Shown one piece after another: positions 1 to 64,000 of a stretch of 64,000 bases of DNA. Below the pieces are notes generated by a model. That model ran no database searches and was not told the DNA's origin. It saw only the letters and a program-made list of their open reading frames with translations. The stretch is from a virus. The position numbers and the translations under genes were made by a program. Numbering within the stretch: position 1 is the first letter of the stretch; the number at the start of each line of letters is the position of its first letter. The DNA lies in the IMG/VR virus record IMGVR_UViG_3300042731_006431, positions 1 through 64,000 of that record; one strand, 5' to 3'.

Positions 1-1
1 A

Positions 2-271
2 TACGACTATTACAGTAAATTGCTAAAACGTAATAGTGATGTCACTACCTCAATACGCAAAACAATAAATAAAATAAATGAAATTGTTAATACCAGCGTG
101 CAAGCTGATGAAGTAATGATGCTTTCCAAATCAATAGAATCTCTCTCCAAATCTCTTACCGAAGTAACAAAAAGCGCAATGGCTATCTATCATGTACGTC
201 CACAAAATAAATACGATGTATCTCCTAATGATGAGGACGATGATGATATGGAAGTTGTTGCACTAAGTTAA
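2..271 (+). CDS. Partial acidic-tailed helical protein (5' end off window)
   Basis: The reading frame is open to the first base, so the true start lies upstream; the TTG at 20 is not needed. The visible 90 residues are mostly helical with regular Leu/Ile spacing (coiled-coil-like) and end in a very acidic run (DEDDDD) before VVALS. It is followed by a 70-base gap with a strong inverted repeat and no close downstream gene overlap, so it looks like the last gene of an upstream operon. A helical protein with an acidic tail would fit a small terminase or a chaperone, but nothing in the sequence proves either. Function unknown. Confidence 0.6.
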   Translation, partial: YDYYSKLLKRNSDVTTSIRKTINKINEIVNTSVQADEVMMLSKSIESLSKSLTEVTKSAMAIYHVRPQNKYDVSPNDEDDDDMEVVALS

Positions 272-295
272 ATTTAAAATATTTTACACGACCAA

Positions 296-333
296 CCTAA
301 ATTTAATTATCTTTTGGTTATATTAAATTTAGG
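296..333 (+). promoter_or_regulatory. 12-bp hairpin covering the ribosome binding site
   Basis: Arms CCTAAATTTAAT (296-307) and ATTAAATTTAGG (322-333) pair perfectly across a 14-base loop. The 3' arm ends in AGG, which is the first part of the AGGAG ribosome binding site of the gene starting at 342. In RNA this hairpin would hide the SD site; as DNA it is an operator-like inverted repeat. There is no U-tract, so it is not a normal terminator. Confidence 0.55.
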
Positions 334-341
334 AGATTATT

Positions 342-719
342 ATGAGCGAGATTATTAAAAAAATTGAAGAGTTTGACAAAGATTACGCCGGTTATAAAAT
401 AACCACCGATAAGCAGATAATAACGTTTAGTATCTATAATAATCAGTGTTGTTGTGAATCGTACGGTTATTTGAGCTCTGATGAGTTTTTAGATAATTTT
501 ATAGGAGCAGAACTGCTGTCGATTAAACGAGTTGAAAGTGTAGATGGTATCATAAACAGTTATGAACTTAACGATTTAGATTGTGGTGATGCAATTTTTA
601 TTAATGTTGAAACCTCGGAGGGGTTGCTTCAATTCGCTGTGTACAACGCGCATAACGGATACTATGGACACAGTGTAAAATTAGAATCTATGCAGCTAAA
701 ATTTGAGGATTGTATTTAA
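342..719 (+). CDS. Hypothetical protein, 125 aa
   Basis: Starts at ATG after AGGAG (331-335) with good spacing. The protein is soluble, acidic and beta/alpha mixed, with two adjacent cysteines (QCCCES, about residue 37) and no signal peptide or membrane segment. It heads a rightward run of small genes. Its ribosome site lies in the arm of the hairpin at 296-333, so translation may be controlled. I do not recognise the family. Confidence 0.75.
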   Translation: MSEIIKKIEEFDKDYAGYKITTDKQIITFSIYNNQCCCESYGYLSSDEFLDNFIGAELLSIKRVESVDGIINSYELNDLDCGDAIFINVETSEGLLQFAVYNAHNGYYGHSVKLESMQLKFEDCI

Positions 720-745
720 AAAATATATGATTTAGGAGGCAATTT

Positions 746-961
746 ATGAATTTAGTATCAAACTTAGTATTTTATCAACCTCATATTTTTGTATGTTCTA
801 TTTTTTTAATTATCTCGGGTGTTTCTTTGTTGTTTACTCTTGTGGGTTATATGGAGGGTTTTACAAGTAAATATCCTTTTATAATATCAATTATTGGTTT
901 TGTAGGTAATAGTATTCTTTGGTTAATTTTTATGTGGTTAGCTTATATTGTAAAAACATGA
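746..961 (+). CDS. Small two-pass membrane protein
   Basis: A 71-residue protein with GGAGG 5' of its ATG. Two hydrophobic segments, about residues 13-35 and 44-68, are joined by a short polar loop containing EGFTSKY. It has no recognisable catalytic motif. Holin-like topology is possible, but it is far from the endolysin and lies among early-type small genes, so a membrane-modifying or superinfection-exclusion role is equally possible. Function unknown. Confidence 0.7.
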   Translation: MNLVSNLVFYQPHIFVCSIFLIISGVSLLFTLVGYMEGFTSKYPFIISIIGFVGNSILWLIFMWLAYIVKT

Positions 962-992
962 TGACAATAATAAATATAGAAGGAGACATTTT

Positions 993-1469
993 ATGAAAGT
1001 AGTAATTAACAAATGTTTTGGTGGGTACAGCTTGAGTGATAAAGCAATTAACTTGCTATACCAAAGATTAAATTTGTCGTATGATGATGTAAAATGGAAA
1101 TATGGTCGCGCTTCTAACTTATCTATAAGAAGCAATAAAGAATTGATTGAAGTCATAGTAAACCCCGAAACCTTAACTCCAGTCTATTGTGGAAGTGCCG
1201 ACTCAATCGAACTAATAGAATCTGAAAAGAGATATAAGCTGTGGGAAGTTATAACGGCCATTCAGAATGACCATAAAAAGAAATTTGTTGGACGACTAAG
1301 CTATTTTAAAGATGAAGAAATTACTTTATATTGGGATGAAAGATCTAACACTGATGAGACTATTTGGATGCATAGAAAATCTAAATCTGGGGAAGCTTTT
1401 TGTAGGCTATTTTATACAACTATTTACGCAGAAGATCAGCAATCAGAATGGATTGAGGTAAAAGAATGA
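993..1469 (+). CDS. Hypothetical protein with MKVVIN N-terminus
   Basis: 158 residues after a GGAG site. The N-terminus MKVVINKCFGGYSLSDKA is a motif common at the start of phage proteins of unknown function; a second copy starts the gene at 5658. The C-terminal part (ESEKRYKLWEVITAI ... WIEVKE) resembles the genes at 1689 and 41784, which carry the same EKxYxxxEV pattern and a terminal W-x-EVKE-like ending. So this gene looks like an N-terminal module joined to a shared C-terminal module. Its stop overlaps the next ATG (ATGA), suggesting translational coupling. Function unknown. Confidence 0.8.
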   Translation: MKVVINKCFGGYSLSDKAINLLYQRLNLSYDDVKWKYGRASNLSIRSNKELIEVIVNPETLTPVYCGSADSIELIESEKRYKLWEVITAIQNDHKKKFVGRLSYFKDEEITLYWDERSNTDETIWMHRKSKSGEAFCRLFYTTIYAEDQQSEWIEVKE

Positions 1470-1678
1470 ACAAAATCGAGAAAAGAAATTTAACTTTATG
1501 GGTTTATGATGGATGTCATCACGAAAAAAAATTTCCAGGTGAATTTGATAGTGCACATCCAGAAAAACCTATTGGTAACGTTACTATCTATAATGTTGTT
1601 ATAGATCAAGATTTTGATTATAGATTTCATGATTTTTTGGGAAAAATACAAAAATTAGCAGAAGAAACTCTGTATTAA
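1466..1678 (+). CDS. Hypothetical protein, 70 aa
   Basis: Start ATG overlaps the stop of the preceding gene by four bases. A short soluble protein with a His/Lys-rich patch (CHHEKKFPG) near residue 17 and an acidic C-terminal half. No cysteine pair that would make a zinc site. I do not recognise it; overlap and strand place it in the same transcript as its neighbours. Confidence 0.7.
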   Translation: MNKIEKRNLTLWVYDGCHHEKKFPGEFDSAHPEKPIGNVTIYNVVIDQDFDYRFHDFLGKIQKLAEETLY

Positions 1679-1688
1679 AGGTGAAAAA

Positions 1689-2090
1689 ATGAAATTAAAA
1701 GCAGATCAAGAATATATTTATTATTTAGCATACCCTTCCAATTCTGTTTGGGCAAATGATTTTCTTTATAGAAAAGATTTGGGGTATATAATTTATCGGG
1801 ATTGGTCACAATATGATATGGTTATACCTGATCCCGAAACAAATTATTTAACCAATTGCCCCGCTGGCACTCTTGAACTTGATGAACCAGAAAAACAGTA
1901 CACAACACTTGAAGCCGTTAAATTAGTGATGGAAGAGCGTAGGGAGTTTTATCCTATCGAATTAAATAGGAAGGCAAGCAAAGATTATATATGTAAGAGT
2001 GAAAATGGCTCTGTTGCTTGGGATAGAGGTGGAATTTTAGTAATGACAGCATATCAATTTAAAAGAAAATGGGTAGAAAAGAAGGGTTGA
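1689..2090 (+). CDS. Hypothetical protein, EPEKxYTxxEA family
   Basis: 133 residues, ATG preceded by AAAGGTG. The block LELDEPEKQYTTLEAVK (about residues 63-79) matches closely LELDEPEKEYTFYEVLK in the leftward gene at 41784-42170, and more loosely the gene at 993. Both paralogs end in a W-x-E-[VK]K tail. The spread of one domain over three loci on both strands indicates duplication within this phage lineage. No catalytic motif is visible; a binding or scaffold role is only a guess. Confidence 0.78.
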   Translation: MKLKADQEYIYYLAYPSNSVWANDFLYRKDLGYIIYRDWSQYDMVIPDPETNYLTNCPAGTLELDEPEKQYTTLEAVKLVMEERREFYPIELNRKASKDYICKSENGSVAWDRGGILVMTAYQFKRKWVEKKG

Positions 2091-2092
2091 AC

Positions 2093-2446
2093 ATGGAATA
2101 TATCGATTTAATACATGATATAGATTGGGAATTTTTAAATTCTCATCATGTTTATCTAAAATTAATTAAGTTTAATTTATATGAAATGATATTTGATTTA
2201 TATAAAATGACATTTGATTATGATTTTAGTTCATCAAGGATTATGTATGATTTTGATAATCTTTTATTTGATCGGCAATTAACTATCAATAAAAATAGCA
2301 TGGTTGAAAATATAACATCACTTAATGATATAAAACAAAGTAAACAAATGTTATATTTTAAAATATTGTGGAGTAATAAATATAAAAATTTTATTGGGAA
2401 AGAAAAGCCCCGAAAAATTAATCGAAAAAAATGGACTAATTTTTAG
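2093..2446 (+). CDS. Hypothetical Asp/Tyr-rich protein, 117 aa
   Basis: I chose ATG 2093, which follows AGAAGGG, rather than an upstream in-frame start inside the previous gene. The protein is rich in Tyr, Phe, Asp and Lys, with an internal near-repeat (YEMIFDLYKMTFDYDF) and a basic tail (KEKPRKINRKKW). It ends an operon: its stop is followed by a hairpin and a true terminator. Not recognised. Confidence 0.7.
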   Translation: MEYIDLIHDIDWEFLNSHHVYLKLIKFNLYEMIFDLYKMTFDYDFSSSRIMYDFDNLLFDRQLTINKNSMVENITSLNDIKQSKQMLYFKILWSNKYKNFIGKEKPRKINRKKWTNF

Positions 2447-2449
2447 TCA

Positions 2450-2468
2450 GTCTCTATGTTGTAGAGAC
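2450..2468 (+). other. 7-bp hairpin after the gene
   Basis: GTCTCTA (2450-2456) and TAGAGAC (2462-2468) pair perfectly across a 5-base loop, four bases after a stop codon. The bases downstream are A/T-rich but not a clean U-run, so it may be a 3'-end stabiliser or processing site working with the stronger terminator at 2518. Confidence 0.4.
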
Positions 2469-2517
2469 AATTAATAAAATCTATTTTTATTATTTTATTC
2501 GAAAAATATATGTGCTT

Positions 2518-2550
2518 TTCACCCATCAGTAACGTGGTGGGTGAATTTTT
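2518..2550 (+). terminator. Rho-independent terminator
   Basis: An 11-bp stem, TTCACCCATCA / TGGTGGGTGAA with one G-U pair and loop GTAACG, followed at once by TTTTT (2546-2550). It closes the first transcript, and the next gene starts 12 bases later, so partial read-through is likely. Confidence 0.85.
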
Positions 2551-2561
2551 AAGAGGCTGAG

Positions 2562-2873
2562 ATGTACGATTATAACAATAGAGATTTTAAGATTCAAACT
2601 GTATATGGTTATATCGATAGATATGAAAAAAAATGTTATATAGAGTATAGAGACGGTTCAGTATATTGCGGTTATATTGATGGTTTTGATAAAAAACCAT
2701 ATTTAGGTATGAATTTACATGATTTTAGATGTCTTGAAAATAAGATAGAAGAGTTAAACGGAATTATAAACGAAAAGAATGATGAGATTAGAAGGATAAA
2801 ACGAGGACGCAATATTTTGTTACGTAACTATAGAAAATTTGTTAAAATATTGAAGGGTATTGGTAAGGAATGA
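2562..2873 (+). CDS. Hypothetical coiled-coil protein, 103 aa
   Basis: ATG follows GAGGCTGAG. Residues 1-50 are Tyr/Lys-rich and beta-like (two YGYIDRYE / CGYIDGFD-type strands); residues 60-85 form a likely coiled coil (LENKIEELNGIINEKNDEI); the end is basic (RRIKRGRN). Its stop overlaps the next start (ATGA). Not recognised; a small nucleic-acid-binding or oligomeric accessory protein would fit the charge pattern. Confidence 0.72.
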   Translation: MYDYNNRDFKIQTVYGYIDRYEKKCYIEYRDGSVYCGYIDGFDKKPYLGMNLHDFRCLENKIEELNGIINEKNDEIRRIKRGRNILLRNYRKFVKILKGIGKE

Positions 2874-3070
2874 ACTGGCTTAACATTATAAAAACATGCA
2901 CAGATCAAGTATCACAATTGCCTGATAATCATTACTATAAACAAATCATCCTTGATGCATGTAACCGATGGTATGGTGATAATCAAGATGGCAGTATAAA
3001 TACACCACCTAAGAGTGAAAAAGATAGAGCAAATTTGTTTAAATGTTTTATTAGTAAGTTGGAGGAGTAA
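2870..3070 (+). CDS. Hypothetical protein, 66 aa
   Basis: Overlaps the preceding stop by four bases. A short soluble protein, helical at both ends, with an N-terminal MNWLNIIKTC stretch that could lie on a membrane. Co-transcribed with the 315-residue gene that follows four bases later. Function unknown. Confidence 0.65.
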   Translation: MNWLNIIKTCTDQVSQLPDNHYYKQIILDACNRWYGDNQDGSINTPPKSEKDRANLFKCFISKLEE

Positions 3071-3074
3071 GTAA

Positions 3075-4022
3075 ATGAAAACATTAGAGTTATCTGAACA
3101 TTTAGAAAGATCGAAACTAATCATTGAACCTGATAAAAGAATAGAGGAAAAAGCAACCATTGAAGAGCCAAAAATTTATGGTTATAAATCGGATGAGATA
3201 ATTGAGTATGAAAACAAAATTAAAACAGAAAATAAAAAAATAAAAATAGAAAACGCTTTATTAACCCGAAAAGAACCGTATTTATTTAAACCTCATCTAT
3301 TAAATAAATCTTATTGTGCTTTATATAAAGAAATAATAGATATTTTAGAATTAAACCACATACGATATACAGTCATAACAAGAGAAGAATATCAAAATAT
3401 TTTTAATAAATGTGTTGTGTATCCAAAAAGTGAGATTGAAGGAATTTTTAAAGTTAAACTGCCCGACGAGATAACTGGCTTAAAGTTGCCACTATGGATG
3501 ACTTACTCTATTTATAGTAATTTCTGGAGTGACAAAAAGCCCTATGTATTAGATATAATTCCTAAAACAAATTATTTAAAAACAGTAATATATAATTATT
3601 ATACCAGTGAAACAACTTCATTTAAGAACTTTACCTCAGACCGTTACACCGTGTGGGATTATCCAGAAGAGTTATATACAGACGAATTACAATATAATGA
3701 TTTAGGTTGCAAACCAGGTAATAACAATAAAAAATTATCTTTTTATATCAACCCAGAAACAATACCAATAGTGCCTAAACGGCTAAATCATATAATAGAA
3801 TTAATACCAGACTACAGAAAAAGAGGAATTCACATAGGGTTTATGCCTGGTTATAAAACAGAACTGAATTCTTTTAGAGAGCCACAGACACTCGAATTTA
3901 TTGATGACCCATTTATTTATTTTGAAAGTGTTGAGAAGTTTAGTGCAAGCGACGACCCTATTATAGTTTTTGGATGGTGGAATAAGAGCGGGTCAAGTTT
4001 AGATATATACAATAATGAATAG
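3075..4022 (+). CDS. Large unknown protein, paralog of the 54671 gene
   Basis: 315 residues with GGAGGAG upstream. It shares several long blocks with the gene at 54671-55579: the start (M-x-TLELS), a central block around IRYTVITREEYQNIFNK, KLPLWMT, VPIVPKRLNHIIELIPD, HIGFMPGY, and the end DDPIIVFGWWNKS. The two are clear paralogs 51 kb apart. It is soluble with a Lys/Glu-rich linker at residues 30-70 and no membrane segment. No known catalytic motif is visible. Conservation concentrates in the C-terminal two thirds, which suggests one folded domain after a variable N-terminal tail. Confidence 0.85.
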   Translation: MKTLELSEHLERSKLIIEPDKRIEEKATIEEPKIYGYKSDEIIEYENKIKTENKKIKIENALLTRKEPYLFKPHLLNKSYCALYKEIIDILELNHIRYTVITREEYQNIFNKCVVYPKSEIEGIFKVKLPDEITGLKLPLWMTYSIYSNFWSDKKPYVLDIIPKTNYLKTVIYNYYTSETTSFKNFTSDRYTVWDYPEELYTDELQYNDLGCKPGNNNKKLSFYINPETIPIVPKRLNHIIELIPDYRKRGIHIGFMPGYKTELNSFREPQTLEFIDDPFIYFESVEKFSASDDPIIVFGWWNKSGSSLDIYNNE

Positions 4023-4036
4023 TTTCAATTGGAGGA

Positions 4037-4258
4037 ATGATGGAAAATGCAAACGAATCAGTTATGGATGTTGTTATAAAAACATTAGAAATCAATAACG
4101 ACGCTATTGAAAGGTTAAGGAAAATAATGACAGTATTAGTATTTTTACTTGGTATACTATTATATATATTAGGCATTGAAGTCGGCATAAAATACCAAAA
4201 AAGTAAGTGTAAACTTGGAAAGTGTAAGTATTACACTCCTACTTGGTTTAATGATTGA
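4037..4258 (+). CDS. Single-pass membrane protein, 73 aa
   Basis: Two adjacent ATG codons follow GGAGGA; either can start. One hydrophobic segment, about residues 32-52 (MTVLVFLLGILLYILGIEVG), is followed by a Lys/Cys-rich tail with CKLGKCKYY. The tail's paired cysteines could bind metal or form a disulfide. Part of a run of small genes with short gaps. Function unknown. Confidence 0.68.
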   Translation: MMENANESVMDVVIKTLEINNDAIERLRKIMTVLVFLLGILLYILGIEVGIKYQKSKCKLGKCKYYTPTWFND

Positions 4259-4267
4259 GGATAAATT

Positions 4268-4504
4268 ATGGAATTATCAAATGTAGTAAAGCGATACTTA
4301 AATTCTAAGAAGAGCATAAAACGATTTTGTGTAAAAAGATATAAGACTACATGTACAAAGGAAAAACTATCAAAATATAAAAATTTTAGTTGTTTCAAAT
4401 TTACATTCTATGAGGAGATGTTGTATTATGATATATCATATGTGGATAAAAAAACAGGTGAATATCTTTATGGTAAGGGTGTGATTGATTTTACAAAGGA
4501 GTAA
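4268..4504 (+). CDS. Hypothetical basic protein, 78 aa
   Basis: ATG 9 bases after the preceding stop, with weak SD (GAGGAT). N-terminal half strongly basic (Lys/Arg with two Cys), C-terminal half beta-like (YYDISYVDKKTGEYLYG). A nucleic-acid-binding role would fit the charge, but no motif supports it. Ends in KE next to the GGAG used by the following small gene. Confidence 0.62.
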   Translation: MELSNVVKRYLNSKKSIKRFCVKRYKTTCTKEKLSKYKNFSCFKFTFYEEMLYYDISYVDKKTGEYLYGKGVIDFTKE

Positions 4505-4507
4505 GTT

Positions 4508-4651
4508 GTGAAAGAAAATAAAAAAGAATTGACGGAAGAACAAAAGAAAATACTTATTGACTTCCATAACAAAATCGTTGATTCACAAATAGATATGGAG
4601 CCAGAAATGATCAAGATATTAGATGATAATTTCTGGGAGTCATTAGCATGA
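4508..4651 (+). CDS. Small acidic protein, GTG start, 47 aa
   Basis: A short frame beginning at GTG 4508, six bases after AAGGAG, with no stop until TGA 4649-4651. The stop overlaps the next gene's ATG (ATGA), which is typical of translated coupled genes here. The product is highly charged and helical (KKELTEEQKKILIDFHNK), with a conserved-looking end FWESLA. Too short for a family call, but spacing, SD and coupling support expression. Confidence 0.6.
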   Translation: MKENKKELTEEQKKILIDFHNKIVDSQIDMEPEMIKILDDNFWESLA

Positions 4652-5004
4652 GTAAAGCGAGTAAAATACTAAGAAATTTAGCTAATAAAATAGATGATAT
4701 GTCACCAGATGAATTTGAGAAAAATTTTGGAAAAAATGTTGATATATCAAATTATATAGGAGTGGTGATGGATGATCAAATTAAACAAGCTGATGAAATA
4801 TTAAATAGACTAAATTATTGGTTTGTGCCTGGAAAAGGTTATATGCATATTTCTTATATGCATGATATAGATTATGAAAAAGCTGGTTTAAACAAAAATA
4901 ACCTTAAGACATGTATTAATTGTGGTTTAAGATTTATGCCAGATGAAATATTAGATGATGATAGCCCGTATTGTTGTGGAGAATGTGATCAATATCGAAT
5001 ATAG
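4648..5004 (+). CDS. Zinc-ribbon protein, 118 aa
   Basis: The N-terminal half is helical and acidic (residues 1-55). The C-terminus has CINC (Cys 89 and 92) and CCGEC (Cys 109/110 and 113), together a four-cysteine zinc ribbon. Such small ribbons bind nucleic acid or a protein partner; nothing shows which. Coupled to the 47-residue gene upstream. Function unknown. Confidence 0.75.
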   Translation: MSKASKILRNLANKIDDMSPDEFEKNFGKNVDISNYIGVVMDDQIKQADEILNRLNYWFVPGKGYMHISYMHDIDYEKAGLNKNNLKTCINCGLRFMPDEILDDDSPYCCGECDQYRI

Positions 5005-5013
5005 GAGTAAGTG

Positions 5014-5418
5014 ATGATTAATGACCGTACTTTTAATAAGTTGATAGATCTTGTATCTTTTATACTCGTTAAAGAACATGAAGGTTTAACTTATGATGAA
5101 CTATGCGAAAAAATAAGATTTTTAAACGATTGCTTTTATGAAGAATATCATGATTTTATAATTTGTTATGATATTTGGTGGGATGAAATAGGAATTTCAC
5201 CAAGCGATGAAGAAGTTTTATTATATTTAAAAAAGTTAGTTGAAAGAAGTTCTGAAATTTCTAAACATCGTAAACGAATTTTTGAGGAAAGATTTAGTAT
5301 GTATGATGGTAAAATTCATGACTGGAATACATATGGTGAATTTAACAGCGCTGAGATTGAATTGATAGATAGACGATTATATTTAATTAAAGGGGATGAG
5401 AATGGAAAAAACAATTGA
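5014..5418 (+). CDS. Hypothetical acidic helical protein
   Basis: Start is either GTG 5011 or ATG 5014; ATG 5014 sits at better distance from AGGAG. The protein (134 residues) is soluble, acidic, rich in Glu/Tyr/Asp and predicted helical throughout, with no Cys/His cluster. Its 3' end overlaps the next gene. Not recognised. Confidence 0.7.
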   Translation: MINDRTFNKLIDLVSFILVKEHEGLTYDELCEKIRFLNDCFYEEYHDFIICYDIWWDEIGISPSDEEVLLYLKKLVERSSEISKHRKRIFEERFSMYDGKIHDWNTYGEFNSAEIELIDRRLYLIKGDENGKNN

Positions 5419-5674
5419 TGACAACGATATAAAATACAAGTACTGGTATTGTCCATGTAAGATATTTACAAAAGACAAGGGGGTGGGAATGACAGAGATA
5501 TGGAGGAAAGAACCAGAAGATTTAAATGAATATGAAAAAGTAAAAAATATTAAGGATTTTATCAAAAATAATGATAGCAATATAAAAAGTGTATATGTTC
5601 TTAATTGGATTGAAGTATCAAAAGATGCTTATGAAGCTGCAGCAAAAAGGTATCACAATGAAAGTAGTAATTAA
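5402..5674 (+). CDS. Hypothetical protein, 90 aa
   Basis: ATG 5402 is chosen because AGGGG (5391-5395) lies at proper distance; the ATG at 5396 touches it. Contains a CPCK pair near residue 17 and an alternating Lys/Glu helix in the middle. Its end overlaps the start of the gene at 5658 by 17 bases in another frame. Function unknown. Confidence 0.65.
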   Translation: MEKTIDDNDIKYKYWYCPCKIFTKDKGVGMTEIWRKEPEDLNEYEKVKNIKDFIKNNDSNIKSVYVLNWIEVSKDAYEAAAKRYHNESSN

Positions 5675-5963
5675 CGGATATTTTGGCTGGTTTAACTTGC
5701 CTTATGAAATAAAAGAGATATTAGAAAATAAATATCCTGAATTATATAATCAATTTATTGGAGATGGTGATAGCCCTTCATTTAGATCTAATCCAATACT
5801 TATAGATCTTGTAGAAAAATATTTAGAATCTGATATTTGTGATACATGTTATAAAGAAAATTTATATATAATAGAAATACCAGACGGCATAAATTTTGTT
5901 ATATTTAATTATGATGGAGTTGAAACCATTGTTGAAGTTGGTTATTATTGGCCTAAAGATTAA
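5658..5963 (+). CDS. MKVVIN-family hypothetical protein
   Basis: Start set at ATG 5658 because the protein then opens with MKVVINGYFGWFNLPYEI, matching the motif that opens the gene at 993. Upstream in-frame Met codons lie inside the previous gene and lack an SD site, while this ATG follows AAAAGG. 101 residues, acidic, with an ESDICDTCYKE cysteine pair. The MKVVIN motif is widespread at phage protein starts, but its role is unknown. Confidence 0.75.
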   Translation: MKVVINGYFGWFNLPYEIKEILENKYPELYNQFIGDGDSPSFRSNPILIDLVEKYLESDICDTCYKENLYIIEIPDGINFVIFNYDGVETIVEVGYYWPKD

Positions 5964-5977
5964 TTTGTGAGGTTCGT

Positions 5978-6508
5978 ATGAATGAATACACTAAAATAAA
6001 ATCAACTAATTCATATTTAGAGTGCGAATGTCCTATTTGTGGGAAAAGTGAATTTTCATTTGATGTGAATTTTCATTTTTCTAAAACTGAGGTAAAAGAT
6101 TATATATGGTCTTGTGATCGTTGTTTACACAGAATAGAATTTGTATGTAATCCAAATAAAGATATATTATGGAAAGATCTGGGCAAACAAAATGAATTAA
6201 AACTTGTTGTCCTAAAAATAGATTTGGAAAAACCGTTGTATGTATTAGTAGAAGATAGATATTGCTCTGGAGAGGTCAAAGATACTAAATATTACTACGA
6301 AGAACACACATGTCCTACTAATGTGACTCATGATATAATTAAATACGTGTATGATAATGATGATGATCCACATGGAATATTTGAATTTGTAGCTTGCATA
6401 CCAACAACTCATGATGAAATGGGAAATATTAAGGATGATTGGAATTCAAAAGAAATATCACAGTTTTTTACTTCAAAATTCAATAATCAAAAATATTTGT
6501 TTGGTTAA
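5978..6508 (+). CDS. Zinc-ribbon hypothetical protein, 176 aa
   Basis: N-terminal zinc ribbon: CECPICG (Cys 16, 18, 21) and CDRC (Cys 46, 49), with beta strands between. The remaining 120 residues are acidic and beta-rich with several His. Ribbons of this type sit on many phage proteins that contact nucleic acid or RNA polymerase; no specific role can be claimed. SD is GTGAGG. Confidence 0.75.
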   Translation: MNEYTKIKSTNSYLECECPICGKSEFSFDVNFHFSKTEVKDYIWSCDRCLHRIEFVCNPNKDILWKDLGKQNELKLVVLKIDLEKPLYVLVEDRYCSGEVKDTKYYYEEHTCPTNVTHDIIKYVYDNDDDPHGIFEFVACIPTTHDEMGNIKDDWNSKEISQFFTSKFNNQKYLFG

Positions 6509-6532
6509 ATCTAATTATATAGTGAGGTTTAT

Positions 6533-6916
6533 ATGAGATTAACAGATGAGCAATTTATCCGAATTAAGGATATTTTAAAAAATCCTTATAGTTTGATTAC
6601 ATATAATGAAGAGACTGATAAAATGTATTGGAAAGAAAAATTGAGGTCAAGTCTTGATAAAGAAATCAGTAGTGTTTATACTAAAAAAATAGTAATAGAA
6701 AATGGTAACATGCTTTTAACATTTGAATACAACATATCTAATGATATAGTAAATACAGAAATAGATTATATACACGGAAAATTATTAATAGGTGATGACC
6801 CTATTTATGTCACTGATGAACAAATTAATGAATTGTTTGAAGCTTTTAATCGGAGTTTGCCGGTACGTAAAAAACACTTTGAAACACTTAAGGAAATGAA
6901 TATAAATTACCAATAG
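6533..6916 (+). CDS. Hypothetical protein, 127 aa
   Basis: ATG preceded by GTGAGG. Soluble; helical ends with a central beta section (KIVIENGNMLLTFEY). No cysteines and no known motif. It lies in the same tight rightward series. Not recognised. Confidence 0.7.
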   Translation: MRLTDEQFIRIKDILKNPYSLITYNEETDKMYWKEKLRSSLDKEISSVYTKKIVIENGNMLLTFEYNISNDIVNTEIDYIHGKLLIGDDPIYVTDEQINELFEAFNRSLPVRKKHFETLKEMNINYQ

Positions 6917-6924
6917 GGGGAGTT

Positions 6925-7176
6925 ATGAAAGTATTAAAAGAAATACCCAAATTTATTTTGCAATCTATAATAATATTGATTGGGTTGTGGGGTGCGTTTT
7001 GTTCAGTAGTATTTTTTGTGATAATATTCTGGTATTTATTGAGTTTTACAAGTATAATAGATGTATATAATGGACCTTCAGGTCAAGAATTTGCAAGTTA
7101 TTTTTTTATGGGTGCATTTTCTTTTTTGTTATTTTTTGTTTTTAGTTTTATATATAATGAGATATACAAAAAATAG
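6925..7176 (+). CDS. Two-pass membrane protein, 83 aa
   Basis: ATG follows GGGGGAG. Two long hydrophobic segments, about residues 10-38 and 58-78, separated by a loop with TSIIDVYNGPSG. Small and aromatic-rich at the membrane borders. Topology is holin-like, but the recognised lysis genes are 25 kb away. Function unknown. Confidence 0.7.
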   Translation: MKVLKEIPKFILQSIIILIGLWGAFCSVVFFVIIFWYLLSFTSIIDVYNGPSGQEFASYFFMGAFSFLLFFVFSFIYNEIYKK

Positions 7177-7184
7177 GGGTTTAT

Positions 7185-7847
7185 ATGAATGAATTGGTAG
7201 AAATTAAAGATGGTAAGGTGTTTGCTGCGTCGATTGCAATAGCTAAGGCTTACAATAAAAGACATGTAGAGGTTATGAGAGATATTCAAAATCTTGGTTG
7301 TAGTAAAAAATTTAAGAAAAAAAATTTTATTGTTTCAAATTATCGTGATATCCGTAATAAAAAAAGACGAATGTATATACTTTCTGAGGCTGGACAAGCT
7401 TTTTTATATATGAGTTATAATTGTGAAACATCTGACATATTTAAAGAGAGTTATATTGAATCGTCTGATAAAACAGAAGCTTTATTGTATAAAATTCAAA
7501 AAGATTATTCAAACTTAATAGAAGAAATGCAAAAAGTATTTGATGCGGATTTATTAAATTTGGTAGCAAATAATATTAAAGAAAATAAAAAATCTTATAT
7601 TTATATTTTACAGGACAAAACTAATAATTGTTTTAAAATTGGCAGGACAACAAAAATCGATGAAAGAATAAAAATTATCCAAGCTGGATATCCTAACAAG
7701 CTGTATTTGTTATATGTATTTGAAGGTGGTAGTTCAATTGAATCTCATTTACACAGGAAATATTCTAACAAAAGATTAAATGGTGAATGGTTTAATTTGT
7801 CAAAAAATGATATTAATGAAATTAAAAACACTTATGAAAGATGTTAA
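7185..7847 (+). CDS. Rha-family antirepressor fused to T5orf172/GIY-YIG-like domain
   Basis: Residues 1-95 match the Rha (Phage_pRha) regulatory domain: the KRHVEVMRDI helix and RRMYILSEAGQAFLYM are its usual conserved blocks. Residues 136-220 resemble the T5orf172/MUG113 branch of GIY-YIG-like domains: YIYILQD, FKIGRT, IESHLHRKY and GEWFNL. Rha proteins interfere with phage development or act as antirepressors. The C-terminal domain occurs on phage regulators and on nucleases, so activity is not certain. The presence of Rha in a genome without a visible integrase suggests a temperate ancestor. The joining region (residues 96-135) is a charged helix. Confidence 0.82.
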   Translation: MNELVEIKDGKVFAASIAIAKAYNKRHVEVMRDIQNLGCSKKFKKKNFIVSNYRDIRNKKRRMYILSEAGQAFLYMSYNCETSDIFKESYIESSDKTEALLYKIQKDYSNLIEEMQKVFDADLLNLVANNIKENKKSYIYILQDKTNNCFKIGRTTKIDERIKIIQAGYPNKLYLLYVFEGGSSIESHLHRKYSNKRLNGEWFNLSKNDINEIKNTYERC

Positions 7848-7868
7848 TAGATTTAGATTGGTGGTCTG

Positions 7869-8138
7869 ATGCAAAAAATAACTTATGAGGAATTAGAACA
7901 ATTAGAACAATTAGAACAGATCTTAGAAAAAATTAAATGCGTTGCTATCAATATTGTTAAACAAACAAATGGTATTTTAATCGATAGTGAAAAGGCCATA
8001 ATTACTATATCAGACTGTAATAACATTACTTTATTTTATCGAGATAAGGACGAGCATAAACAACTTGACATGTCTTTAATTGATCTATATATTATATCAG
8101 ATGATGATAAAGAGGTGAAAAATGAAAAAACAAGGTGA
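7869..8138 (+). CDS. Hypothetical protein with LEQ repeat
   Basis: 89 residues; ATG after GGTCTG, a weak SD. The N-terminal helix contains (LEQ)3 encoded by a perfect 9-bp tandem repeat, then a small alpha/beta segment (CVAINIVKQTNG ... TLFYRD) and an acidic end. The last 17 bases overlap the next small gene. Function unknown. Confidence 0.62.
   Translation: MQKITYEELEQLEQLEQILEKIKCVAINIVKQTNGILIDSEKAIITISDCNNITLFYRDKDEHKQLDMSLIDLYIISDDDKEVKNEKTR
7894..7920 (+). repeat. (ATTAGAACA)x3 tandem repeat
   Basis: Three perfect copies of a 9-bp unit inside the gene at 7869, coding for LEQ three times. Copy change would keep the frame and lengthen or shorten a helix. Confidence 0.85.
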
Positions 8139-8283
8139 GATATTAGATTATATTGATGAGTTATTGGGAAAAAATGAAGAATACGCAAGTTCGGCTATAT
8201 TTATAATGAATTCTGATAGAAATATTGGAATAAGACAAGCATTATGGAAGGTTAAAGCTTTTATTTTGGAAGAGACTACATAG
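8122..8283 (+). CDS. Small hypothetical protein just before TerL, 53 aa
   Basis: ATG 8122 follows AGAGGTG at good distance; the frame runs to TAG 8281-8283, whose last base is the first base of the GTG start of TerL. The product is a single acidic helical protein (KKQGEILDYIDELLGK ... KAFILEETT). Its tight link to TerL suggests coupled translation. It is too short to be a usual small terminase, and I claim no function. Confidence 0.6.
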   Translation: MKKQGEILDYIDELLGKNEEYASSAIFIMNSDRNIGIRQALWKVKAFILEETT

Positions 8284-9704
8284 TGGACATATTTCAACAA
8301 ATACAAAAACATATTAACGATAAAATTAACTCCAGAATTGCGAAAAAAAAACAAGCCAAACCAAAGGTAATAACGCTTTCACCAAACATATCATTCTATA
8401 AATTTGTGACTGAAATATTAGGTTATACATTACTATTACCACATAAAGAGTGGTGCGAATCGATTGATAAACCTTTCACAAAAAAACTATTATTAAAACC
8501 ACGTGGTACATACAAGAGTACAATATACACAAAGGCTTATTCATTATATAGATTAATGAAAAACCCTAATATGAGGATATTAATAATTTCAAGTACGTTT
8601 GAAAATGCAAGCGACTTTATGACCAATATACAAAATATTATACTTTCTCATTCATGGTTTCAAAAATATAATATAGGTTTTAAAAATAAAAATCAAAGGT
8701 CATTAAATCTAACTATTAGAAACGAATATCATTCGCGTGAACCAAATTTAATGGCTATAGGAACGTTTTCACGGTCATTAGTTGGTAGACACTTTGATTT
8801 AATTATATGTGACGACATAGTGAATAATGACGATCGAGAATCTCAAAATGCACGAGACAAAAAGAAACGCTGGTTTCAAGATGTTTTCAGTTTGCTTGAT
8901 CCAGGAGGTCAAGTGTTAGTTGTAGGAACACGATGGCATTTTAATGACTTATACGATACGCTTATTAATGAAAAGAAGTGGCCTCATGAAATCGAAACGC
9001 CTATGAATAAAGATGGCACATGCAGATTTGAGCCAATACTAACAGAAGAGATATTACAAGAGAAGGAATTTGAACTCGGCACAATTCATTATAGTTCACA
9101 GTATTGGAACAACCCACTTCCCGAGGGCAGTGCTGTATTCTATAAAAAGTATTTCGAAAAGGGTTATGATATTAATGTCAACAAAAAGAATCTAACTTTT
9201 TACGGATACTGTGATCTTGCTTTAGGTCAATCTAAAACATCAGATTATACTGCAATAATAACACTTGCTACTGATGGAGAATTTTATTATGTATATGATG
9301 TTATGCTTGAAAGGTTAACACCTGATCATACTATACAAAGAATAATAACTTTATTTGATATATATAATTATAAGAATTTTGGAGTTGAAGATAATTTATT
9401 TCAGACGCTTTTTAAAGAATCATTGAAAAATGAGATGCAGCGACAAGGTAAAAGACACCATATCTATATACATGGTGTTAAAAATACGAAAAAGAAAGAG
9501 GTAAGAATTGAAACTATACAGCCATATTTAGCAAGAGGTTTATTATTATTTCCTTCTGATTGGAAAGATAGAGTAGAGTTTACTTTGCTTATTGATCAGA
9601 TGTTACACTTTCCAGTAGCTGACCATGATGATGGTCCAGACGCTTTGGAAGGTGTTTTGAGTGTTGCAAGGACTGCAAATAAAATGAGTTTAAAAATAGG
9701 GTGA
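8283..9704 (+). CDS. terL: Terminase large subunit
   Basis: DNA-packaging motor and end-cutting nuclease, 473 residues, normal for TerL. N-terminal ATPase: Walker A-like PRGTYKST (residues 73-80), Walker B FDLIICDD (about 170-177), and coupling block VLVVGTRWHFNDLY. C-terminal RNase H-like nuclease: first Asp in GYCDLALG (about 308), Glu in FGVEDN, and last acidic motif DHDDGPDALEG (about 449). GTG start overlaps the preceding stop. A separate small subunit was not recognised; the partial first gene or an off-window gene may supply it. Followed by a promoter-like site and a separate transcript. Confidence 0.95.
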   Translation: MDIFQQIQKHINDKINSRIAKKKQAKPKVITLSPNISFYKFVTEILGYTLLLPHKEWCESIDKPFTKKLLLKPRGTYKSTIYTKAYSLYRLMKNPNMRILIISSTFENASDFMTNIQNIILSHSWFQKYNIGFKNKNQRSLNLTIRNEYHSREPNLMAIGTFSRSLVGRHFDLIICDDIVNNDDRESQNARDKKKRWFQDVFSLLDPGGQVLVVGTRWHFNDLYDTLINEKKWPHEIETPMNKDGTCRFEPILTEEILQEKEFELGTIHYSSQYWNNPLPEGSAVFYKKYFEKGYDINVNKKNLTFYGYCDLALGQSKTSDYTAIITLATDGEFYYVYDVMLERLTPDHTIQRIITLFDIYNYKNFGVEDNLFQTLFKESLKNEMQRQGKRHHIYIHGVKNTKKKEVRIETIQPYLARGLLLFPSDWKDRVEFTLLIDQMLHFPVADHDDGPDALEGVLSVARTANKMSLKIG

Positions 9705-9729
9705 CATTTTTTATTTATTTTGTTATATT
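9701..9729 (+). promoter_or_regulatory. Promoter GTGACA-17-TATATT
   Basis: GTGACA (9701-9706), a 17-base spacer and TATATT (9724-9729) lie at the end of terL. Initiation would be near 9736, 27 bases before the ATG at 9763. It shares the GTTATAT box (9722-9728) with other rightward promoters here but has a more canonical -35. Confidence 0.6.
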
Positions 9730-9762
9730 ATATATGTGGTTTAAATTTGTGGAGGATTAAAA

Positions 9763-10311
9763 ATGTACATTTATATAATTATAGTGGCAATAAGTTTGGT
9801 TTTACTTATTGGTTATAATATCAAAGAGTATAGATCAAGTAAAATTAGATGGTATAGTTATACTAAAGATGATTTTATTTTATCCTTTTTTAGTTGGTTA
9901 TTTATAATGATTCTAATTCTATCTTTTACCATACTAATTCATTATGGGATAGTTTCCAGTTCAAATATAATGATAGAAGCAACTGTCAAAATAACAGACC
10001 ATGAAATAGTATCAATAAAACAAGATGGTGAAACACAAGGGCAAATGACTATGTTTATAATTGGAAGTGGCTTTATAAATGAAACTCAATACTATTTCTT
10101 TTATGAACAGCAAGGTAAAAATAGATATAAACTAAACAAAGTACCTACTGATAATTCAATTATTATCGAAAGTGATGCTACACCAAGCTATAAATATTTT
10201 AATTATGAACCACATCAAAGCTGTTATGATTGGATATTATTTTGTTCTGTTCAAGATAAATATGAAATTTATGTGCCGTTTGGTACTATAATTAAAGATT
10301 TTAAACTATAG
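9763..10311 (+). CDS. Membrane-anchored protein, 182 aa
   Basis: First gene of the island between TerL and portal, with GGAGG upstream. Two hydrophobic segments (about residues 2-18 and 43-66) are followed by a soluble 110-residue domain, probably outside the membrane if the N-terminus is inside. No catalytic motif is visible. It may encode a membrane function expressed from its own promoter. Not recognised. Confidence 0.75.
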   Translation: MYIYIIIVAISLVLLIGYNIKEYRSSKIRWYSYTKDDFILSFFSWLFIMILILSFTILIHYGIVSSSNIMIEATVKITDHEIVSIKQDGETQGQMTMFIIGSGFINETQYYFFYEQQGKNRYKLNKVPTDNSIIIESDATPSYKYFNYEPHQSCYDWILFCSVQDKYEIYVPFGTIIKDFKL

Positions 10312-10320
10312 GAGTATTTT

Positions 10321-10650
10321 ATGTCAGCTACTTTATTTTTTGTTGGGTTAATGGTGTTAATATTTATAGCGTGTACAATCATAGGATTGGCATTTGGTGA
10401 TATTTTTGTTAACTTTATACTTTTGATTGCATCAATATTAATTTTATTGGTTAGTGTTGTATTAGTGATATCATTTGGAGCTATTGATTATAATAAATAC
10501 TGTACTATTGTAGATAAAAAAGTTGATAATGACAAATATATAGTATATTATAAACATAATACTTTTTTAATATATGAAAAAGAAGTGTCACCTAAAGTTT
10601 ATTCGAATTCAAAAATTGGTGTACGTACATTTTATCCTTATTTGTATTAG
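10321..10650 (+). CDS. Membrane protein, paralog of the 11071 gene
   Basis: 109 residues: two hydrophobic segments (about 3-25 and 30-52) and a small soluble tail. The tail block CTIVDKKVDNDKYIVYYKHN matches HTIIDKTQVGNRYLIYYQRN in the gene at 11071, followed by TF-[LI]-I in both. The two are paralogs separated by one gene. The tail looks like a small beta fold. Function unknown. Confidence 0.75.
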   Translation: MSATLFFVGLMVLIFIACTIIGLAFGDIFVNFILLIASILILLVSVVLVISFGAIDYNKYCTIVDKKVDNDKYIVYYKHNTFLIYEKEVSPKVYSNSKIGVRTFYPYLY

Positions 10651-10661
10651 GGTTGTAAATT

Positions 10662-11069
10662 ATGAAAGAAAATTTAAGGTGTTTGCAAGGTATTTATACT
10701 ACATATTCATGGTCATCAACTTTTTTAAAAATAGACAAAAAGAACATTGAAAAAGATGGATATTATAGATTTGTTTGCGATATCAACGATATTACTTTTA
10801 CTGATGATGAAGAGTATATATTAGTGTTATATACAGATGATGGTAAAGATGAAATAATAAGAAAAAAAATAAAAGCATCTGATCTATTTGAATATATTGA
10901 GTATTGTTATCGTGGTACTCAATCGATTATAACGTGGCTAAATAGGGAATCGATAATAGATAATATATCATTTGGGATAATTATAGATGAGGAATCACTT
11001 GGTTCAATTGAATGCTCTGTTAAGATAGATAGGGTTGATGTACAAACTATATTAGATTATGAGGTGTAA
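10662..11069 (+). CDS. Second copy of the head decoration-like protein
   Basis: 135 residues, clearly similar to the protein encoded right after the major capsid gene (17067-17471). Shared blocks: DGYYRFVCDINDI / DGFYRFVVDITDL, YILVLYT / YTLTVYT, the ASDLF / AADLF block, YRGTQSIITWLN / YRGQATITRWIN, and SIECSVKI / SITCEVGI. The structural copy is neutral; this copy is Lys/Asp/Glu-rich and diverged. It lies among membrane proteins and not in the head operon. It may be an alternative head-surface protein or a repurposed copy; both are inference. Confidence 0.8.
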   Translation: MKENLRCLQGIYTTYSWSSTFLKIDKKNIEKDGYYRFVCDINDITFTDDEEYILVLYTDDGKDEIIRKKIKASDLFEYIEYCYRGTQSIITWLNRESIIDNISFGIIIDEESLGSIECSVKIDRVDVQTILDYEV

Positions 11070-11070
11070 G

Positions 11071-11397
11071 ATGTTAATATCAATTTTTTTAATAATATTT
11101 AGTTTAATATTAATTATTTGTTTAATTGTGGCGGTAACATCGTTTGAGATGGACAATTTTTTATTCCCGGGCAGTCTTATAATAATGTTTGCAACTATAA
11201 TTTTTGCTATCAGTTTGCATTTTACTGATGTAAATTCATTTCATACTATTATAGATAAAACGCAAGTAGGCAACCGTTATCTAATATATTATCAGCGCAA
11301 TACGTTTATAATAAGTGAAATAGAAGTTGATGAAAAGAATTATAATTGTGCTAATATTGGGCAACGGTATAATTATGATTGGAATTATTGTAGATAA
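11071..11397 (+). CDS. Membrane protein, paralog of the 10321 gene
   Basis: ATG 11071 is chosen, one base after the preceding stop, with GAGG upstream inside that gene. Two hydrophobic segments in residues 1-52 and a tail sharing the TIxDK ... YxxYYxxNTFxI pattern with the gene at 10321. The pair brackets the duplicated decoration-like gene, so the island may have grown by block duplication. Function unknown. Confidence 0.74.
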   Translation: MLISIFLIIFSLILIICLIVAVTSFEMDNFLFPGSLIIMFATIIFAISLHFTDVNSFHTIIDKTQVGNRYLIYYQRNTFIISEIEVDEKNYNCANIGQRYNYDWNYCR

Positions 11398-11409
11398 TTG
11401 AGGTTTAAA

Positions 11410-11691
11410 ATGAAAGAAAATGAAGAGAAAACACATGGTATCTTTGATATCATATTTTTGTTTGGGATGTTTTTTTATGAAAATTGGATGGTGCAACTGA
11501 GCTTAAATATAATATTTGAAAAGATATTTGCTATTGATTTTAATCTTTCTTATTGGCAAACACTTGCCCTTTCTGTTTGCTTTGCTTTGATGAGATTAGA
11601 TCCTTTAAAAAGGGGATATAGGGAAGTTCAGTATTCGATTGTAATATTTCCATTTCTTCTTTATATTATTATATGGGCTTGTTTAAGGTAA
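11410..11691 (+). CDS. Membrane protein, paralog of the 40845 gene
   Basis: 93 residues from ATG 11410 (GAGG upstream). A charged start (MKENEEKTHG) and three hydrophobic stretches. The block VQLSLNIIFEKIFAIDFNL is closely matched by VMLSFNMIADKILVIDFRL in the leftward gene at 40845. The two loci lie on opposite strands 29 kb apart. The function is unknown; a conserved membrane-embedded core is the only visible feature. Confidence 0.72.
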   Translation: MKENEEKTHGIFDIIFLFGMFFYENWMVQLSLNIIFEKIFAIDFNLSYWQTLALSVCFALMRLDPLKRGYREVQYSIVIFPFLLYIIIWACLR

Positions 11692-11699
11692 GGTGTGAA

Positions 11700-12047
11700 A
11701 TGAAAGAAAGAAGTGAAAAATTACTTAAATTAATTGAGTCAGTTCCAGCTGATCAGTGGGAAATAACGGATGTTGATAGTTATAATTATATACTTTATAA
11801 GAAAATAAAAGCATATATAAAAGATATAAAAATAGTTATCTTTTATAAAAAGTGGTTGCATGTTGAAAGAAAATGGTATGGGAAAGTAAAAGAAAAAAGG
11901 ATAGTTAAATTTTATAAATTTTATATTAATGGAGTTAGACAATCTATTTTTAGATTTAATGACGATTTTTTTGATAATTTAATGCAAAAACGTTCTATGC
12001 TAACAGAATCACAAATAAATAAAGTATTGGATGAATTGGAGGGTTAG
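11700..12047 (+). CDS. Hypothetical basic protein, 115 aa
   Basis: ATG 11700, with AGG at 11691. The upstream in-frame Met lies inside the preceding gene and lacks an SD. Highly Lys/Arg/Tyr/Phe-rich in the middle (VERKWYGKVKEKR), helical at both ends (KERSEKLLKLIES; EKVLDELEG-like end). Not recognised. Confidence 0.68.
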   Translation: MKERSEKLLKLIESVPADQWEITDVDSYNYILYKKIKAYIKDIKIVIFYKKWLHVERKWYGKVKEKRIVKFYKFYINGVRQSIFRFNDDFFDNLMQKRSMLTESQINKVLDELEG

Positions 12048-12055
12048 ATGCTTAA

Positions 12056-12391
12056 ATGAAAAAAAATAGAAAGCAAAGAATAAAATATTTAATCTACAAT
12101 CTCGAAGATAAACAAGAAGACATATTTTATGATATAAAATTACATCCTAAGCAGTGGTTTAAATATTTAAACAAAAGAAACAGATGGTTGAGCTTGTCAT
12201 GTAATTTTATTGAAGGTGTGAACTGTCTCCACATTATTATTTTGGGTTGCAAATTACATATTATCGGTTATTATGCAGATATTCAACCAAATAATAATTA
12301 TTATATTTATAATACTGGTTATTTTTATCATCTTTATAATAAGTATGACAAAGTATTTGATGATATTTTGTTTGATGGAGTAGTAAAATGA
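12056..12391 (+). CDS. Tandem paralog 1, hypothetical, 111 aa
   Basis: First of two adjacent related genes. Shared with the next gene: an acidic/basic N-terminal helix, HPKQWFKYLN / NPKEWFEFLN, WLSLSCNFIEGVN / WLSLYCDFIKDVN and HIIILGCKLHIIGY / HIIIIENDLYLICY. Soluble, Tyr-rich C-terminus. Its stop overlaps the next ATG. A local duplication; function unknown. Confidence 0.72.
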   Translation: MKKNRKQRIKYLIYNLEDKQEDIFYDIKLHPKQWFKYLNKRNRWLSLSCNFIEGVNCLHIIILGCKLHIIGYYADIQPNNNYYIYNTGYFYHLYNKYDKVFDDILFDGVVK

Positions 12392-12777
12392 AAGACGAGA
12401 TCAAAGAATTAATAGAAAATCGTGATACAAAACAACAAGAAATTTATAATCACGCAAAACAAAATCCTAAAGAATGGTTTGAATTTCTTAATGATCAAAA
12501 TATTTGGCTCAGTTTATATTGTGATTTTATTAAAGATGTAAACCGTATTCATATTATCATTATAGAAAATGATTTATATTTGATTTGTTATGATGAACAA
12601 TATTACAATGTCCATCGCTATCACTGCTATAATTTTAATTATACTTACACTCATAAATTTGATAATTATAAACAGTATGTTGATTATCATAACGGGTTTT
12701 ATAAAACAAGAACAGAAGAAATTTTATATTTTAAAAAAGATTATCCTCCGTTTCATTTTACTTGTATGCGGCCTTAA
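12388..12777 (+). CDS. Tandem paralog 2, hypothetical, 129 aa
   Basis: Overlaps the stop of its paralog by four bases. The first 70 residues align well with the gene at 12056; the C-terminal third (YHCYNFNYTYTHKFDN onward) is different and longer and rich in Tyr/His. Another open frame overlaps the 3' end but lacks an SD. Function unknown. Confidence 0.7.
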   Translation: MKDEIKELIENRDTKQQEIYNHAKQNPKEWFEFLNDQNIWLSLYCDFIKDVNRIHIIIIENDLYLICYDEQYYNVHRYHCYNFNYTYTHKFDNYKQYVDYHNGFYKTRTEEILYFKKDYPPFHFTCMRP

Positions 12778-12832
12778 ATAATTTATATAATAAAAATAAA
12801 TGATATGATTTAAGAGGAGCTAAATGAATTAA

Positions 12833-13306
12833 ATGACAAATGATGAGCTTGCCAAAAAAAATATAAAACTTCCTGAAATAATTGTGAACAAATGCTTTAG
12901 CACTTACCACGACAAGGACGAACTCCTTTCTCTTGGTTATGATGAACTTTATCAAGCCATTTTAAAACATGACAGAAACCGCCAAAATACTTTTACCTCA
13001 TATGCTTACCGGTATATTTGGGGTAAAATGATTAACTACATTAAAAAATCGACTAAACAATACGAATATCAATATATAATTTCGTATATAGAGTTTTTAG
13101 AAATTTCAAAGCCTGAACACTTAGATATTTTATATGAAATTAAAGAATACCAAAAAAATAACCCATCTATATATCAACAGCGAGTCATCGATTTATATCT
13201 ACAAGGATATAGAGCGGTTGAAATTGCTGATAAATTAGGTTTAAAAAGAAGAGTAATATACAACCACCTAAGTAACTTCATAGCTGCTATCGAAGCAACA
13301 CTCTAA
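12833..13306 (+). CDS. Sigma-70-family-like factor
   Basis: 157 residues. Residues 30-75 resemble sigma region 2: DELLSLGYDELYQAI, then TFTSYAYRYIWGKMINYIKK. Residues 117-150 form a region-4-like helix-turn-helix: QRVIDLYLQGYRAVEIADKLGLKRR. No region 1.1 or 3, as in small phage sigma factors. A second, diverged member is at 47568. The gene sits last in the TerL-portal island, and a distinct promoter box begins 43 bases after its stop, in front of the structural operon. It may therefore redirect host RNA polymerase to phage genes; that link is inference. GAGGAG is 9 bases before the ATG region. Confidence 0.75.
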   Translation: MTNDELAKKNIKLPEIIVNKCFSTYHDKDELLSLGYDELYQAILKHDRNRQNTFTSYAYRYIWGKMINYIKKSTKQYEYQYIISYIEFLEISKPEHLDILYEIKEYQKNNPSIYQQRVIDLYLQGYRAVEIADKLGLKRRVIYNHLSNFIAAIEATL

Positions 13307-13348
13307 ATTACATATTTAATACACTTCTGTTAATTTATTTTCCCAAAA

Positions 13349-13380
13349 ATCGCACAAAGTTAAAAGAAATTAGTTATATA
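13349..13380 (+). promoter_or_regulatory. Promoter, CACAAA-N14-GTTATAT class (structural operon)
   Basis: ATCGCACAAA (13349-13358), exactly 14 bases, then GTTATAT (13373-13379). The same 10-mer, spacing and 7-mer occur at 31831 and 39542, and a shorter match at 48047, each before a rightward gene. Predicted start of transcription is near 13387, the first base of the leader stem. It would drive portal through tape measure. Confidence 0.8.
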
Positions 13381-13386
13381 TTATAT

Positions 13387-13460
13387 AGTATGTGCATTTA
13401 AAACGGGATCTTTCCAAGTTGATGAAAGTGAGCGTGCTTTTATCACTCGATGTACATGCT
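13387..13460 (+). ncRNA. Folded leader RNA before the portal gene
   Basis: Starting at the predicted transcription start, AGTATGTGCAT (13387-13397) pairs with ATGTACATGCT (13450-13460): 11 pairs, two of them G-U. Inside are two hairpins: AAC-g-GGA / TCC-aa-GTT around loop TCTT, and AGTGA / TCACT. Together this makes a three-way junction ending 15 bases before the start codon and just upstream of AAGGAAG. It could protect the late mRNA 5' end or regulate translation. No match to a riboswitch class that I know. Confidence 0.55.
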
Positions 13461-13475
13461 AACTGATAAGGAAGT

Positions 13476-14921
13476 ATGAATTTGAGTGTATTCGAAAAAG
13501 AACGTCCAAATTTAAAATCATTAATTGCTGAATGGAATTTCCAACTTGATAGTTATGTTGGCGGTCGTAAATATTTAGCAAATACAAATTATCTTCACCG
13601 ACACCCTCTTGAATACGATGAGGAATACGCTAATCGTTTGTCAAGAACAACATACAGTAACAAAAACAAAAAGTACATTGATAAAACAGTCAATAGTGTA
13701 TACTCAAAAAAAATAACAAGAACCCTTCTTGAATCATCGCTGCCTTTTTTTAGATTCCAGGATTTCAATGGGAATGAATTAGAAATAAATTCTTTTTTTA
13801 ATTTTATATCTAAACTTAGATTAGCATTGGGTGAAGTGTATATATATTACAATCCACCTCAAACAGAAGGCAAAACCAATGCAGAAACTAAATATTCAAA
13901 AATTGATGTCTCTCCAATCTTGCCACAAGTGATAAAATATGTCGAAACTTATCAAGGTGAAATTATAGAGTTAACTATGACAGTTGACCAAACTATTTTA
14001 CTTGATGAAAAAGAAATTGCTATTGATCAAATATATTACAATAAAAATGTTATCACTTACCATTTTAAAGAAAAGAAATTTAACGGCAAAAACGAACTAT
14101 CTACACCTAATAACTTGGGTCAAGTTCCTTTTATTCAGTATACATTAGATGATAACTTTGATGGAGTAAGTGATTCGTACACAATTGATGTATCAAGATT
14201 ATCCAATGAAGCTCACAATATACGTTCCTGGATTAATCAAATCCTTTTCGATAATATGTATCCAACAATGAATATGCCAATGAATGAAAGTATGATTGGC
14301 ATTCTTGAAACACAATATGGAACAACAAAGAAAAACGGGATTGATATTGTTGATTTCCGTAAACGTAGAGTACAGCCCCATGATTCAGGTAATTCAATAA
14401 GTTATTTAGTTAATGATTTAAATAATATTGATAAACTTTTAGCCTATGAAGACAAACTTGAAACAGAAATAACAGAAGCTGTTTCCATGAGGCTTAAACA
14501 AATCGTGCAGCAAAGCGGCGTATCAAAGCAATATGACGTACAAGATGAAATTCAAGTATTGACATTTTTTAGCCAGGAAAAATTCAAAACAGCTGAAGAG
14601 AAGTTTTGGAACACAGTTTTAAGCTTAATTGGTAAAGAAAAATTAGACTATACGATTAATTATCCAGATCAAACAGCATTTGATTTAATAGATAGGACAC
14701 AACGGCTTGATAATTTAGTACTCATAAGGGATACAATAGAGTCACCGAAGGCAAAAAAAGCAATAGATAAAATTATTGTGAAAGATTATTTAAGTAATGA
14801 TATTTCAGAAGATGAAATAAACATTATAAATAAAGAAATTGATGATGGAGACGTTGTTTCCAACACAAATGATTCTATATATAATGAATCATTAAATATT
14901 AACGACGAGGAAGTTATTTAA
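13476..14921 (+). CDS. Portal protein
   Basis: Forms the dodecameric DNA gate at one capsid vertex. 481 residues, right for portals of the SPP1 gp6/HK97-like size class. Placed directly before scaffold and capsid genes. Visible pattern: N-terminal mixed region with YVGGRKYLANTNYL and HRHPLEYDEEYANRLSRT, then a beta-rich wing, then long helices with NEAHNIRSWINQILFDNMYP (stem/clip), and a C-terminal helical, acidic crown (NKEIDDGD). These are typical of portal proteins, but the assignment rests mainly on size and gene order. Expression probably depends on the promoter and leader RNA upstream. Confidence 0.85.
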   Translation: MNLSVFEKERPNLKSLIAEWNFQLDSYVGGRKYLANTNYLHRHPLEYDEEYANRLSRTTYSNKNKKYIDKTVNSVYSKKITRTLLESSLPFFRFQDFNGNELEINSFFNFISKLRLALGEVYIYYNPPQTEGKTNAETKYSKIDVSPILPQVIKYVETYQGEIIELTMTVDQTILLDEKEIAIDQIYYNKNVITYHFKEKKFNGKNELSTPNNLGQVPFIQYTLDDNFDGVSDSYTIDVSRLSNEAHNIRSWINQILFDNMYPTMNMPMNESMIGILETQYGTTKKNGIDIVDFRKRRVQPHDSGNSISYLVNDLNNIDKLLAYEDKLETEITEAVSMRLKQIVQQSGVSKQYDVQDEIQVLTFFSQEKFKTAEEKFWNTVLSLIGKEKLDYTINYPDQTAFDLIDRTQRLDNLVLIRDTIESPKAKKAIDKIIVKDYLSNDISEDEINIINKEIDDGDVVSNTNDSIYNESLNINDEEVI

Positions 14922-15128
14922 ATGGCTAATGCATACAATAATGTATATATAATATTATACAAAGACACATCTGGAGCATGGTCTGTTTATGCAAACAGTG
15001 GAACACCATATACTTATACGGTTGCACAAGATGCAGTAGATGCTGCAAAAGCATTATATGCAAATAACAACTATAAAATTTATCAAGAAATTCAAGTTAC
15101 AGTAACAGATACAGCGGTGGTGGCATAA
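14922..15128 (+). CDS. Small structural-operon protein, 68 aa
   Basis: Begins directly after the portal stop; GAGGAAG lies in the portal end. Ala/Tyr/Thr/Val-rich, with no charge clusters, an alpha/beta pattern and a beta C-terminus (YQEIQVTVTDTAVVA). The composition is like that of virion proteins. Possible minor head protein; function unknown. Confidence 0.65.
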   Translation: MANAYNNVYIILYKDTSGAWSVYANSGTPYTYTVAQDAVDAAKALYANNNYKIYQEIQVTVTDTAVVA

Positions 15129-15428
15129 ATGAGAATTCCAAAAGGGTCTATTGATCCTAAAAAACATAAGGTTCAAATTAGGCATGGTGAAGGATTTGAG
15201 ACTATTGATAATGACGATAAGCGATTTGTTTTAATTGTTAATCAAGGCGAATATGATGAAATTATTTTCGCAAAGCTTAATGAAACTGAAACTATGGATG
15301 GTAAATTTATTCATCAAGTCTCTGTTATGCCTAAAACAGTGGCTGAGATGGCTAAAAATAAAAGTGAAACTAAGAATTCAGCTAAAGATTCGGCCAAATC
15401 TGAAGTTGAAGTAAAAACAAACAAATAG
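15129..15428 (+). CDS. Hypothetical head-operon protein, 99 aa
   Basis: Starts immediately after the previous stop. Residues 1-60 look beta-rich (FVLIVNQGEYDEIIFAKL); the tail is Lys/Ser/Glu-rich and likely disordered (KNSAKDSAKSEVEVK). Lies between portal and scaffold, so a virion or assembly role is likely. Not recognised. Confidence 0.65.
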   Translation: MRIPKGSIDPKKHKVQIRHGEGFETIDNDDKRFVLIVNQGEYDEIIFAKLNETETMDGKFIHQVSVMPKTVAEMAKNKSETKNSAKDSAKSEVEVKTNK

Positions 15429-15435
15429 GTGAATT

Positions 15436-16137
15436 ATGAATGAAGAAACTTCGGGTGATTCCGGCATCGATCAAACAAAACAAGCGGGTGATTCCGTTAT
15501 AGATCAAACAAAACAGTCGTCTAAGGACGTTAAAACAACAGATCAAGAAGGCGTTGACCTTCAAAAATTGCTGGATGATCCAGCAAATAAACAAATATTT
15601 GATTTAGCCAGACAGAATCTAAAAGCTGAATTTGATCGTAAATTAGATAAAGAAAATAAAAAGCTACAAGATACGTTTGAATTGCAACTAGCTAAAGCGG
15701 TTGAGGGTAAATTAGACGAGTTAAAGACTGAATCTAAAACAGAAATAGACTTAAAAACTGATCATATTAGGACATTAGAAGGTACTATTTCAGATTTAGA
15801 AACTAAGCTTAACGCTCAAATAAAAATAAACCACGCTGCTATTATAAGACAAGCAATCTTAGAGCATTATACAACTGGGTTAGTAGAAGATAATCAATCT
15901 ATTCGTGAGGATCTTGTGAATGTATTATCTCCTCTTTTTGAAGTAGATGATGATGACAAACCGAGGTTAATTTTAGACAAAGCAATAGAAAAGCATGCTG
16001 ACGAATTTAGAAAACAACGGAGCTATTTCTATAATTCCGATATTAAAAATGGTAACCCAGTAAATCCACAACAGAAACAATTTACACCAAAACCAAGTTT
16101 AGAGGAAGCAGCTAAATCAATCATTAAAGGATTCTAA
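15436..16137 (+). CDS. Capsid scaffolding protein
   Basis: 233 residues directly before the major capsid gene. Composition is that of a scaffold: disordered Gly/Ser/Asp/Gln start with a near repeat (DSGIDQTKQAG / DSVIDQTKQSS), long charged coiled coil at residues 45-135 (LDKENKKLQDTFELQLAKAV), and a Pro/Gln/Lys-rich end (NPQQKQFTPKP) plus a short helix that probably contacts capsid protein. No protease domain is present, so scaffold removal would be by exit or by another protease. Homology is not claimed; context and build carry the call. Confidence 0.8.
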   Translation: MNEETSGDSGIDQTKQAGDSVIDQTKQSSKDVKTTDQEGVDLQKLLDDPANKQIFDLARQNLKAEFDRKLDKENKKLQDTFELQLAKAVEGKLDELKTESKTEIDLKTDHIRTLEGTISDLETKLNAQIKINHAAIIRQAILEHYTTGLVEDNQSIREDLVNVLSPLFEVDDDDKPRLILDKAIEKHADEFRKQRSYFYNSDIKNGNPVNPQQKQFTPKPSLEEAAKSIIKGF

Positions 16138-16139
16138 TT

Positions 16140-17054
16140 ATGGCAGAAAGCATATTAGATTATCATAATACAAATTACGCTGAATCGGTTCCGCTTGTAG
16201 AGGAATTTATAACAGGGCAACCGATTTTAAATATTGTTCCAGCGGAAACAAACATAATTGATCACGTAGCTGTGTTTAGTCGTGATGAAGGCCTTCAAGG
16301 TGATTCCGGGCGTGTCGTTAACAACACAACAATCACAGCAGCTGAAGACGACGATTTTTCTATCATCAAAAAAGAATTAATCATACGTGACAGAAAATTT
16401 TTCTTAGATAACAAAATTTTAAATTCTACCAATGGAAACAACGTTAAGAATTTAAAATTGAAAAAAGCATTGCAGGCTTTGGGAGCGAGTGCAAATTATC
16501 GTTTTATTAATGGGACAGAGGCTGCTGATGATTTTAGAGGCTTGAATGTTATTGCTCAAGATAATAGCATGACAAGTTCATATGGCACAGCAGTATCAAC
16601 AGCTGCAACCGCTCAAACATGTTTAGATTATTTAGAAGACGCTATGAGCTCTATTTTATATAGGGCAACTCATTTACTTATCGGTTCTGATGGATTTAAA
16701 GTACTTCGAAAAATAGCAACCTATAGTCAACAAGTCACTGTTAGTGTACAAGATAGAGTTGTTGGGAAAGCTATTGGTGAGATAATTCTAGGTGCAAAGA
16801 CATTGCCAATCGTTTGGGCTGGTAAAGTTGGTTATGGAAGTACTACTATTAACAATGAGGTAATCCCATTGTCTACAACCACAACAGATTTTTACCTAGT
16901 AGATTTCAGCGAAAACGGCGTTACTTTTGCTTTAGAATTAGCACCAACAAAAGCAATTGAAGGTGAAACAGGTATTTCTTATGTATTGGAACAATATCAA
17001 ATGTTGTGTGATAAATCCGCTTATTGCGTATATAAACACACACAAACAGTATAA
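16140..17054 (+). CDS. Major capsid protein
   Basis: Forms the head shell. 304 residues, two bases after the scaffold gene and before decoration and connector genes. Visible regions consistent with an HK97-type fold: N-arm and E-loop (residues 40-80, TNIIDHVAVFSRDEG to EDDDFSIIKKE), spine-like region with IIRDRKFFLDNKI, P-domain helix with NYRFINGTEAADDFRGLN, A-domain (ATHLLIGSDGFKVLRKIA) and a beta end FYLVDFSENGVTFALELAP. A diverged second copy is encoded at 60182. Its AAA-, Thr-rich composition and strong start suggest high expression. Confidence 0.88.
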   Translation: MAESILDYHNTNYAESVPLVEEFITGQPILNIVPAETNIIDHVAVFSRDEGLQGDSGRVVNNTTITAAEDDDFSIIKKELIIRDRKFFLDNKILNSTNGNNVKNLKLKKALQALGASANYRFINGTEAADDFRGLNVIAQDNSMTSSYGTAVSTAATAQTCLDYLEDAMSSILYRATHLLIGSDGFKVLRKIATYSQQVTVSVQDRVVGKAIGEIILGAKTLPIVWAGKVGYGSTTINNEVIPLSTTTTDFYLVDFSENGVTFALELAPTKAIEGETGISYVLEQYQMLCDKSAYCVYKHTQTV

Positions 17055-17066
17055 GGAGTTATAAAA

Positions 17067-17471
17067 ATGGCTAAAGAACAAAACAAGTACGCATTTGATT
17101 ATAGCTTTTATACTGCAAGTGCGACATATGTAGCAACAAACAACGCAGCTTTAACAGTGTTAAAAGCAAAATTCTTACATGATGGCTTTTACAGGTTTGT
17201 TGTCGACATAACCGATTTAGATTATACAGGAAGTGAGACGTATACTCTAACAGTGTATACAAATTCTGGTAGTACTACATTATGTACTCTACCAATATTA
17301 GCAGCTGATCTTTTCAACCCATCAACTGGAAATTACAGAGGTCAAGCAACTATTACACGGTGGATAAACGTTGCCAACATCACAACTGATATTCGTATGG
17401 GTTTAACATTGGCGAATGGTTCAGGAACAGCTTCTATTACATGTGAAGTTGGGATTGTGGACGGTAACTAA
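17067..17471 (+). CDS. Head decoration or stabilisation-like protein
   Basis: 134 residues directly after the capsid gene, with AAGGAG upstream. Beta-rich and low in charge: DGFYRFVVDITDLDYTGSE, YTLTVYTNSG, RGQATITRWI, ASITCEVGIV. Size, position and composition fit a decoration (cement) protein, but no fold motif proves it. A Lys/Asp-rich homolog is encoded outside the operon at 10662. The pairing of a capsid gene and this gene, both with second copies elsewhere, is unusual. Confidence 0.68.
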   Translation: MAKEQNKYAFDYSFYTASATYVATNNAALTVLKAKFLHDGFYRFVVDITDLDYTGSETYTLTVYTNSGSTTLCTLPILAADLFNPSTGNYRGQATITRWINVANITTDIRMGLTLANGSGTASITCEVGIVDGN

Positions 17472-17473
17472 GA

Positions 17474-17995
17474 ATGTATTATGTAACTCTTGACGAGGTT
17501 GATACTCATATAGCAAATGATCCATATACATATACTCAATGGTCGGCTTTTAGTGACACTGTAAAAGCTCAGTATATTGAGAGAGCAGAATGGATCATTG
17601 ATAGAGATTTTAAATTTGTTGGTTACCCTATGAATCGAACACAAGTTCATGCTTTTCCTAGAGATTTCACTAAATGGATACCAGTTGAATTAGATAACTT
17701 TTATTTAGTGGGAGAGAATTATGTTATAGATGATAAGACATATTATGACCCACTTGTTATCTATAATCAACAAAAAGATATTCCTATGGTAAAAGACTCA
17801 GTAATGGAAATAGTGATTGAACTTGTTAAAAATTCAAGTTTAAGTCAATTAAAAGACTTACAAAACTCTGTCGGTGCTGTTAGTGTGTCGATTGCAAGTA
17901 TTAAAATTGATATGACATTAGGTTCAAGAATCGGTCAAGCAGTCAGGAGTTACTTAAGAGATTTTTTGATGATTAATTTTTCTTTGAGGAATTAA
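17474..17995 (+). CDS. Head-tail connector (adaptor) protein
   Basis: 173 residues. The start (YVTLDEVDTHIANDPYTYTQW) and the block AQYIERAEWIIDRDFKFVGYP with AFPRD resemble the family often labelled DnaT-like ssDNA-binding or head-completion adaptor, which is the phage head-tail adaptor in practice. It docks under the portal. The C-terminus has SVSIASIKIDMTLGSRIGQAV, a helix that in this family inserts between portal subunits. Gene order agrees. Confidence 0.72.
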   Translation: MYYVTLDEVDTHIANDPYTYTQWSAFSDTVKAQYIERAEWIIDRDFKFVGYPMNRTQVHAFPRDFTKWIPVELDNFYLVGENYVIDDKTYYDPLVIYNQQKDIPMVKDSVMEIVIELVKNSSLSQLKDLQNSVGAVSVSIASIKIDMTLGSRIGQAVRSYLRDFLMINFSLRN

Positions 17996-17999
17996 AAGT

Positions 18000-18344
18000 A
18001 TGTTGACCAATGCGACTATTACAATAGTAGAAACATCAGTTGGGTCTTATCATGATTATACAAAAATTAGCGAAACTCAGTATCCAGCATATTTTTCACA
18101 GTTAACAATACAGGATACAATTAAATTAAAATCGAGTGAAACTTTAAATAAAACTGGTAATTATGATAAAATAACAGCTTTGGTGTTACTTATGAATAAC
18201 GTTGCTAATACATTAAATCCTCAAATACATTTAATTAAAAAGGATTCAACCTACTATAAAATAAATAAGATTGATGTTGTGCCAATGTTTTTAACAGGGG
18301 CACAAATTTATTTAGAGGAGTTTAAAGGCGTTGTTTCTGAGTGA
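18000..18344 (+). CDS. Head closure-like connector protein
   Basis: 114 residues after the adaptor gene. Beta-rich with TKISETQYPAYFSQL and YYKINKIDVVP, of the size of head-closure (stopper) proteins. Called by position and size; no sequence motif identifies it. Overlaps the next gene by 14 bases. Confidence 0.5.
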   Translation: MLTNATITIVETSVGSYHDYTKISETQYPAYFSQLTIQDTIKLKSSETLNKTGNYDKITALVLLMNNVANTLNPQIHLIKKDSTYYKINKIDVVPMFLTGAQIYLEEFKGVVSE

Positions 18345-18693
18345 TTTAGTAACTTATTGTCAAACTCAAAGCGGTCTTGATACCTACTTTCAAGCAGATA
18401 GTCCAACAAGTGGGAACTGTCTAATTATAAAAATCGAAGGTGAAGAACAAGACGAGCTTGAGATGAAAGAGGACTATATAATCACTTTGATATACGTCAA
18501 AAGTGATATTTTTTTGACCTATTATTCTGCTATGAAAAGTTTCTTTTTGGGAATATCTCAATTAAACGGATATACAATGGGGACTACCAGAGTTTCAGCT
18601 AGTGACATAAGCCCAATTGAAACAGCAGAACAAGATGGTCGATGGGTTGGATTTCAGACATTTAGATTTATAGTGAGTTTGTCAAACTCATAA
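18331..18693 (+). CDS. Tail terminator/completion-like protein
   Basis: 120 residues; the frame opens at TTG 18331 inside the end of the preceding gene, with GAGGAG and AAAGG upstream. Mixed alpha/beta: LVTYCQTQSGLDTYF, then a strand rich in Glu/Ile (NCLIIKIEGEE), and beta C-terminus WVGFQTFRFIVSLSNS. This fits a tail terminator by order (after closure, before tail tube). The stop lies in a palindrome discussed separately. Confidence 0.5.
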   Translation: MFLSDLVTYCQTQSGLDTYFQADSPTSGNCLIIKIEGEEQDELEMKEDYIITLIYVKSDIFLTYYSAMKSFFLGISQLNGYTMGTTRVSASDISPIETAEQDGRWVGFQTFRFIVSLSNS

Positions 18694-18708
18694 AATATAT
18701 TATATAAT
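18674..18708 (+). promoter_or_regulatory. Promoter-like site with 17-bp palindrome before tail tube gene
   Basis: TGAGTTTG-T-CAAACTCA (18674-18690) is a perfect palindrome. It overlaps TTGTCA (18679-18684), which is 18 bases before TATAAT (18703-18708). The site is 14 bases before the ATG region of the tail gene. An internal late promoter with an operator-like box is possible; alternatively it is chance in AT-rich DNA. Confidence 0.35.
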
Positions 18709-18721
18709 TTAGGATATTATT

Positions 18722-19777
18722 ATGGCAATTATACCTAGTTCTGGAAAGCTTCAGAACATTAAAAATTTAAAAGCTGGTACAGCGAGAGCATGGATATCAG
18801 ATGCTCCAACAGCTTACACCCCAAGTGGGACAACTGCTGACACTTTAGGCGCTGCAATTTCATCTACATCAGCCACTACTGTGACAGTAGCAACAGGAGC
18901 AACATTTTCAGTAAATGACATTGTTGAAATACCTTCTACAGGCGAAAAAATGCTTGTTACAGGAATTGCAACAAATGATTTAACCGTTATACGTGGTTAT
19001 GATGGTACAATTGCGGCTACAGCTTCAGACGGTGTAGTCATTAACCGTGTTGGATTAGGTTTTGTAACCGCTGCAACAACTGGTATTGATGCTACTTCGA
19101 TCACAATTGAAGACGATACCAATTTGGCAGCAGATATGATTGCTCGACCACAATATAATGTAGATTCAGATGAACGTATTTTAATTACGGCTGTAACAAC
19201 AGCATCAGGTGATGATACATTAACTGTTTGGAGAGATTTTAATCTCAATAGGGCTAAAAGCGAATATACTTATTCATACGCAGATCAAGACGGTTGGGTA
19301 GTTGAATTTGTATCATTTAAAAACGCTTTTTCTGATACAACCAACTGGTTAGAAATTGAAACTGAGGGTGGAATTACAATTTCTGAAGACCGAGCAACTA
19401 TTGAAACACACTCTGATCAACGTGGAACAGACAAAACATTTATTGATACAGTTAAATGGACTGTAAGTTTTTCAAGTCCTTTGACAGATCCTGTTATAAT
19501 GGGATATTATGATCAAATTCAATATCTTAATTCAAACAATGGTCAACGAAAAGGTTCTAGTTTAGTATCTCGTGATGGGAAACAATTAACTGGTATCATG
19601 CTCTACATTGAGGGTCAAGAATCAGCCGATAAAGAATGCTGGTTCTTATATGACGTAGCGATGAGCGACAAAGGCGATACACCTTACACAAAAGATCAAC
19701 GAATGACAGATCTTACATTTAATTGTCAGTATAAAAGAGAAATGGCAGCTTGTGGGTCTAACACAATAGCAGCATAA
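18722..19777 (+). CDS. Major tail (tube) protein
   Basis: 351 residues, upstream of the tape measure by several genes. Residues 60-100 hold VNDIVEIPSTGEKMLVTGI and LTVIRGYDGT, and a second similar unit follows at about 140-175 (ERILITAV, DTLTVWRDFN); such GE-LVT-LTV-RGY units recur in phage virion proteins. The C-terminal half is beta-rich (ITISEDRATIETHSDQRGTD). It is neutral and Thr/Ala-rich, as expected of an abundant structural protein. Position supports the tail tube; the two repeat units may form surface domains. Its stop overlaps the next ATG. Confidence 0.68.
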   Translation: MAIIPSSGKLQNIKNLKAGTARAWISDAPTAYTPSGTTADTLGAAISSTSATTVTVATGATFSVNDIVEIPSTGEKMLVTGIATNDLTVIRGYDGTIAATASDGVVINRVGLGFVTAATTGIDATSITIEDDTNLAADMIARPQYNVDSDERILITAVTTASGDDTLTVWRDFNLNRAKSEYTYSYADQDGWVVEFVSFKNAFSDTTNWLEIETEGGITISEDRATIETHSDQRGTDKTFIDTVKWTVSFSSPLTDPVIMGYYDQIQYLNSNNGQRKGSSLVSRDGKQLTGIMLYIEGQESADKECWFLYDVAMSDKGDTPYTKDQRMTDLTFNCQYKREMAACGSNTIAA

Positions 19778-20589
19778 TGAAAATAGAAACGCAGAACCTT
19801 ATTATAGATAATATGTTTCTGAAGCCGTTCGTGGTGACTTTTGACGCTGCGAACGGCGTTTATGTTGAATTTAAAAGATTGCCATTGCAAAAAGAAATTG
19901 AAATCTATCAAGAAATAATTAATTTAAAACCTGATAATAAAGATACTTATTACGATATATTTAACCATATTACATTGAGTTATTCAAAAGAATTTAAAAG
20001 ATATACTAAAAAACGCTTTAGGAAAATAGTTGATAATGATAATTTTGATACTATAGCTAGTTTAATAGCTCTTTGGTATAATAAAACGCAAGAAATAGCA
20101 AGCAGTGAAGATTTACAGTCGTTATATAAATATGATTCAAGTGGTGAAAAAGAGAAAAAAAAGGATGATACTCGAAATCTTTTATTAGAACTGGATATTT
20201 ATAGAACTTATACAGATGCAATTCGTTATTTTGGTTATGAATCGGTTGATAAATTCAATCTAAATTACTTATCATTGATGCTTAAAGTAATTGAGATTAA
20301 AACCTACCAGCAAACACTTAGCGAATTCCGTCTTCAAACAACAGTACAAGCGATGGCCTATGGAGGCGATTACAAAGAATATGTTGATGACCTAATACAT
20401 TATTCAATGGGTAATTTTAATTATAAAGAATTGAAAAAAGAGATTCAAAAAGATATAAAAGAACAACGTGATTTAATGCAAACTATTGTAACACAATATG
20501 AAGAGAAATTAAAAGAGATGCAACCTATTGAAAGATTAGCATTTATTAAGAAAAAAATGAATGAGGTTAGTAATGAAAGAGTTAATTAA
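19777..20589 (+). CDS. Probable tail assembly protein, 270 aa
   Basis: ATG lies within the stop region of the tail tube gene (TAATGA). N-terminal 40 residues are beta-like, the rest is long helices (LPLQKEIEIYQEIINL; IQKDIKEQRDLMQTIV). By order, between tube and tape measure, it may be the tail assembly chaperone. I looked for a slippery site near its end that would make a longer frameshift product and found none convincing. Function by context only. Confidence 0.5.
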   Translation: MKIETQNLIIDNMFLKPFVVTFDAANGVYVEFKRLPLQKEIEIYQEIINLKPDNKDTYYDIFNHITLSYSKEFKRYTKKRFRKIVDNDNFDTIASLIALWYNKTQEIASSEDLQSLYKYDSSGEKEKKKDDTRNLLLELDIYRTYTDAIRYFGYESVDKFNLNYLSLMLKVIEIKTYQQTLSEFRLQTTVQAMAYGGDYKEYVDDLIHYSMGNFNYKELKKEIQKDIKEQRDLMQTIVTQYEEKLKEMQPIERLAFIKKKMNEVSNERVN

Positions 20590-20848
20590 AAATTCAGAAT
20601 ATATATTTGAAACTGATTATAATTTAGGAATATTTCGTAATGATAATAATGAACTTGATAAATATATAATTAATAAAGGCGAAATAATAAGATTTGAAAA
20701 GTTTATTTTTGATGAAATAGATAAAATATACAATATTATTTTTCTAATCAACAAAAAACAATCATTAACTATATCTTTTGACCGATTTTTAAATTTGCTT
20801 AAAGATGGAATAATTGTTGAATCTAATAAATTATCAATTGCAGTATAA
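20573..20848 (+). CDS. Hypothetical protein, 91 aa
   Basis: ATG 20573 follows GAGG (20563) at normal distance and overlaps the previous gene's end by 17 bases in another frame. Acidic, Asn/Asp/Ile-rich, alpha/beta. It could be a second tail-chaperone-type protein by position, but it starts independently. Not recognised. Confidence 0.6.
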   Translation: MKELIKNSEYIFETDYNLGIFRNDNNELDKYIINKGEIIRFEKFIFDEIDKIYNIIFLINKKQSLTISFDRFLNLLKDGIIVESNKLSIAV

Positions 20849-20886
20849 TATTTTGTTTTGAAAAAATAATGAAAGAGGTTGAATAA

Positions 20887-21039
20887 ATGGCAACGCCTAT
20901 TTCACCAACACCAATATTAAAAGGTAAGGATGCTATACGTTTCATAAATATGATGAATCATAATAATGAGCATGTGAGGACAATTACCCCGCCAAATTTA
21001 ACTAAATTAAATGAGGCTCTTAGAATAGATAAGGTTTAA
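20887..21039 (+). CDS. Small tail-region protein, 50 aa
   Basis: A short gene with AGAGG eight bases before ATG 20887 and TAA at 21037-21039. The protein begins MATPISPTPILKGKDAIRF and ends in a Leu/Lys helix (LTKLNEALRIDKV). The TPIL-GKDA start is reminiscent of small phage proteins between tail tube and tape measure. Function unknown. Confidence 0.55.
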   Translation: MATPISPTPILKGKDAIRFINMMNHNNEHVRTITPPNLTKLNEALRIDKV

Positions 21040-21042
21040 TTA

Positions 21043-21288
21043 ATGATAGATTTAAATCAATATGAGACTGATGAATTTGAAACTGGAAAGTATATTATAG
21101 ATCCACATTACAATAAAATAAAAAGGTTTCAATATTTAAGAAAATATAAAAAAATGCGTTTATGTAATTATTGTTATAATCGGCACTGTCATGATAGTAG
21201 ACGTTCTTATTTTAGATCATGGAAATTATACAGAAAAACTCAATATAGGAAATACATCCAAATAAGAAAAATAAATTTAGCCGCTTAG
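21043..21288 (+). CDS. Small basic Tyr/Arg-rich protein
   Basis: 81 residues, four bases after the previous stop. Acidic start (DLNQYETDEFETG) followed by a strongly basic Arg/Lys/Tyr region with two Cys (CNYCYNRHC), which together with His could hold a metal. A nucleic-acid contact would fit. Function unknown. Confidence 0.55.
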   Translation: MIDLNQYETDEFETGKYIIDPHYNKIKRFQYLRKYKKMRLCNYCYNRHCHDSRRSYFRSWKLYRKTQYRKYIQIRKINLAA

Positions 21289-21299
21289 GAGTAAGCAAT

Positions 21300-22238
21300 G
21301 TGTCTATCTTACAAGACAAATATAAAAATCTTATCAAAATAGCTTCTCAATGGAATAAAATCAATCCCTCCGACAAACAAAAATTAAGATCATACTATAT
21401 AAAATTAAGAGCAGCGTTAAACGATATAGCCAGAGAAACTATCAAACAAGCTGATCCACAAGGACGATATGAAAAGTATTATAATACTCTTGTTAAAAAA
21501 TATAAAAGTAAAGTACCATTCGATTTAAAGCCCTATAGTGGTAATAGTAGAGATACTGATAAGCTTAAAAAACAAATTGAAAAAGATTTATTTTCAGCTA
21601 CCAAACACGGTTTAAACATGACTAAACTCAAAGTTGAGTTTTTAGAGCAAGCCGAAAAAGCTTATACACAAGAGTCATTAGATGCAATTAAACCAAGAGT
21701 TACGTTATTAGATATAGGTTCAGATCGAGCAAAAAAGGTACAAAGATATATAATTAAGCGTGTTGAGCGTGGTTTAAATAGACAACAAAGTTTTGATGAT
21801 GTTCAAAAAGACGTATTAAAGGCTTTAGAAAGTGAATATCCTAATGGATATATCGAAATTCCGCTTGATGACAAAGGAAAAAAATCAAGAAAGTTGTCAT
21901 TGATTAGATACTCTGAAGGATGGATTCAGGATATGCAATCAAAGGTTGCATCACAGGCAACTATATCATGGATGTCAGCTGCTGATGTTAATATAGTAGA
22001 GGTTGCTGGTGGTACTACTAATAACCCAATTTGTGACCCATATTCAACGCCTGGGTCTAATGTATATTGGGTTGATAAGCCAGTTCCTGGTTTAGAAAGA
22101 TTGGAAGCCGCTCCACCATATCACCCGTTCTGCTCAAAGGTTTTACTACCTTATTTTGGAGATGTTCCTAAACAAGACTATGAAGATAAGCCACCAGAGA
22201 CAAGCTTTCAAAAAGATACGATGGATGAGATAGAATGA
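21300..22238 (+). CDS. Minor head / head morphogenesis-like protein
   Basis: Start is GTG 21300, after AGGAG; the ATG two bases earlier is in another frame and soon stops. 312 residues: long helical N-terminal 200 residues, then ATISWMSAADVNIVEVAGG and a Cys/Pro-rich end with CDPYSTPG and PPYHPFCSKVLLPYFGD. That His-Pro-x-Cys ending after a conserved core is the usual end of Mu gpF/SPP1 gp7-type minor head proteins. Its place after the tail tube gene is unusual for that family, so the call is moderate. Confidence 0.55.
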   Translation: MSILQDKYKNLIKIASQWNKINPSDKQKLRSYYIKLRAALNDIARETIKQADPQGRYEKYYNTLVKKYKSKVPFDLKPYSGNSRDTDKLKKQIEKDLFSATKHGLNMTKLKVEFLEQAEKAYTQESLDAIKPRVTLLDIGSDRAKKVQRYIIKRVERGLNRQQSFDDVQKDVLKALESEYPNGYIEIPLDDKGKKSRKLSLIRYSEGWIQDMQSKVASQATISWMSAADVNIVEVAGGTTNNPICDPYSTPGSNVYWVDKPVPGLERLEAAPPYHPFCSKVLLPYFGDVPKQDYEDKPPETSFQKDTMDEIE

Positions 22239-22723
22239 CATATAACGTAAAAGCAGACTCAAAAAAAGAATTGCTAAAGTGGGTGTTAGAATTGAGGACT
22301 TTGGCCGCTAAATATGCACCAAAAGAAACAGGTACATTGATGAATGTAATTCTAAAAAGTGGTTTTAAAATTAAAGAAAGTGATGGTGGCTTTGTTATAG
22401 AGATTAACATTGATTTACCATACGCTAAAATCCAACATGATGCAATTCTTAGACATCTACCTAACTTTCAAGATATTTCACCACGAAATAAAATGGCAAG
22501 TTTAATTAAACTCCCAACAAAATACAAACAAGGATCTACAAGAGAACAACAGACTCATGCAAGGCGTTATAGTCGTGGGTATTATAGAGCAAGACAATAT
22601 AATATGTTAACTGGACCGGTTAAAAACCCTTACTTTGATAGAGCAATTGAGGAGATGGAACCAGCTTTAGATCAATTGTTTGATGGTTTAATTACTAAGA
22701 TGATAAAAAAATATTTAGATTAG
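22235..22723 (+). CDS. HK97 gp10-like neck/tail-completion protein
   Basis: 162 residues, overlapping the previous stop by four bases. The block YAPKETGTLMNVI followed by a beta segment and LPYAKIQHD is the typical pattern of HK97 gp10-family proteins, which have a conserved P-x-x-TG-x-L and a Y-A-x-x-x-x-hydrophobic/His site. These act at the head-tail joint or tail completion. A basic Arg/Tyr stretch follows (RRYSRGYYRARQY). Directly upstream of the tape measure. Confidence 0.6.
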   Translation: MTYNVKADSKKELLKWVLELRTLAAKYAPKETGTLMNVILKSGFKIKESDGGFVIEINIDLPYAKIQHDAILRHLPNFQDISPRNKMASLIKLPTKYKQGSTREQQTHARRYSRGYYRARQYNMLTGPVKNPYFDRAIEEMEPALDQLFDGLITKMIKKYLD

Positions 22724-22732
22724 AGGATTATT

Positions 22733-25700
22733 ATGGCTAATTTTCAAAAGAAAATAAACGTACAATACGATAGTGTATTAAAAGCTAGTAAAGCATTAGC
22801 AGAATTGCGTGCTAAATTAGAAAAAGGCGAAATAACTCAAAAAGAATTTGATAAAGCTACTATAAAAGTTGAAAAAGATTTAAATAAGGCAGCTAAATCT
22901 ATTAAACAGGTTGGAACAGCATTAGAAACAACAACAAAAAAAACCAAGGGTATGGTTAATGGTTTTGCAGATTTAAAAGCTGGGTTCGATACTGTAATGA
23001 TGGGTTTTCGAAAACTTAAAAATGCAATGGGCGGTGTTGTAGATGCTTACGTTCAATTTGAAAAGAAATCAAAAGAAGTGCAAACACTTGGAGTTGACGA
23101 TAAAACCATTAAAAGTATTGAAAGTGGACTAAAAAAAGTAGCACAAGACACAGGTAAAACATACGAAGATTTATGGAAATCAACCTATGACACAATATCA
23201 AGTGGCGCCGTAACCGCTGCCGACAGTGTAATGTTGGTAGAAAAAGCAAGTAAATTTGCAACAGGTGCGGTAACAGACACTAGTAGTTCTGTTACATTAG
23301 CAACAAAAGCCATCAATGCTTTTGGTTTGGAAGCAAAAGACACAGATCAGATTTTTAATGTTTTCCAAGAAACGATCAGAAATGGTGTAACAACTGGAAA
23401 TGAATTAGCAGCTGCATTACCTGAAGTTTTTGCCATGTCTAAATCAGTTGGATTAAACATCAAGGATGTGGGTATAGCTATTACAGGTCTAACAAAAGGC
23501 GGTTTTAAGACTGATCTTGCACGGACTGGTTTAAAAGCTATTGAAAATGCTGTAATGGCATATAGTGCAAAAATGAAAAAAGCTGGTATTGAGGGTGTTG
23601 ATTTTGCAAAGGGGCAGATAACTAATTTCCAAGACATGATTATGAGTTTGAATAAAATAGAAATGCCCAAATTAAAGAAAATGGTTCGCTCGTCTGAAGC
23701 TGTTGCTTCGATAAAGGCATTAGGCACACAACTACAAGGAGCATGGGTCGAGTCTTTTAATGATGAAAATTTGTCAGGCTCATTTGAAAAAGCGTTTAAC
23801 AAAATGAACGAAACCGCTGCTGAAAAAATGGCAAGTTTGAAAGCTCAATTTGACACGGCTATGATAGAAGTTGGTGAATCTTTAATGCCATTAGTTGAAC
23901 AAGTCATGAAAGCGTTAACTGATCTTATGCCAACAATAAAACAGTTTGGGCAAATAGCAGCTAGTGTTATGAATGAGGTTGGTCGTTTTTTCTCAAAAGG
24001 TGGATGGTTATTTGCAGCTATACTTTTATTTAAAAAATTAGGCATTGGTTTTGGCACATTTAAAGATATTTTTCTTAAAGGAATGACTGCTATAAAAACA
24101 GCCGCTTTGAGTAACCCATTAGGTTTAATTTTAACTGCTGCAAGCGCTTTAATTCCACTTATTATGTCACTTACAAAAAGCAATGCTGAATTGGCACAAA
24201 GTGCAAGTGATGCGGCAAAATCAAGTTTAAAGCAACGTGACTCAATGAATGAAGAAATTAAACAGCTTAAAGTACAAAAAGAGAATATTGATGGTGTTAT
24301 TGGAAAACTAAAAGAATATAAAAATGAAGTATCGACTCAATCAAAATTGGAATTTTTCGGAGATACCGAAAGTTTAAAAGCAAACACTCAAGAAGCTTTA
24401 AATTTTATGCGTCAAAGTGCTGGTGAGCTTGGCGGTTCGTCTAAATTAGCAATTGAAAATCTATATAGAGCAGCAACTGACGGAACAATGAAAGTTGAAG
24501 ATGCGCTTACTAAGGCTATGGAAGTATATAAAAAAGCTAAAGGGATTATTGATGAAACTATTGGTAAAGATGCAGAAATGGAGAGTAAATTTACGGTAGC
24601 AAGTGGGGCCGCATCTGTTGATGCAATTGGTAATTCTTTAATGGCTTTGAAAAAGTTGGAAATTGAATTAGATACTGCAATGAGAGAAGGAAACGCAAAT
24701 AGAATTGCAGAAATTAATTCTGAAGGCGCTAAATTAAAACAAACATTAACCGAAAATCAAGGCAATCTTAACAATCTACTTGGTGAAGGTGGTGAAAATG
24801 CAAAGAAAATAATGGATTATCTAAATAGCTCATTAGAAAAATCACATGAAAACGCACAAAAATTTGATGCTTTCGCTATGTCTAATATGGGAATAATAAC
24901 AAGCGAAAATCAAAAAGTGATTGAAGCTTATGAATATACAAATGATATACTAGAAGGTATAGTAGATAATGGAAAAGTTATAGTAGACCAAAAAGATGAA
25001 GAACTTTCTAAAGATCAAGAAATATATGATTTATATGGCAATGAAGCAGATATAAAAGAATTAATACTTGGAAAAGATTTAGAAGATTTAGAAATTTCCG
25101 ATAGCATAACAGAAGCTCAATACAATCAAATAAAAGCACAAAAAGATTTATTGACGGTTAAATTAAAGACTTTAGAAACTGATATTAAAAATTCTCAAGT
25201 TATGGCAGATATGTTACAAAATACGTTTATGGCATCAGCTGCTCAAAAAATGGTAGGTGACCAAAAATCTAATTTAGACGACGTTAAAAAAGAAATTGAA
25301 TCAATAGATAAGATATTAAGTAAAAAAGTTGTTAGAACTTCGGCCGGAGGTGGTCCCGGTGGAGCAGGTGGTACTGCCACAACAAAAACCGATAAAGAAT
25401 CCAAAAAGAAAGATGAAGAGGAAGAGAAAAAGCGAGAAAAAGAAGCTGAAGAAAAGAAAAAAAGAGAAGAAGAACTCGCAAAAAAAATAGAAAAATTCCA
25501 TGATGATATGATAAAACAGCAAGAAGAGGCAAAAGAACTTGCACAAAAACAGCTTGATGAACAAATCAAAGCACGAGACGCTTATAGAGAAGCATTTAAA
25601 GGTATAAAAGCTGGCGGATTTGAAACGTTAAACGATTATAGGGATGAGTTAGAGTTAGAGTATGCTAAGCAATATGATAAAATTCAAAAAGATACAAATC

Positions 25701-28700
25701 TAAGCGCTGTTGAACAACAAAAACGATTTGATGCGCTTGCAAAAGAATACGAATACTTTATGTGGAAAAGCGACTACCAATTTAAAACTGATGCTTGGGA
25801 GCTGTTGGTAGGTAAATTAAAAGAAACAAATAATGAACTTAAAAATATTAATAAGCAATATAAAGAAACGTTACATCCTATAGACGCATCTATAGAGAAA
25901 TTTAGAGAAGCGTCGGCACTATCAAAAAAAATAGCATTACAATCTAACTGGATTATAGGCAAAGAAATATTCTTTTTCCAAGATTTGTTAAATAATCAAA
26001 ACGAAGTATATACAGCTATGGATCGTAATCTAAGTAATTTATATTCAATAAAACCTGATGATTATGGAATGGGAATAGGTGAAGAGGTATTAAAAGGAGG
26101 AATTACAGAAGGGTTAAGAGAGGGTCGAATTGATATTAGTGATATTGTTAAATATTTGCGACTTCTTAATGAGCATAGCGAAAGAATAGAATCTGCTTCA
26201 GAAGCAGCAGTAAATGAAAACATACAACTTAGAGCTGATATGTTTGGAGCAACAAGTACAAGGCGTACAACAGTAACGCATAATCCTTTTAAAATGGTTC
26301 GTCCTGACACAATAGCTGAATTTATTTCTAATATTACACTATCTGGGCAAGGAAGCCAATCGGAATTTCAGGATAAATTACTTAAAGCCTTTGGAATATC
26401 ACCAGATAATTTTAATTTAGGTGCTACAACAGTAAAAAGAAAAACTACCCCTATAAAAGAAGAGGACATTGTTAGTAAAGGTGAGTACTTTGAAGTTAAA
26501 TTTGATCCAACGCAATATAATTTAATAGAGCAAATTATTGCTAAAATTACGGGTTTTGACCCACATGATTTACAAGCGGCCTTAAGTAGTAAGGACTTTG
26601 AAAAGCAAATGAATTTAATGTGGGACACAATAGAAAATTTCTTAATTGAAAATGTAGATCTCTTGGAAGGAAAAGATTGGGAAGATTTTACCGCAGCCGT
26701 GGGCCAATTTATGTCCCAATTTGCACGTGCGGGGATAGTACTTGCTGAAGACGTAAAGAAAGATATAACAAATTCGGAAAGAACAAATTTAAAAGATCAA
26801 AAAGACGCTTTTCAAAAATTAAAACAGCATGTTATGGGAATTGATTTTGCTGGGATACAGGATGAGTTGACAAAATTTGTTAACCTCAATGTTGAAGAGT
26901 TGCAATCAACTTATGATAATATAATTGAAGCTCAACAAAAAGGTATTGATCCTAATCAACTTAAAGAAATGAAATTATCAAGCGCTGTTTTTGCTGATCG
27001 CACTCTTGGTATAATTCAAAGTGTTGCCAATATGTCCCTTGATGTTCAAATGGCTGGTCATGCTTTAGCAGATGCGCAAACACAATTAGAAGCAGCATTT
27101 CAAAATAATGCTGTAATGATGCATGGGTGGAGCCGTGTAGGTAATAAACTTATCCGATTAAGTGATCGTAAAGAATTTTTAGACGCTAAATTTAACGAAT
27201 TAACTGGTGCGGCTTATACTTCAACTGGTGATTTTATTGCTGATCAAGTTGTTAACGTAGCTGAAACAAATAGAAGAATTGAAAGATCTAAATTAGATGA
27301 AGTAATTGATGAACTTGAAAAAAAATACAATGAAGCAAACTTATCGTTTGAAAAGTTACAAGAACTTAATGATAAAATAGTAAAAATGGTTCAATTACAA
27401 ACTATCTTAGTTGTTAACGATGTAAATCAGCTTGTTAAAGAATATAAAAATACTTTTAAAAATTCAATTTTGCCTGATTTAGAAACTGATCCTGTTTTTC
27501 AAAAAATGAAAGATCAAGTAACGAAATTAGAGGTTACACGGAAAGCTCATCAAGAAGCTTTAAGTAAGATAAATGAAACTCTTAAATATGAAGAGATACT
27601 TAATAAAAAAATCAAAGATGAAAATAATAAAAGACTACAATATTTTCAAGAACAAAATGAATTAAAAATAAAAATCCGTGAGCTTGAAGATAGTCTTACA
27701 GAAGAAGAAAAAAAAGCTTATCAAGATAAAATAAACTTTCTTGATGCCAAAATGGCTCAAAGCGATAAGCAAATTGAAGATTATAAAAATCAAATTCAAG
27801 AGGGCTTTTTAACGCCGGAAGAGATAGCAGAATTAGAAAAAGGTGCAAAAGCTGAAAAAGATGCCATTGATACTATTAATACAGCTATAGGTAGTATTAA
27901 AATTAACGCTGAAAATCTTGGCCCTCTAAAAGAACTTAATGAATACCTTGCTAAATTTGGTTTGTCTTTAGAAGGTATATCTGATCAAGCAGACACTTTC
28001 ATTGATATTTCGCGTCGATCTACTGCTATACAGAAAGCGCAAAATATAGTAGAACAAGAAAAATTAGATCTACAGAAAAAAATATCACAATCAGGAAATG
28101 AATTAAAAGATATTCAAGACAAAATAACATCTGAGACAGACCCTGGCAAATTAGAAGAGTTGAATAATCAGTATAAAGTTGAATCTAATAATTTAGACGA
28201 GTTAACAAATTCTTTAGAGGAAGCCGATAAAGCTACAAAAGCATTAAATACTTCAGCTAATCTTTTAGCAATTAAAAGTTTAAACAAATTCTTATCATTT
28301 GCTGACAATTTGCAAAGTGGAGTAAGAGCTATTATTGATGTAGTATCTGAAGGTGGAGAAGGTGGCCTTCAAGATGTCGGAGAAGCTTTAAATCAATTAG
28401 GATCATTATTAAACACTATCCTTTCATCTGTTGGTGGAGCTTATGGTGCTGCAATAGGCACAATACTTGAAACTGCTCTTGGTTTTATTGGAACTGTTAT
28501 TACTGCATTGGGTGAATCAGATGCAGAAGATCAAAAAGAGCAATTAATTAAGTCTCAACATTTTTATGAAAACAATTTAAAAAAATTAGATGCCATAAAC
28601 AAAACGCTCAAAGATAATTTTGAAGATGAGGCCGCTTTTAATAAGGAAGCTCATAATACAGCACAAGAACAATTTGACGAGGCAAAAGTAGTTTGGGATG

Positions 28701-29740
28701 AAACTATGCCTACATATTATACAGCTGTAGACAGAGAAGAGGCAGTTGCTGCAAGAAATAAATATATTACAGGAAATGCGTATACTGGTTTTACAAATAC
28801 AAAAACTGGTGAAAAATTTCCTACTATGGAAGAAGCGCTTGCATCACTTGGGTATACATATCAATCAGGTGTCCAAGCAAAAGAATCATCTTTTGAAGGT
28901 ATGTCCTTTGAAGAAATACAAGCTATGAAAGACTATTGGGCAGAACAAAAAAATATTGCAGAAGAAAAAGGGTGGGAAAATTGGGCTAAATTTTATGAAT
29001 CAAATATGGCAGCCGCCGATAAATACATAGATGCCCTTCTCGAACTCCAACAAATGCAAAAAGACGTTAATGAAGAGCAGATGGCTGATATACAGTTAAC
29101 TGGCGATATGGAAGTTAATAGAGCAAAAATTGCCGGAAAATCTGAAGAAGAAATAAAAAAAATACAAGCTGAAAACATTCAAAACCAAATTGACGAATTG
29201 AATTCACGGTTGACTGAAGTTGATGAAACTGGCCAATTATTATATACAGAAGAAGAACGTAAAAAGATACAAGCTGAAATGTTAGCCTTGCAAGTTCAAC
29301 AAATGGAATTAAAAGAAAAAAGCTTGGAACTCGACAAAGAATCCAACGATGAACTTAAAAAACTACTCCGCTCACAAGGATATTTAGTAGGCCTACAACA
29401 AAAAGGGGCTAATGTTGTAAATCCACTTGCTAACGTCAATAGACAATTAGCAGGATATCAATTACCAAGTTATGATGAAGGTAGCGACTATATAGCGTTT
29501 GATCAAATTGCAAAAATACACGCAGGTGAGGCAATTTTAACCGCAAAGGAAAACGCACAACGTATCAACGGAGCTGTCAGTACTTATCAAACAAACAATA
29601 TCGTCAATAACAATCAGAGCGCTAAGGTTGTGTTTAATGGTGTTACAGATTCAGGCATGAGTAAGCTTGACAATCTTTTAAAAACCTATGGAATCAATGG
29701 AGTGAAAGAATTAGCGACGATAGCTAAAAATAACAGATAA
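22733..29740 (+). CDS. Tape measure protein
   Basis: Sets tail length and exits with DNA at infection. 2335 residues, one of the longest kinds. N-terminus has a short coiled coil, then the TP901-type core at about residues 120-330 (TAADSVMLVEKASKFATGA, GNELAAALPEVFAMSKSVGL, KTDLARTGLKAIENAV). Two hydrophobic regions: about 420-480 and 1895-1925 (GAAIGTILETALGFIGTVI). Long charged coiled coils between, including a Lys/Glu-rich run near residue 900. The end GEAILTAKENAQRIN is typical of tape measures. By the common ratio of about 0.15 nm per residue, the tail would be near 350 nm. Confidence 0.95.
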   Translation: MANFQKKINVQYDSVLKASKALAELRAKLEKGEITQKEFDKATIKVEKDLNKAAKSIKQVGTALETTTKKTKGMVNGFADLKAGFDTVMMGFRKLKNAMGGVVDAYVQFEKKSKEVQTLGVDDKTIKSIESGLKKVAQDTGKTYEDLWKSTYDTISSGAVTAADSVMLVEKASKFATGAVTDTSSSVTLATKAINAFGLEAKDTDQIFNVFQETIRNGVTTGNELAAALPEVFAMSKSVGLNIKDVGIAITGLTKGGFKTDLARTGLKAIENAVMAYSAKMKKAGIEGVDFAKGQITNFQDMIMSLNKIEMPKLKKMVRSSEAVASIKALGTQLQGAWVESFNDENLSGSFEKAFNKMNETAAEKMASLKAQFDTAMIEVGESLMPLVEQVMKALTDLMPTIKQFGQIAASVMNEVGRFFSKGGWLFAAILLFKKLGIGFGTFKDIFLKGMTAIKTAALSNPLGLILTAASALIPLIMSLTKSNAELAQSASDAAKSSLKQRDSMNEEIKQLKVQKENIDGVIGKLKEYKNEVSTQSKLEFFGDTESLKANTQEALNFMRQSAGELGGSSKLAIENLYRAATDGTMKVEDALTKAMEVYKKAKGIIDETIGKDAEMESKFTVASGAASVDAIGNSLMALKKLEIELDTAMREGNANRIAEINSEGAKLKQTLTENQGNLNNLLGEGGENAKKIMDYLNSSLEKSHENAQKFDAFAMSNMGIITSENQKVIEAYEYTNDILEGIVDNGKVIVDQKDEELSKDQEIYDLYGNEADIKELILGKDLEDLEISDSITEAQYNQIKAQKDLLTVKLKTLETDIKNSQVMADMLQNTFMASAAQKMVGDQKSNLDDVKKEIESIDKILSKKVVRTSAGGGPGGAGGTATTKTDKESKKKDEEEEKKREKEAEEKKKREEELAKKIEKFHDDMIKQQEEAKELAQKQLDEQIKARDAYREAFKGIKAGGFETLNDYRDELELEYAKQYDKIQKDTNLSAVEQQKRFDALAKEYEYFMWKSDYQFKTDAWELLVGKLKETNNELKNINKQYKETLHPIDASIEKFREASALSKKIALQSNWIIGKEIFFFQDLLNNQNEVYTAMDRNLSNLYSIKPDDYGMGIGEEVLKGGITEGLREGRIDISDIVKYLRLLNEHSERIESASEAAVNENIQLRADMFGATSTRRTTVTHNPFKMVRPDTIAEFISNITLSGQGSQSEFQDKLLKAFGISPDNFNLGATTVKRKTTPIKEEDIVSKGEYFEVKFDPTQYNLIEQIIAKITGFDPHDLQAALSSKDFEKQMNLMWDTIENFLIENVDLLEGKDWEDFTAAVGQFMSQFARAGIVLAEDVKKDITNSERTNLKDQKDAFQKLKQHVMGIDFAGIQDELTKFVNLNVEELQSTYDNIIEAQQKGIDPNQLKEMKLSSAVFADRTLGIIQSVANMSLDVQMAGHALADAQTQLEAAFQNNAVMMHGWSRVGNKLIRLSDRKEFLDAKFNELTGAAYTSTGDFIADQVVNVAETNRRIERSKLDEVIDELEKKYNEANLSFEKLQELNDKIVKMVQLQTILVVNDVNQLVKEYKNTFKNSILPDLETDPVFQKMKDQVTKLEVTRKAHQEALSKINETLKYEEILNKKIKDENNKRLQYFQEQNELKIKIRELEDSLTEEEKKAYQDKINFLDAKMAQSDKQIEDYKNQIQEGFLTPEEIAELEKGAKAEKDAIDTINTAIGSIKINAENLGPLKELNEYLAKFGLSLEGISDQADTFIDISRRSTAIQKAQNIVEQEKLDLQKKISQSGNELKDIQDKITSETDPGKLEELNNQYKVESNNLDELTNSLEEADKATKALNTSANLLAIKSLNKFLSFADNLQSGVRAIIDVVSEGGEGGLQDVGEALNQLGSLLNTILSSVGGAYGAAIGTILETALGFIGTVITALGESDAEDQKEQLIKSQHFYENNLKKLDAINKTLKDNFEDEAAFNKEAHNTAQEQFDEAKVVWDETMPTYYTAVDREEAVAARNKYITGNAYTGFTNTKTGEKFPTMEEALASLGYTYQSGVQAKESSFEGMSFEEIQAMKDYWAEQKNIAEEKGWENWAKFYESNMAAADKYIDALLELQQMQKDVNEEQMADIQLTGDMEVNRAKIAGKSEEEIKKIQAENIQNQIDELNSRLTEVDETGQLLYTEEERKKIQAEMLALQVQQMELKEKSLELDKESNDELKKLLRSQGYLVGLQQKGANVVNPLANVNRQLAGYQLPSYDEGSDYIAFDQIAKIHAGEAILTAKENAQRINGAVSTYQTNNIVNNNQSAKVVFNGVTDSGMSKLDNLLKTYGINGVKELATIAKNNR

Positions 29741-29755
29741 AGTTAAACATAAAAA

Positions 29756-29778
29756 AAACCGAGGCTTTACCTCGGTTT
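29756..29778 (+). terminator. Bidirectional terminator after tape measure gene
   Basis: AAACCGAGG (29756-29764) and CCTCGGTTT (29770-29778) form a 9-bp stem with loop CTTTA, flanked by A-run and T-rich sequence. It lies between the convergent tape measure gene and the leftward gene ending at 29795; the leftward transcript has the better U-tract. Confidence 0.9.
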
Positions 29779-29794
29779 ATATTTGTTAATTATC

Positions 29795-30478
29795 TTAATA
29801 TTCTTTTACTATTTTTACCCCACCCATTTCTAAAAGCAATTTATCATCACAATTTATCTCACAAAGAACTTTATCATCCTTGCAAAATAAATAATTGATT
29901 CCTTCGCTGAATATTTCAGCACTTTCATCAATTAGCATTTTCAAGGATAGCTGATAACCCTCAGGTAAACTTGGAATTGTAAAGTGTTCATAACCATCGT
30001 CTTTAATAGGAGTTGGCAAATCATATGCTTTACAAAGCAATAAGATAATTTTTTGGTCGTTATTTGGATCGTGATAAAATTTGTCCAAATCTTCATTTTG
30101 CGTAAAAATGCAACTTGATAACGGTTTTCCGTTCAAAGTTGTGTTTTCTAAGTAGTTTTCTAATTCCTGTAATTTTTTTTCATGCGCCTCCGTCGATTTT
30201 TTCTTTTGCTCAACGTTTTTCAAATACTCTGTATAAGAAACTTTGGCTTTTTCTATACATTTCATGAACCATTCATTTGTTGTGTCGTCAGAAAATTCGA
30301 TTGTTTTTTCTGATATAATAGTACCTGCTATATCACCAGTTACTTTTGGTATCGATTCTTGAATTTCAGGTTTGGCATATTTAAATTCCTTTCCTTCAAT
30401 TTCTATTACAACTTCTTCAATAATTTGAATGCTTTTCCCTGATCGGGAATATTTTTTCCTTATAATATGCTTATGCAT
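29795..30478 (-). CDS. Unknown protein, intact copy of the 46311 remnant
   Basis: 227 residues from ATG at 30478 (TTAGGAGA upstream on this strand; an upstream in-frame Met lacks an SD). N-terminus basic, HKHIIRKKYSRSGKS, then a beta hairpin, a charged coiled coil around residue 95, and a C-terminus ending CEINCDDKLLLEMGGVKIV. The first 30 and last 35 codons are nearly repeated in the remnant at 46311-46532. Lone leftward gene with its own strong promoter, like the anti-CRISPR operon at 38359-39401, so an early host- or defence-directed role is plausible but unproven. Confidence 0.8.
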   Translation of the reverse strand: MHKHIIRKKYSRSGKSIQIIEEVVIEIEGKEFKYAKPEIQESIPKVTGDIAGTIISEKTIEFSDDTTNEWFMKCIEKAKVSYTEYLKNVEQKKKSTEAHEKKLQELENYLENTTLNGKPLSSCIFTQNEDLDKFYHDPNNDQKIILLLCKAYDLPTPIKDDGYEHFTIPSLPEGYQLSLKMLIDESAEIFSEGINYLFCKDDKVLCEINCDDKLLLEMGGVKIVKEY

Positions 30479-30529
30479 CTTATTTCTCCTAATTTTTATT
30501 TGAGCAATTCTCAATCACTCATACTACAA

Positions 30530-30558
30530 AATATAACACCTCAAAATTAAATAGTCAA
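30530..30558 (-). promoter_or_regulatory. Leftward promoter TTGACT-17-TATATT
   Basis: On the minus strand TTGACT (30558-30553), 17 bases and TATATT (30535-30530). Just downstream lies TTCTCAATCACTCATA (plus strand 30508-30523), almost the same as a 16-mer at the same place in the promoter at 39450. Drives the gene at 29795. Confidence 0.75.
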
Positions 30559-30590
30559 ATTTATTTTTAACTTTTTTATTAAAATTTTTC

Positions 30591-30618
30591 TTGCTTTTTA
30601 AAATTTACGTGTTATATT
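30591..30618 (+). promoter_or_regulatory. Rightward promoter TTGCTT-16-TATATT
   Basis: TTGCTT (30591-30596) and TATATT (30613-30618) with GTTATAT at 30611. Expected start near 30625, about 16 bases before ATG 30641. Divergent from the leftward promoter at 30530-30558; the two -35 boxes are about 30 bases apart. Confidence 0.5.
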
Positions 30619-30640
30619 TCTTTACATGGAGACTGAAATT

Positions 30641-30919
30641 ATGAATTACTTAAAGAAACTATCAACTAAATTAAAAGGTGCTATTTATGCTGATGATTTA
30701 GGCCATGAGTGCCCAATGTGTGGTGCTTTTCATAAAGTGCCATTAAAGAATACTGTTGATATAGTTTACAATCCACCTTACAGACAAGAAGGGTTCAAAG
30801 ATTATGCTGTGATTTTTGAATGTCCATATTGCAAAGAAAGGACTTGGAGTCATGCAACTTATATGACTTTAAATATTCTTTCACGAATGAAACCCGAGTT
30901 GATGAGTGATAAAATTTGA
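30641..30919 (+). CDS. Zinc-ribbon protein, 92 aa
   Basis: ATG 30641 is chosen because GGAG (30628-30631) precedes it and because transcription should begin near 30625; an ATG at 30626 would have almost no leader. CPMCG (Cys 24, 27) and CPYC (Cys 61, 64) form a four-cysteine zinc ribbon. It stands alone between divergent promoter and terminator, so it has its own expression. Possibly binds nucleic acid or RNA polymerase; unproven. Confidence 0.78.
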   Translation: MNYLKKLSTKLKGAIYADDLGHECPMCGAFHKVPLKNTVDIVYNPPYRQEGFKDYAVIFECPYCKERTWSHATYMTLNILSRMKPELMSDKI

Positions 30920-30940
30920 GGCGTGAATTTAAAGGCGAGT

Positions 30941-30967
30941 GAACTGTCAAGAAATACTTGACAGTTC
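30941..30967 (+). terminator. Bidirectional terminator
   Basis: GAACTGTCAAG (30941-30951) and CTTGACAGTTC (30957-30967), a perfect 11-bp stem with loop AAATA. It separates the rightward zinc-ribbon gene from the leftward antirepressor that ends at 30972. Confidence 0.82.
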
Positions 30968-30971
30968 GTAT

Positions 30972-31756
30972 TTAATTACCAATTAAGTTTTTAAGTTTTT
31001 CAACACAATAATCATAATCTGTTTGTTGGATAGCTCCAGTTTTGAGTAGGCGTTCGCCAATTTTGTATAAACCTAAAGTTGTAAATTTGGCATAACTATT
31101 AGTTTTTGTTTCATTTTTAGAGTTTTTATAATTTGCACTTGCAGTTAAAAACCATTTCTTACCTTGCTTTCCATAAGTAGATTCAGGCATTCTGTTATGA
31201 GTAATATAATTGTGATCAATTAAGAAATCAATAAGTTCAGTTTGCCTAATACCTAAATAGTGAGATGCATCACGAATAGTTATTAGTGTCGTACTATTAA
31301 TAAACTCATCAACAAATTCAACTTTCGGTTGTTGTTCTTGGATGGTTATTTGTAATCTTTCCTTTTCCTCTTCCGCTTCAATAACCATCAAAGCAAGTTC
31401 TTTTCGTGAAAGTTGCTTTATTGAATAAGTACCGGTTTTTTCTAATTGTGGTAATACTTCATGAGTTAGCCATCGTTTAAACTGTTTAGCTTCTGGTTTA
31501 TAGCTTCTGGTTTATAGCTTCTGAAAATTAATTGATATATGCCTGGTTTGTTAACTAACCACATATCTCTGGTTTGACCTGATGCGTAAACTTTCCGCAT
31601 CAGCTTTTCATCGTTATCGAGTTTTTCTAAAGCATCGTTTGTGCGTGTTAAATCCAAGATATCACAAACATCCTTAGCAACAAACCAAGGTTCATTGTCA
31701 ATACTGATAGTCCTAACAGGGCTACTTTCATATTGAAATACTGTTAAATCTTTCAT
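30972..31756 (-). pseudogene. BRO-N / KilAC antirepressor split by a 14-bp duplication
   Basis: One gene in two frames. The N-terminal part (start ATG at 31756, GGAG upstream) has a BRO-N domain: WFVAKDVCDILDL, LDNDEKLMRKV and IYQLIFRSYKPEA. After PEA the frame runs into a stop in 12 codons. The C-terminal part, from about 31463 to 30972, continues as KQFKRWLTHEVLPQLEKTG then a helical linker and a KilAC/phage antirepressor domain (LITIRDASHYLGIRQTEL, YITHN, KKWFLTA). Removing one of two adjacent identical 14-mers at 31487-31514 restores PEAKQFKRWLTHEV, the family's usual sequence. So it is either mutated, switchable or a sequencing error. Confidence 0.88.
31487..31523 (-). repeat. 14-bp tandem duplication (frameshift)
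   Basis: TAGCTTCTGGTTTA occurs at 31487-31500 and again at 31501-31514, followed by a partial copy TAGCTTCTG (31515-31523). Fourteen is not a multiple of three, so each copy gained or lost shifts the antirepressor frame. Confidence 0.93.
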
Positions 31757-31830
31757 GTTAAACTCCAATTACGTATTATTTTAAATATAACAAACAAAAC
31801 CAAAACCGTGCAAACTTTTTTTAAATTTTT

Positions 31831-31862
31831 ATCGCACAAATTCAATGTATTTTAGTTATATT
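31831..31862 (+). promoter_or_regulatory. Promoter, CACAAA-N14-GTTATAT class (lysis operon)
   Basis: ATCGCACAAA (31831-31840), 14 bases, GTTATAT (31855-31861). Same box and spacing as at 13349 and 39542. Start expected near 31869, where an 8-bp hairpin (ACAGATTC / GAATTTGT, 31869-31887) would begin the RNA. Drives lysis and tail-tip genes. Confidence 0.8.
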
Positions 31863-31868
31863 TAATAT

Positions 31869-31963
31869 ACAGATTCTTTGAATTTGTGTTAATAATTGAA
31901 GTCTCCAAGCAGTATGATGGTTTGAAATATAACCGTCATACTTATTTTAAGGAAGTATGATGG
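31869..31963 (+). ncRNA. Leader RNA with two mutually exclusive hairpins
   Basis: A 5' hairpin (31869-31887) is followed by AGTATGATGGTT (31911-31922), which pairs with AACCGTCATACT (31931-31942). The 3' arm can instead pair with AGTATGATGG (31954-31963), which contains the start codon; the SD AAGGA would then be in the loop. This is the layout of an attenuator or translation switch for the lysis operon. Read by eye, not folded by program. Confidence 0.5.
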
Positions 31964-32238
31964 ACGAAAAAGCAAAACAAGTCATCACAGATGAAAACCG
32001 CAAACCCTGGATTCAACGTCAACAAAATATTTTAATGTTATTTGCGTTTGGATTTGCCACCTTAGGCGCTTTGCATGGCATTATTTCAGAGCAGTTTATT
32101 GAAATCATTGCATCTGTTTTAGTTGTAGGCGTTACAATGGTGTCAGGTGTAAAAGCTGAAAGTGTACGTGATAAAAGTAAATTTGAAGCCGCTTCTTATC
32201 TACTTGAACAAGCCAGTGAAGTTAAAGAAATCGAATAA
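31957..32238 (+). CDS. Holin-like two-pass membrane protein
   Basis: First gene of the lysis group. 93 residues; ATG 31957 (or the next ATG, 31960) after AAGGA. Hydrophobic segments at about 25-43 and 47-66, charged N- and C-tails (acidic, helical end EQASEVKEIE). The size and topology suit a class II holin or a holin accessory, two genes before the endolysin. Not a clear family match. Confidence 0.6.
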   Translation: MMDEKAKQVITDENRKPWIQRQQNILMLFAFGFATLGALHGIISEQFIEIIASVLVVGVTMVSGVKAESVRDKSKFEAASYLLEQASEVKEIE

Positions 32239-32310
32239 CTGAGTATAGTTGTTAAAATAAATTTCGAGTCAGTTATCATACAAAAGTATGGTTAGGGTGG
32301 AGGGTCGGAA

Positions 32311-32388
32311 ATAGCGGTTATATTAATCGCTATAATTAGCGCTGCTATTTTGGTAGCGCTAATTATTATTAATAAGAATAGGTTTTGA
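32311..32388 (+). CDS. Possible 25-residue membrane peptide with ATA start
   Basis: No ATG, GTG or TTG starts this frame after an in-frame stop, but GGAGGG (32299-32304) lies six bases before ATA 32311. The frame codes for an almost pure membrane helix, IAVILIAIISAAILVALIII, then NKNRF and a stop (32386-32388) two bases before the next gene's ATG. A lysis peptide with a rare start is possible; chance hydrophobicity in AT-rich DNA is the alternative. Confidence 0.3.
   Translation: MAVILIAIISAAILVALIIINKNRF
32334..32364 (+). other. 12-bp hairpin between lysis genes
   Basis: AATTAGCGCTGC (32334-32345) pairs with GTAGCGCTAATT (32353-32364), 11 Watson-Crick pairs and one G-U, loop TATTTTG. No U-tract follows, so it may be a stabiliser or regulator of the next gene's translation and not a terminator. 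Confidence 0.6.
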
Positions 32389-32389
32389 A

Positions 32390-32701
32390 ATGGGTGAGAG
32401 CTTATGGACAGGAGCAGGATTAGGCGCTGCTTATATAATATGGCAAGTGGTGAAGTTATTTATGTCTAAAATACCAAATAGCGCTGATAACAAAGGCACA
32501 AATGATGTCTCAGATGGAATAAAAGATATTAAAAGCACTCTGAACGACGTACAACACAAGGTTGACCAATCAAATTTCGTCAACGAAGAGGTTATCAGGA
32601 CACAAGAAAATATTACCAAAGTACTTACCGATCTTACCATTCAAATATCTATAATCGCTAACACAATGAGTAAAGTTAAATCTGTGAATATGGATAGTTA
32701 A
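32390..32701 (+). CDS. Membrane-anchored coiled-coil lysis-region protein
   Basis: 103 residues. Hydrophobic N-terminal segment (about 10-27, GLGAAYIIWQVVKLFM), a polar linker and a long amphipathic helix (residues 43-95, DGIKDIKSTLNDVQHKVDQS). This is the build of an inner-membrane spanin or of a phage hemolysin XhlA-type holin partner. Located right before the endolysin. Family not certain. Confidence 0.6.
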   Translation: MGESLWTGAGLGAAYIIWQVVKLFMSKIPNSADNKGTNDVSDGIKDIKSTLNDVQHKVDQSNFVNEEVIRTQENITKVLTDLTIQISIIANTMSKVKSVNMDS

Positions 32702-32711
32702 CGGAGGAATA

Positions 32712-33131
32712 ATGATACAATTAAGTAAAAATTTTAGACTGCATGAGTTCGAAGATAGCGAAACTGCAAAACTACATAAAATTAATAACAAAGTACCAAA
32801 CAAAGCAATATTATATAATTTAATCGCTCTTTGTGAAGCTGTTTTGCAACCAGTTAGAGATAAATTTGGACCGATAGAAATAACTTCAGGATATCGTTGT
32901 GAAGCTCTTAATCTTGCTGTCAAAGGTTCGCAAACTTCAGATCATATGTTAGGTCGAGCAGCTGACATTAGACCAATCAAAGGTGATATTAAAGACGTTT
33001 ATGAATGGATAATTAAAGAGCTTGAATTTGATCAATGCCTTTTAGAAACAAGGAAATCAAATGGTAGTACTTGGATTCATGTTTCTTATAAGCGTCCAAA
33101 TAGAAATGAAGCAATTAGAAAAGAAGTTTAA
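32712..33131 (+). CDS. Endolysin, peptidase M15 (D-Ala-D-Ala carboxypeptidase type)
   Basis: Cuts peptidoglycan cross-links at lysis. 139 residues, a single Peptidase_M15_3 domain. SGYRCEALNLAVKGSQTSDH-type motif with zinc ligands His 78 and Asp 85 (SDHMLGRAAD) and His 123 (WIHVSY). No signal peptide, so it needs a holin. SD AACGGAGG. The stretch RLHEFEDSETAKLHKI near the start is usual for this family. Confidence 0.9.
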   Translation: MIQLSKNFRLHEFEDSETAKLHKINNKVPNKAILYNLIALCEAVLQPVRDKFGPIEITSGYRCEALNLAVKGSQTSDHMLGRAADIRPIKGDIKDVYEWIIKELEFDQCLLETRKSNGSTWIHVSYKRPNRNEAIRKEV

Positions 33132-33176
33132 CGGACTAATTTTTAGTTATTTATTTTAGATAGTTAGGTAGATAGT

Positions 33177-33593
33177 ATGATTTTAAAGTTGTATCATAAT
33201 TGCGGATGGTTTTTTATTGATAGGATAGAGGAATTCCAAAAATCTCACTTTAGAGAAATCAAGATTGATCGCTTTCCACAAGAAATATTATCACAAATAT
33301 TTGATTTATTTAAAGATACAGGCTATTTCAATGCTGAATGGCCATCAAATTTTAAAATTTTTTGGGATCAATATCAAGAATTTAAATATTCTGAAACCGA
33401 ATTAGAAGAGTTAAAAGAGATTTTAAAGAAAAAAGATTTATCAAAAGTTGAAATTTGGCTTGAAAAAAATGATGCCACAACATCAGTTTGTCAATATTGG
33501 AAAGACGGGATATGTACAACTGTTTATTATGATTACAAATCCAAAGGCACTTATCTAATGAACGATTCAGGGCAAACGATAGAAGTTTTATAA
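33177..33593 (+). CDS. Hypothetical protein, 138 aa
   Basis: Between endolysin and tail fibre. Soluble, Glu/Lys-rich helical centre (SETELEELKEILKKKDLS) and beta C-terminus (YYDYKSKGTYLMNDSGQ). No SD stronger than TAGGTAG. Not recognised; a tail or fibre accessory role is possible from its position. Confidence 0.65.
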   Translation: MILKLYHNCGWFFIDRIEEFQKSHFREIKIDRFPQEILSQIFDLFKDTGYFNAEWPSNFKIFWDQYQEFKYSETELEELKEILKKKDLSKVEIWLEKNDATTSVCQYWKDGICTTVYYDYKSKGTYLMNDSGQTIEVL

Positions 33594-33613
33594 TATATAT
33601 TAAGGAATTATAA

Positions 33614-36600
33614 ATGCAACTCCCAGACGGAAAAATAAGATTTTTAAAATGGCCACAAAAAAATTACACAGAAACCAGCCAACAAGTCGGCACAGACGAC
33701 ATGATACTTGATGGTCAAACAGTACAACGAACAGAAGTAACTAACTCAGATTCAACAACTATATATGTCTCAAAAGATGGTGACGATTCAGACGCTGGCA
33801 CTAGTTCAGCCCCAAAGTTAACTCTTGACGGGGCAATCGATGCCATTACATCAGCTAAATATCAAATAATGATTACTGATTCAGGAATTTACGAACCTCC
33901 GAAAGCCATCAACATTGAGTTCCTTAGTGGTATTTATGCAGCGGAAGATTGCTATCCTACTATACAAGATTCGACCTATCATGTAGATGTTAGAAATAAT
34001 TATCCAACAGTTCCTGTAACTTTAGACGGCTTAAAAGGCTTTGCTTATAAGGGTGCTTACTATCACGTATATGCTACTAATGCTACTACTGTAGAAATTA
34101 GACGTTTAAAATATTATAATTATGTAGATTCGTCAACACCAACAATAGAAACACTTGAAACGGTTACCGGTTTGACAAATGCTGATACACATATGGGAAG
34201 ACCAATCTTAAAAGATGGTTACCTTATTTGTGCTATGGGTGACGAGGATGTTGTACAATATGATATTGATAATGACTCTCTTGATGTCACTGATAACATC
34301 GCTGGAGTAACATACACATATTTAGCAGAGCAGCAAACAAGCGATGATGCTGTTTATCTATTAGCTTATGATACTGATCATTTTGAAATATATAATATTA
34401 ATGATGTTACTGATAATTTTGCAATACTTGCAACTTGTGATAGTAGTGTTGTTGCAGAAATAGCAGCCGCTGATGTAACTGATTTCGCTTATCACAACGG
34501 TTATTTCTATGTTCATTCAATGACAAAAATTGCTTATTTTGCTTTAAAGCCTAATGGTCTCGGTAGCTATGAGAATAGTACTGTGACTGCTATAGATATT
34601 GCACATATGGGTGATGGTCAATTTCTAACACTTGGTAATAATCAATTAGGTTATAGTTCAGACGATGGAACTTATTTAATTAGCGTTGGCACATCAACAA
34701 AGATATCGTCTAATATTTATCTTGATATAAAATATACTGAATTGGCAACATATACAACTAAATATAATTTAAATAATTATACAACTTATCCTGTCATCAG
34801 AATTAAAAGTAAGAATTTAGAACTTTTAGATAATGGTGAACAAATATCAAATGAATCTTTTATCCCTTATCTATCTGTATATTATAATGATATAGTATAC
34901 AATGTAGGTGCTTATTTCCTAAAACAAATCCAAAATTCGTTGATCAATGTTGGTGAATATACGGGGCAAACAAACACTAAATTATTACTACATTCTAATA
35001 CTACCAATGGAAGTACAACATTTAATGATAGTTCGAATTATGGTAGAACATTGACACCGGTAGGTAACACACAACATTCTACAACTCAAAAGAAATTTGG
35101 GGCCACATCGATTTATTTTGATGGTTCTGATTATATGAATGTTGGGACAGTCGCTGATTTTAACGCAGGTACTGAACAATGGTGGTTTGAATGTTGGGTA
35201 TATATGCCAGCTATAGGAACACAAACACTTTTTACTGCAAATGATGGTAGTTCAACTCATGAATTAACAATAAGAACAATAGCAGGGCCTAAATTCCAAA
35301 TTCTGACAAATGGGACTCAAGCACAATTTAATGCGACTGGATGGGTAGCTGATACATGGACACATTTTTATATATGTAGAAATTATGATAGTCTTGAATG
35401 TTGGGTTAATGGTGTTAATCAAACTGCTACTTTTGGCAGTGTTGATCTGTCCGCATATAATTTAAATAGCATTACTACTGTAAATATTGGGCGAACAAAT
35501 TTCGGGACGGCATATTACTACACTGGATATATGGATGAAGTTAGATTTGGTATAGGGACTTTACCATATGTTACTTATCCATCAAACTTTACATTACCTA
35601 CAGCTGCATATACAAATCCTGGTGAAGCTTCCGCGTCTTTTCCTGACTATGGATTTAGAACACAAGGTATAAAATATGATCCTATTTATTGTGAGTCTGC
35701 AATACAAGTAAATAATGATAAGCAATTAATATATCCAAAATATTGCTATATAGAGGGTACTTACTGGGCGTTTATTGCTAAAAATTTAGCTTTATATAAT
35801 AATTGGATTGAAAATAGTGAGTGGGATATATACGGGAATAATGAATGTTTCTTGCCAACAGCAACTTTTTCAGGTCTAATACTCAATAGAAATTTATTTA
35901 AAAATATATATAGTGGCATGTATTATGTGGAGGCAACAGGTGTTAATGATGCTGATTTTCAATATAATACATTTTTCGGTTATGGAACTTTTGACAACTT
36001 TGATTTTCCTCTTGATCTAACTATGATAGCTAATATAATGTCTTTACCATTTGATACAGATTTTGGAGATGCAACTGTTGATGGAACTACAACAGAACAA
36101 CATACTTATGGAGAAGCTCAGTTATATATTAATTCGACAGCGGTTACAAGTATATCAAAAATATTATTTAAAGATATTCTTAACGATGATTTAAGAATGA
36201 GGCATCCTACTGAAGGTTATAAAATTACAACTTTAGGTATTGTCTTATATTTTGCAGGTGCTTACAATTGCTACTACACACTTGATACCACTGATGCATT
36301 AGCCTACTATGATTTACCTGTTCCTGATGAAATAAATATATCATTTAGTCAAGAACAATTAGTCGGTAATAAAACTATAGCCAGTACTTATGTTCTTGAT
36401 AATGACATTCCTTTCAATTGTATTGAATTAGTTTGGGGAGACAATCAAGAATTAACGCTTGAGGATTATGAATCATTAAAAGCTATAGTACAATATAACA
36501 ACTTTTTTGAGGTATTACTGGATAAAACAGAACCAATTACTGATGTTATTTATACTTATCCAAACACAACAGCTACTGCAATTTATTCCGGTACTGTAAC

Positions 36601-36922
36601 ACCATTAATTGATGATAAAGTTGTTCGATTTTCTAAATCAGGAAATAATTATACAGGCACAGCTAAATATGATCCAACATCAACAGTCTTTCAAATTCAA
36701 AATGTGGTTATTTCAAATGATTACTATCCAATTAATTTTACAAATCCTGTTCAAAATGTTGATTTGCTATGTGGACATATCGCAAAAGTTGAACCAACAG
36801 ATATAGAATATAATTCAATAATTAATGAACTATATGAAAAATCTATAACTGTTTTATCTGGTTTTTCATTAAAATTGTATATTGATAGAGATGTAGATTT
36901 CACTAATATAGGAATTTATTAA
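33614..36922 (+). CDS. Tail fibre / receptor-binding protein with LamG domain
   Basis: 1102 residues, AAGGAAT upstream. N-terminal part has TTIYVSKDGDDSDAGTSSAP, a motif at the start of beta-helix (DUF1565-like) domains, and many Asp/Tyr/Thr-rich strands. Residues about 450-680 form a concanavalin/LamG-like sandwich: FGATSIYFDGSDYMNVG, WWFECWVYMP, DTWTHFYICRN, YTGYMDEVRFGIG. The C-terminal part is beta-rich with TYPNTTATAIYSG. Such a build fits host-surface polysaccharide binding at the tail tip. No capsule-depolymerase motif is certain. Same operon as endolysin and the tail-hub gene. Confidence 0.75.
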   Translation: MQLPDGKIRFLKWPQKNYTETSQQVGTDDMILDGQTVQRTEVTNSDSTTIYVSKDGDDSDAGTSSAPKLTLDGAIDAITSAKYQIMITDSGIYEPPKAINIEFLSGIYAAEDCYPTIQDSTYHVDVRNNYPTVPVTLDGLKGFAYKGAYYHVYATNATTVEIRRLKYYNYVDSSTPTIETLETVTGLTNADTHMGRPILKDGYLICAMGDEDVVQYDIDNDSLDVTDNIAGVTYTYLAEQQTSDDAVYLLAYDTDHFEIYNINDVTDNFAILATCDSSVVAEIAAADVTDFAYHNGYFYVHSMTKIAYFALKPNGLGSYENSTVTAIDIAHMGDGQFLTLGNNQLGYSSDDGTYLISVGTSTKISSNIYLDIKYTELATYTTKYNLNNYTTYPVIRIKSKNLELLDNGEQISNESFIPYLSVYYNDIVYNVGAYFLKQIQNSLINVGEYTGQTNTKLLLHSNTTNGSTTFNDSSNYGRTLTPVGNTQHSTTQKKFGATSIYFDGSDYMNVGTVADFNAGTEQWWFECWVYMPAIGTQTLFTANDGSSTHELTIRTIAGPKFQILTNGTQAQFNATGWVADTWTHFYICRNYDSLECWVNGVNQTATFGSVDLSAYNLNSITTVNIGRTNFGTAYYYTGYMDEVRFGIGTLPYVTYPSNFTLPTAAYTNPGEASASFPDYGFRTQGIKYDPIYCESAIQVNNDKQLIYPKYCYIEGTYWAFIAKNLALYNNWIENSEWDIYGNNECFLPTATFSGLILNRNLFKNIYSGMYYVEATGVNDADFQYNTFFGYGTFDNFDFPLDLTMIANIMSLPFDTDFGDATVDGTTTEQHTYGEAQLYINSTAVTSISKILFKDILNDDLRMRHPTEGYKITTLGIVLYFAGAYNCYYTLDTTDALAYYDLPVPDEINISFSQEQLVGNKTIASTYVLDNDIPFNCIELVWGDNQELTLEDYESLKAIVQYNNFFEVLLDKTEPITDVIYTYPNTTATAIYSGTVTPLIDDKVVRFSKSGNNYTGTAKYDPTSTVFQIQNVVISNDYYPINFTNPVQNVDLLCGHIAKVEPTDIEYNSIINELYEKSITVLSGFSLKLYIDRDVDFTNIGIY

Positions 36923-37941
36923 TGCAATTATATATTGACAACCTATCTTTAACCAATTACCAACTCAACAAGCGATTCACCTATCAATTTGAGCTAAAAG
37001 ATGCTATTACAGTTGATCGAATTGACTTTGATATGGTTGGGGTAGATGAATTTAAACCTTCTAACGAAAAATCAATCCTAAATTCAAGTCCAGTAATAGA
37101 AGCATCAATTTATAAAGATGATGGTGGGCTTTTAACCGCTGGTGAATTAACCATTCTCAATTATGATCAAATGTCAGGAATCAGCAAAATCCAAGTTATA
37201 CCAAAATTAGATTCAATCCTATCTCAATATATCACTTTTTCTTACGGTATAGAATCAATTTCAACACCATGCGAAGTATTATGGAATCTATTTCAACAGA
37301 TAGATGCAACTGATTATATTGATCTAAGCAGTTATAATAGGCTTAATGCATTATTCAAAAGCTATTCTGTATATGCTGGGGTAGATTTTAACCTTACAGC
37401 ATATGAAAATACTATATATGATGTAATTAATAATTTTGCAAAGTCTTTTGTGGTTGATATATGGGTACAAAACAATAAATTAAGATTTTGGAGTCCTTTA
37501 TTTACTACACTTCCAGCCTATGCGTTGCCTGAAAATATGATAATATCATACAAAGAGGATTATAGCGATAACGAAATTTATAATGACTGGAAAATTTCAA
37601 GTCCAAATTTTGAACTTGCTTTGAAAGATTATAATCCTATGACAGCGGTTAGCAGTAGGAAAAAATATGGATTCAAAACTTTTGATATATCTCCAACTCT
37701 CTGGATAGTTGAAAGTAATTCAAAACCATTAAGCGGATGGCTTCAGCATGCACTTGCAGCGGCCTACTCTTATATAACTGCTAAGCAGAATCCTTATACA
37801 CTTATTGATATTGAAGTTGTTAACAAGTGGATAGAAGAGATAGATTTAGGTGATCGATTTACCTTTCTATCCAATACCTGGGTGGTAAAAAAGTTGCAAA
37901 GAAGCGATGAAACCGGACGAATCACCGCTTATAAGGTTTGA
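36922..37941 (+). CDS. Tail-tip/hub-like protein, 339 aa
   Basis: ATG shares one base with the previous stop codon. Beta-rich. DIEVVNKWIEEIDLGDRFTFLS near the end resembles the hub domain shared by phage tail-tip and gp27/gpD-type proteins, in which a D-x-G-D-x-[VF] pattern closes a beta domain. Preceded by SYKEDYSDNEIYNDWKISS, typical of such hubs. By order it builds the tail tip with the fibre. Moderately confident. Confidence 0.5.
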   Translation: MQLYIDNLSLTNYQLNKRFTYQFELKDAITVDRIDFDMVGVDEFKPSNEKSILNSSPVIEASIYKDDGGLLTAGELTILNYDQMSGISKIQVIPKLDSILSQYITFSYGIESISTPCEVLWNLFQQIDATDYIDLSSYNRLNALFKSYSVYAGVDFNLTAYENTIYDVINNFAKSFVVDIWVQNNKLRFWSPLFTTLPAYALPENMIISYKEDYSDNEIYNDWKISSPNFELALKDYNPMTAVSSRKKYGFKTFDISPTLWIVESNSKPLSGWLQHALAAAYSYITAKQNPYTLIDIEVVNKWIEEIDLGDRFTFLSNTWVVKKLQRSDETGRITAYKV

Positions 37942-37943
37942 AA

Positions 37944-38324
37944 TTAATTTTCTATTTTTCCACATCCACCATATACACGGTGATGGATATCTCTTAGTTG
38001 ATCTTCTGTATAGTATATTTTCGTGGGTTTTTCTTTTTGCTTTTCATTTTGTTCTTTTTCTTTTTGCTTTTCATTTTGTTCTTTTTCTTTTCTAATTTTC
38101 TTGCAAAGTCGTTCGCCTTCCCATTCGTTTCTAATGTGTTCAGCCGCATTAGGGTCATCTGTGAAGAAATCAAACCCAAAAAATACTAACATTCTGGTAA
38201 AAATGTTGTCAGGGATCCCGCAGATTGCATTATTTGCAGGATTATGATAGATTTTTTTGTAATTAATGCTTAATAGACCTAAAACTAAAGCTAATACAAC
38301 AATTAAAATAATTATTAAACTCAT
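37944..38324 (-). CDS. Membrane protein with Lys/Glu repeat, 126 aa
   Basis: Signal-anchor-like N-terminus (residues 2-20, IIILIVVLALVLGLLSI), then a region with two Cys and aromatic residues, then tandem EQNEKQKEK units (a 27-bp DNA repeat), and an ending GGCGKIEN. Leftward, last gene after the anti-CRISPR operon and separated from it by a terminator-like hairpin and AGGAG. Could be a spanin-like or surface protein; not recognised. Confidence 0.68.
   Translation of the reverse strand: MSLIIILIVVLALVLGLLSINYKKIYHNPANNAICGIPDNIFTRMLVFFGFDFFTDDPNAAEHIRNEWEGERLCKKIRKEKEQNEKQKEKEQNEKQKEKPTKIYYTEDQLRDIHHRVYGGCGKIEN
38033..38080 (-). repeat. 27-bp tandem repeat, two copies
   Basis: CTTTTTGCTTTTCATTTTG-type units begin at 38033 and 38060 (period 27), coding for EQNEKQKEK on the minus strand. 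Low-complexity; copy change keeps the frame. Confidence 0.85.
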
Positions 38325-38351
38325 GATTATTCTCCTTATATTTAATTTATC

Positions 38352-38369
38352 GCCCCGACTAAGCGGGGC
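38352..38369 (-). terminator. GCCCCG hairpin overlapping the ring nuclease stop
   Basis: GCCCCG (38352-38357) / CGGGGC (38364-38369) with 6-base loop. It overlaps the last codons of the DUF1874 gene on the minus strand. About 30 bases around it recur with one or two changes at 46230-46257. AT-rich sequence follows on the minus strand, so it may terminate or attenuate that transcript. Confidence 0.6.
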
Positions 38370-38682
38370 TTTGAGTTACGAAACCATACCAGAAAGTAAT
38401 ATCAGAACCTTCAGGCAGCTTTATTGTTCCTTCAGGTAATCGTGGTCCTGTGTATTGTGCCACCATAAACTTATCCCCAACAGATAGAGATACGTTTGTC
38501 CTGTTACAAGGAACATCCACTTGTAATAGTCCTTCTAAAATCATACACAAATCTTTATGGCCTATGTACGATTTCGAATGTCTCGCATAGAAGCGCGCTT
38601 TATCGAGGTTTATAACCTCAAAATTAATATTATACGCTCCTTTGGGGAACATGTTCAATGAGAAAGCGTTTAAGAGTATCAT
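38359..38682 (-). CDS. acrIII-1: DUF1874 ring nuclease, anti-CRISPR AcrIII-1
   Basis: 107 residues. Family features: LLNAFSLNMF at the start, IGH at residues 40-42, VPCNRTNVSL, GD-x-x-x-VAQYTGPRLPEG with Arg 81 and Glu 84, and a second LPEG. In the studied family member (SIRV1 gp29 and relatives) the IGH histidine is catalytic and the R-x-x-E pair supports catalysis. These proteins degrade cyclic tetra-adenylate, the alarm molecule of type III CRISPR systems. Translated from the operon behind a strong leftward promoter, overlapping the upstream gene's stop by four bases. Composition is visibly less AT-rich than neighbours, suggesting transfer. Enzyme activity is inferred. Confidence 0.82.
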   Translation of the reverse strand: MILLNAFSLNMFPKGAYNINFEVINLDKARFYARHSKSYIGHKDLCMILEGLLQVDVPCNRTNVSLSVGDKFMVAQYTGPRLPEGTIKLPEGSDITFWYGFVTQSPA

Positions 38683-39401
38683 TTTCCCACCTCCTTAACT
38701 TCATAAAAAATAGTTCCTAAACCGTCTGTCAAAGGGAAATCCCACAATTTCCCCTCTAAATCGACGATGATTCCCCATGTATAGCCATCGTCAGCTTTTT
38801 CTTTTCTAAAAGTACCTGTTATGTGTTGATAACGAGCTACTTGTGGAAGACAAGCACTGTGATCATCGTCCTCCCACTTTTCAACAGTAATATACCATTT
38901 ACGTATATCACTGCTTTCTTTTTTAGATACCTGTGTAAGAACAGGCTCTTCAAATGTGCGGGTTCCTCTTTTCCCGTTCTTATAAGCTTTTACTATCTCG
39001 CAAAGCTTATAATCGCCCCAAAGGGCAAAAAAGTCATTTGCCCAAAGAGCTTCAAAGTCGTCTTCACAAGACGGTCTATCATCTTGTGAAACATAATGGT
39101 TATAGATAGAGGTTTTTGGAGCTCTATCTATGATTTTTTTGTTTATCTGATCAATTAGCTTGTCAATTAATTGGTCAGCAATGATCTTTTCATCACTGAT
39201 CGAAGTCAAAATATCGCTATATACGGTCGATTCCCCGTATACAGCAACTAATTTATGTCCAAGAAATTTATCTTGGACTCCAATCCGCTCGTCTTTTCCG
39301 ATCGACCATCCAGTGGCTGAATACACTGGGTGTTTTTCTATTTTAATCTCTACCTCAGCAAGGTAGTTATACTTATTTATTTTGCAAATTGTTGTTTTCA
39401 T
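38679..39401 (-). CDS. Unknown protein operonic with AcrIII-1, 240 aa
   Basis: First gene of the leftward operon; TTAGGAGA precedes ATG 39401. N-terminal beta strand MKTTICKINKYNYLAEVE, then WSIGKDERIGVQDKFLG, a helical middle with IADQLIDKLIDQINKKI, and a beta/aromatic end (WGIIVDLEGKLWDFPL). Not recognised. Its stop overlaps the ring nuclease start, and the promoter with its downstream element matches that of the gene at 29795. A defence-related role is a fair guess by association only. Confidence 0.75.
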   Translation of the reverse strand: MKTTICKINKYNYLAEVEIKIEKHPVYSATGWSIGKDERIGVQDKFLGHKLVAVYGESTVYSDILTSISDEKIIADQLIDKLIDQINKKIIDRAPKTSIYNHYVSQDDRPSCEDDFEALWANDFFALWGDYKLCEIVKAYKNGKRGTRTFEEPVLTQVSKKESSDIRKWYITVEKWEDDDHSACLPQVARYQHITGTFRKEKADDGYTWGIIVDLEGKLWDFPLTDGLGTIFYEVKEVGK

Positions 39402-39449
39402 TTTGTTTCTCCTAACTTTTTTTCGATTTTCTCAATCGCTGATATCCCA

Positions 39450-39478
39450 AATATAACATATAAAATTTAAAAAGTCAA
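39450..39478 (-). promoter_or_regulatory. Leftward promoter TTGACT-17-TATATT (anti-CRISPR operon)
   Basis: Minus strand TTGACT (39478-39473), 17 bases, TATATT (39455-39450). TTCTCAATCGCTGATA (39429-39444) lies over the expected start, as at 30508 with two changes. A close promoter also precedes the remnant at 46311. Confidence 0.78.
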
Positions 39479-39499
39479 ATTTATTTTTAACTTTTTTAT
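39473..39499. repeat. 27-bp direct repeat shared by two leftward promoters
   Basis: The 27 bases upstream of, and including, the -35 box at 39473-39499 are identical to 30553-30579 (starts AGTCAAATTTATTT, ends CTTTTTTAT). Continuous identity outside genes suggests a copied promoter or an upstream activating element. Confidence 0.8.
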
Positions 39500-39541
39500 A
39501 ATTATTTTATATTCCATTTACTCGTAACAAATTATAATAAA

Positions 39542-39573
39542 ATCGCACAAATAGCATATAAATACGTTATATA
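39542..39573 (+). promoter_or_regulatory. Promoter, CACAAA-N14-GTTATAT class
   Basis: ATCGCACAAA (39542-39551), 14 bases, GTTATAT (39566-39572), divergent from the anti-CRISPR promoter. Start expected near 39580, 26 bases before ATG 39606. Confidence 0.78.
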
Positions 39574-39605
39574 TTGCATATATGTAATAAAGTTTGTGAG
39601 TTAAG

Positions 39606-40499
39606 ATGATTTCACAAGATCGACAAAAAATAATATTGGATTATGCAGCTAAATATGGAGATAATCGAGCGCTTAAACGATTCAAAATTAATGGTGAGAC
39701 TCTCAACAGATATCGCCGTGTTTCATTCGATCAAATACCAAATTCAGCAACTTCTATAATAATTCCTGACCTTCACTGCCCCTATCATGACATGCCAGCA
39801 ATACGATTAATGATGAAAATAGTCAACGACCAGCAATTTAATTATGATAAGACTATTCTATTGGGTGATGTTGTAGACTTCTACGGAGTTTCACGATTTG
39901 ATAAGGATCCAAATCGAAAGGACGACATACAGTTCGAGGCCGACGAAGCCTTTGATTTATTAAGTACTATGAAAAGAGGATTACCAGAAACTGAATGGCA
40001 TTATTTGAAAGGCAACCACGAGGCAAGGCTTAAGAAATTCTTGATGAGCAACGCCAGAGCACTTTCAAATTTGCGAGCGCTTAAAGTTGATAACCTACTA
40101 AGATTAAATGAATTAGATATAAAATATATTGAGAAATCTTGGAATTATTACGACACCGTAATGATAAAACACGGTAATAAAGTTGGTAAATATAGCGGTT
40201 ATAGCGCTCATGCTGAAATGCTTAGACATATGTCACTTGGTATAAGTGCACACACTCATAGATTAGCAATAGTAAATTATACAGCTGATGGCATAGATAT
40301 ACAATGGGTGGAGTGTGGACATTTGTGTGATGTTATGAAGGCTGATTACATGGAGGATTACCCAAATTGGCAGCAAGGTTTTTGTTTTATGCATCGTGAC
40401 GGAAAAGCTTTTAGTTTTGATTTGGTTAGATATTACAGAGACGAAAAAGCTGTGAAGGCATTTTATTGTGGAAAAAAATATAGTGAGAGGTTAAAATGA
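39606..40499 (+). CDS. Calcineurin-like metallophosphoesterase
   Basis: 297 residues. N-terminal 40 residues look like a small helix-turn-helix (NRALKRFKINGETLNRYRR). Catalytic motifs in order: PDLHCPYH (D-x-H, Asp 55 and His 57), LLGDVVDFYG (G-D-x-x-D), KGNHE (GNHE), KHGNK, and SAHTHR (the G-H-x-H-like end, here Ala-His-Thr-His). Two-metal phosphoesterase; the substrate could be DNA, RNA or nucleotides. Has its own promoter and a leading role in a two-gene transcript. Confidence 0.9.
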   Translation: MISQDRQKIILDYAAKYGDNRALKRFKINGETLNRYRRVSFDQIPNSATSIIIPDLHCPYHDMPAIRLMMKIVNDQQFNYDKTILLGDVVDFYGVSRFDKDPNRKDDIQFEADEAFDLLSTMKRGLPETEWHYLKGNHEARLKKFLMSNARALSNLRALKVDNLLRLNELDIKYIEKSWNYYDTVMIKHGNKVGKYSGYSAHAEMLRHMSLGISAHTHRLAIVNYTADGIDIQWVECGHLCDVMKADYMEDYPNWQQGFCFMHRDGKAFSFDLVRYYRDEKAVKAFYCGKKYSERLK

Positions 40500-40768
40500 T
40501 AGTATCTGAAAAGGTTTTACATAAAATGGAAGACTGTAAATATAGTTTAAATATTCAAACTGATGATAGTACTTTGTGTTATGTCGTTGATGTTGGTAAT
40601 CCACGAACTATATTAAGCCGCTTGTCTGATGTAAATGGTTATTTTAATATTGACCTGGTAGAATATAGTTTACAGGAAGTTGATGAAGAAACACAAGTTG
40701 ATGAAATGTATACTAGAACTATAGATGGGAATTCGATTAGTTGTGTTGATATAAAAGAATTAAAATAA
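40496..40768 (+). CDS. Hypothetical protein, 90 aa
   Basis: Overlaps the phosphoesterase stop by four bases (ATGA). Acidic, beta-rich, with CYVVDVGNPRTILS near residue 28. Likely co-translated with the enzyme upstream. Function unknown. Confidence 0.7.
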   Translation: MIVSEKVLHKMEDCKYSLNIQTDDSTLCYVVDVGNPRTILSRLSDVNGYFNIDLVEYSLQEVDEETQVDEMYTRTIDGNSISCVDIKELK

Positions 40769-40795
40769 GCACTAACATCATTAAATAGTAGTGCT
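40768..40795 (+). terminator. Hairpin at the end of the phosphoesterase operon
   Basis: AGCACTA (40768-40774) pairs with TAGTGCT (40789-40795) with a 14-base loop, just at the stop of the last gene. No strong U-run follows (GTAAAGTTTG), so termination may be weak. Confidence 0.45.
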
Positions 40796-40844
40796 GTAAA
40801 GTTTGATATTTTTCAGTAAATTTTCACGCTTAAAACTAAGCCGG

Positions 40845-41162
40845 TTAAATTAAACAGTAACATATATAAATTATTAAAGTACATAATGATATTGCTAATA
40901 AACCATCAATTGGTAATTCAACTTCTTCTTTGTTTGTGTTTTCATTATCTGAAATATTACCCAATAGTATTTTTGTTAGCATTAAAACAGCAATCGAAGA
41001 ATAAATGTTTAATCTAAAATCGATAACCAAAATCTTATCAGCTATCATATTAAATGACAACATAACAAAAAAACCTCGATATAATAAAACTAAAACCAAC
41101 ATAATTAGTTTTTTTACAAGTGAACCAATTCTTTCATTAATACTAATTTCTTTATTTTTCAT
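40845..41162 (-). CDS. Membrane protein, paralog of the 11410 gene
   Basis: 105 residues, three hydrophobic stretches (about 17-45, 50-66, 85-103), with an acidic loop NISDNENTNKEE. The core VMLSFNMIADKILVIDFRL matches the gene at 11410. Last gene of the long leftward operon. GGAG precedes the start. Function unknown. Confidence 0.72.
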   Translation of the reverse strand: MKNKEISINERIGSLVKKLIMLVLVLLYRGFFVMLSFNMIADKILVIDFRLNIYSSIAVLMLTKILLGNISDNENTNKEEVELPIDGLLAISLCTLIIYICYCLI

Positions 41163-41177
41163 ATATCCTCCAAATAA

Positions 41178-41537
41178 TTATTTCTTATCCTTACGTTCAG
41201 ACGCACTTTTTTCATTAAAACCATCTGGGTAGCGTTTTGACAGCTTTTCAATATTATAATTTAAAACTTCTTGAACATTAAAACCCATTGAATCAATTGC
41301 CAGTGACCAATACCGCATGATATCGCCCAAGCCTTCTTTGATATTTTCTCTGTCTAATGGCTGTCCATAATATTCAAATTTCTTAATAGCATCTGCAAGT
41401 TCACCTATCTCTGTTACCATTCCAATCAAAGCATGATCAATCTTAATCATAGTCTCACTATCTTTGCGATATGAAATAGATTCTATATCATGGTTAGCTG
41501 TCCTCATTGCTTTTTCTTGATATTCTTCTATTGTCAT
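41178..41537 (-). CDS. MazG-like nucleotide pyrophosphohydrolase
   Basis: 119 residues, one all-alpha NTP-PPase domain. Metal-binding pattern EIGEL (Glu 43, 46) and KEGLGD (Glu 68, Asp 72) with REN before it, and the usual end NIEKLSKRYPDGF. Related enzymes remove pyrophosphate from (d)NTPs or ppGpp and help phages tune nucleotide pools or blunt stress signalling. Leftward operon with replication/recombination genes. Confidence 0.85.
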   Translation of the reverse strand: MTIEEYQEKAMRTANHDIESISYRKDSETMIKIDHALIGMVTEIGELADAIKKFEYYGQPLDRENIKEGLGDIMRYWSLAIDSMGFNVQEVLNYNIEKLSKRYPDGFNEKSASERKDKK

Positions 41538-41547
41538 AATATTTCAC

Positions 41548-41787
41548 CTACAAAATTCTATATAGCTTTTTGACAAATTTATAAATATTATTATATTTAT
41601 ATGATATTTCATAAACTTTATCTTTAAAATATATACGCATTACCATGTCGGGATGAAAAAATATATCATACCTGTTGTCTAATAGAGAACTTGCTGATAG
41701 TTTAAATCCACCTCCGATATTTTCACATAAATACCATTCCTCTAATGGTATTAATTTTAACCTTATTAATAATAATAAATATTTCAT
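41548..41787 (-). CDS. Hypothetical protein, 79 aa
   Basis: Start overlaps the stop of the next upstream gene. Leu/Ile/Lys/Tyr-rich; N-terminal stretch KYLLLLIRLKLI could lie at a membrane; the rest alpha/beta (FFHPDMVMRIYFKDKVYEISYKY, shown in part). Not recognised. Confidence 0.62.
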   Translation of the reverse strand: MKYLLLLIRLKLIPLEEWYLCENIGGGFKLSASSLLDNRYDIFFHPDMVMRIYFKDKVYEISYKYNNIYKFVKKLYRIL

Positions 41788-42170
41788 TCTTTAACCTCAA
41801 TCCAAAGATTGTCTATATCTTTTCGCTCAACTACAAAAATATCATCACGCCCGTTTACTAATACATCACCCTTTTGTTTAATAACAAATTCTAAATAATC
41901 TTTTCTGTCTTTCCTATAAAAAATTCTGTTTTCATCGACAAATAATATTTTTAAAACTTCATAAAATGTATATTCTTTCTCAGGTTCATCGAGTTCTAAA
42001 ACATCAATGCTTGGTAGATATGTCCTATTAATTCTATCATCACCAACAATATGAATCGCTTCAGATGGATTTTTATTCCACCATTGACTAATCGTTTTTC
42101 CTGAAGTAGCTTCAATTCTATCGCCATTGTATACTTGATAGTATTGGCCTGCTTTTAATGTTAGTTTCAT
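41784..42170 (-). CDS. Hypothetical protein, EPEKxYTxxEV family
   Basis: 128 residues. The block LELDEPEKEYTFYEVLK matches the protein at 1689, and the ending NLWIEVKE matches the 993 protein's WIEVKE. So a duplicated family shared between the left and the leftward operons. GGAGT precedes the start. No catalytic motif seen. Confidence 0.78.
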   Translation of the reverse strand: MKLTLKAGQYYQVYNGDRIEATSGKTISQWWNKNPSEAIHIVGDDRINRTYLPSIDVLELDEPEKEYTFYEVLKILFVDENRIFYRKDRKDYLEFVIKQKGDVLVNGRDDIFVVERKDIDNLWIEVKE

Positions 42171-42346
42171 TGTAAACTCCTATATTCAAGTAATATTTTT
42201 ATCTGTTTTTCAAGTTGATCTTTTAATTTATCTAAGTCTGAGTATTTAATAGTTACATCAGATTTATTAGTCTCTAACAAATTTATTTTAAATTCAAGTA
42301 TGTGTATATTTTTTAATATCTCATTTTTAGCCGATTCTAAATTCAT
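42167..42346 (-). CDS. Small coiled-coil protein, 59 aa
   Basis: Frame from ATG at 42346 (AGGATAGG upstream) to a stop overlapping the next ATG by four bases (ATGA). Amphipathic helices throughout (NEILKNIHILEFKINLL; LDKLKDQLEKQIKILLEY). Tight coupling on both sides supports expression. Function unknown. Confidence 0.65.
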   Translation of the reverse strand: MNLESAKNEILKNIHILEFKINLLETNKSDVTIKYSDLDKLKDQLEKQIKILLEYRSLQ

Positions 42347-42717
42347 CCTATCCTCTTCTGATTTTGATCATATTCAACTATATTTAACCCGTCTATGATT
42401 GCCGTAACACACTTAGAGCAAAAAGGCCGTATAATGCCATGCTGATTAGTGTAAAAAATCTCGCTTGATTCAGCACCACAAAAATGGCAAACTTTTTGCT
42501 CTTTAAATTTTGCTGTTATCGAATTACCATTGTGTAGATAGCTTATTAATTCATTGTTTAAGTTTATTTTTACAGCTCCATGACTGAGCCACCCGAACCA
42601 AGCAGAAACCGGTAATGATACAACAAATATAACAAAAAGTAATTGAAAAGGCAAATTTTGATTTAGCATTATAGCAAAAAAAGTTGTTAGTAACAATAAC
42701 GCTATGCCTTGTTTCAT
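42343..42717 (-). CDS. Membrane protein with zinc-ribbon tail
   Basis: 124 residues. Two membrane segments (about 4-18 and 23-44), a linker, then CHFC (Cys 77, 80) and CSKC (Cys 100, 103) with IFYTNQHGIIRPF between: a four-cysteine ribbon on the cytoplasmic or periplasmic side. It overlaps neighbours at both ends by four bases. Such a fusion is uncommon in phages; function unknown. Confidence 0.75.
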   Translation of the reverse strand: MKQGIALLLLTTFFAIMLNQNLPFQLLFVIFVVSLPVSAWFGWLSHGAVKINLNNELISYLHNGNSITAKFKEQKVCHFCGAESSEIFYTNQHGIIRPFCSKCVTAIIDGLNIVEYDQNQKRIG

Positions 42718-43277
42718 GATTCGTCTTCCTTCTTCTCTATTAATTCATATTGACCATCTAAAACCGCTTCATTAAAATCAACTGTATGAATTTCGCCATT
42801 TAACCGGTAAGACAAATACCGATAATCTATATGGTGAATTTTACGCATGAAAAAAGAATTTAAAATATTGCCTTTTTCATCTAATAAATTCATTGACCGT
42901 ATTTCTGGTTTTTCCCGAATCCACTTAATAGCTTCATAGAAATCAGTTATCCGCTTTTTTATGGTCCAAGCCATTATTTTTTTACCAGAAAAAATTTCTG
43001 TCTGAAAAAATGTAATATCTTTAGAGTTAATTATTCTACTTCCTTTAATAAGGTAAGCATCTAAAGAATTTTCGTAGCTTATGTAATCGCTGAGTGGCTC
43101 TCTTTCCCATGAGATTTTATTGTTTAGGCCGTCAAATATTTTTGCTTCAAAAGAAGCAATCGATGGGTTAAACCCTATTTGACAGAGCCTCATATCAATA
43201 AAAGTCGCATCCAAAATAAAAAAATCACCATCTTTAAATTCTTTACCATTTGAATCATAAATTTGCAAGTTCACCAT
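42714..43277 (-). CDS. Hypothetical protein, 187 aa
   Basis: Start is ATG 43277, overlapping the stop of the preceding gene (TAATG) with GGAGG inside it; a TTG nine bases upstream is less likely. Soluble, beta-rich first half (GKEFKDGDFFILDATFID) and a helix FYEAIKWIREKPEIRSM. Not recognised. Confidence 0.7.
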   Translation of the reverse strand: MVNLQIYDSNGKEFKDGDFFILDATFIDMRLCQIGFNPSIASFEAKIFDGLNNKISWEREPLSDYISYENSLDAYLIKGSRIINSKDITFFQTEIFSGKKIMAWTIKKRITDFYEAIKWIREKPEIRSMNLLDEKGNILNSFFMRKIHHIDYRYLSYRLNGEIHTVDFNEAVLDGQYELIEKKEDES

Positions 43278-43489
43278 TACCTCCAATCATCAGCCATGCC
43301 AATTTGATATTCTTTAACTATAGTCTTTATCCTATCAATACTTTGTTGCATTGTTAAAGCAATAGATCGTATTGAATCAGATACGTCTTTCGTATAACTA
43401 TCATTTGTTTTGCCGTTCACTTCAAGACTTTTATATCGAATTTGTTTTATTAATTCATTCATGTATTCTATTTCTTGATCAATTGTCAT
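43277..43489 (-). CDS. Hypothetical helical protein, 70 aa
   Basis: ATG 43489 with GAGGAGG upstream is used; the longer frame has no SD. All-helical, Ile/Lys/Glu-rich (MTIDQEIEYMNELIKQ and SIDRIKTIVKEYQIG) ending MADDWR. Overlaps the small gene upstream of it by 11 bases. Function unknown. Confidence 0.66.
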   Translation of the reverse strand: MTIDQEIEYMNELIKQIRYKSLEVNGKTNDSYTKDVSDSIRSIALTMQQSIDRIKTIVKEYQIGMADDWR

Positions 43490-43604
43490 GATTAACCTCC
43501 TCCTCAATATCTTTAAACTCATTAAAATTTGGTAAATAAACGCCTAAATCAGTTTGAAATTTCTTTGTTTCAATCATTTTTTCAATTTTTTCTTTTTCTG
43601 TCAT
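43479..43604 (-). CDS. Small charged protein, 41 aa
   Basis: ATG at 43604 after TTGGAGA, stop at 43479 inside the next gene. Sequence begins MTEKEKIEKMIETKKF and ends in an acidic run that also encodes the next gene's SD (GAGGAGG). SD, overlap and codon use support a real gene. Function unknown. Confidence 0.55.
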   Translation of the reverse strand: MTEKEKIEKMIETKKFQTDLGVYLPNFNEFKDIEEEVNHDN

Positions 43605-43620
43605 ATTGGTCTCCAAAAAT

Positions 43621-43701
43621 TTATTCAAATAATACATCCGATGAAATGGTTTTAGCAACGCTATTTTCTAATTCACCGGTAGGAAAAAATGAATTTAACA
43701 T
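43621..43701 (-). CDS. Possible 26-residue peptide
   Basis: ATG 43701 overlaps the stop of the cysteine-rich gene above; GATGGA is a possible SD. The frame ends at TAA 43621, 12 bases before the SD of the next gene. Without other evidence it may be untranslated spacer. Confidence 0.3.
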   Translation of the reverse strand: MLNSFFPTGELENSVAKTISSDVLFE

Positions 43702-43952
43702 AATCCATCATGTTCAATATAGCCATATACAAGAGCATTATTGCATCTTGGTAAATTTATCAGAATATAGCCATAACCATCTTTACATCTTATATTGCCT
43801 TTAAAAAAAGACATACAATAATTTCCTTTGCATGGTCTTTGTATAAGAGGGCAATATTTTGATGATAATTTATTTGATAACTCTATCAATGCTTCATTAG
43901 CGTCTTTTTCATTGTTAAATTTAGTGTTGCCATCAATTTTTTTTATATCCAT
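43695..43952 (-). CDS. Cysteine-rich hypothetical protein, 85 aa
   Basis: Residues 34-56 have CPLIQRPCKGNYC and a following Cys, a pattern that could hold zinc or form disulfides; another Cys pair near the end. Similar CPL-P-C-G-x-C motifs occur in small phage proteins of unknown role. AGGAGA upstream. Function unknown. Confidence 0.68.
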   Translation of the reverse strand: MDIKKIDGNTKFNNEKDANEALIELSNKLSSKYCPLIQRPCKGNYCMSFFKGNIRCKDGYGYILINLPRCNNALVYGYIEHDGLC

Positions 43953-43962
43953 ATAATTTCTC

Positions 43963-44454
43963 CTATTTATACCTTAATGTTGAGTCTTGCACTAAAATAG
44001 CGCCTTTAACCTCAATACCATTATTGATATCAAGCTTGATTTGATTTTTGTCGGTTTTTGTTTCTGTTTTTTCAAGCTTATATTTTTTAGGAATTTCAGA
44101 CTCATTAATAATATCGACTTTTGGTGGGGAGGCTTGAATATATATTTTCATCGTATTGGTTTCGATATTCTTTTTACCTACAATATCCATTTCATGGTGT
44201 AGATAGCTACTCAAATAATCAATTTTCTTTTCTGATTTTGATTTTAAATCATTAAGTCGTGTAACCTCATCTTTGATAACCGAAATTCTATTCTTATACA
44301 TCTTAATAATTTTTACGATATTTTCAGCTTTCTTATCAAAATCTATAGATAAAGCCTCTAACTGTTTACCAAGGCTTTCATCAATTTCATCGCTTTCAAT
44401 ACTATTGAGTAGCTGCGTGAATTCATCAGCTATATTATATAATGTTTTACTCAT
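43963..44454 (-). CDS. Siphovirus Gp157-family protein
   Basis: 163 residues. Matches the Gp157 (PF05565-type) pattern: helical N-terminus (LYNIADEFTQLL), central long coiled coil around LNDLKSKSEKKIDYLSSYL, and a beta end with ETNTMKIYIQASPPKVDI then IPKKYKL. In other phages Gp157 lies next to single-strand annealing or recombination genes, as here. Overlaps the ATPase gene by four bases. Confidence 0.82.
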   Translation of the reverse strand: MSKTLYNIADEFTQLLNSIESDEIDESLGKQLEALSIDFDKKAENIVKIIKMYKNRISVIKDEVTRLNDLKSKSEKKIDYLSSYLHHEMDIVGKKNIETNTMKIYIQASPPKVDIINESEIPKKYKLEKTETKTDKNQIKLDINNGIEVKGAILVQDSTLRYK

Positions 44455-45380
44455 AGTTTATTTCCTAACAAATCAGTAGTTTCTGTTTTCTCCTCGGTTG
44501 TAGGGTTAGCACTAACAGCACTAACCTCACAACTTTGGAAATAGGAGAAAAGAGATTCGTAAGATTGCTTGTAATTGTTGTGATTAACCATTATTTGATA
44601 GGTTGATTTAATATAATCTATAAATTCACTTTTCGATTTAAATCTTTGATCTGTTTTTTCTTTGTGTAAAGTATATAATTTTGCGTACCAATCATCATTA
44701 TCAATAGGCACACCTACATTTAACCAATCCGCTAACTTTTTACCAAACTTTTCGTCAATCAAATTTATTGTTTTGTCTTGAAATTTACCTGTACGATCTT
44801 TTTCGATAGTGCAAATATGGTCAGTTGAAATATTCAACAGTAAATCAAATTCATATTCTATCCCCTTTCCTTGCTCAGGCTTTAAACCAATTCGTGAAAT
44901 AGTTTTTTTACCATTTGAATCTTGAGTAGCCCACTCAGTACTAGATCTCATTGTTACAATTATATGAGAATTAGATCTAAGAATAGAATTTACAAATTTC
45001 TTTTGTTTGGGCGTACCTTCAGACCATGCTCTCCAATCGTTACCTTTATATTTTGAAGAATTTGATAAAATTGATATTTCTTCTAGTAACTCTTGCCATG
45101 CGTGGGAAAGACTGTCAATTATAAGTATATCATAATCTTTCGCTTCTTCTATTGCGTTGATATACGCTTGAATATTACAAATTTCCAGCTCACAAACATC
45201 AAAATCAAATTGGTCACTATATTTCGAAGCACTTCCACGCTCAGTATCTATAACAGCAATAGAACCCCCCATGCCTTTCGCTATTCTTAAAGCAGAATAA
45301 GTTTTTCCACTCCCTGATGGTCCGTAAATTGCAGCTCTTAAACGAGCTTGTTTTTTAGTTGCTTTTTTAAATGTTGCCAT
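44451..45380 (-). CDS. Sak4-like RecA-family ATPase (recombination)
   Basis: 309 residues. Walker A GPSGSGKT (residues 20-27), IAVIDTERGSAS, Walker B YDILIIDSLSH (about 83-92), and the sensor-like IIVTMRS. This is the phage nucleotide-binding AAA_24/Sak4 type that works with Gp157 in phage recombination or repair. The C-terminus is a helical tail ending ETTDLLGNKL. Leftward operon with MazG and Gp157. Confidence 0.85.
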   Translation of the reverse strand: MATFKKATKKQARLRAAIYGPSGSGKTYSALRIAKGMGGSIAVIDTERGSASKYSDQFDFDVCELEICNIQAYINAIEEAKDYDILIIDSLSHAWQELLEEISILSNSSKYKGNDWRAWSEGTPKQKKFVNSILRSNSHIIVTMRSSTEWATQDSNGKKTISRIGLKPEQGKGIEYEFDLLLNISTDHICTIEKDRTGKFQDKTINLIDEKFGKKLADWLNVGVPIDNDDWYAKLYTLHKEKTDQRFKSKSEFIDYIKSTYQIMVNHNNYKQSYESLFSYFQSCEVSAVSANPTTEEKTETTDLLGNKL

Positions 45381-45389
45381 ATCTTTCTC

Positions 45390-45809
45390 CTAATCTAATA
45401 ATTTAAAATATTCAGTTGCCTTTATAGGCTTTAAAATTCCATCATAAACAAAAAATGCTTCTCTTTTTTCTTCTATATATGCTCGGTTGTAAGTATATTC
45501 AACAAATTTATCATAACAAAATTCTTCTAACGTTTTTTCATCGCCCAACACCGGTACTTTCCCAATATTTTTATCAATAATTTCATACCACTTGCAATAA
45601 ATTTTAATAAAAAAATAATTAGTGCTATGTATATCTACAAAATATTGTAATATGTGTGGTCGCCCCTTATGAGTAATAAATATATTCCCATCAATGTCAG
45701 AGCATGAATTTAGATCTGAGCATCTGTTGAAAATATTGTCAATTAGTCTTATTTCTAAATAACCGAGAATTGTTTTTTTAAAGATAGTATCTTTATTCTT
45801 TACCGTCAA
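45390..45809 (-). CDS. Hypothetical protein, TTG start, 139 aa
   Basis: TTG 45809 follows GGAGG at ideal spacing; no ATG fits. Alpha/beta with an unusual His/Lys patch (FITHKGRPHILQYFVDI) and a conserved-looking Tyr-rich helix (LEEFCYDKFVEYTYNRAY). Not recognised. It overlaps the RHH gene's end by 17 bases, so the two are co-translated. Confidence 0.68.
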   Translation of the reverse strand: MTVKNKDTIFKKTILGYLEIRLIDNIFNRCSDLNSCSDIDGNIFITHKGRPHILQYFVDIHSTNYFFIKIYCKWYEIIDKNIGKVPVLGDEKTLEEFCYDKFVEYTYNRAYIEEKREAFFVYDGILKPIKATEYFKLLD

Positions 45810-45945
45810 ATTTTTCCTCCAATAACTCTTTCAGTAAGTTACTAACATAACGGTGAAATCGTTGATTCTTTTCTTCTGCTATTTTTTTTAATTGCTCATG
45901 TACTTTGCTATCAATATAGATAGCGCTTTTATTAGTTAGATTCAT
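45793..45945 (-). CDS. Ribbon-helix-helix regulator-like protein, 50 aa
   Basis: ATG 45945 follows GGAGG. The sequence has a strand AIYIDSKVHEQL, then two helices (KKIAEEKNQRFHRYVSNLLKEL in parts), the CopG/Arc-type ribbon-helix-helix layout, where the strand contacts DNA. Probably a transcription regulator of the leftward operon. Overlaps the next gene. Fold assignment is by pattern only. Confidence 0.65.
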   Translation of the reverse strand: MNLTNKSAIYIDSKVHEQLKKIAEEKNQRFHRYVSNLLKELLEEKFDGKE

Positions 45946-45956
45946 TTAGCCTCCAT

Positions 45957-46217
45957 TTAATTAGTTTTATCCCAAAAATGCAAATCAGTCTCTAAATTTC
46001 TAACCACCATACTTAAAAAACTATGGTCAAATTCTCGAAGGTTATATATACCTGGTTTCCCAGGTGATGTAATCTTTAAATCTTTACCAATTAAATAAAT
46101 GGTATTAATATGTATTATTTTAAATACTATTTCATCGGTTAAATATTTATCAGCATATATTTGTATTGTAGAAAGCAGGTTTAATCTTTCTGTTTCATGT
46201 TCTTTAATATCATGCAT
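45957..46217 (-). CDS. Hypothetical protein, 86 aa
   Basis: Start at ATG 46217 because TAAGGAG precedes it and because a terminator-like hairpin (46237-46254) lies just upstream; a longer frame would read through that hairpin. Mixed fold: N-terminal helix (MHDIKEHETERL), beta middle (INTIYLIGKDLKITSPG) and a helical end. Not recognised. Confidence 0.7.
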   Translation of the reverse strand: MHDIKEHETERLNLLSTIQIYADKYLTDEIVFKIIHINTIYLIGKDLKITSPGKPGIYNLREFDHSFLSMVVRNLETDLHFWDKTN

Positions 46218-46236
46218 AGTTAACTCCTTATTTATC

Positions 46237-46254
46237 GCCCCGACTATGCGGGGC
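46237..46254 (-). terminator. GCCCCG hairpin (copy of 38352)
   Basis: GCCCCG (46237-46242) / CGGGGC (46249-46254), loop ACTATG. With flanks it nearly repeats the sequence around 38352-38369. It follows the gene remnant at 46311 and precedes the next gene's SD, as a terminator or attenuator of the leftward transcript. Confidence 0.6.
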
Positions 46255-46310
46255 TTTGTTTGTTTAAGCTTCCAGTCACATGATGATGTTGAGTAGAATG
46301 CATCTTTCAT

Positions 46311-46532
46311 CTAACACCGTATTCTTTTACTATTTTCACTCCGCCCATCTCTAAAAGCAATTTGTCATCGCAATTTATCTCGCAAAGAACCTTATCATCC
46401 TTGCAAAATAGATAATTAATTCCATCATTGAAATTGGTATTCCTTATCCTCAACTTCAATGATTACAAATTCTACAGTTATTAAGCTTTTTCCCGATCGA
46501 GAATACTTTTTTTGAATTACATGCTTGTACAT
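46311..46532 (-). pseudogene. Internally deleted copy of the 29795 gene
   Basis: Starts at ATG 46532 after GGAGGA. The first 30 codons (YKHVIQKKYSRSGKSL) match the start of the 227-residue gene, then after EDKEYQFQ a stop appears. In another frame, the last 40 codons (NYLFCKDDKVLCEINCDD, KLLLEMGGVKIVKEY) are nearly the same as that gene's end. About 150 codons in the middle are missing. Promoter and SD are kept, so a 36-residue N-terminal fragment may still be made. Confidence 0.88.
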
Positions 46533-46567
46533 AATTTCCTCCTAACTTTTTTTTAACTTATGCTCAA

Positions 46568-46596
46568 AATATAAAACATCTATTTCAAATCGTCAA
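46568..46596 (-). promoter_or_regulatory. Leftward promoter TTGACG-17-TATATT
   Basis: Minus strand TTGACG (46596-46591), 17 bases, TATATT (46573-46568). The third leftward promoter of this form. It starts the whole leftward operon down to 40845 unless the hairpin at 46237 stops it. Confidence 0.75.
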
Positions 46597-46710
46597 GCAT
46601 TTTTTATAAAAAAGTTAAAATATTTTTTAACTATTAATTTATAATAATTTATACACGCATACTTAAATTTTTATTATCTTTATTAGAATATTATTATATG
46701 AGGTGATAAA

Positions 46711-47343
46711 TTGTTCACAATTAAAGGTAAAGATTCAGAAGGCAATATAAAAAGAACTTCCAGGGGTGCAACTGCTACAGATATAGAATATAACATATTT
46801 ACTCCAATTGAATTGGCTAAATCATGCTTTAAAAAATCAATACCATTTGTTGGTGAAAAACATATTGATATTTTAGATGCTTTTTCTGGCACTGGAAATT
46901 TAAGCTTTGCAGCAAGTTCTATTTTCAAATTTGATAGATGTTTAATGATAGAAAATAACTGCAAATTTGCAGAAAACTGCATGGATAAATTTAGCGATAA
47001 TCCTTTATTTAGAAATATTTATTGTGAATTAATTGATATTGAATATTTTATAGATAACAATAAATCTAAATTTGATTTGATTCTGTGTAACCCACCATTT
47101 AGAGCTCAATATATGGAAGATGTATTATGGAAGTTACATAATATATTAACTGATAATGGTCATATTCTTTTATTTGCCCCAATGTACTTTTTGAACAATT
47201 CTGATAAACGGTTAAAACGCATATCTAAACATTTAAAACATGTAATTATGTTGTCAAAAATGGCATTTAATAGGCCGTTGCATACGGTTTTTATGATAAT
47301 ATCTAAATCTGAAGTAGAAGAATTTAAAAGTTTTTGTTTATAG
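46711..47343 (+). CDS. SAM-dependent methyltransferase, N6-adenine type
   Basis: TTG start after GAGGTGAT; 210 residues. SAM-binding DAFSGTGNLSFA (about 56-66), acidic MIENN at strand 2, and catalytic NPPF (about 126-129) with FDLILC before it, the NPPY-class motif. No target-recognition domain is visible, so the substrate may be DNA or RNA. First gene of the rightward replication-side operon. Confidence 0.82.
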   Translation: MFTIKGKDSEGNIKRTSRGATATDIEYNIFTPIELAKSCFKKSIPFVGEKHIDILDAFSGTGNLSFAASSIFKFDRCLMIENNCKFAENCMDKFSDNPLFRNIYCELIDIEYFIDNNKSKFDLILCNPPFRAQYMEDVLWKLHNILTDNGHILLFAPMYFLNNSDKRLKRISKHLKHVIMLSKMAFNRPLHTVFMIISKSEVEEFKSFCL

Positions 47344-47350
47344 AGGTTAT

Positions 47351-47566
47351 ATGGAAGAGCTAATAAAAGAATTGAACGGCAAAGTTGATGAGCTAATAAA
47401 AGAAATAATAAAATTAGATATGAAAAATTTAAATGAATCTGATTTAAAAGAAATGAATCACATTTTATTTCATTGTGATACATTAATTGATAAAATTACT
47501 ATCATGACAGCGCTACACAACAGGAAAGAATATAATTTTAAGAATTTAGGTTATGGGTTAAATTGA
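47351..47566 (+). CDS. Small coiled-coil protein, 71 aa
   Basis: Between the methyltransferase and the sigma-like gene, AGAGG upstream. Amphipathic helices (ELIKELNGKVDELIKEIIKL) and a basic end. Could be a partner (for example of the sigma-like protein), but nothing proves it. Function unknown. Confidence 0.65.
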   Translation: MEELIKELNGKVDELIKEIIKLDMKNLNESDLKEMNHILFHCDTLIDKITIMTALHNRKEYNFKNLGYGLN

Positions 47567-47567
47567 A

Positions 47568-48059
47568 ATGAACTATTATGATATTGCTAAAATAGTGGTT
47601 GATAAACACTTTAATACTTATAAAGATAAGCAAGAATTGTATTTAGTGGCCAACGAAGCTGTTTTTGTTGCATTAAAAAAATATGATAATAGAAAAAGCT
47701 GTAAATTAACATCTTATATAAATATATATGTGAGATGGATGATTTTAAATTATTTAAAAAAAGAACAAAAACAGGTTGTAGCTTTCAAAAGAGCAAAAAA
47801 AATATTAAATGTGTGCCATTATGATAAGTATGAATTTATTGATAAAAGTATTTTAGATTATGAAATTCCTAAATTACTCCCTAAACTACCACCTCGAAAA
47901 CGTGAAATATTAGAAATGTTATATAATGGTTTATCAATTGATGAGATAAAACAAATATTAGGTGTTAAAAGGCATGCTGTAACGCAACATATATTACAAA
48001 TAAAAAATAATTTAGAAAAATACAAGAAAAATGATAAAAAAAGTGTACAAATTGATTAA
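47568..48059 (+). CDS. Sigma-70-family-like factor 2
   Basis: 163 residues. Region-2-like part: TYKDKQELYLVANEAVFVAL, then LTSYINIYVRWMILNYLKK; region-4-like HTH: RKREILEMLYNGLSIDEIKQ with GVKRHAVTQHI. Same build and size as the gene at 12833, with only partial identity, so an old duplication or two acquisitions. A CACAAA-N14-GTTATAT promoter box starts inside its last codons, as with the first sigma-like gene. Would direct RNA polymerase to some phage promoters; inferred. Confidence 0.75.
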   Translation: MNYYDIAKIVVDKHFNTYKDKQELYLVANEAVFVALKKYDNRKSCKLTSYINIYVRWMILNYLKKEQKQVVAFKRAKKILNVCHYDKYEFIDKSILDYEIPKLLPKLPPRKREILEMLYNGLSIDEIKQILGVKRHAVTQHILQIKNNLEKYKKNDKKSVQID

Positions 48060-48073
48060 AAATATGTTATATA
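48045..48073 (+). promoter_or_regulatory. Promoter-like box, ACAAA-N14-GTTATAT
   Basis: ACAAA (48047-48051), 14 bases, GTTATAT (48066-48072), in the last codons of the sigma-like gene. Lacks the ATCGC of the other three. Expected start near 48080 would leave almost no leader before ATG 48087 and cut the SD, so it may be less active or initiate elsewhere. Confidence 0.45.
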
Positions 48074-48086
48074 TAAGAGGTGATGA

Positions 48087-48539
48087 ATGATTAATCACGG
48101 CAAAAAATTCGAAGAAGTTATAATAGATAGAAATAAGCACCTTAAATATAGATATAAAGCCTTTGATATTCTTAAAACTTCACCTAACCGTACACATTCT
48201 GGTACATATATAGGGAAAGGACTTCCTGATTTTATAGGCTATACAATATCCAAAGATGATCAATTGGCGCTTTATATGTTTGAACTTAAAACTATAGAAA
48301 ACGGTAGCACGCTTAAAAAAACATACATTAAAGAGCATCAATTGAGATGGTTGTACAATATAAGAAAAAAAATGAATGCGTTCTTTTTAGTATGGTTTGT
48401 TAACGAATTTGAATATTGGAAATTACCAGTTACTGATGATGTTTACAATCGATATTATCAAAAAGGAAAAACTTATAACCGCGAATTCTTTGAAGAGCAC
48501 GGTTATAAAATTGATATTGCAAATTATTTGGAGGGGTAG
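48087..48539 (+). CDS. RecU/VRR-type nuclease (Holliday junction resolvase-like)
   Basis: 150 residues. GKKFEE helix at the start, catalytic Asp 48 (GLPDFIG), ELK (Glu 66, Lys 68) as PD-(D/E)xK nuclease core, then YIKEHQLRWL and AFFLVWF as in RecU resolvases. Resolves or cuts branched DNA during replication and packaging. GAGGTGATG lies before the ATG. No mushroom-stalk domain is evident, so RecU-like in the broad sense. Confidence 0.78.
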   Translation: MINHGKKFEEVIIDRNKHLKYRYKAFDILKTSPNRTHSGTYIGKGLPDFIGYTISKDDQLALYMFELKTIENGSTLKKTYIKEHQLRWLYNIRKKMNAFFLVWFVNEFEYWKLPVTDDVYNRYYQKGKTYNREFFEEHGYKIDIANYLEG

Positions 48540-48541
48540 TA

Positions 48542-49126
48542 ATGCCATTTAGTATATTTGACACGCATAAGTACATGACTGATGCGATGAAAATTGGTTT
48601 TAAAACTATTTGTAATGATAGGAAATTAGAAATACTTGATTGTGGCGTTGGCGTTGGGATTGTAGGAAATTCAATAAAAAATGTATTTGGAGATGATGTT
48701 GATATTTATGGAGTAGAAATTCACGCGGCTTATATCAACGATGAGAATTTAAAAGCTATATTAAAAGATAAGTATGGTCTATTCCATGAATGCTATAAAG
48801 ATATAGAAATTGATGATATGAGATTCATGCTTAGAAAGTTGCCATCAAAAAGCGTTGACTATGTTGTTTTTGGAGACAGTCTGGAACATATACCAGAGCC
48901 TGATATTATACCTACCTTATCCGATGCAATGCGGGTAAGCAGGTTCGGAGTGTTTGTTAATGCTCCAATTGTAGTAATGCCACAAGGTGCCGTATATGAC
49001 AATGAATATGAAACTCATCATGTACATTATGATAGGAAAAAGTGGGAGTCGCTTGGTAGTAAATGTTTAGGCGAGAGTGAAAATCATCGGGTTGCGATGT
49101 TTTACTTTGGAAATATGGTGGTATAG
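48542..49126 (+). CDS. SAM-dependent methyltransferase
   Basis: 194 residues, GGAGG upstream. Glycine loop LDCGVGVGIVG (about 37-47) and acidic YGVEIHAAY end of strand 2, DYVVFGDSLEHIPEP at strand 4. Class I fold without a DNA-MTase NPPY motif, so a small-molecule or sugar methyltransferase is likelier. It starts an island with glycosyltransferases. Confidence 0.75.
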   Translation: MPFSIFDTHKYMTDAMKIGFKTICNDRKLEILDCGVGVGIVGNSIKNVFGDDVDIYGVEIHAAYINDENLKAILKDKYGLFHECYKDIEIDDMRFMLRKLPSKSVDYVVFGDSLEHIPEPDIIPTLSDAMRVSRFGVFVNAPIVVMPQGAVYDNEYETHHVHYDRKKWESLGSKCLGESENHRVAMFYFGNMVV

Positions 49127-50119
49127 ATGATGGAGATAACGATTAAAATTACAAAAGAACACCTGCTTAAAGCAGGCGCAAAATGGTATAGTAGAGGATA
49201 TAGACTGTTCAATAAATTATATCCTAACGGATTTGATTTTAATTCACCTCAAGATGCTTTTTTAGAGATTTATAATGGTCCACTTCGGCGATGGGTCGGC
49301 TGGATGTATCGAATAGTTAGTTATCCAATAATTACAAACTCCCATCATTTTATATTCTCACATTTTGATTTCAAAGGTTTTAATTTATCAGGACTTGACT
49401 TCTCAGATTGGAGTTTAGATAATTCTGATTTTTCAGGTTGTAACTTAGTTGGAACTAACTTTTCAAAGGCTGCTTTGTTTCATTCCAATTTTGAAGGTGT
49501 TAATGCAAAGCACGCTAATTTTTCTGACACAATGATGCAATGCTGTAAACTTTGTAATTCAAACTTGCGCTTTACAAATTTTGAACATGCTAATATGCAA
49601 TCTTGTGATTTGTCTGCAACTGATTTAAAAGGAGCAAATTTTAAAAACGCTAATTTATATGATGCAATAGGATATAAAGATAGCAGAAAAGCAAGTAGTA
49701 AAGACAAAAGTGATGATTTATGCATATATCAGATACATAATTACATAAAAAGAATATCGTTTAAAAAGTACAGAGAAACAAAGAAAAATTGGTTTTATAA
49801 TTGGTCTTGTTTTGTGCGGAAAAATAATCCGCAGATTGAGAAGGGTGATTTTATTTTAACCGGTAAAGAAAAAGACGGAACTTATAATTTTTTAAGAGTC
49901 TTATCAGTTGAATATGTTGGTTGGGAAGGTTCAAATCTTTGGAAACAGGAAGAGGCGTGGTGGGCACAACCTCACCCAGAATATAGAGGGACTGCGAGAT
50001 CTTTAAATGATTCAGAAATCGAATATTTAAGAGAGATTGGAAGGCAAATGATGGAAAGATTTAAAAAAGGATATAGACAGTTAAATCCATATAGAAAAAA
50101 TGAAATGGAGGATAATTAA
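49127..50119 (+). CDS. Pentapeptide repeat protein
   Basis: 330 residues. Residues 80-185 have A(D/N)Lxx-type repeats: FKGFNLSGLDFSDWSLDNS, NSDFSGCNLVGTNFSK, CDLSATDLKGANFKNANL. They form a right-handed beta-helix with a square section. Flanks: an N-terminal helical part and a C-terminal basic/aromatic domain (EAWWAQPHPEYRG). Pentapeptide proteins may mimic DNA or bind gyrase; here the location beside sugar enzymes does not tell which. Confidence 0.85.
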   Translation: MMEITIKITKEHLLKAGAKWYSRGYRLFNKLYPNGFDFNSPQDAFLEIYNGPLRRWVGWMYRIVSYPIITNSHHFIFSHFDFKGFNLSGLDFSDWSLDNSDFSGCNLVGTNFSKAALFHSNFEGVNAKHANFSDTMMQCCKLCNSNLRFTNFEHANMQSCDLSATDLKGANFKNANLYDAIGYKDSRKASSKDKSDDLCIYQIHNYIKRISFKKYRETKKNWFYNWSCFVRKNNPQIEKGDFILTGKEKDGTYNFLRVLSVEYVGWEGSNLWKQEEAWWAQPHPEYRGTARSLNDSEIEYLREIGRQMMERFKKGYRQLNPYRKNEMEDN

Positions 50120-50120
50120 T

Positions 50121-50990
50121 GTGATAATAGCACACTATAAAAAAACAAAATTAGCTATGGCACCGGATGCAATAAGTGAAGCTATTAACCGGCATACAAA
50201 ACATGAAAGTTTTGTGACTGATGTTATTGAAGAACTTAAAAGTGCTGATTTTGTTCATTATCACAATCAATTTTTTGATGCTGGTAAACCTTGTCTAATT
50301 CAATATCATAGCGAACCGATCAACCCGTTTTTGAATATTGATGCTCCCGTAAAAAAAAGATTAACTCTTTTGCAGTATCACTGCACATTACCAGAATATG
50401 CTGATTGTATACCTATGCGTAATGTGATTAACTTTGACACAGAAGTTTTTGAAAACGCAGATCAAGCAAGTGACACAAAAATAAGAATAGGTTATTACCC
50501 TTCTACATATAGAAAGAATAATGAATACTTTGATAAAGGCTATGAAGAGACTATGCCAATTTTAGAGCGGTTATCGAAAGAGTTAGACATCGAAATAGAT
50601 GTTCCTGGCAAAATGATTGATCATAGTGAATGTTTGGAACGAAAAAAGAAGTGTCATATCATTATTGATGAAGTTAAAACTGGTAGTTATCATCGAAGTA
50701 CGCTTGAGGGAATGGCATTGGGAAAGTTGGTGGTTGTTAATATATCTGAAACTCTTGGAAATAAACTATATCAATATGATCATATATTACCAATATGGAA
50801 TTGCACGCTTGATAACTTGGAGGAATCGCTTAGTTTTTGGATTGAGCTACTTGGATCACAGGAAACAAATATACAGCAATGGAAAATAGAAGGAAAATCA
50901 GCTAAATTGTATATGGAAAAATTTTGGAATCCAAAAGATGTAGTGCAAGACTACATCAAACAATATGAGGAAGTATTAAAAGGATGGTAG
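50121..50990 (+). CDS. Glycosyltransferase, GT4-like
   Basis: GTG 50121 is chosen over an ATG at 50100 inside the previous gene; GGAGG is nine bases before it. 289 residues: N-terminal part starts VIIAHYKKTKLAM and has YHNQFFD, CLIQYHSEP; C-terminal part has CHIIIDEVKTGSYHRSTLEGMALGKLVVV in pieces, the nucleotide-sugar site with a Glu after G-x-x-R-S-T. GT-B type. Substrate unknown. Same island as a GT29-like enzyme and methyltransferases. Confidence 0.7.
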   Translation: MIIAHYKKTKLAMAPDAISEAINRHTKHESFVTDVIEELKSADFVHYHNQFFDAGKPCLIQYHSEPINPFLNIDAPVKKRLTLLQYHCTLPEYADCIPMRNVINFDTEVFENADQASDTKIRIGYYPSTYRKNNEYFDKGYEETMPILERLSKELDIEIDVPGKMIDHSECLERKKKCHIIIDEVKTGSYHRSTLEGMALGKLVVVNISETLGNKLYQYDHILPIWNCTLDNLEESLSFWIELLGSQETNIQQWKIEGKSAKLYMEKFWNPKDVVQDYIKQYEEVLKGW

Positions 50991-51587
50991 ATGAAATTTA
51001 AAAAGAGCGATAGAATTATATTAGTAGGGAACGGACCAAGTACTTTAAAAAGAAAAAAAGGCCCTGTTATAAATAATCATGAGATAATAATTAGATTAAA
51101 TGATTGGGTTACTGATGGATTTGAACAACATGTCGGTAGTAAAACTACCCATTGGTTTGTTGGACCTTCTAAATGGTCGAGAATCAAGGGTAGAGATATA
51201 AGCAAACTAAAAGGATTTTGTATGCTACCATATAAACATTATAAGAGCGAATCTTTTATTAGGGAACATCTTAGGAAGTGTTTAGAACTTGATCCTGATG
51301 ATTTTGATTTTTTAGACAAAGAAGATTCTCGAAAAATGACCGAAATTGCTACAAATTTTGGATGTGATTTAATTCCTTCAAGTGGATTAAACGCTATTCT
51401 GTATTTAACATGCATATTAAGATTGCCTATAACTATTATTGGGTTTGACTGTTATCAAGATAAAGATGATTTTACCCATTATTACGGTGATAATAATCGA
51501 GATCTAACTTTTAACTTGCACAACTGGAAAATAGAAAAGGATATAATAACAGCTCTAAACAAGTTAAATTTTATAAGAATTTTATAA
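50991..51587 (+). CDS. Glycosyltransferase family 29-like (sialyltransferase-like)
   Basis: 198 residues right after the previous stop. ILVGNGPSTLKRKKG at the N-terminus, then EIIIRLND and EQHVGSKTTHWF, the sialyl-motif L-like block; SSGLNAILYLTC and IIGFDCYQ with HYYGD and HNW in the C-terminal block, as in bacterial GT29-type and phage relatives. May add a sugar to a phage or host surface molecule or to a modified base; the acceptor is unknown. Confidence 0.72.
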   Translation: MKFKKSDRIILVGNGPSTLKRKKGPVINNHEIIIRLNDWVTDGFEQHVGSKTTHWFVGPSKWSRIKGRDISKLKGFCMLPYKHYKSESFIREHLRKCLELDPDDFDFLDKEDSRKMTEIATNFGCDLIPSSGLNAILYLTCILRLPITIIGFDCYQDKDDFTHYYGDNNRDLTFNLHNWKIEKDIITALNKLNFIRIL

Positions 51588-51597
51588 GGATAAATTT

Positions 51598-52203
51598 ATG
51601 TCACAAAAAGACGAAGCCATAAAACAAGTTTTCGGATTTAAAAATAAGGGGCTTGAATCAATGAGTGGTCCAGGATCATCAATAGATGCAACACCTGAAA
51701 TACGTGTATTTTTACCATACATATTTGAAAAATATGAAATTAGTACAGTTGTTGATGCTCCATGTGGAGACATGAATTGGATGAGATTTATTAATTTAAA
51801 TAAGGTTAATTATTTAGGAATTGATATTGTAGATGAAATTGTTTCTCAAAATGTAATCAATTATCCAGGTTTGAAATTTATGCAGCTTGATATAATTTCC
51901 AACCCAATACCATACGCAGAATGTTATATTATACGTGACTTTTTTATACACTTGCTAAATGAGGATGTTTTAATTATTTTAAATAAATTAAAAAAAAGTA
52001 AAGTTAAATATTTAATCTCAACTTCATTTCCATACTTAAAAACAAATATTGACCAGATAGAAGAGAATCATGAAGGTCGTTATGGGTTTAGAAAACTAAA
52101 TTTAAGCATTCAACCATATAATTTAGGTGCTCCAATTGAAAGTATAGTTGAAAAAAATACAGTTTGTGAGGGTCGTATTGTTGGATTATGGGAACTAATT
52201 TAA
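51598..52203 (+). CDS. Class I SAM-dependent methyltransferase
   Basis: 201 residues, AAGGAT upstream. VVDAPCGDMNWMR (SAM loop), YLGIDIVDEIV (strand 2), IRDFFIHLLNEDVL (motif IV region) and a C-terminal beta hairpin. Probably a small-molecule or sugar methyltransferase in the glycosylation island. Not a known DNA type. Confidence 0.75.
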   Translation: MSQKDEAIKQVFGFKNKGLESMSGPGSSIDATPEIRVFLPYIFEKYEISTVVDAPCGDMNWMRFINLNKVNYLGIDIVDEIVSQNVINYPGLKFMQLDIISNPIPYAECYIIRDFFIHLLNEDVLIILNKLKKSKVKYLISTSFPYLKTNIDQIEENHEGRYGFRKLNLSIQPYNLGAPIESIVEKNTVCEGRIVGLWELI

Positions 52204-52215
52204 AGGAGTATAATT

Positions 52216-52932
52216 ATGAACAAAACTAAAATTGAATGGGCAAAATCAACTTGGAATCCAATTACTGGTTGTACTAAGATCAGTTCAGGTTGTAAAAATT
52301 GTTATGCTGAACGAATGGCTTTTCGATTAAAAGCTATGGGACAGGCTAATTATGTTAATGGATTTGATGTTACTACTCATGAGAATATGCTTGAACGCCC
52401 ACTCCATTGGAGAAAACCTCTGATGATTTTTGTCAATTCGATGAGTGATATTTTTCATGAAGCTATTCCATTTGGTTTTATAGAAAAGGTTTTTAATGTA
52501 ATGAATAGAGCCTATTGGCATCAGTTCCAAGTTTTAACAAAACGGGCTGATAATATATCAAAATATAATGGTAGTTTAAATTGGTCTGATAATATATGGA
52601 TGGGCGTGACAGTTGAAGAAAATAAATTTAAATTTCGAATCGATCATTTACGAAATTCAAATGCAAAAGTTAAGTTTTTATCTTTAGAACCATTAATTGG
52701 TCCTATTACAGATCTTGACTTAACAGGAATAGATTGGGTAATTGTTGGGGGTGAATCTGGACCTGATGCACGACCGATGAATGAAGACTGGGTTCGAAAG
52801 ATTCGTGACTTTGCAATTAAGCACGAAATCCCCTTTTTCTACAAGCAACGACTTGAAGGTAAGAAAAAAGTTTCAATGCCGGAGCTTGATGGGGTTGTAT
52901 GGGATCAATATCCTAAAGGATTGGAGGAATAA
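52216..52932 (+). CDS. DUF5131 / phage Gp37-Gp68-type protein
   Basis: 238 residues, AAGGAG upstream. TKIEWAKSTWNPITGC start with Cys 19, 26 and 29 (GCTKISSGCKNCYAER), WRKPLMIFVNSMSDIFHE, FQVLTKRAD, NIWMGVTVE, LSLEPLIGPI and WVIVGGESGPDARPM are the diagnostic blocks. The family is widespread in phages and resembles radical SAM enzymes, although the cysteine spacing is different (C-x6-C-x2-C). The role is unproven. Confidence 0.9.
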   Translation: MNKTKIEWAKSTWNPITGCTKISSGCKNCYAERMAFRLKAMGQANYVNGFDVTTHENMLERPLHWRKPLMIFVNSMSDIFHEAIPFGFIEKVFNVMNRAYWHQFQVLTKRADNISKYNGSLNWSDNIWMGVTVEENKFKFRIDHLRNSNAKVKFLSLEPLIGPITDLDLTGIDWVIVGGESGPDARPMNEDWVRKIRDFAIKHEIPFFYKQRLEGKKKVSMPELDGVVWDQYPKGLEE

Positions 52933-52934
52933 AA

Positions 52935-53114
52935 ATGGAAGCATGTTGTAAGAATTGTTGTAAAATTGATTACTATAAATATGTGAGGTATCAAGAACAT
53001 GATGAATATTATTGTTGGGATAATAGAAATTATTTTAAAATTGATTATGTTTGTGAAAGATATCAAATGAATTTAGAAACATCAAACAAATTATTAGCTT
53101 TATTGGAGGATTAG
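52935..53114 (+). CDS. Small cysteine-rich protein, 59 aa
   Basis: ATG 52935 after GGAGG, stop at 53112-53114. Sequence EACCKNCCK with four Cys near the start, then YYCWDN and VCERY: six cysteines that could bind metal. Next gene starts three bases later. Function unknown. Confidence 0.7.
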   Translation: MEACCKNCCKIDYYKYVRYQEHDEYYCWDNRNYFKIDYVCERYQMNLETSNKLLALLED

Positions 53115-53117
53115 ATA

Positions 53118-53516
53118 ATGGAAGACAGATTTATAATACGATTTTGGTTGGTTAAAGAAGAAAGAATGATTGAACCTGATCAATATGAGTTTGATTGGGA
53201 AAATGAATATATCACTATTAATGATGATTTTTGCATTGATGGACAAAATAAATTTGAGTGGGATACAGAGATAATACCTATGCAATGCACAGGAAAAGAA
53301 GATAAAAATGGAAAATTTATTTATGAAGGGGATATATTATTAATTACTGAATTAAGTAATGGTTATAAAAGACCACCTATAAAAAGGGTGGTAATTTATG
53401 ATAATGGTGAATATTATGTAAAAGATAGCGGTTTGATGTGCAATCATGGTATAAAAGATGAGATAATAGGTAACATCTACGAAAATCCTGAGTTATTGGA
53501 GTTAAGCAATGGCTAA
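53118..53516 (+). CDS. YopX-family protein
   Basis: 132 residues. CTGKEDKNGKFIYEGDIL and EIIGNIYENPELL are the family's hallmark blocks, with VVIYDNGEYYV between. The N-terminal 50 residues are acidic. YopX proteins are common in phages and their function is not known. Overlaps the next gene by eight bases. Confidence 0.85.
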   Translation: MEDRFIIRFWLVKEERMIEPDQYEFDWENEYITINDDFCIDGQNKFEWDTEIIPMQCTGKEDKNGKFIYEGDILLITELSNGYKRPPIKRVVIYDNGEYYVKDSGLMCNHGIKDEIIGNIYENPELLELSNG

Positions 53517-53754
53517 ATTAGAAAATCAGAAAGTTAGACTCTTTTCTAATTGTAGTGAGGCTGATCGTTTTGAACAGCGAAATTGTGAACGTTGTCAGAA
53601 AGTAGATTTGTATGATGCAAAAAGTAATTGTGTTTTATATGATGCAATGTTATTTGCATACTGGAATGATGGGGATGTCAATCGGGAAATTGCTGATCGA
53701 TTAGGATATTCCCAAAATAATCAATGGGATTGTAAAGAAAGGATATTGAGATGA
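53509..53754 (+). CDS. Hypothetical protein with four cysteines, 81 aa
   Basis: NCSEADRFEQRNCERCQKV and a fourth Cys about residue 41 could form a zinc site; the following DAMLFAYWNDGDVNREIADR block is seen in small phage proteins near YopX genes. Overlap with both neighbours indicates coupled translation. Function unknown. Confidence 0.75.
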   Translation: MAKLENQKVRLFSNCSEADRFEQRNCERCQKVDLYDAKSNCVLYDAMLFAYWNDGDVNREIADRLGYSQNNQWDCKERILR

Positions 53755-53957
53755 TAGACGAAACCAAGTTAAAAAAGATTGTCCATTTCGCTTTTATGAA
53801 AAACACGACGAAGCAGACGGTATATAATGGGATTCATACTAATAAGCTAACCCGGATATATATCGATCAGGAACCTTTCATCTACTTAGATGAGAAAACG
53901 ATAGGCTGGGAGCCAAGAAGAGTAGGGAAGGGGAGACGGAAGAGGGGGAGAAGGTGA
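53751..53957 (+). CDS. Hypothetical basic protein, 68 aa
   Basis: ATG overlaps the preceding TGA. The middle is ordinary (RIYIDQEPFIYLDEKTIG) and the last 18 residues are strongly basic and Gly-rich (PRRVGKGRRKRGRR), so it likely contacts nucleic acid. This stretch is visibly more G-rich than neighbours. Function unknown. Confidence 0.66.
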   Translation: MIDETKLKKIVHFAFMKNTTKQTVYNGIHTNKLTRIYIDQEPFIYLDEKTIGWEPRRVGKGRRKRGRR

Positions 53958-54313
53958 CCAAGGAAGACATTTTGAAACGCATTGAAAGATTGTGCCAAAA
54001 AAAGATATCTGACTTTCAGTATAAAGAAAAGTGGAAAAAGTTGCAGTTAATTTGTCGGTATAGGTACAAAAATGTATTAGTCATTAAAAAGCTTATTTAT
54101 CAACCAAATAGACACTCTATTATAGATAGTGAGTATTCTATTTATTACATAGATTTAGATAAGCAATATAGATTCGCTGTCGGAAACAATATCGAGGCGT
54201 TATACAAGTTAATTGATTCTAAATATAAAGATGTAAATCAGTTGAGAGATATAAAAGAACAGGCTGATGTCATGGAAAAGTTAAACCGATTTCTTGACTT
54301 AGAAGAGGTATAG
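53954..54313 (+). CDS. Hypothetical protein, GTG start, 119 aa
   Basis: GTG 53954 overlaps the preceding TGA, with GGGAGAAG upstream. Basic N-terminal half (KKWKKLQLICRYRYKNV) and helical, acidic end. Not recognised. Confidence 0.66.
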   Translation: MTKEDILKRIERLCQKKISDFQYKEKWKKLQLICRYRYKNVLVIKKLIYQPNRHSIIDSEYSIYYIDLDKQYRFAVGNNIEALYKLIDSKYKDVNQLRDIKEQADVMEKLNRFLDLEEV

Positions 54314-54314
54314 T

Positions 54315-54503
54315 ATGTCATGTATAGATTTAAAATCTGCAATTCTCAGAGGTTCACTTTATTGTGAAATAATTGATGGAGATAACACAAAAGATTTACA
54401 AAGAGCAGTTAATCGTTTTTTATGTCATTATAATCATTTACTAACAATAGAGCATGTATCCTATTATAAAAATAGTTGTATTTTATTTTTAAGAAAACTA
54501 TAA
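54315..54503 (+). CDS. Hypothetical protein, 62 aa
   Basis: Starts just after the previous stop with AGAGGTA. Alpha/beta, two His next to Leu/Thr (LCHYNHLLTIEHVSYY). Overlap with the next frame is only by an unlikely early start. Function unknown. Confidence 0.6.
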   Translation: MSCIDLKSAILRGSLYCEIIDGDNTKDLQRAVNRFLCHYNHLLTIEHVSYYKNSCILFLRKL

Positions 54504-54517
54504 AGGATGCTTTAACT

Positions 54518-54667
54518 ATGAAAGCATATTTCATACATTTAAGAAAGAATTGGTTTGTCGCTATATTTTCATTATGGAATATGGTTACTCATTTTATTCA
54601 TGGTTTAATCCCTTGTAAATGGACAGAGCATGAGTTTTATGAAAATTTATTTAAAAATAAGGAGTAA
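54518..54667 (+). CDS. Small membrane-associated peptide, 49 aa
   Basis: ATG 54518 with AAAGGA upstream is preferred to an earlier Met inside the previous gene. Aromatic/hydrophobic segment at residues 10-30 (NWFVAIFSLWNMVTHFI) and a charged C-terminus. Four bases before the next gene. Function unknown. Confidence 0.6.
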   Translation: MKAYFIHLRKNWFVAIFSLWNMVTHFIHGLIPCKWTEHEFYENLFKNKE

Positions 54668-54670
54668 ACT

Positions 54671-55579
54671 ATGGAAACATTAGAATTATCAAAATATATT
54701 ATAGAGTCAAAATTGCCTATAGATGAATCTACAACAAAAGACGAATCTATAACAAAAATAGAATTGCCAGTGATATATGGTAGAAAATCACCAGAATTAA
54801 GAGAATACGAGAAAGAAAATATTTCTAAATATATTTCAGAACATAAAGATTTACATAAATCTAATTTATTTAATTTTAGTGATTTATGTCACCCAAAAGA
54901 TTTAGATATTAAGAATTTTAACGAAATAAAATTAATTTTTGATGAAAAAAATATAAAATATACATGTATAAGTAGAATTGAATATAGAAATATATTTAAT
55001 AAATATATTCTTTTTCCAAAGAAACTAATTGAGGATGAATTTAGAGTAAAAATTCCTGATTATTTATATGGTATAAAATTGCCTATGTGGATGACGTTCA
55101 GTTTAAATCATTATATATGGGAATCAGATAAAAATATTAATGTTGTTTATTTAACATCGCATTGTAGCGGTATTACATCAAAAAATACACCATTATTTTT
55201 TAGTTGTATTAAAGGGGTAAATCTTAAACCAATAAATAGTTTATGGGATTATGAATATCTTAAAAAAAATGATTTGTTTTACAATCAACTCAATTGCCGA
55301 CATAGAAGTAAATTACATCACACATTAGATATTGATATAAAAATTGACTCTGTACCAGTGGTGCCCAAAAGATTCAATCCTATTATAGATTTAATACCTG
55401 ATAAGAGCAGAATCAATATAGCTTTTATGCCAAGTTATGATGTTAAAACGCATGATGACCCTTTTATTTATTATGATCCAATTGGGAAAACAAAATTTGA
55501 TGATATTGATATACCTATAATAGTTTTTGGCATGTGGAACAAAAGCGATGCAACTTTAAATACTTATTTAAACGAATAA
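54671..55579 (+). CDS. Large unknown protein, paralog of the 3075 gene
   Basis: 302 residues, AAGGAG upstream. Aligns with the gene at 3075 along most of its length: METLELSKYI, VIYGRKSPELREYE, IKYTCISRIEYRNIFNK, KLPMWMTFS, VPVVPKRFNPIIDLIPD, IAFMPSY, PIIVFGMWNKS. The N-terminal spacer (residues 18-35) has near repeats (DESTTKDESITK). Position before the replication initiator suggests it may be needed early. Function unknown. Confidence 0.85.
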   Translation: METLELSKYIIESKLPIDESTTKDESITKIELPVIYGRKSPELREYEKENISKYISEHKDLHKSNLFNFSDLCHPKDLDIKNFNEIKLIFDEKNIKYTCISRIEYRNIFNKYILFPKKLIEDEFRVKIPDYLYGIKLPMWMTFSLNHYIWESDKNINVVYLTSHCSGITSKNTPLFFSCIKGVNLKPINSLWDYEYLKKNDLFYNQLNCRHRSKLHHTLDIDIKIDSVPVVPKRFNPIIDLIPDKSRINIAFMPSYDVKTHDDPFIYYDPIGKTKFDDIDIPIIVFGMWNKSDATLNTYLNE

Positions 55580-55593
55580 AATAAAGGTTATAT

Positions 55594-56439
55594 ATGAACT
55601 TAAAACAAAAACCAATTGTAAATTTAGAGCGTAAATTTGATAAAAACACACTCAAATTTAAAGTGCTAAATGAATATTCAAACAAAATTTCAGGTGATGC
55701 GTTTAAGCTATATTACATACTGATAGATTATTATAATGATGCTTATGGTTATGCTTATCCATCATATAGTATCCTACTTGATAAGACTGGTATTAAATCA
55801 GTTAACACGTTAAAAAAGAAGCTAAATGAATTAGTTGAAATTGGGCTTATAAATATCAGTACTGGTACTAAGAATAATCAATATACGTTCAACAACGTAT
55901 TTGAGTTAAAAGAAGTAAAAATTGAAAAATCTGAAAAAAATGTATTAAATTCTGATGATGAGAAATCAAAATTTGATAGTAATCAATCAAAAAATGATAG
56001 GCCTATATCAAAATTTGATAGTCCTTATAATATAGAACTTACTAGTAAATTTACTAGTAATATAACTAATACTAAGAGCAATAATAATACCAAGGTGATA
56101 TCTATGTACGATAAATTTTTAGTTTGGTCAGCTACTAAAGGATGTAATCAACGTAGTATTAATACTTTACTACTTAAATTCCCTAAGACTAAAGAGTGGT
56201 TAGATGCTTATATGACTTATATAGACTCATTAACTGATATAGATGATTTAAGAACATATATTGGCGTTGGGATTAAAAAAAATTGGAATATGAATAAACG
56301 TATTGAAAAGCCAAAAGAAGAACCTAAAACTCCTCAATGGCAGTTAGACCGTATTAAAAACAGACGATTAAATACTTATTCGAAGAGATTAGGCATTACA
56401 GTAGCTGAATACATTGAAAGGTATGGAGATGAAGTCTAA
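55594..56439 (+). CDS. Replication initiator-like protein (winged helix)
   Basis: 281 residues. N-terminal winged helix: ISGDAFKLYYILIDYYN, YAYPSYSILLDKTGI, SVNTLKKKLNELVEIGL with wing TGTKNNQYTFNN. A Ser/Asn-rich linker (residues 110-165), then a helical C-terminal part with YDKFLVWSATKGC and a basic tail. This is the shape of phage DnaD/replisome organiser proteins that load DnaB, and the DnaB gene follows, overlapping by 11 bases. An origin may lie in the linker-coding DNA, but I saw no clear iterons. Confidence 0.8.
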   Translation: MNLKQKPIVNLERKFDKNTLKFKVLNEYSNKISGDAFKLYYILIDYYNDAYGYAYPSYSILLDKTGIKSVNTLKKKLNELVEIGLINISTGTKNNQYTFNNVFELKEVKIEKSEKNVLNSDDEKSKFDSNQSKNDRPISKFDSPYNIELTSKFTSNITNTKSNNNTKVISMYDKFLVWSATKGCNQRSINTLLLKFPKTKEWLDAYMTYIDSLTDIDDLRTYIGVGIKKNWNMNKRIEKPKEEPKTPQWQLDRIKNRRLNTYSKRLGITVAEYIERYGDEV

Positions 56440-57781
56440 AATACCGCATAATTACGAAGCTGAAGAGGCTGTTTTATCAGCTATACTTATACACCCGGAT
56501 TCAATTTTGAATTGTATATCTAAGATTGATTCAAGCGATTTTTACAGCTCAAAGAATAAAATTATTTATGATGCTTTGTTTGAGCTATATAAGCAAGACG
56601 TACAGGCAGATTATATACTATTGACAGATTACCTAACACGAAAGGGTAAGCTTGAAACTGTTGGTGAAGAATATATACTTGATGTAGTGCGTAATATCCC
56701 TACTGTTCATAACATCGATAGCTATATAATGGCTGTAAAAGATAGTTCTAATCGTAGAAAATTGCAGAACATATCTAATAAGCTAACTGAAAGACTAACA
56801 ACAGAGGAAGCAACACGGAATATTATCAATGATATGCAAAAAGTTATCTTTGATCTTACAGAATCAGATTCTGATGATGACCCGGTTTCAATTGCTGACA
56901 GTATTGTTGAAACGTTTGAAAAGATTAAAAAGTCTCATGGTTACAACAAAGAATACGACGGCATTTTAACAGGTATTTCTAATATCGATGACTTTACAGG
57001 CGGGTTTAAAAATGGTGAAGTTACCATATTGGCCGCTCGTCCGAGTATGGGTAAAACTTCGCTGGCTTCTAATATTGCATGTAATGCAGCTAAGGAAGGA
57101 AAGAACGTTTTATTTTGCTCTAAAGAAATGTCAACTCATGTAATTGGACAAAGATTACTTGCTGAAATGTCAGATATAGAAAGCTACAAGATTAGAACTG
57201 CTCATCTGACTACTCAAGAATTAAAAGTGCTTGAAACAACATTGCCAGAATTTGAGAGTATTAGGCTATTGAAATTCTATGATAGTTCATCTATGAGTGC
57301 TGTGAATATTAGGTCTAAAGCTCGCAAAATGAAAATGAGGGGTGGTTTGGATTTGATTATAATTGATTATTTACAGCTTTTAGAACCAATTAGCACAAAG
57401 CACGATTCAAAAAACATCGAAGTTTCTGAAAGCTCAAAATACATAAAAAATATAGCCCGTGAACTTGATATACCTGTTATACTATTATCTCAATTATCAA
57501 GAAGTATTGAAGCTCGTCAAAACAAGGAACCACTATTATCAGATTTACGTGATTCAGGTTCTATTGAGCAAGATGCTGATATTGTTGCTTTCTTACATCG
57601 TCCTAAATACCAAACGGTGGATGATGAAAAAGACTTATACCAAGAAACTCATTTCATTGTACGAAAAAATCGTAATGGTAGCATAGGGACAGTTAAATTG
57701 AGATTTGATAAGAACATAACAAAATTTGTGAATTGGACTGATGGCGATGATTATTTAAGTGGTGGTGATTATTATAAATAA
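56429..57781 (+). CDS. dnaB: Replicative DNA helicase, DnaB family
   Basis: Unwinds DNA at the phage fork. 450 residues from ATG 56429 (AAAGG spacing fits; an upstream Met lies too close). N-terminal helical domain starts IPHNYEAEEAVLSAIL; Walker A RPSMGKTS (about 202-209), KEMSTHVIGQRLL, Walker B LIIIDYLQLL (about 309-318), SQLSRSIEARQNKEP and DLRDSGSIEQDAD with IVAFLHRP are standard DnaB blocks. No primase domain, so host primase is probably used. Confidence 0.97.
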   Translation: MKSKIPHNYEAEEAVLSAILIHPDSILNCISKIDSSDFYSSKNKIIYDALFELYKQDVQADYILLTDYLTRKGKLETVGEEYILDVVRNIPTVHNIDSYIMAVKDSSNRRKLQNISNKLTERLTTEEATRNIINDMQKVIFDLTESDSDDDPVSIADSIVETFEKIKKSHGYNKEYDGILTGISNIDDFTGGFKNGEVTILAARPSMGKTSLASNIACNAAKEGKNVLFCSKEMSTHVIGQRLLAEMSDIESYKIRTAHLTTQELKVLETTLPEFESIRLLKFYDSSSMSAVNIRSKARKMKMRGGLDLIIIDYLQLLEPISTKHDSKNIEVSESSKYIKNIARELDIPVILLSQLSRSIEARQNKEPLLSDLRDSGSIEQDADIVAFLHRPKYQTVDDEKDLYQETHFIVRKNRNGSIGTVKLRFDKNITKFVNWTDGDDYLSGGDYYK

Positions 57782-57796
57782 TAAGGAGTTAAAACT

Positions 57797-58735
57797 ATGA
57801 GACCAAATCAAAGAGTACACATAATTTATCACAAAGCAGATTTTGATGGTATCGCATCAGCGGCCTTAGTTCATTATGAATGTAGAGCTATGGATGATGT
57901 CGAGTTTATATTGCATCCATATGATTATGGAGACAAAGATTTCGACTTAAGGCAGCTAAACCAAGTAGCAGATTATGTCTATATTGTTGATTTTTCATTT
58001 CCAATGGAAAAGATGAAGGCTATACAGGATATAGTTGGATATAATAATTTTATTTGGATTGATCATCATAAAACAGCAATAGAAACTTATGAGAAAAGCG
58101 GATATAGGTTTCAAGGTATAACAGACACCAATTATGCAGCTTGTGAATTGGCATATTTTTTTAATTTTGATGAGTTACCAAAACTAAACTCTCCAATATA
58201 TCTTTTAGGTCGTTATGATATTTGGCAACACTACGATACAGATTATCATGATGATGCTATTAATTTACAGTATGGATTAAGAACCGAGAAAGAAGCTTTT
58301 AACCCTTGTTCAGATTTTTGGGATGATTTAATCAAATCTGATGTTATTCAATATGAATTAATGAAAACAGGCTTATTAATACGGAAATATGAGCAAGTTC
58401 AAAATATGCAATATTGTGAAAAATACGCTTTTGAATGTCTTTTCCATGATCTTAGATTTATCTGTGTCAACAAAGGCCAATCAAATTCGATGATTTTTGA
58501 TGATATATTTGACCCTGAAAAACACGATGCTATGATGGTATTTTGTGCGTTTGAGGAGGGCGGTAAACTATTTGATAGGGTATCCATGTACACTTCAAAA
58601 GATATTGATTTGTCTGAAATAGCTAAGAAATACAATGGTGGTGGACATAAGAAAGCGTGTGGGTTTGTTTGTGATGATATTAAACAATTAGTAGAAAATA
58701 AAAATAAAAAACTTGACGATTTCAATTTAATTTGA
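57797..58735 (+). CDS. DHH-family phosphoesterase
   Basis: 312 residues, AAGGAG upstream. Motifs: KADFDGIASA, VDFSFP, IDHHKTA (DHH), GRYDIW, and a DHHA1-like end GGGHKKACGFVC. These two-metal enzymes include RecJ exonuclease, oligoribonucleases (NrnA) and cyclic-di-AMP phosphodiesterases. Length and single DHH-DHHA1 build are NrnA-like, so short RNA or cyclic oligonucleotide degradation is possible. Directly downstream of DnaB and before the tRNAs. Confidence 0.88.
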   Translation: MRPNQRVHIIYHKADFDGIASAALVHYECRAMDDVEFILHPYDYGDKDFDLRQLNQVADYVYIVDFSFPMEKMKAIQDIVGYNNFIWIDHHKTAIETYEKSGYRFQGITDTNYAACELAYFFNFDELPKLNSPIYLLGRYDIWQHYDTDYHDDAINLQYGLRTEKEAFNPCSDFWDDLIKSDVIQYELMKTGLLIRKYEQVQNMQYCEKYAFECLFHDLRFICVNKGQSNSMIFDDIFDPEKHDAMMVFCAFEEGGKLFDRVSMYTSKDIDLSEIAKKYNGGGHKKACGFVCDDIKQLVENKNKKLDDFNLI

Positions 58736-58761
58736 TATATTTTGAATATATAAACTGGTTA

Positions 58762-58836
58762 CCAACCGTAGCTCAATTGGATAAGAGCGACACCCTTTTA
58801 AGGCGTGGGTTGCTGGTTCGATTCCAGCCGGTTGGA
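58762..58836 (+). tRNA. tRNA-Lys (UUU)
   Basis: Acceptor CCAACCG / CGGTTGG, D-arm GCTC-GAGC, anticodon loop CTTTTAA with anticodon TTT, T-arm GCTGG-TTCGATT-CCAGC; discriminator A. One A-C mismatch in the anticodon stem (ACACC / GGCGT). The CCA end is not encoded. Lys is very common in this AT-rich phage, and tRNA-Lys is also the target of host anticodon nucleases. Confidence 0.9.
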
Positions 58837-58843
58837 ATAAAAA

Positions 58844-58917
58844 CCACAGGTGGCGGAATTGGTAGACGCGGGGACCAGAAATCACCCTATATGAAGGTTC
58901 GAATCCTTCCCTGTGGA
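58844..58917 (+). tRNA. tRNA-like gene with damaged anticodon arm
   Basis: Acceptor CCACAGG / CCTGTGG, D-arm GCG-GAATTGGTAGA-CGC, T-arm GAAGG-TTCGAAT-CCTTC, length 74, all normal. But the anticodon arm GGGAC-CAGAAAT-CACCC has only three outer pairs and lacks U33. Read by position, the anticodon would be GAA (Phe). The D-arm resembles Leu tRNAs. So either a decayed tRNA or one with an unusual role. The CCA end is not encoded. Confidence 0.65.
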
Positions 58918-58919
58918 AT

Positions 58920-59100
58920 GGGTAACAAAGCTACCATACACATATTGGTAGATGGAAACAACATAGATGAGACTGAAGAGGCTAAGAACCTTCACATTCA
59001 GCGAGTCCGAAACAGAATCCTTTGAGCTGATGACAGGCCCGGAAAGACGGGCGCTGGATTAATAATTAATTGATTTAATTGTTAGGAACCCTTGTCCTGT
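58920..59100 (+). ncRNA. Folded non-coding RNA downstream of tRNAs
   Basis: No plausible gene. GGG-TAAC (58920-58926) can pair with GTTA-gga a-CCC (59081-59091, GGAA bulged), closing a domain that holds: CTACCA / TGGTAG (58931-58951); GACT / AGTC (58971-59007) around TGAA-GG / CC-TTCA; CAGGCCCG / CGGGC-g-CTG (59034-59056) with GAAAGA loop. The GACT...AGTCC pair with a hairpin inside is a little like the P7/P8 core of group I introns, but the conserved J8/7 is not seen. Followed by a strong terminator. Confidence 0.4.
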
Positions 59101-59137
59101 AGTGCCGTGGTTATAGCGGATCACGGTACTTTTTTTA
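59101..59137 (+). terminator. Rho-independent terminator
   Basis: AGTGCCGTG (59101-59109) / CACGGTACT (59122-59130), nine pairs with one G-U, followed by TTTTTT. Ends the replication-tRNA-ncRNA transcript. Confidence 0.9.
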
Positions 59138-59163
59138 GAAATGTTTATATTAAAGGAATTAAT

Positions 59164-59358
59164 ATGTTATTAGATATATTCCACACTGTTGAAATAATTT
59201 TATTATTGACCTATATTAGTGTCTCTTGTGCAACTATAATATTTGACTATATACATTACAGAGTAGTAATTATAGGGGTTGTTTCTTTAGTAGGGTGTAT
59301 CATATGTATCATTATAAACCTAATTTTAGGTGAGATTAATTTTACGAGTCAATATTAA
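59164..59358 (+). CDS. Small two-pass membrane protein, 64 aa
   Basis: ATG 59164 follows AAAGGAAT; earlier starts read through the terminator. Hydrophobic segments at about 8-27 and 33-55 with Cys in each, a short loop (DYIHYR) and a polar tail. Right behind a terminator, so it may be expressed from read-through or an unseen promoter. Function unknown. Confidence 0.65.
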   Translation: MLLDIFHTVEIILLLTYISVSCATIIFDYIHYRVVIIGVVSLVGCIICIIINLILGEINFTSQY

Positions 59359-59375
59359 ATTTGTCTAAATTAACA

Positions 59376-59459
59376 ATGAATGTATTTCATGACAACACCA
59401 TTTATAAGGAAAATTGCCTTGACTATATTCGAAATATCTATTATGTTATTAGATATTAG
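59376..59459 (+). pseudogene. Remnant of a DNA methyltransferase N-terminus
   Basis: A 27-codon frame with NTIYKENCLDYIRNI, the usual first block of beta-class DNA methyltransferases (the Y-x-x-D/N-C-L-x-x-I-x-x-I strand before the catalytic DPPY), then a stop. No catalytic motif follows in any frame before the terminator at 59481. It looks like a residue left after deletion. No good SD. Confidence 0.5.
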
Positions 59460-59480
59460 TTGAACGAATATAGTTTGTTT

Positions 59481-59520
59481 GTGAGTGTGGTTTACTGAGA
59501 GAACTGCACTCACCTTTTTT
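59481..59520 (+). terminator. Rho-independent terminator
   Basis: GTGAGTGTGGTT (59481-59492) pairs with AACTGCACTCAC (59502-59513), 12 pairs with two G-U, then CTTTTTT. Separates the remnant from the following transcript. Confidence 0.85.
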
Positions 59521-59536
59521 AAATTAAGGAGTAATT

Positions 59537-59709
59537 ATGGAAAAGTGTAGTAAATGTTTATGGGAAAACGCTAAAAATGAGAATCCAGCTATAATTTCTG
59601 GGTTCATGAATTAGAAGTAAAAATTGTTGAAAATGGGAAAATTGCAACTTTCACATTATGCGATTCATGTTTTAGTGAATTTAAGGCAGATTGTGAATTG
59701 GATATCTAA
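59537..59709 (+). pseudogene. Zinc-ribbon gene with a frameshift
   Basis: ATG 59537 (AAGGAG upstream) reads MEKCSKCLWENAKNENPA and stops after about 25 codons. A second frame, shifted by -1, continues with WVHELEVKIVENGKIATF, TLCDSCFSEF and ends at TAA 59707. The first CxxC (CSKC) and second CxxC (CDSC) together make a four-cysteine ribbon, so one gene was split by an indel between 59573 and 59612. No slippery heptamer was found there. Confidence 0.75.
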
Positions 59710-60180
59710 ATGCAGATCTATTTTACAGACAACAACCCTAAAAAATGCGCTCAAGTTATAGACAATTTACGCGTATCAAAACTAATTTGTGAGACAGCTC
59801 AATGCTTAAACTATGCAGCTATGAGACATGGTTATATAGGTACAGTTGGCTTAAGTCAAAATCAAAAATCAGCTTATCTTAATAATCCTATAGTTAAGTG
59901 GTTGTCAGAATCAAAGCAGAATTATAAATGGGGATTGGTTCATTTAAAAGCACTATTGCAGGTTAAAAGCAAACGTTTCGGTACTGCTCATTTGTTTGTT
60001 AAGCATGTTAACAGTTTATCAAAGCTTATAAAATACATTCCTAATGGTGAATTAACAGAGTTTCCAAATGTTACTAAGAATTATAAGCATATTAAACCCA
60101 CTACTGAAGCTTATCAATTGCATTTGCTTGAAAAGTGGGAAGAGTCTAAAAGAAAGGTAAGTTGGAACGAAAGAGGTTAA
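59710..60180 (+). CDS. Pyrimidine-dimer glycosylase-family-like protein
   Basis: 156 residues, just after the previous frame's stop. MQIYFTDNNPKKCAQVIDNLRVSKLICETAQCLNYAA has the conserved pattern D-x-[ND]P-x-K-C-A-x-x-[LI]D-x-x-R-x-x-K and ET-A-Q of the Pyr_excise (T4 DenV-like) superfamily; NNPIVKWLSESKQNYKW and RFGTAH are also shared. Many phage members are of unknown activity, so DNA repair is a likely but untested role. Confidence 0.65.
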   Translation: MQIYFTDNNPKKCAQVIDNLRVSKLICETAQCLNYAAMRHGYIGTVGLSQNQKSAYLNNPIVKWLSESKQNYKWGLVHLKALLQVKSKRFGTAHLFVKHVNSLSKLIKYIPNGELTEFPNVTKNYKHIKPTTEAYQLHLLEKWEESKRKVSWNERG

Positions 60181-60181
60181 T

Positions 60182-61018
60182 ATGACAATAACTGAATATT
60201 TAAACAGTTTACCCCTTTTAAAGGGTTTCAATACACTGCAAACTCCTATTTTAGATATTATGCATCATGAAACTAAAGTAAAAAATCACTGTTTTATAGG
60301 TAATGATAACCAAAAACTTATAATTAGAGATCGATCTTTTTTTGTTGATCAATTAGCATTTAAAGATCATGATGATTTTTTAAACCATTTAGAGTTAAGA
60401 AGTAAAGTTAATAATGAAATTTATGATAAGATGCTTGAAAAAGCATTATCAGTAATAAAAAGCTCTGCAAATAATCGTATTATTAACGGCAGACAGGCAC
60501 CTATTAATTTTAACGGCTTAAATACCATCACTGAATATAATTATATGTTTTTACCTCATCACCATAAATTAAAAAGTAAATATAATTTTAGAAAATTAAT
60601 TGACTATTTTGAAATTGCAATAAGGGCAATGAAATATTCTACTACACATTTAATAGTTGGCATTGAAGGTTATAAACTTTTAGAATCAATATCTCCCTAT
60701 TTCAAGGATATGAGGTTAAAAAACTTACAGCTTTCAAATAATGCAAATGATTTAGGAGATATTGAAATTTTAAATTCCAGAATTAATATTATTTTTGCCG
60801 GTTTTGATTATACGCATAATCAAGTTATAACAGTTAAAGATGATATGATAGATATGTATTTAGTTGATTTCTCAGAAAACGGGTTAACTTTTGCATTGGA
60901 AATATTCCCTATAATGAAAAAAAATGAGGGCACTGGAATAACTTATTTTCTCAAAACAGCTCAATGGCTATGTCAAAATTCTGAAAATTGCTGTTATAAA
61001 ATATCTCAGAGGGTATAA
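60182..61018 (+). CDS. Second, diverged major capsid protein homolog
   Basis: 278 residues, clear homolog of the capsid protein at 16140. Shared blocks in order: QTPILDIMHHET / GQPILNIVPAET, LIIRDRSFFVD / LIIRDRKFFLD, NNRIINGRQAPINFNGLN / NYRFINGTEAADDFRGLN, THLIVGIEGYKLLESI / THLLIGSDGFKVLRKI, YLVDFSENGLTFALEI / YLVDFSENGVTFALEL, GTGITYFLKTAQWLC / ETGISYVLEQYQMLC. About 30 residues equal to the E-loop side (before IIRDR) are missing. It is more Asn/Lys/Ile-rich than the structural copy. It is not next to scaffold or portal. Role unknown: minor capsid, interference or retained duplicate. Confidence 0.85.
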   Translation: MTITEYLNSLPLLKGFNTLQTPILDIMHHETKVKNHCFIGNDNQKLIIRDRSFFVDQLAFKDHDDFLNHLELRSKVNNEIYDKMLEKALSVIKSSANNRIINGRQAPINFNGLNTITEYNYMFLPHHHKLKSKYNFRKLIDYFEIAIRAMKYSTTHLIVGIEGYKLLESISPYFKDMRLKNLQLSNNANDLGDIEILNSRINIIFAGFDYTHNQVITVKDDMIDMYLVDFSENGLTFALEIFPIMKKNEGTGITYFLKTAQWLCQNSENCCYKISQRV

Positions 61019-61019
61019 A

Positions 61020-61358
61020 ATGAAAAAAATGTATGTAAGCGGCCCATATAGTGGCACACTAGATGAAATAAATCATAATATATCATTTGCCGAAATAGCA
61101 TCTGTTAAGTTGCTTAAATGTGGATGGTGTGTACTTACACCTCATAAAAACTACTCTAATTATGAAAAGTATGAGGAATATTTGGGGTTTGGTTATGAAT
61201 ATTGGCTTTATCTTGATCTTGAATTATTATCTTGTTGTGATGCTATTTTTATGCTTAAATCATATAAAGAAAGCAAAGGCGCTATGATAGAACTTGAAAA
61301 AGCTATAGAATTAGGTCTTGAAATTTACTATGAAAGCGAAGGATATCCATGTCCTTAA
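61020..61358 (+). CDS. Nucleoside 2-deoxyribosyltransferase-like (DUF4406) protein
   Basis: 112 residues. MKKMYVSGPYSGTLDEINHN start, CGWCVLTPHKN, YLDLELLSCCDAIFML, and SKGAMIELEKAIELGLEI follow the family pattern (G-P-Y-x-G, D-x-x-x-L-x-x-CDA, S-x-GA-x-x-E). Members exchange bases on deoxyribonucleosides or are of unknown role. Starts two bases after the capsid homolog stop. Confidence 0.8.
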   Translation: MKKMYVSGPYSGTLDEINHNISFAEIASVKLLKCGWCVLTPHKNYSNYEKYEEYLGFGYEYWLYLDLELLSCCDAIFMLKSYKESKGAMIELEKAIELGLEIYYESEGYPCP

Positions 61359-61735
61359 AACCAAGATCTAAATCAAGAATGGCTGTTGCTCAAGATAAAT
61401 ATTATAAAATAGCTACTATACTCGTATATAAAAAACATGGTAAAAAGTGTTTTTATTGTGGTGCTAAACCTGAGGGCTTGGATCATATCGTTAATCGATC
61501 GTTAAGTAATTATTTATATTCGTGTCCACAAAACCTTGTACCATGTTGTGGTAGGTGTAATTTAGATATGAAAATAAATCCTAAAAAGAAATTATCTATA
61601 ATAGAATCTAAAGGAATAGATTATAATTCACTGTTAGAACTTGATAAACAAGGATTACCTTTTGTTAAAAGTCATTCATGGGATGAGTGGTTTAATTTGA
61701 ATTGTGAGAAGTATAGAAAAGAGAATAGAATTTAA
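61349..61735 (+). CDS. HNH endonuclease
   Basis: 128 residues. CFYCG (Cys 34, 37), EGLDHIVNRS (DH motif, Asp 45-His 46), then NLVPCCGRCNLDM with Cys 66/67, Cys 70 and the Asn 71. A classic zinc-bound HNH fold. May act in packaging or as a selfish nuclease; it is far from terL. Overlaps the previous gene by 10 bases. Confidence 0.88.
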   Translation: MSLKPRSKSRMAVAQDKYYKIATILVYKKHGKKCFYCGAKPEGLDHIVNRSLSNYLYSCPQNLVPCCGRCNLDMKINPKKKLSIIESKGIDYNSLLELDKQGLPFVKSHSWDEWFNLNCEKYRKENRI

Positions 61736-61750
61736 ATATTTGAGGGTAAT

Positions 61751-61933
61751 ATGAAGGAAATAAATAAAAAACTTCTTAGTCTCGACGAAATTGCAGATAA
61801 GATCTGGGACGAATTCGGAGCTGATTCATTACCATATGATGAAATTGATACAAGTAAGATTGAATATAGTGATGAAGTGACAGTCTTTACTTACAACAAA
61901 TTTGAAAATAAAATCATGCCGAAAAATATATAG
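61751..61933 (+). CDS. Hypothetical acidic protein, 60 aa
   Basis: ATG after GAGGGT. Acidic, helical first half (KKLLSLDEIADKIWDEFG) and beta-like end. Short gap to both neighbours. Function unknown. Confidence 0.62.
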   Translation: MKEINKKLLSLDEIADKIWDEFGADSLPYDEIDTSKIEYSDEVTVFTYNKFENKIMPKNI

Positions 61934-61952
61934 AAATGATAGAGGTGAAAGA

Positions 61953-62549
61953 ATGAGAACATTAAATATTACTGTAGGTGGAGCTTACGGTTCTGATAGG
62001 AAAAATAGTCGACCTTTTTACGATGCATTGATGGCAGCCTTCCCATATGATGATTTTATATACATAGAAAAATCTATGGATAGCCTTTTCGGTGATGGTG
62101 AAGATGAGCGAATTTCTGATATAAAGTTTAGTCTATTAGAAAACAAAGATACATATGATATAATAAATATTATAGGTAAGTCATACGGCGGGCCTCTAAT
62201 CTGTGAATTACTATCAGACGATGACTTTTTTAATAAGCTTAATAAAAAGATTAATCTAATTCTCATTGATCCAACCAACGCAAAATACCCCTGGTTCAAA
62301 CAGAAATATCATGGGCGAAGTACAATCACAGTTGACAATGAAAAAATAGAAAGCTCGATTTTATTCTATGAGGACGAGTCTGAAAATAAACACTTATTTA
62401 GAGCTTTTCTTGATTATCGTCATAGAAATGTAATCGTTAATGGTTATCAAGTTAGACAGGTGTTGATTCTTGGTGCAGATCATTTTTCTATTACACGAAA
62501 AAAAGAGTATATAGATCAGATTATTAATTATATTAAGGGGTTGAGATGA
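61953..62549 (+). CDS. Alpha/beta hydrolase-like enzyme
   Basis: ATG 61953 after GAGGTG is used; a longer frame starts in the previous gene. 198 residues: LNITVGGAYGSD start, nucleophile elbow GKSYGG (Ser), acidic site in LILIDPT, and catalytic-type His in LILGADHFSIT. Lipase/esterase-like fold with the triad in usual order. No signal peptide. It overlaps the radical SAM gene by four bases, so it may act in the same pathway. Confidence 0.72.
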   Translation: MRTLNITVGGAYGSDRKNSRPFYDALMAAFPYDDFIYIEKSMDSLFGDGEDERISDIKFSLLENKDTYDIINIIGKSYGGPLICELLSDDDFFNKLNKKINLILIDPTNAKYPWFKQKYHGRSTITVDNEKIESSILFYEDESENKHLFRAFLDYRHRNVIVNGYQVRQVLILGADHFSITRKKEYIDQIINYIKGLR

Positions 62550-63514
62550 GGGTTATAAAAAATATTGAGGTTCCTACTGGAAATATAATTATTGCAGAGG
62601 GACAAAAAGGAAAATTAGAATTCTTATCTATAGGCGACTACGGTAAAGATGTTAATATTAAAGCTAATTTTTTAGATTTAAACCGAGAACCACAACCAGT
62701 AAAACACACTAATTTATTATCTTTAGAAGAAAAATGGGTGATTACAATATCAACTCAGTATAGCTGCAAAATGGGTTGTACTTTTTGTGATGTGCCTAAA
62801 ATTAAAAAGCGTGGTGATATTAATGCAAGTCTAAATGATTTAAAAAATCAAATTAAATTGGGATTATTATTACATCCAGAAATAAAAAAGACCAAAAGGT
62901 TAAATGTTCATTTTGCGCGTATGGGAGAGCCATCTTTTAATGGAGAAAATGTTTTAGCGTGTTCACGTTGGTTGAAAAGTTGTATTGATCCTACTCATAA
63001 AGTACATCCAGTAGTTTCAACAATGCTTCCAAGACACAACAAAAATTTAAAATCGTTTTTGTGGAGTTGGGTAACTATTAAAAATAACTTGTATGATGGA
63101 AACGCAGGGTTGCAGCTAAGTATAAATACAACAGACGAACAGATTAGAAAACAAATTTTTAGAAATAACTCATTGAATTTAGAAGAGATTTCTAATGCTA
63201 TGAGAGGGTTAAAACCAGAAGGTCGTAAATTTACCTTAAATTTTCCTGTTTGTGATTGGCCAATAGATGGTAAGATATTATTGAAATACTTTGATCCTGA
63301 TGATTATATAATTAAATTAACACCAATGCATAAAACAAGTGCGGCGTTAAAAAATAATATAAAAACTGATGGTGATTATACTACATACTACCCATATCAA
63401 GAAATTGAGAAACATTTAATAGGTTGTGGTTATGATGTTTTGGTTTTTATTGCCTCTAAAGAAGAGGATGAGAGTAAAATAACATGCGGAAATGCTATAT
63501 TAAGTGAAATATAA
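62546..63514 (+). CDS. RlmN/Cfr-like radical SAM methyl-transfer enzyme
   Basis: 322 residues. [4Fe-4S] motif CKMGCTFC (Cys 74, 78, 81) in ISTQYSCKMGC, RMGEPSFNGENV like the GMGEP block of RlmN, LQLSINTTDEQIRKQIF, and at the end a CG-rich block ITCGNAIL that aligns with the methyl-carrying Cys of RlmN/Cfr. RlmN and Cfr methylate adenine in 23S rRNA or tRNA. A phage copy might alter ribosomes or modify another nucleic acid. Next to an alpha/beta hydrolase and a methyltransferase. Confidence 0.8.
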   Translation: MRVIKNIEVPTGNIIIAEGQKGKLEFLSIGDYGKDVNIKANFLDLNREPQPVKHTNLLSLEEKWVITISTQYSCKMGCTFCDVPKIKKRGDINASLNDLKNQIKLGLLLHPEIKKTKRLNVHFARMGEPSFNGENVLACSRWLKSCIDPTHKVHPVVSTMLPRHNKNLKSFLWSWVTIKNNLYDGNAGLQLSINTTDEQIRKQIFRNNSLNLEEISNAMRGLKPEGRKFTLNFPVCDWPIDGKILLKYFDPDDYIIKLTPMHKTSAALKNNIKTDGDYTTYYPYQEIEKHLIGCGYDVLVFIASKEEDESKITCGNAILSEI

Positions 63515-63541
63515 TAATTAAAATTTTACGGAGGTCATATA

Positions 63542-64000
63542 ATGACAGATTACAAAGAATTTTGGGAAACGTGTCCTGAGATATTCGCTCATTTAACTAT
63601 TGATCAATGGTTGGGTAATGAAGAAAAATTGTTTACACAGTGGAAAACAAGATTTCTAAATAATGAAAACATTAATCTAACCAATGCCAAGATCGTTGAT
63701 TATGGTTGTGGTGGTGGTTATCTCGGCAAACTGCTATTATCTGAATATGTGATTGATTCATATACAGGAATAGACATTGCAGAGCGTTCAATTAAAACAG
63801 CGAAAGAGAATTTGAAAGATTTTGTCAGTGCAAATTTCAGCTCTGATATAACTAAAATTCCAGACTGTGACATTATCGTTTGTCAAGCTGTTATTCAACA
63901 TTTACAGAATCTACAAGAGGCAAACAAGGTATTTAATCTATTCAACAAAAGCAAAGCAAAAAAGTTGGTTTTGCAGCTTAAACATGCTGATTCACCACAA
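63542..64000 (+). CDS. SAM-dependent methyltransferase, 3' end off window
   Basis: ATG after GGAGGTC; open to the last base, so the C-terminus is missing. N-terminal helix KEFWETCPEIFAHLTIDQW, SAM loop IVDYGCGGGYLGKLL, strand 2 YTGIDIAERSI, and CDIIVCQAVIQHLQNL (motif IV). Class I small-molecule or RNA/protein type. Probably continues the radical SAM operon. Confidence 0.8.
   Translation, partial: MTDYKEFWETCPEIFAHLTIDQWLGNEEKLFTQWKTRFLNNENINLTNAKIVDYGCGGGYLGKLLLSEYVIDSYTGIDIAERSIKTAKENLKDFVSANFSSDITKIPDCDIIVCQAVIQHLQNLQEANKVFNLFNKSKAKKLVLQLKHADSPQ

Follow-up and report, generated by a model that had tools for sequence, protein, structure and literature searches.

A full-length paralogue of the major capsid protein without its E-loop, encoded among the replication genes of a phage

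The phage genome described here encodes both a major capsid protein (MCP) and a second, diverged version of that protein from which the E-loop is absent. Both genes lie in the window, the 64,000-nucleotide stretch that we analysed, which is part of a 66,885-base IMG/VR virus record. The paralogue (P0001, 278 aa) is read from the plus strand at 60182–61018, in an open frame with an ATG, a stop and an SD-like AGAGG ribosome-binding site. The MCP itself (P0002, 304 aa, phrog_212 family) is read from the same strand at 16140–17054, and the 43 kb between the two are as given in a preliminary description of this DNA. That description had proposed the former as a second MCP homologue, and pairwise alignment bears this out over the full length of the proteins: they match end to end, with 98 of 296 positions identical (33%) and 157 of 296 positive (BLASTP, E 5e-47), and their Smith-Waterman score of 366 compares with a mean of 35 among shuffles (sd 5.6, max 64; z=59). 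The two conserved blocks that it had named, LIIRDR-x-FF and YLVDFSENG-x-TFALE, occur in order in both proteins in a MAFFT alignment, as do the further blocks SAN-x-R-x-ING, F-x-GLN, THL and TGI-x-Y-x-L. In the same alignment the paralogue contains 12 residues that the MCP lacks (FKDHDDFLNHLE, residues 60–71; 60359–60394, plus strand), inserted directly behind the post-E-loop strand. The pI of the paralogue is 7.7 where that of the MCP is 4.9. The pair is saturated as regards dN/dS, and an identity of 33% rules out a recent duplication or an assembly artefact as the source of the paralogue. These comparisons show that the gene arose long ago by duplication, either of the MCP gene of this phage or of that of a close relative now lost, and that it has stayed intact.

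The product of 16140–17054 is assigned to the major head proteins of phrog_212 (E 3e-9), and as its gene also follows the portal gene (13476–14921, phrog_145) and a scaffold-like gene (15436–16137), it is the true MCP. A profile of its family matches solved HK97-fold MCPs, namely 3j4u of BPP-1 (E 4e-8), 3j40 (E 3e-7) and 8cjz (E 1e-8), and the phage's MCP belongs with these phrog_212 and BPP-1-like proteins. The match to 3j4u is colinear over residues 24–163 and then continues in swapped order. A swapped order has been published for the BPP-1 MCP, whose N-element (1–168) contains the E-loop and the spine helix (PMC3863775). The three solved matches all align in this BPP-1 swapped beta/alpha order, whereas the MCP family described here has the HK97 order. 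Since HK97-order phrog_212 MCPs (loci L056–L083) share detectable sequence with permuted BPP-1-type MCPs, the two topologies are bridged by a sequence profile.

Of the two proteins, the paralogue is the more distant from the family. It scores 3.2 bits against the family HMM versus 46.7 bits for the MCP, it has no match to the phrog_212 profile even at E 10, and searches of Pfam and PHROG returned no match and no new domain or motif. Compared with a family profile that includes the phage's own MCP, it is recovered by hhalign with 86% probability (E 4.7e-6, 173 columns). Homology to HK97-fold proteins is supported for the family as a whole, through the sequence profile; direct models of structure did not add to it, as AlphaFold2 predictions of both proteins from two-sequence alignments were too poor (mean pLDDT 37 and 33), and fold searches with these poor models gave no significant match.

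The phrog_212 members that we compared carry an E-loop, whereas the paralogue has neither an E-loop nor a phrog_212 profile match. About 30 residues had been described as missing at this position. The alignment puts the number at 28, corresponding to MCP residues 51–78 (16290–16373, plus strand), with the deletion point between Q44 and K45 of the paralogue (60313–60314, plus strand). To place this gap we aligned 24 phrog_212 prophage MCPs with both window proteins, the family MCPs having been drawn from prophages of sampled genomes (8 of 398 Bacillota and 64 of 395 Bacteroidota), and in this comparison the gap falls on the E-loop. The span from H42 to L80, in MCP numbering, measures 33–41 residues in the reliable family MCPs, 37 in the MCP of this phage, and 9 in the paralogue; a weak family match (L063) with 23 residues in the span was left out of the reliable set. 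The deleted stretch follows the N-arm and precedes the spine helix, which is the site of the E-loop, its exact boundaries being those placed by the alignment. The E-loop of HK97-like shells links subunits that belong to adjacent capsomers and makes contacts at local threefold sites (PMC12749128, PMC3863775). The paralogue can be regarded as a natural experiment on the purpose of this element. To our knowledge, capsid paralogues are found in few phages, and we know of none in which precisely the E-loop has been removed and the rest of the fold spared.

Outside the E-loop, seven of the eight near-invariant family residues are kept in the paralogue (L46, I48, D56, G103, G112, G192 and Y226), the sole change being that of MCP E240 to Q214, and the columns that are identical in both copies are the more conserved columns of the family (p 0.018). 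The frame is free of stops over 278 codons, for which the chance is about 4e-12 under random composition, and the other five frames over the gene contain 18–44 stops. Taken together, the post-E-loop strand and the spine are 50% identical to the MCP, the C-terminal beta element 47% and the A-domain 29%; over residues 145–162, 0 of 18 residues are identical. With most outgroups a relative-rate test tends to give the paralogue the higher rate, and with few of them the difference is significant. The preliminary description had read the intactness of the gene as a sign of selection, and we agree: because the near-invariant residues are kept, the frame has no stop and the gene is tightly packed into an operon with 1-nt gaps, we conclude that selection has kept the paralogue, and its fold core has been under selection.

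The paralogue lies outside the head operon, i.e. not after the portal and scaffold genes. It is separated by 1 nt from an upstream gene for a phrog_624 DNA-binding protein with a weak Pyr_excise (pyrimidine-dimer glycosylase) match (59710–60180), and by 1 nt from a downstream DUF4406 (nucleoside 2-deoxyribosyltransferase-like) gene (61020–61358), which is in turn overlapped by the operon's HNH endonuclease-like gene (61349–61735), all on the plus strand. This operon belongs to the genome's replication half and lies between DnaB (56414–57781) and a putative SSB-like gene beyond the window, so named from its sequence. Just 5' of the operon is a terminator-like hairpin with a T run (59481–59513, plus strand), a kind of site whose count is not above chance. 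A zinc-ribbon-like ORF, likewise just 5' of the operon (C-x2-C ... C-x2-C, about 59537–59709), is broken by a frameshift that is either real or an assembly error, and an antirepressor on the minus strand (30972–31768) is split into a Bro-N ORF (31466–31768) and a KilAC ORF (30972–31391). The paralogue is on the same record as the terminase, portal, MCP, a tape-measure-like gene and DnaB, and is not satellite-encoded. A chimera of two phages is not favoured, because the terminase, portal, DnaB and SSB-like genes were each encountered a single time and the record has just one head operon; what does recur is limited to scattered paralogue pairs.

The virion proteins of this phage use cheap residues, and when the 62 genes are ranked by amino-acid cost, a weak proxy, the MCP is 4th and the paralogue 28th. 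Other virion genes in this ranking are the scaffold-like (1), tail-tube-like (2) and tape-measure-like (3) genes, the gene after the MCP (6) and the portal (11), and some head-tail genes also stand low in it (the 17474 gene is 23rd and the 19777 gene 30th). The composition of the paralogue is unlike that of the phage's abundant virion proteins. A comparable case is the gene directly 3' of the MCP (17067–17471, plus strand), possibly, to judge by its position only, a shell cement protein. Its diverged second copy lies between the terminase and the portal (10662–11069, plus strand; 35% identity over 119 columns) and has lost the cheap virion composition just as the MCP paralogue has, moving from rank 6 to rank 25. 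We rejected the idea of a second head module, as the copies at 10662 and 60182 are not neighbours and follow no fixed gene order.

We propose, with a probability of roughly 0.4, that the paralogue is a low-dose, early-made partner of the MCP that modifies or blocks shell assembly. Its place in an early operon, its lost E-loop and an amino-acid composition unlike that of virion proteins speak less for an ordinary capsomer than for a protein that modifies or blocks assembly, and every function that we discuss for it is one that we infer. Hypothetically, the protein is made in modest amounts early or in mid-infection, a timing that we derive from gene neighbourhood only, and acts on the MCP. It could enter or bind capsomers yet leave the E-loop contacts incomplete, because the P-domain side is the best kept part of the protein, the A-domain is less so, and the clamping arm is gone. 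The result would be a subunit-level modifier that delays, limits or redirects the phage's own shell assembly; alternatively, the paralogue may poison shell assembly in a satellite or in a related phage that infects the same cell. The more specific proposal, that a dedicated, early, E-loop-less version of the phage's own capsid protein co-assembles with the MCP and acts as a chain breaker, whether to time the phage's own shell assembly or to poison the shells of related phages and satellites, we consider rather unlikely as worded. If true, it would describe a naturally evolved dominant-negative capsid protein that is encoded by the phage itself. More broadly, the paralogue bears on whether phages use a version of their shell protein to brake assembly or to fight competitors, as satellites do by means of Ccm.

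Among capsid-protein homologues that change assembly, the closest precedent to have been tested is Ccm of SaPIbov5. It has 24% identity to the capsid protein, alters shell shape and forms no shells alone; it makes pentamers, occupies the pentons and keeps its E-loop (PMC8569155). Ccm and the paralogue are alike in being diverged capsid-protein homologues encoded outside the head cluster, at 24% and 33% identity respectively. However, Ccm is satellite-encoded, has a delta domain and an E-loop, and has a demonstrated effect, whereas the paralogue is phage-encoded, has its E-loop deleted, and is known from sequence.

The alternative that survives best, although we consider it unlikely, is a minor shell protein at the pentons or in a portal-proximal ring, in the manner of T4 gp24 and perhaps paired with the copy at 10662–11069. 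T4 gp24 forms vertices and is thought to have been derived from gp23 by duplication, at about 20% identity (PMC9958956), and the pentamers of Ccm are a similar precedent (PMC8569155). Both gp24 and the protein described here are paralogues of the MCP of the genome that encodes them, and both the duplication of the post-MCP gene and the better retention of the P-domain regions are consistent with a place in the shell. However, gp24 is an essential virion protein, whereas the paralogue is encoded 43 kb from the MCP and its head operon, in a replication operon, and lacks the E-loop with its local-threefold contacts (PMC12749128, PMC3863775). Its amino-acid cost is also unlike that of virion proteins, even the low-copy portal. 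Furthermore, a search of the flanks of 21 prophage phrog_212 MCPs, reaching up to 20 kb in either direction, found no second copy; this test detects each MCP itself, would detect a pair as similar as the window pair, and misses remoter copies. T4 gp24 adjoins gene 23 and retains its E-loop. Since Ccm and gp24 both retain their E-loops, these precedents are silent on the effect of E-loop loss. The early operon, the low-dose composition and a P-domain without an E-loop together lead us to favour an assembly modifier or blocker over a vertex protein.

Duplication is common in this genome, which holds several other divergent and unrelated paralogue pairs, and the function of the paralogue therefore need not concern the shell. 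A neofunctionalised duplicate could, for example, work together with the DNA-metabolism proteins encoded next to it, which would fit its operon with the phrog_624/Pyr_excise-like, DUF4406 and HNH genes, its greater distance from the family, and its shift in pI. We regard such a role as improbable, since the protein is best conserved where it forms the capsid core fold, and it has gained no recognizable domain or motif.

Still less probable is a role as an anti-defence decoy, in which an MCP mimic made early would occupy a capsid-recognising host sensor of the CapRel type without triggering it. CapRel-SJ46 is switched on directly by the MCP, to which several further defence systems have been linked, according to the parts of the CapRel study drawn on here (PMC9712102). 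Free MCP is thus a signal read by hosts, and for this reason a phage would have cause to make an MCP mimic. The early-operon position would suit such a protein, as would a fold core that is kept while other regions have diverged. However, an early mimic could set off the sensor sooner, those same parts of the study describe no mimic or decoy protein (PMC9712102), and any relation to the paralogue is speculative. As for the nucleic-acid or antigen decoy raised in the preliminary description, nothing that we found lends it particular support. Finally, a functionless relic that is open by chance is highly improbable: although decay does occur in this genome, where the zinc-ribbon-like ORF and the split antirepressor look broken, the paralogue has diverged to 33% identity without a stop or frameshift, with invariant positions spared and a snug place in its operon.

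The E-loop-less paralogue is so far known from a single orphan genome. Searches for relatives of the paralogue or the MCP among phages, viral contigs, genome contigs and 793 sampled Bacteroidota and Bacillota genomes found none, and the pattern matches in viral contigs that we examined were all false. Those of the searches that used two-sequence profiles are weak negatives, because they have no positive control outside this genome. Relatives of the terminase (at most 35% identity over long matches) have no detectable homologous MCP.

Six further paralogue pairs are present in the genome. A full-length pair at opposite ends of the record (3075–4022 and 54671–55579) has 38% identity over 326 columns and no Pfam or PHROG match. 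Two small sigma-factor-like paralogues, one before the head operon (12833–13306) and one in the early region (47568–48059), have 28% identity and are possibly a late/early switch. The product of 50991–51587 has a Glyco_transf_29 (sialyltransferase-like) domain, and a weakly similar protein is encoded beyond the window (L003:518-1273). A radical-SAM-like protein (62546–63514, phrog_24834) has 51% identity to one in Bacteroides phage Versailles; its only three genome-contig relatives, from Bacteroides, Muribaculaceae and Anaerovorax, provide the sole hint of a host group.
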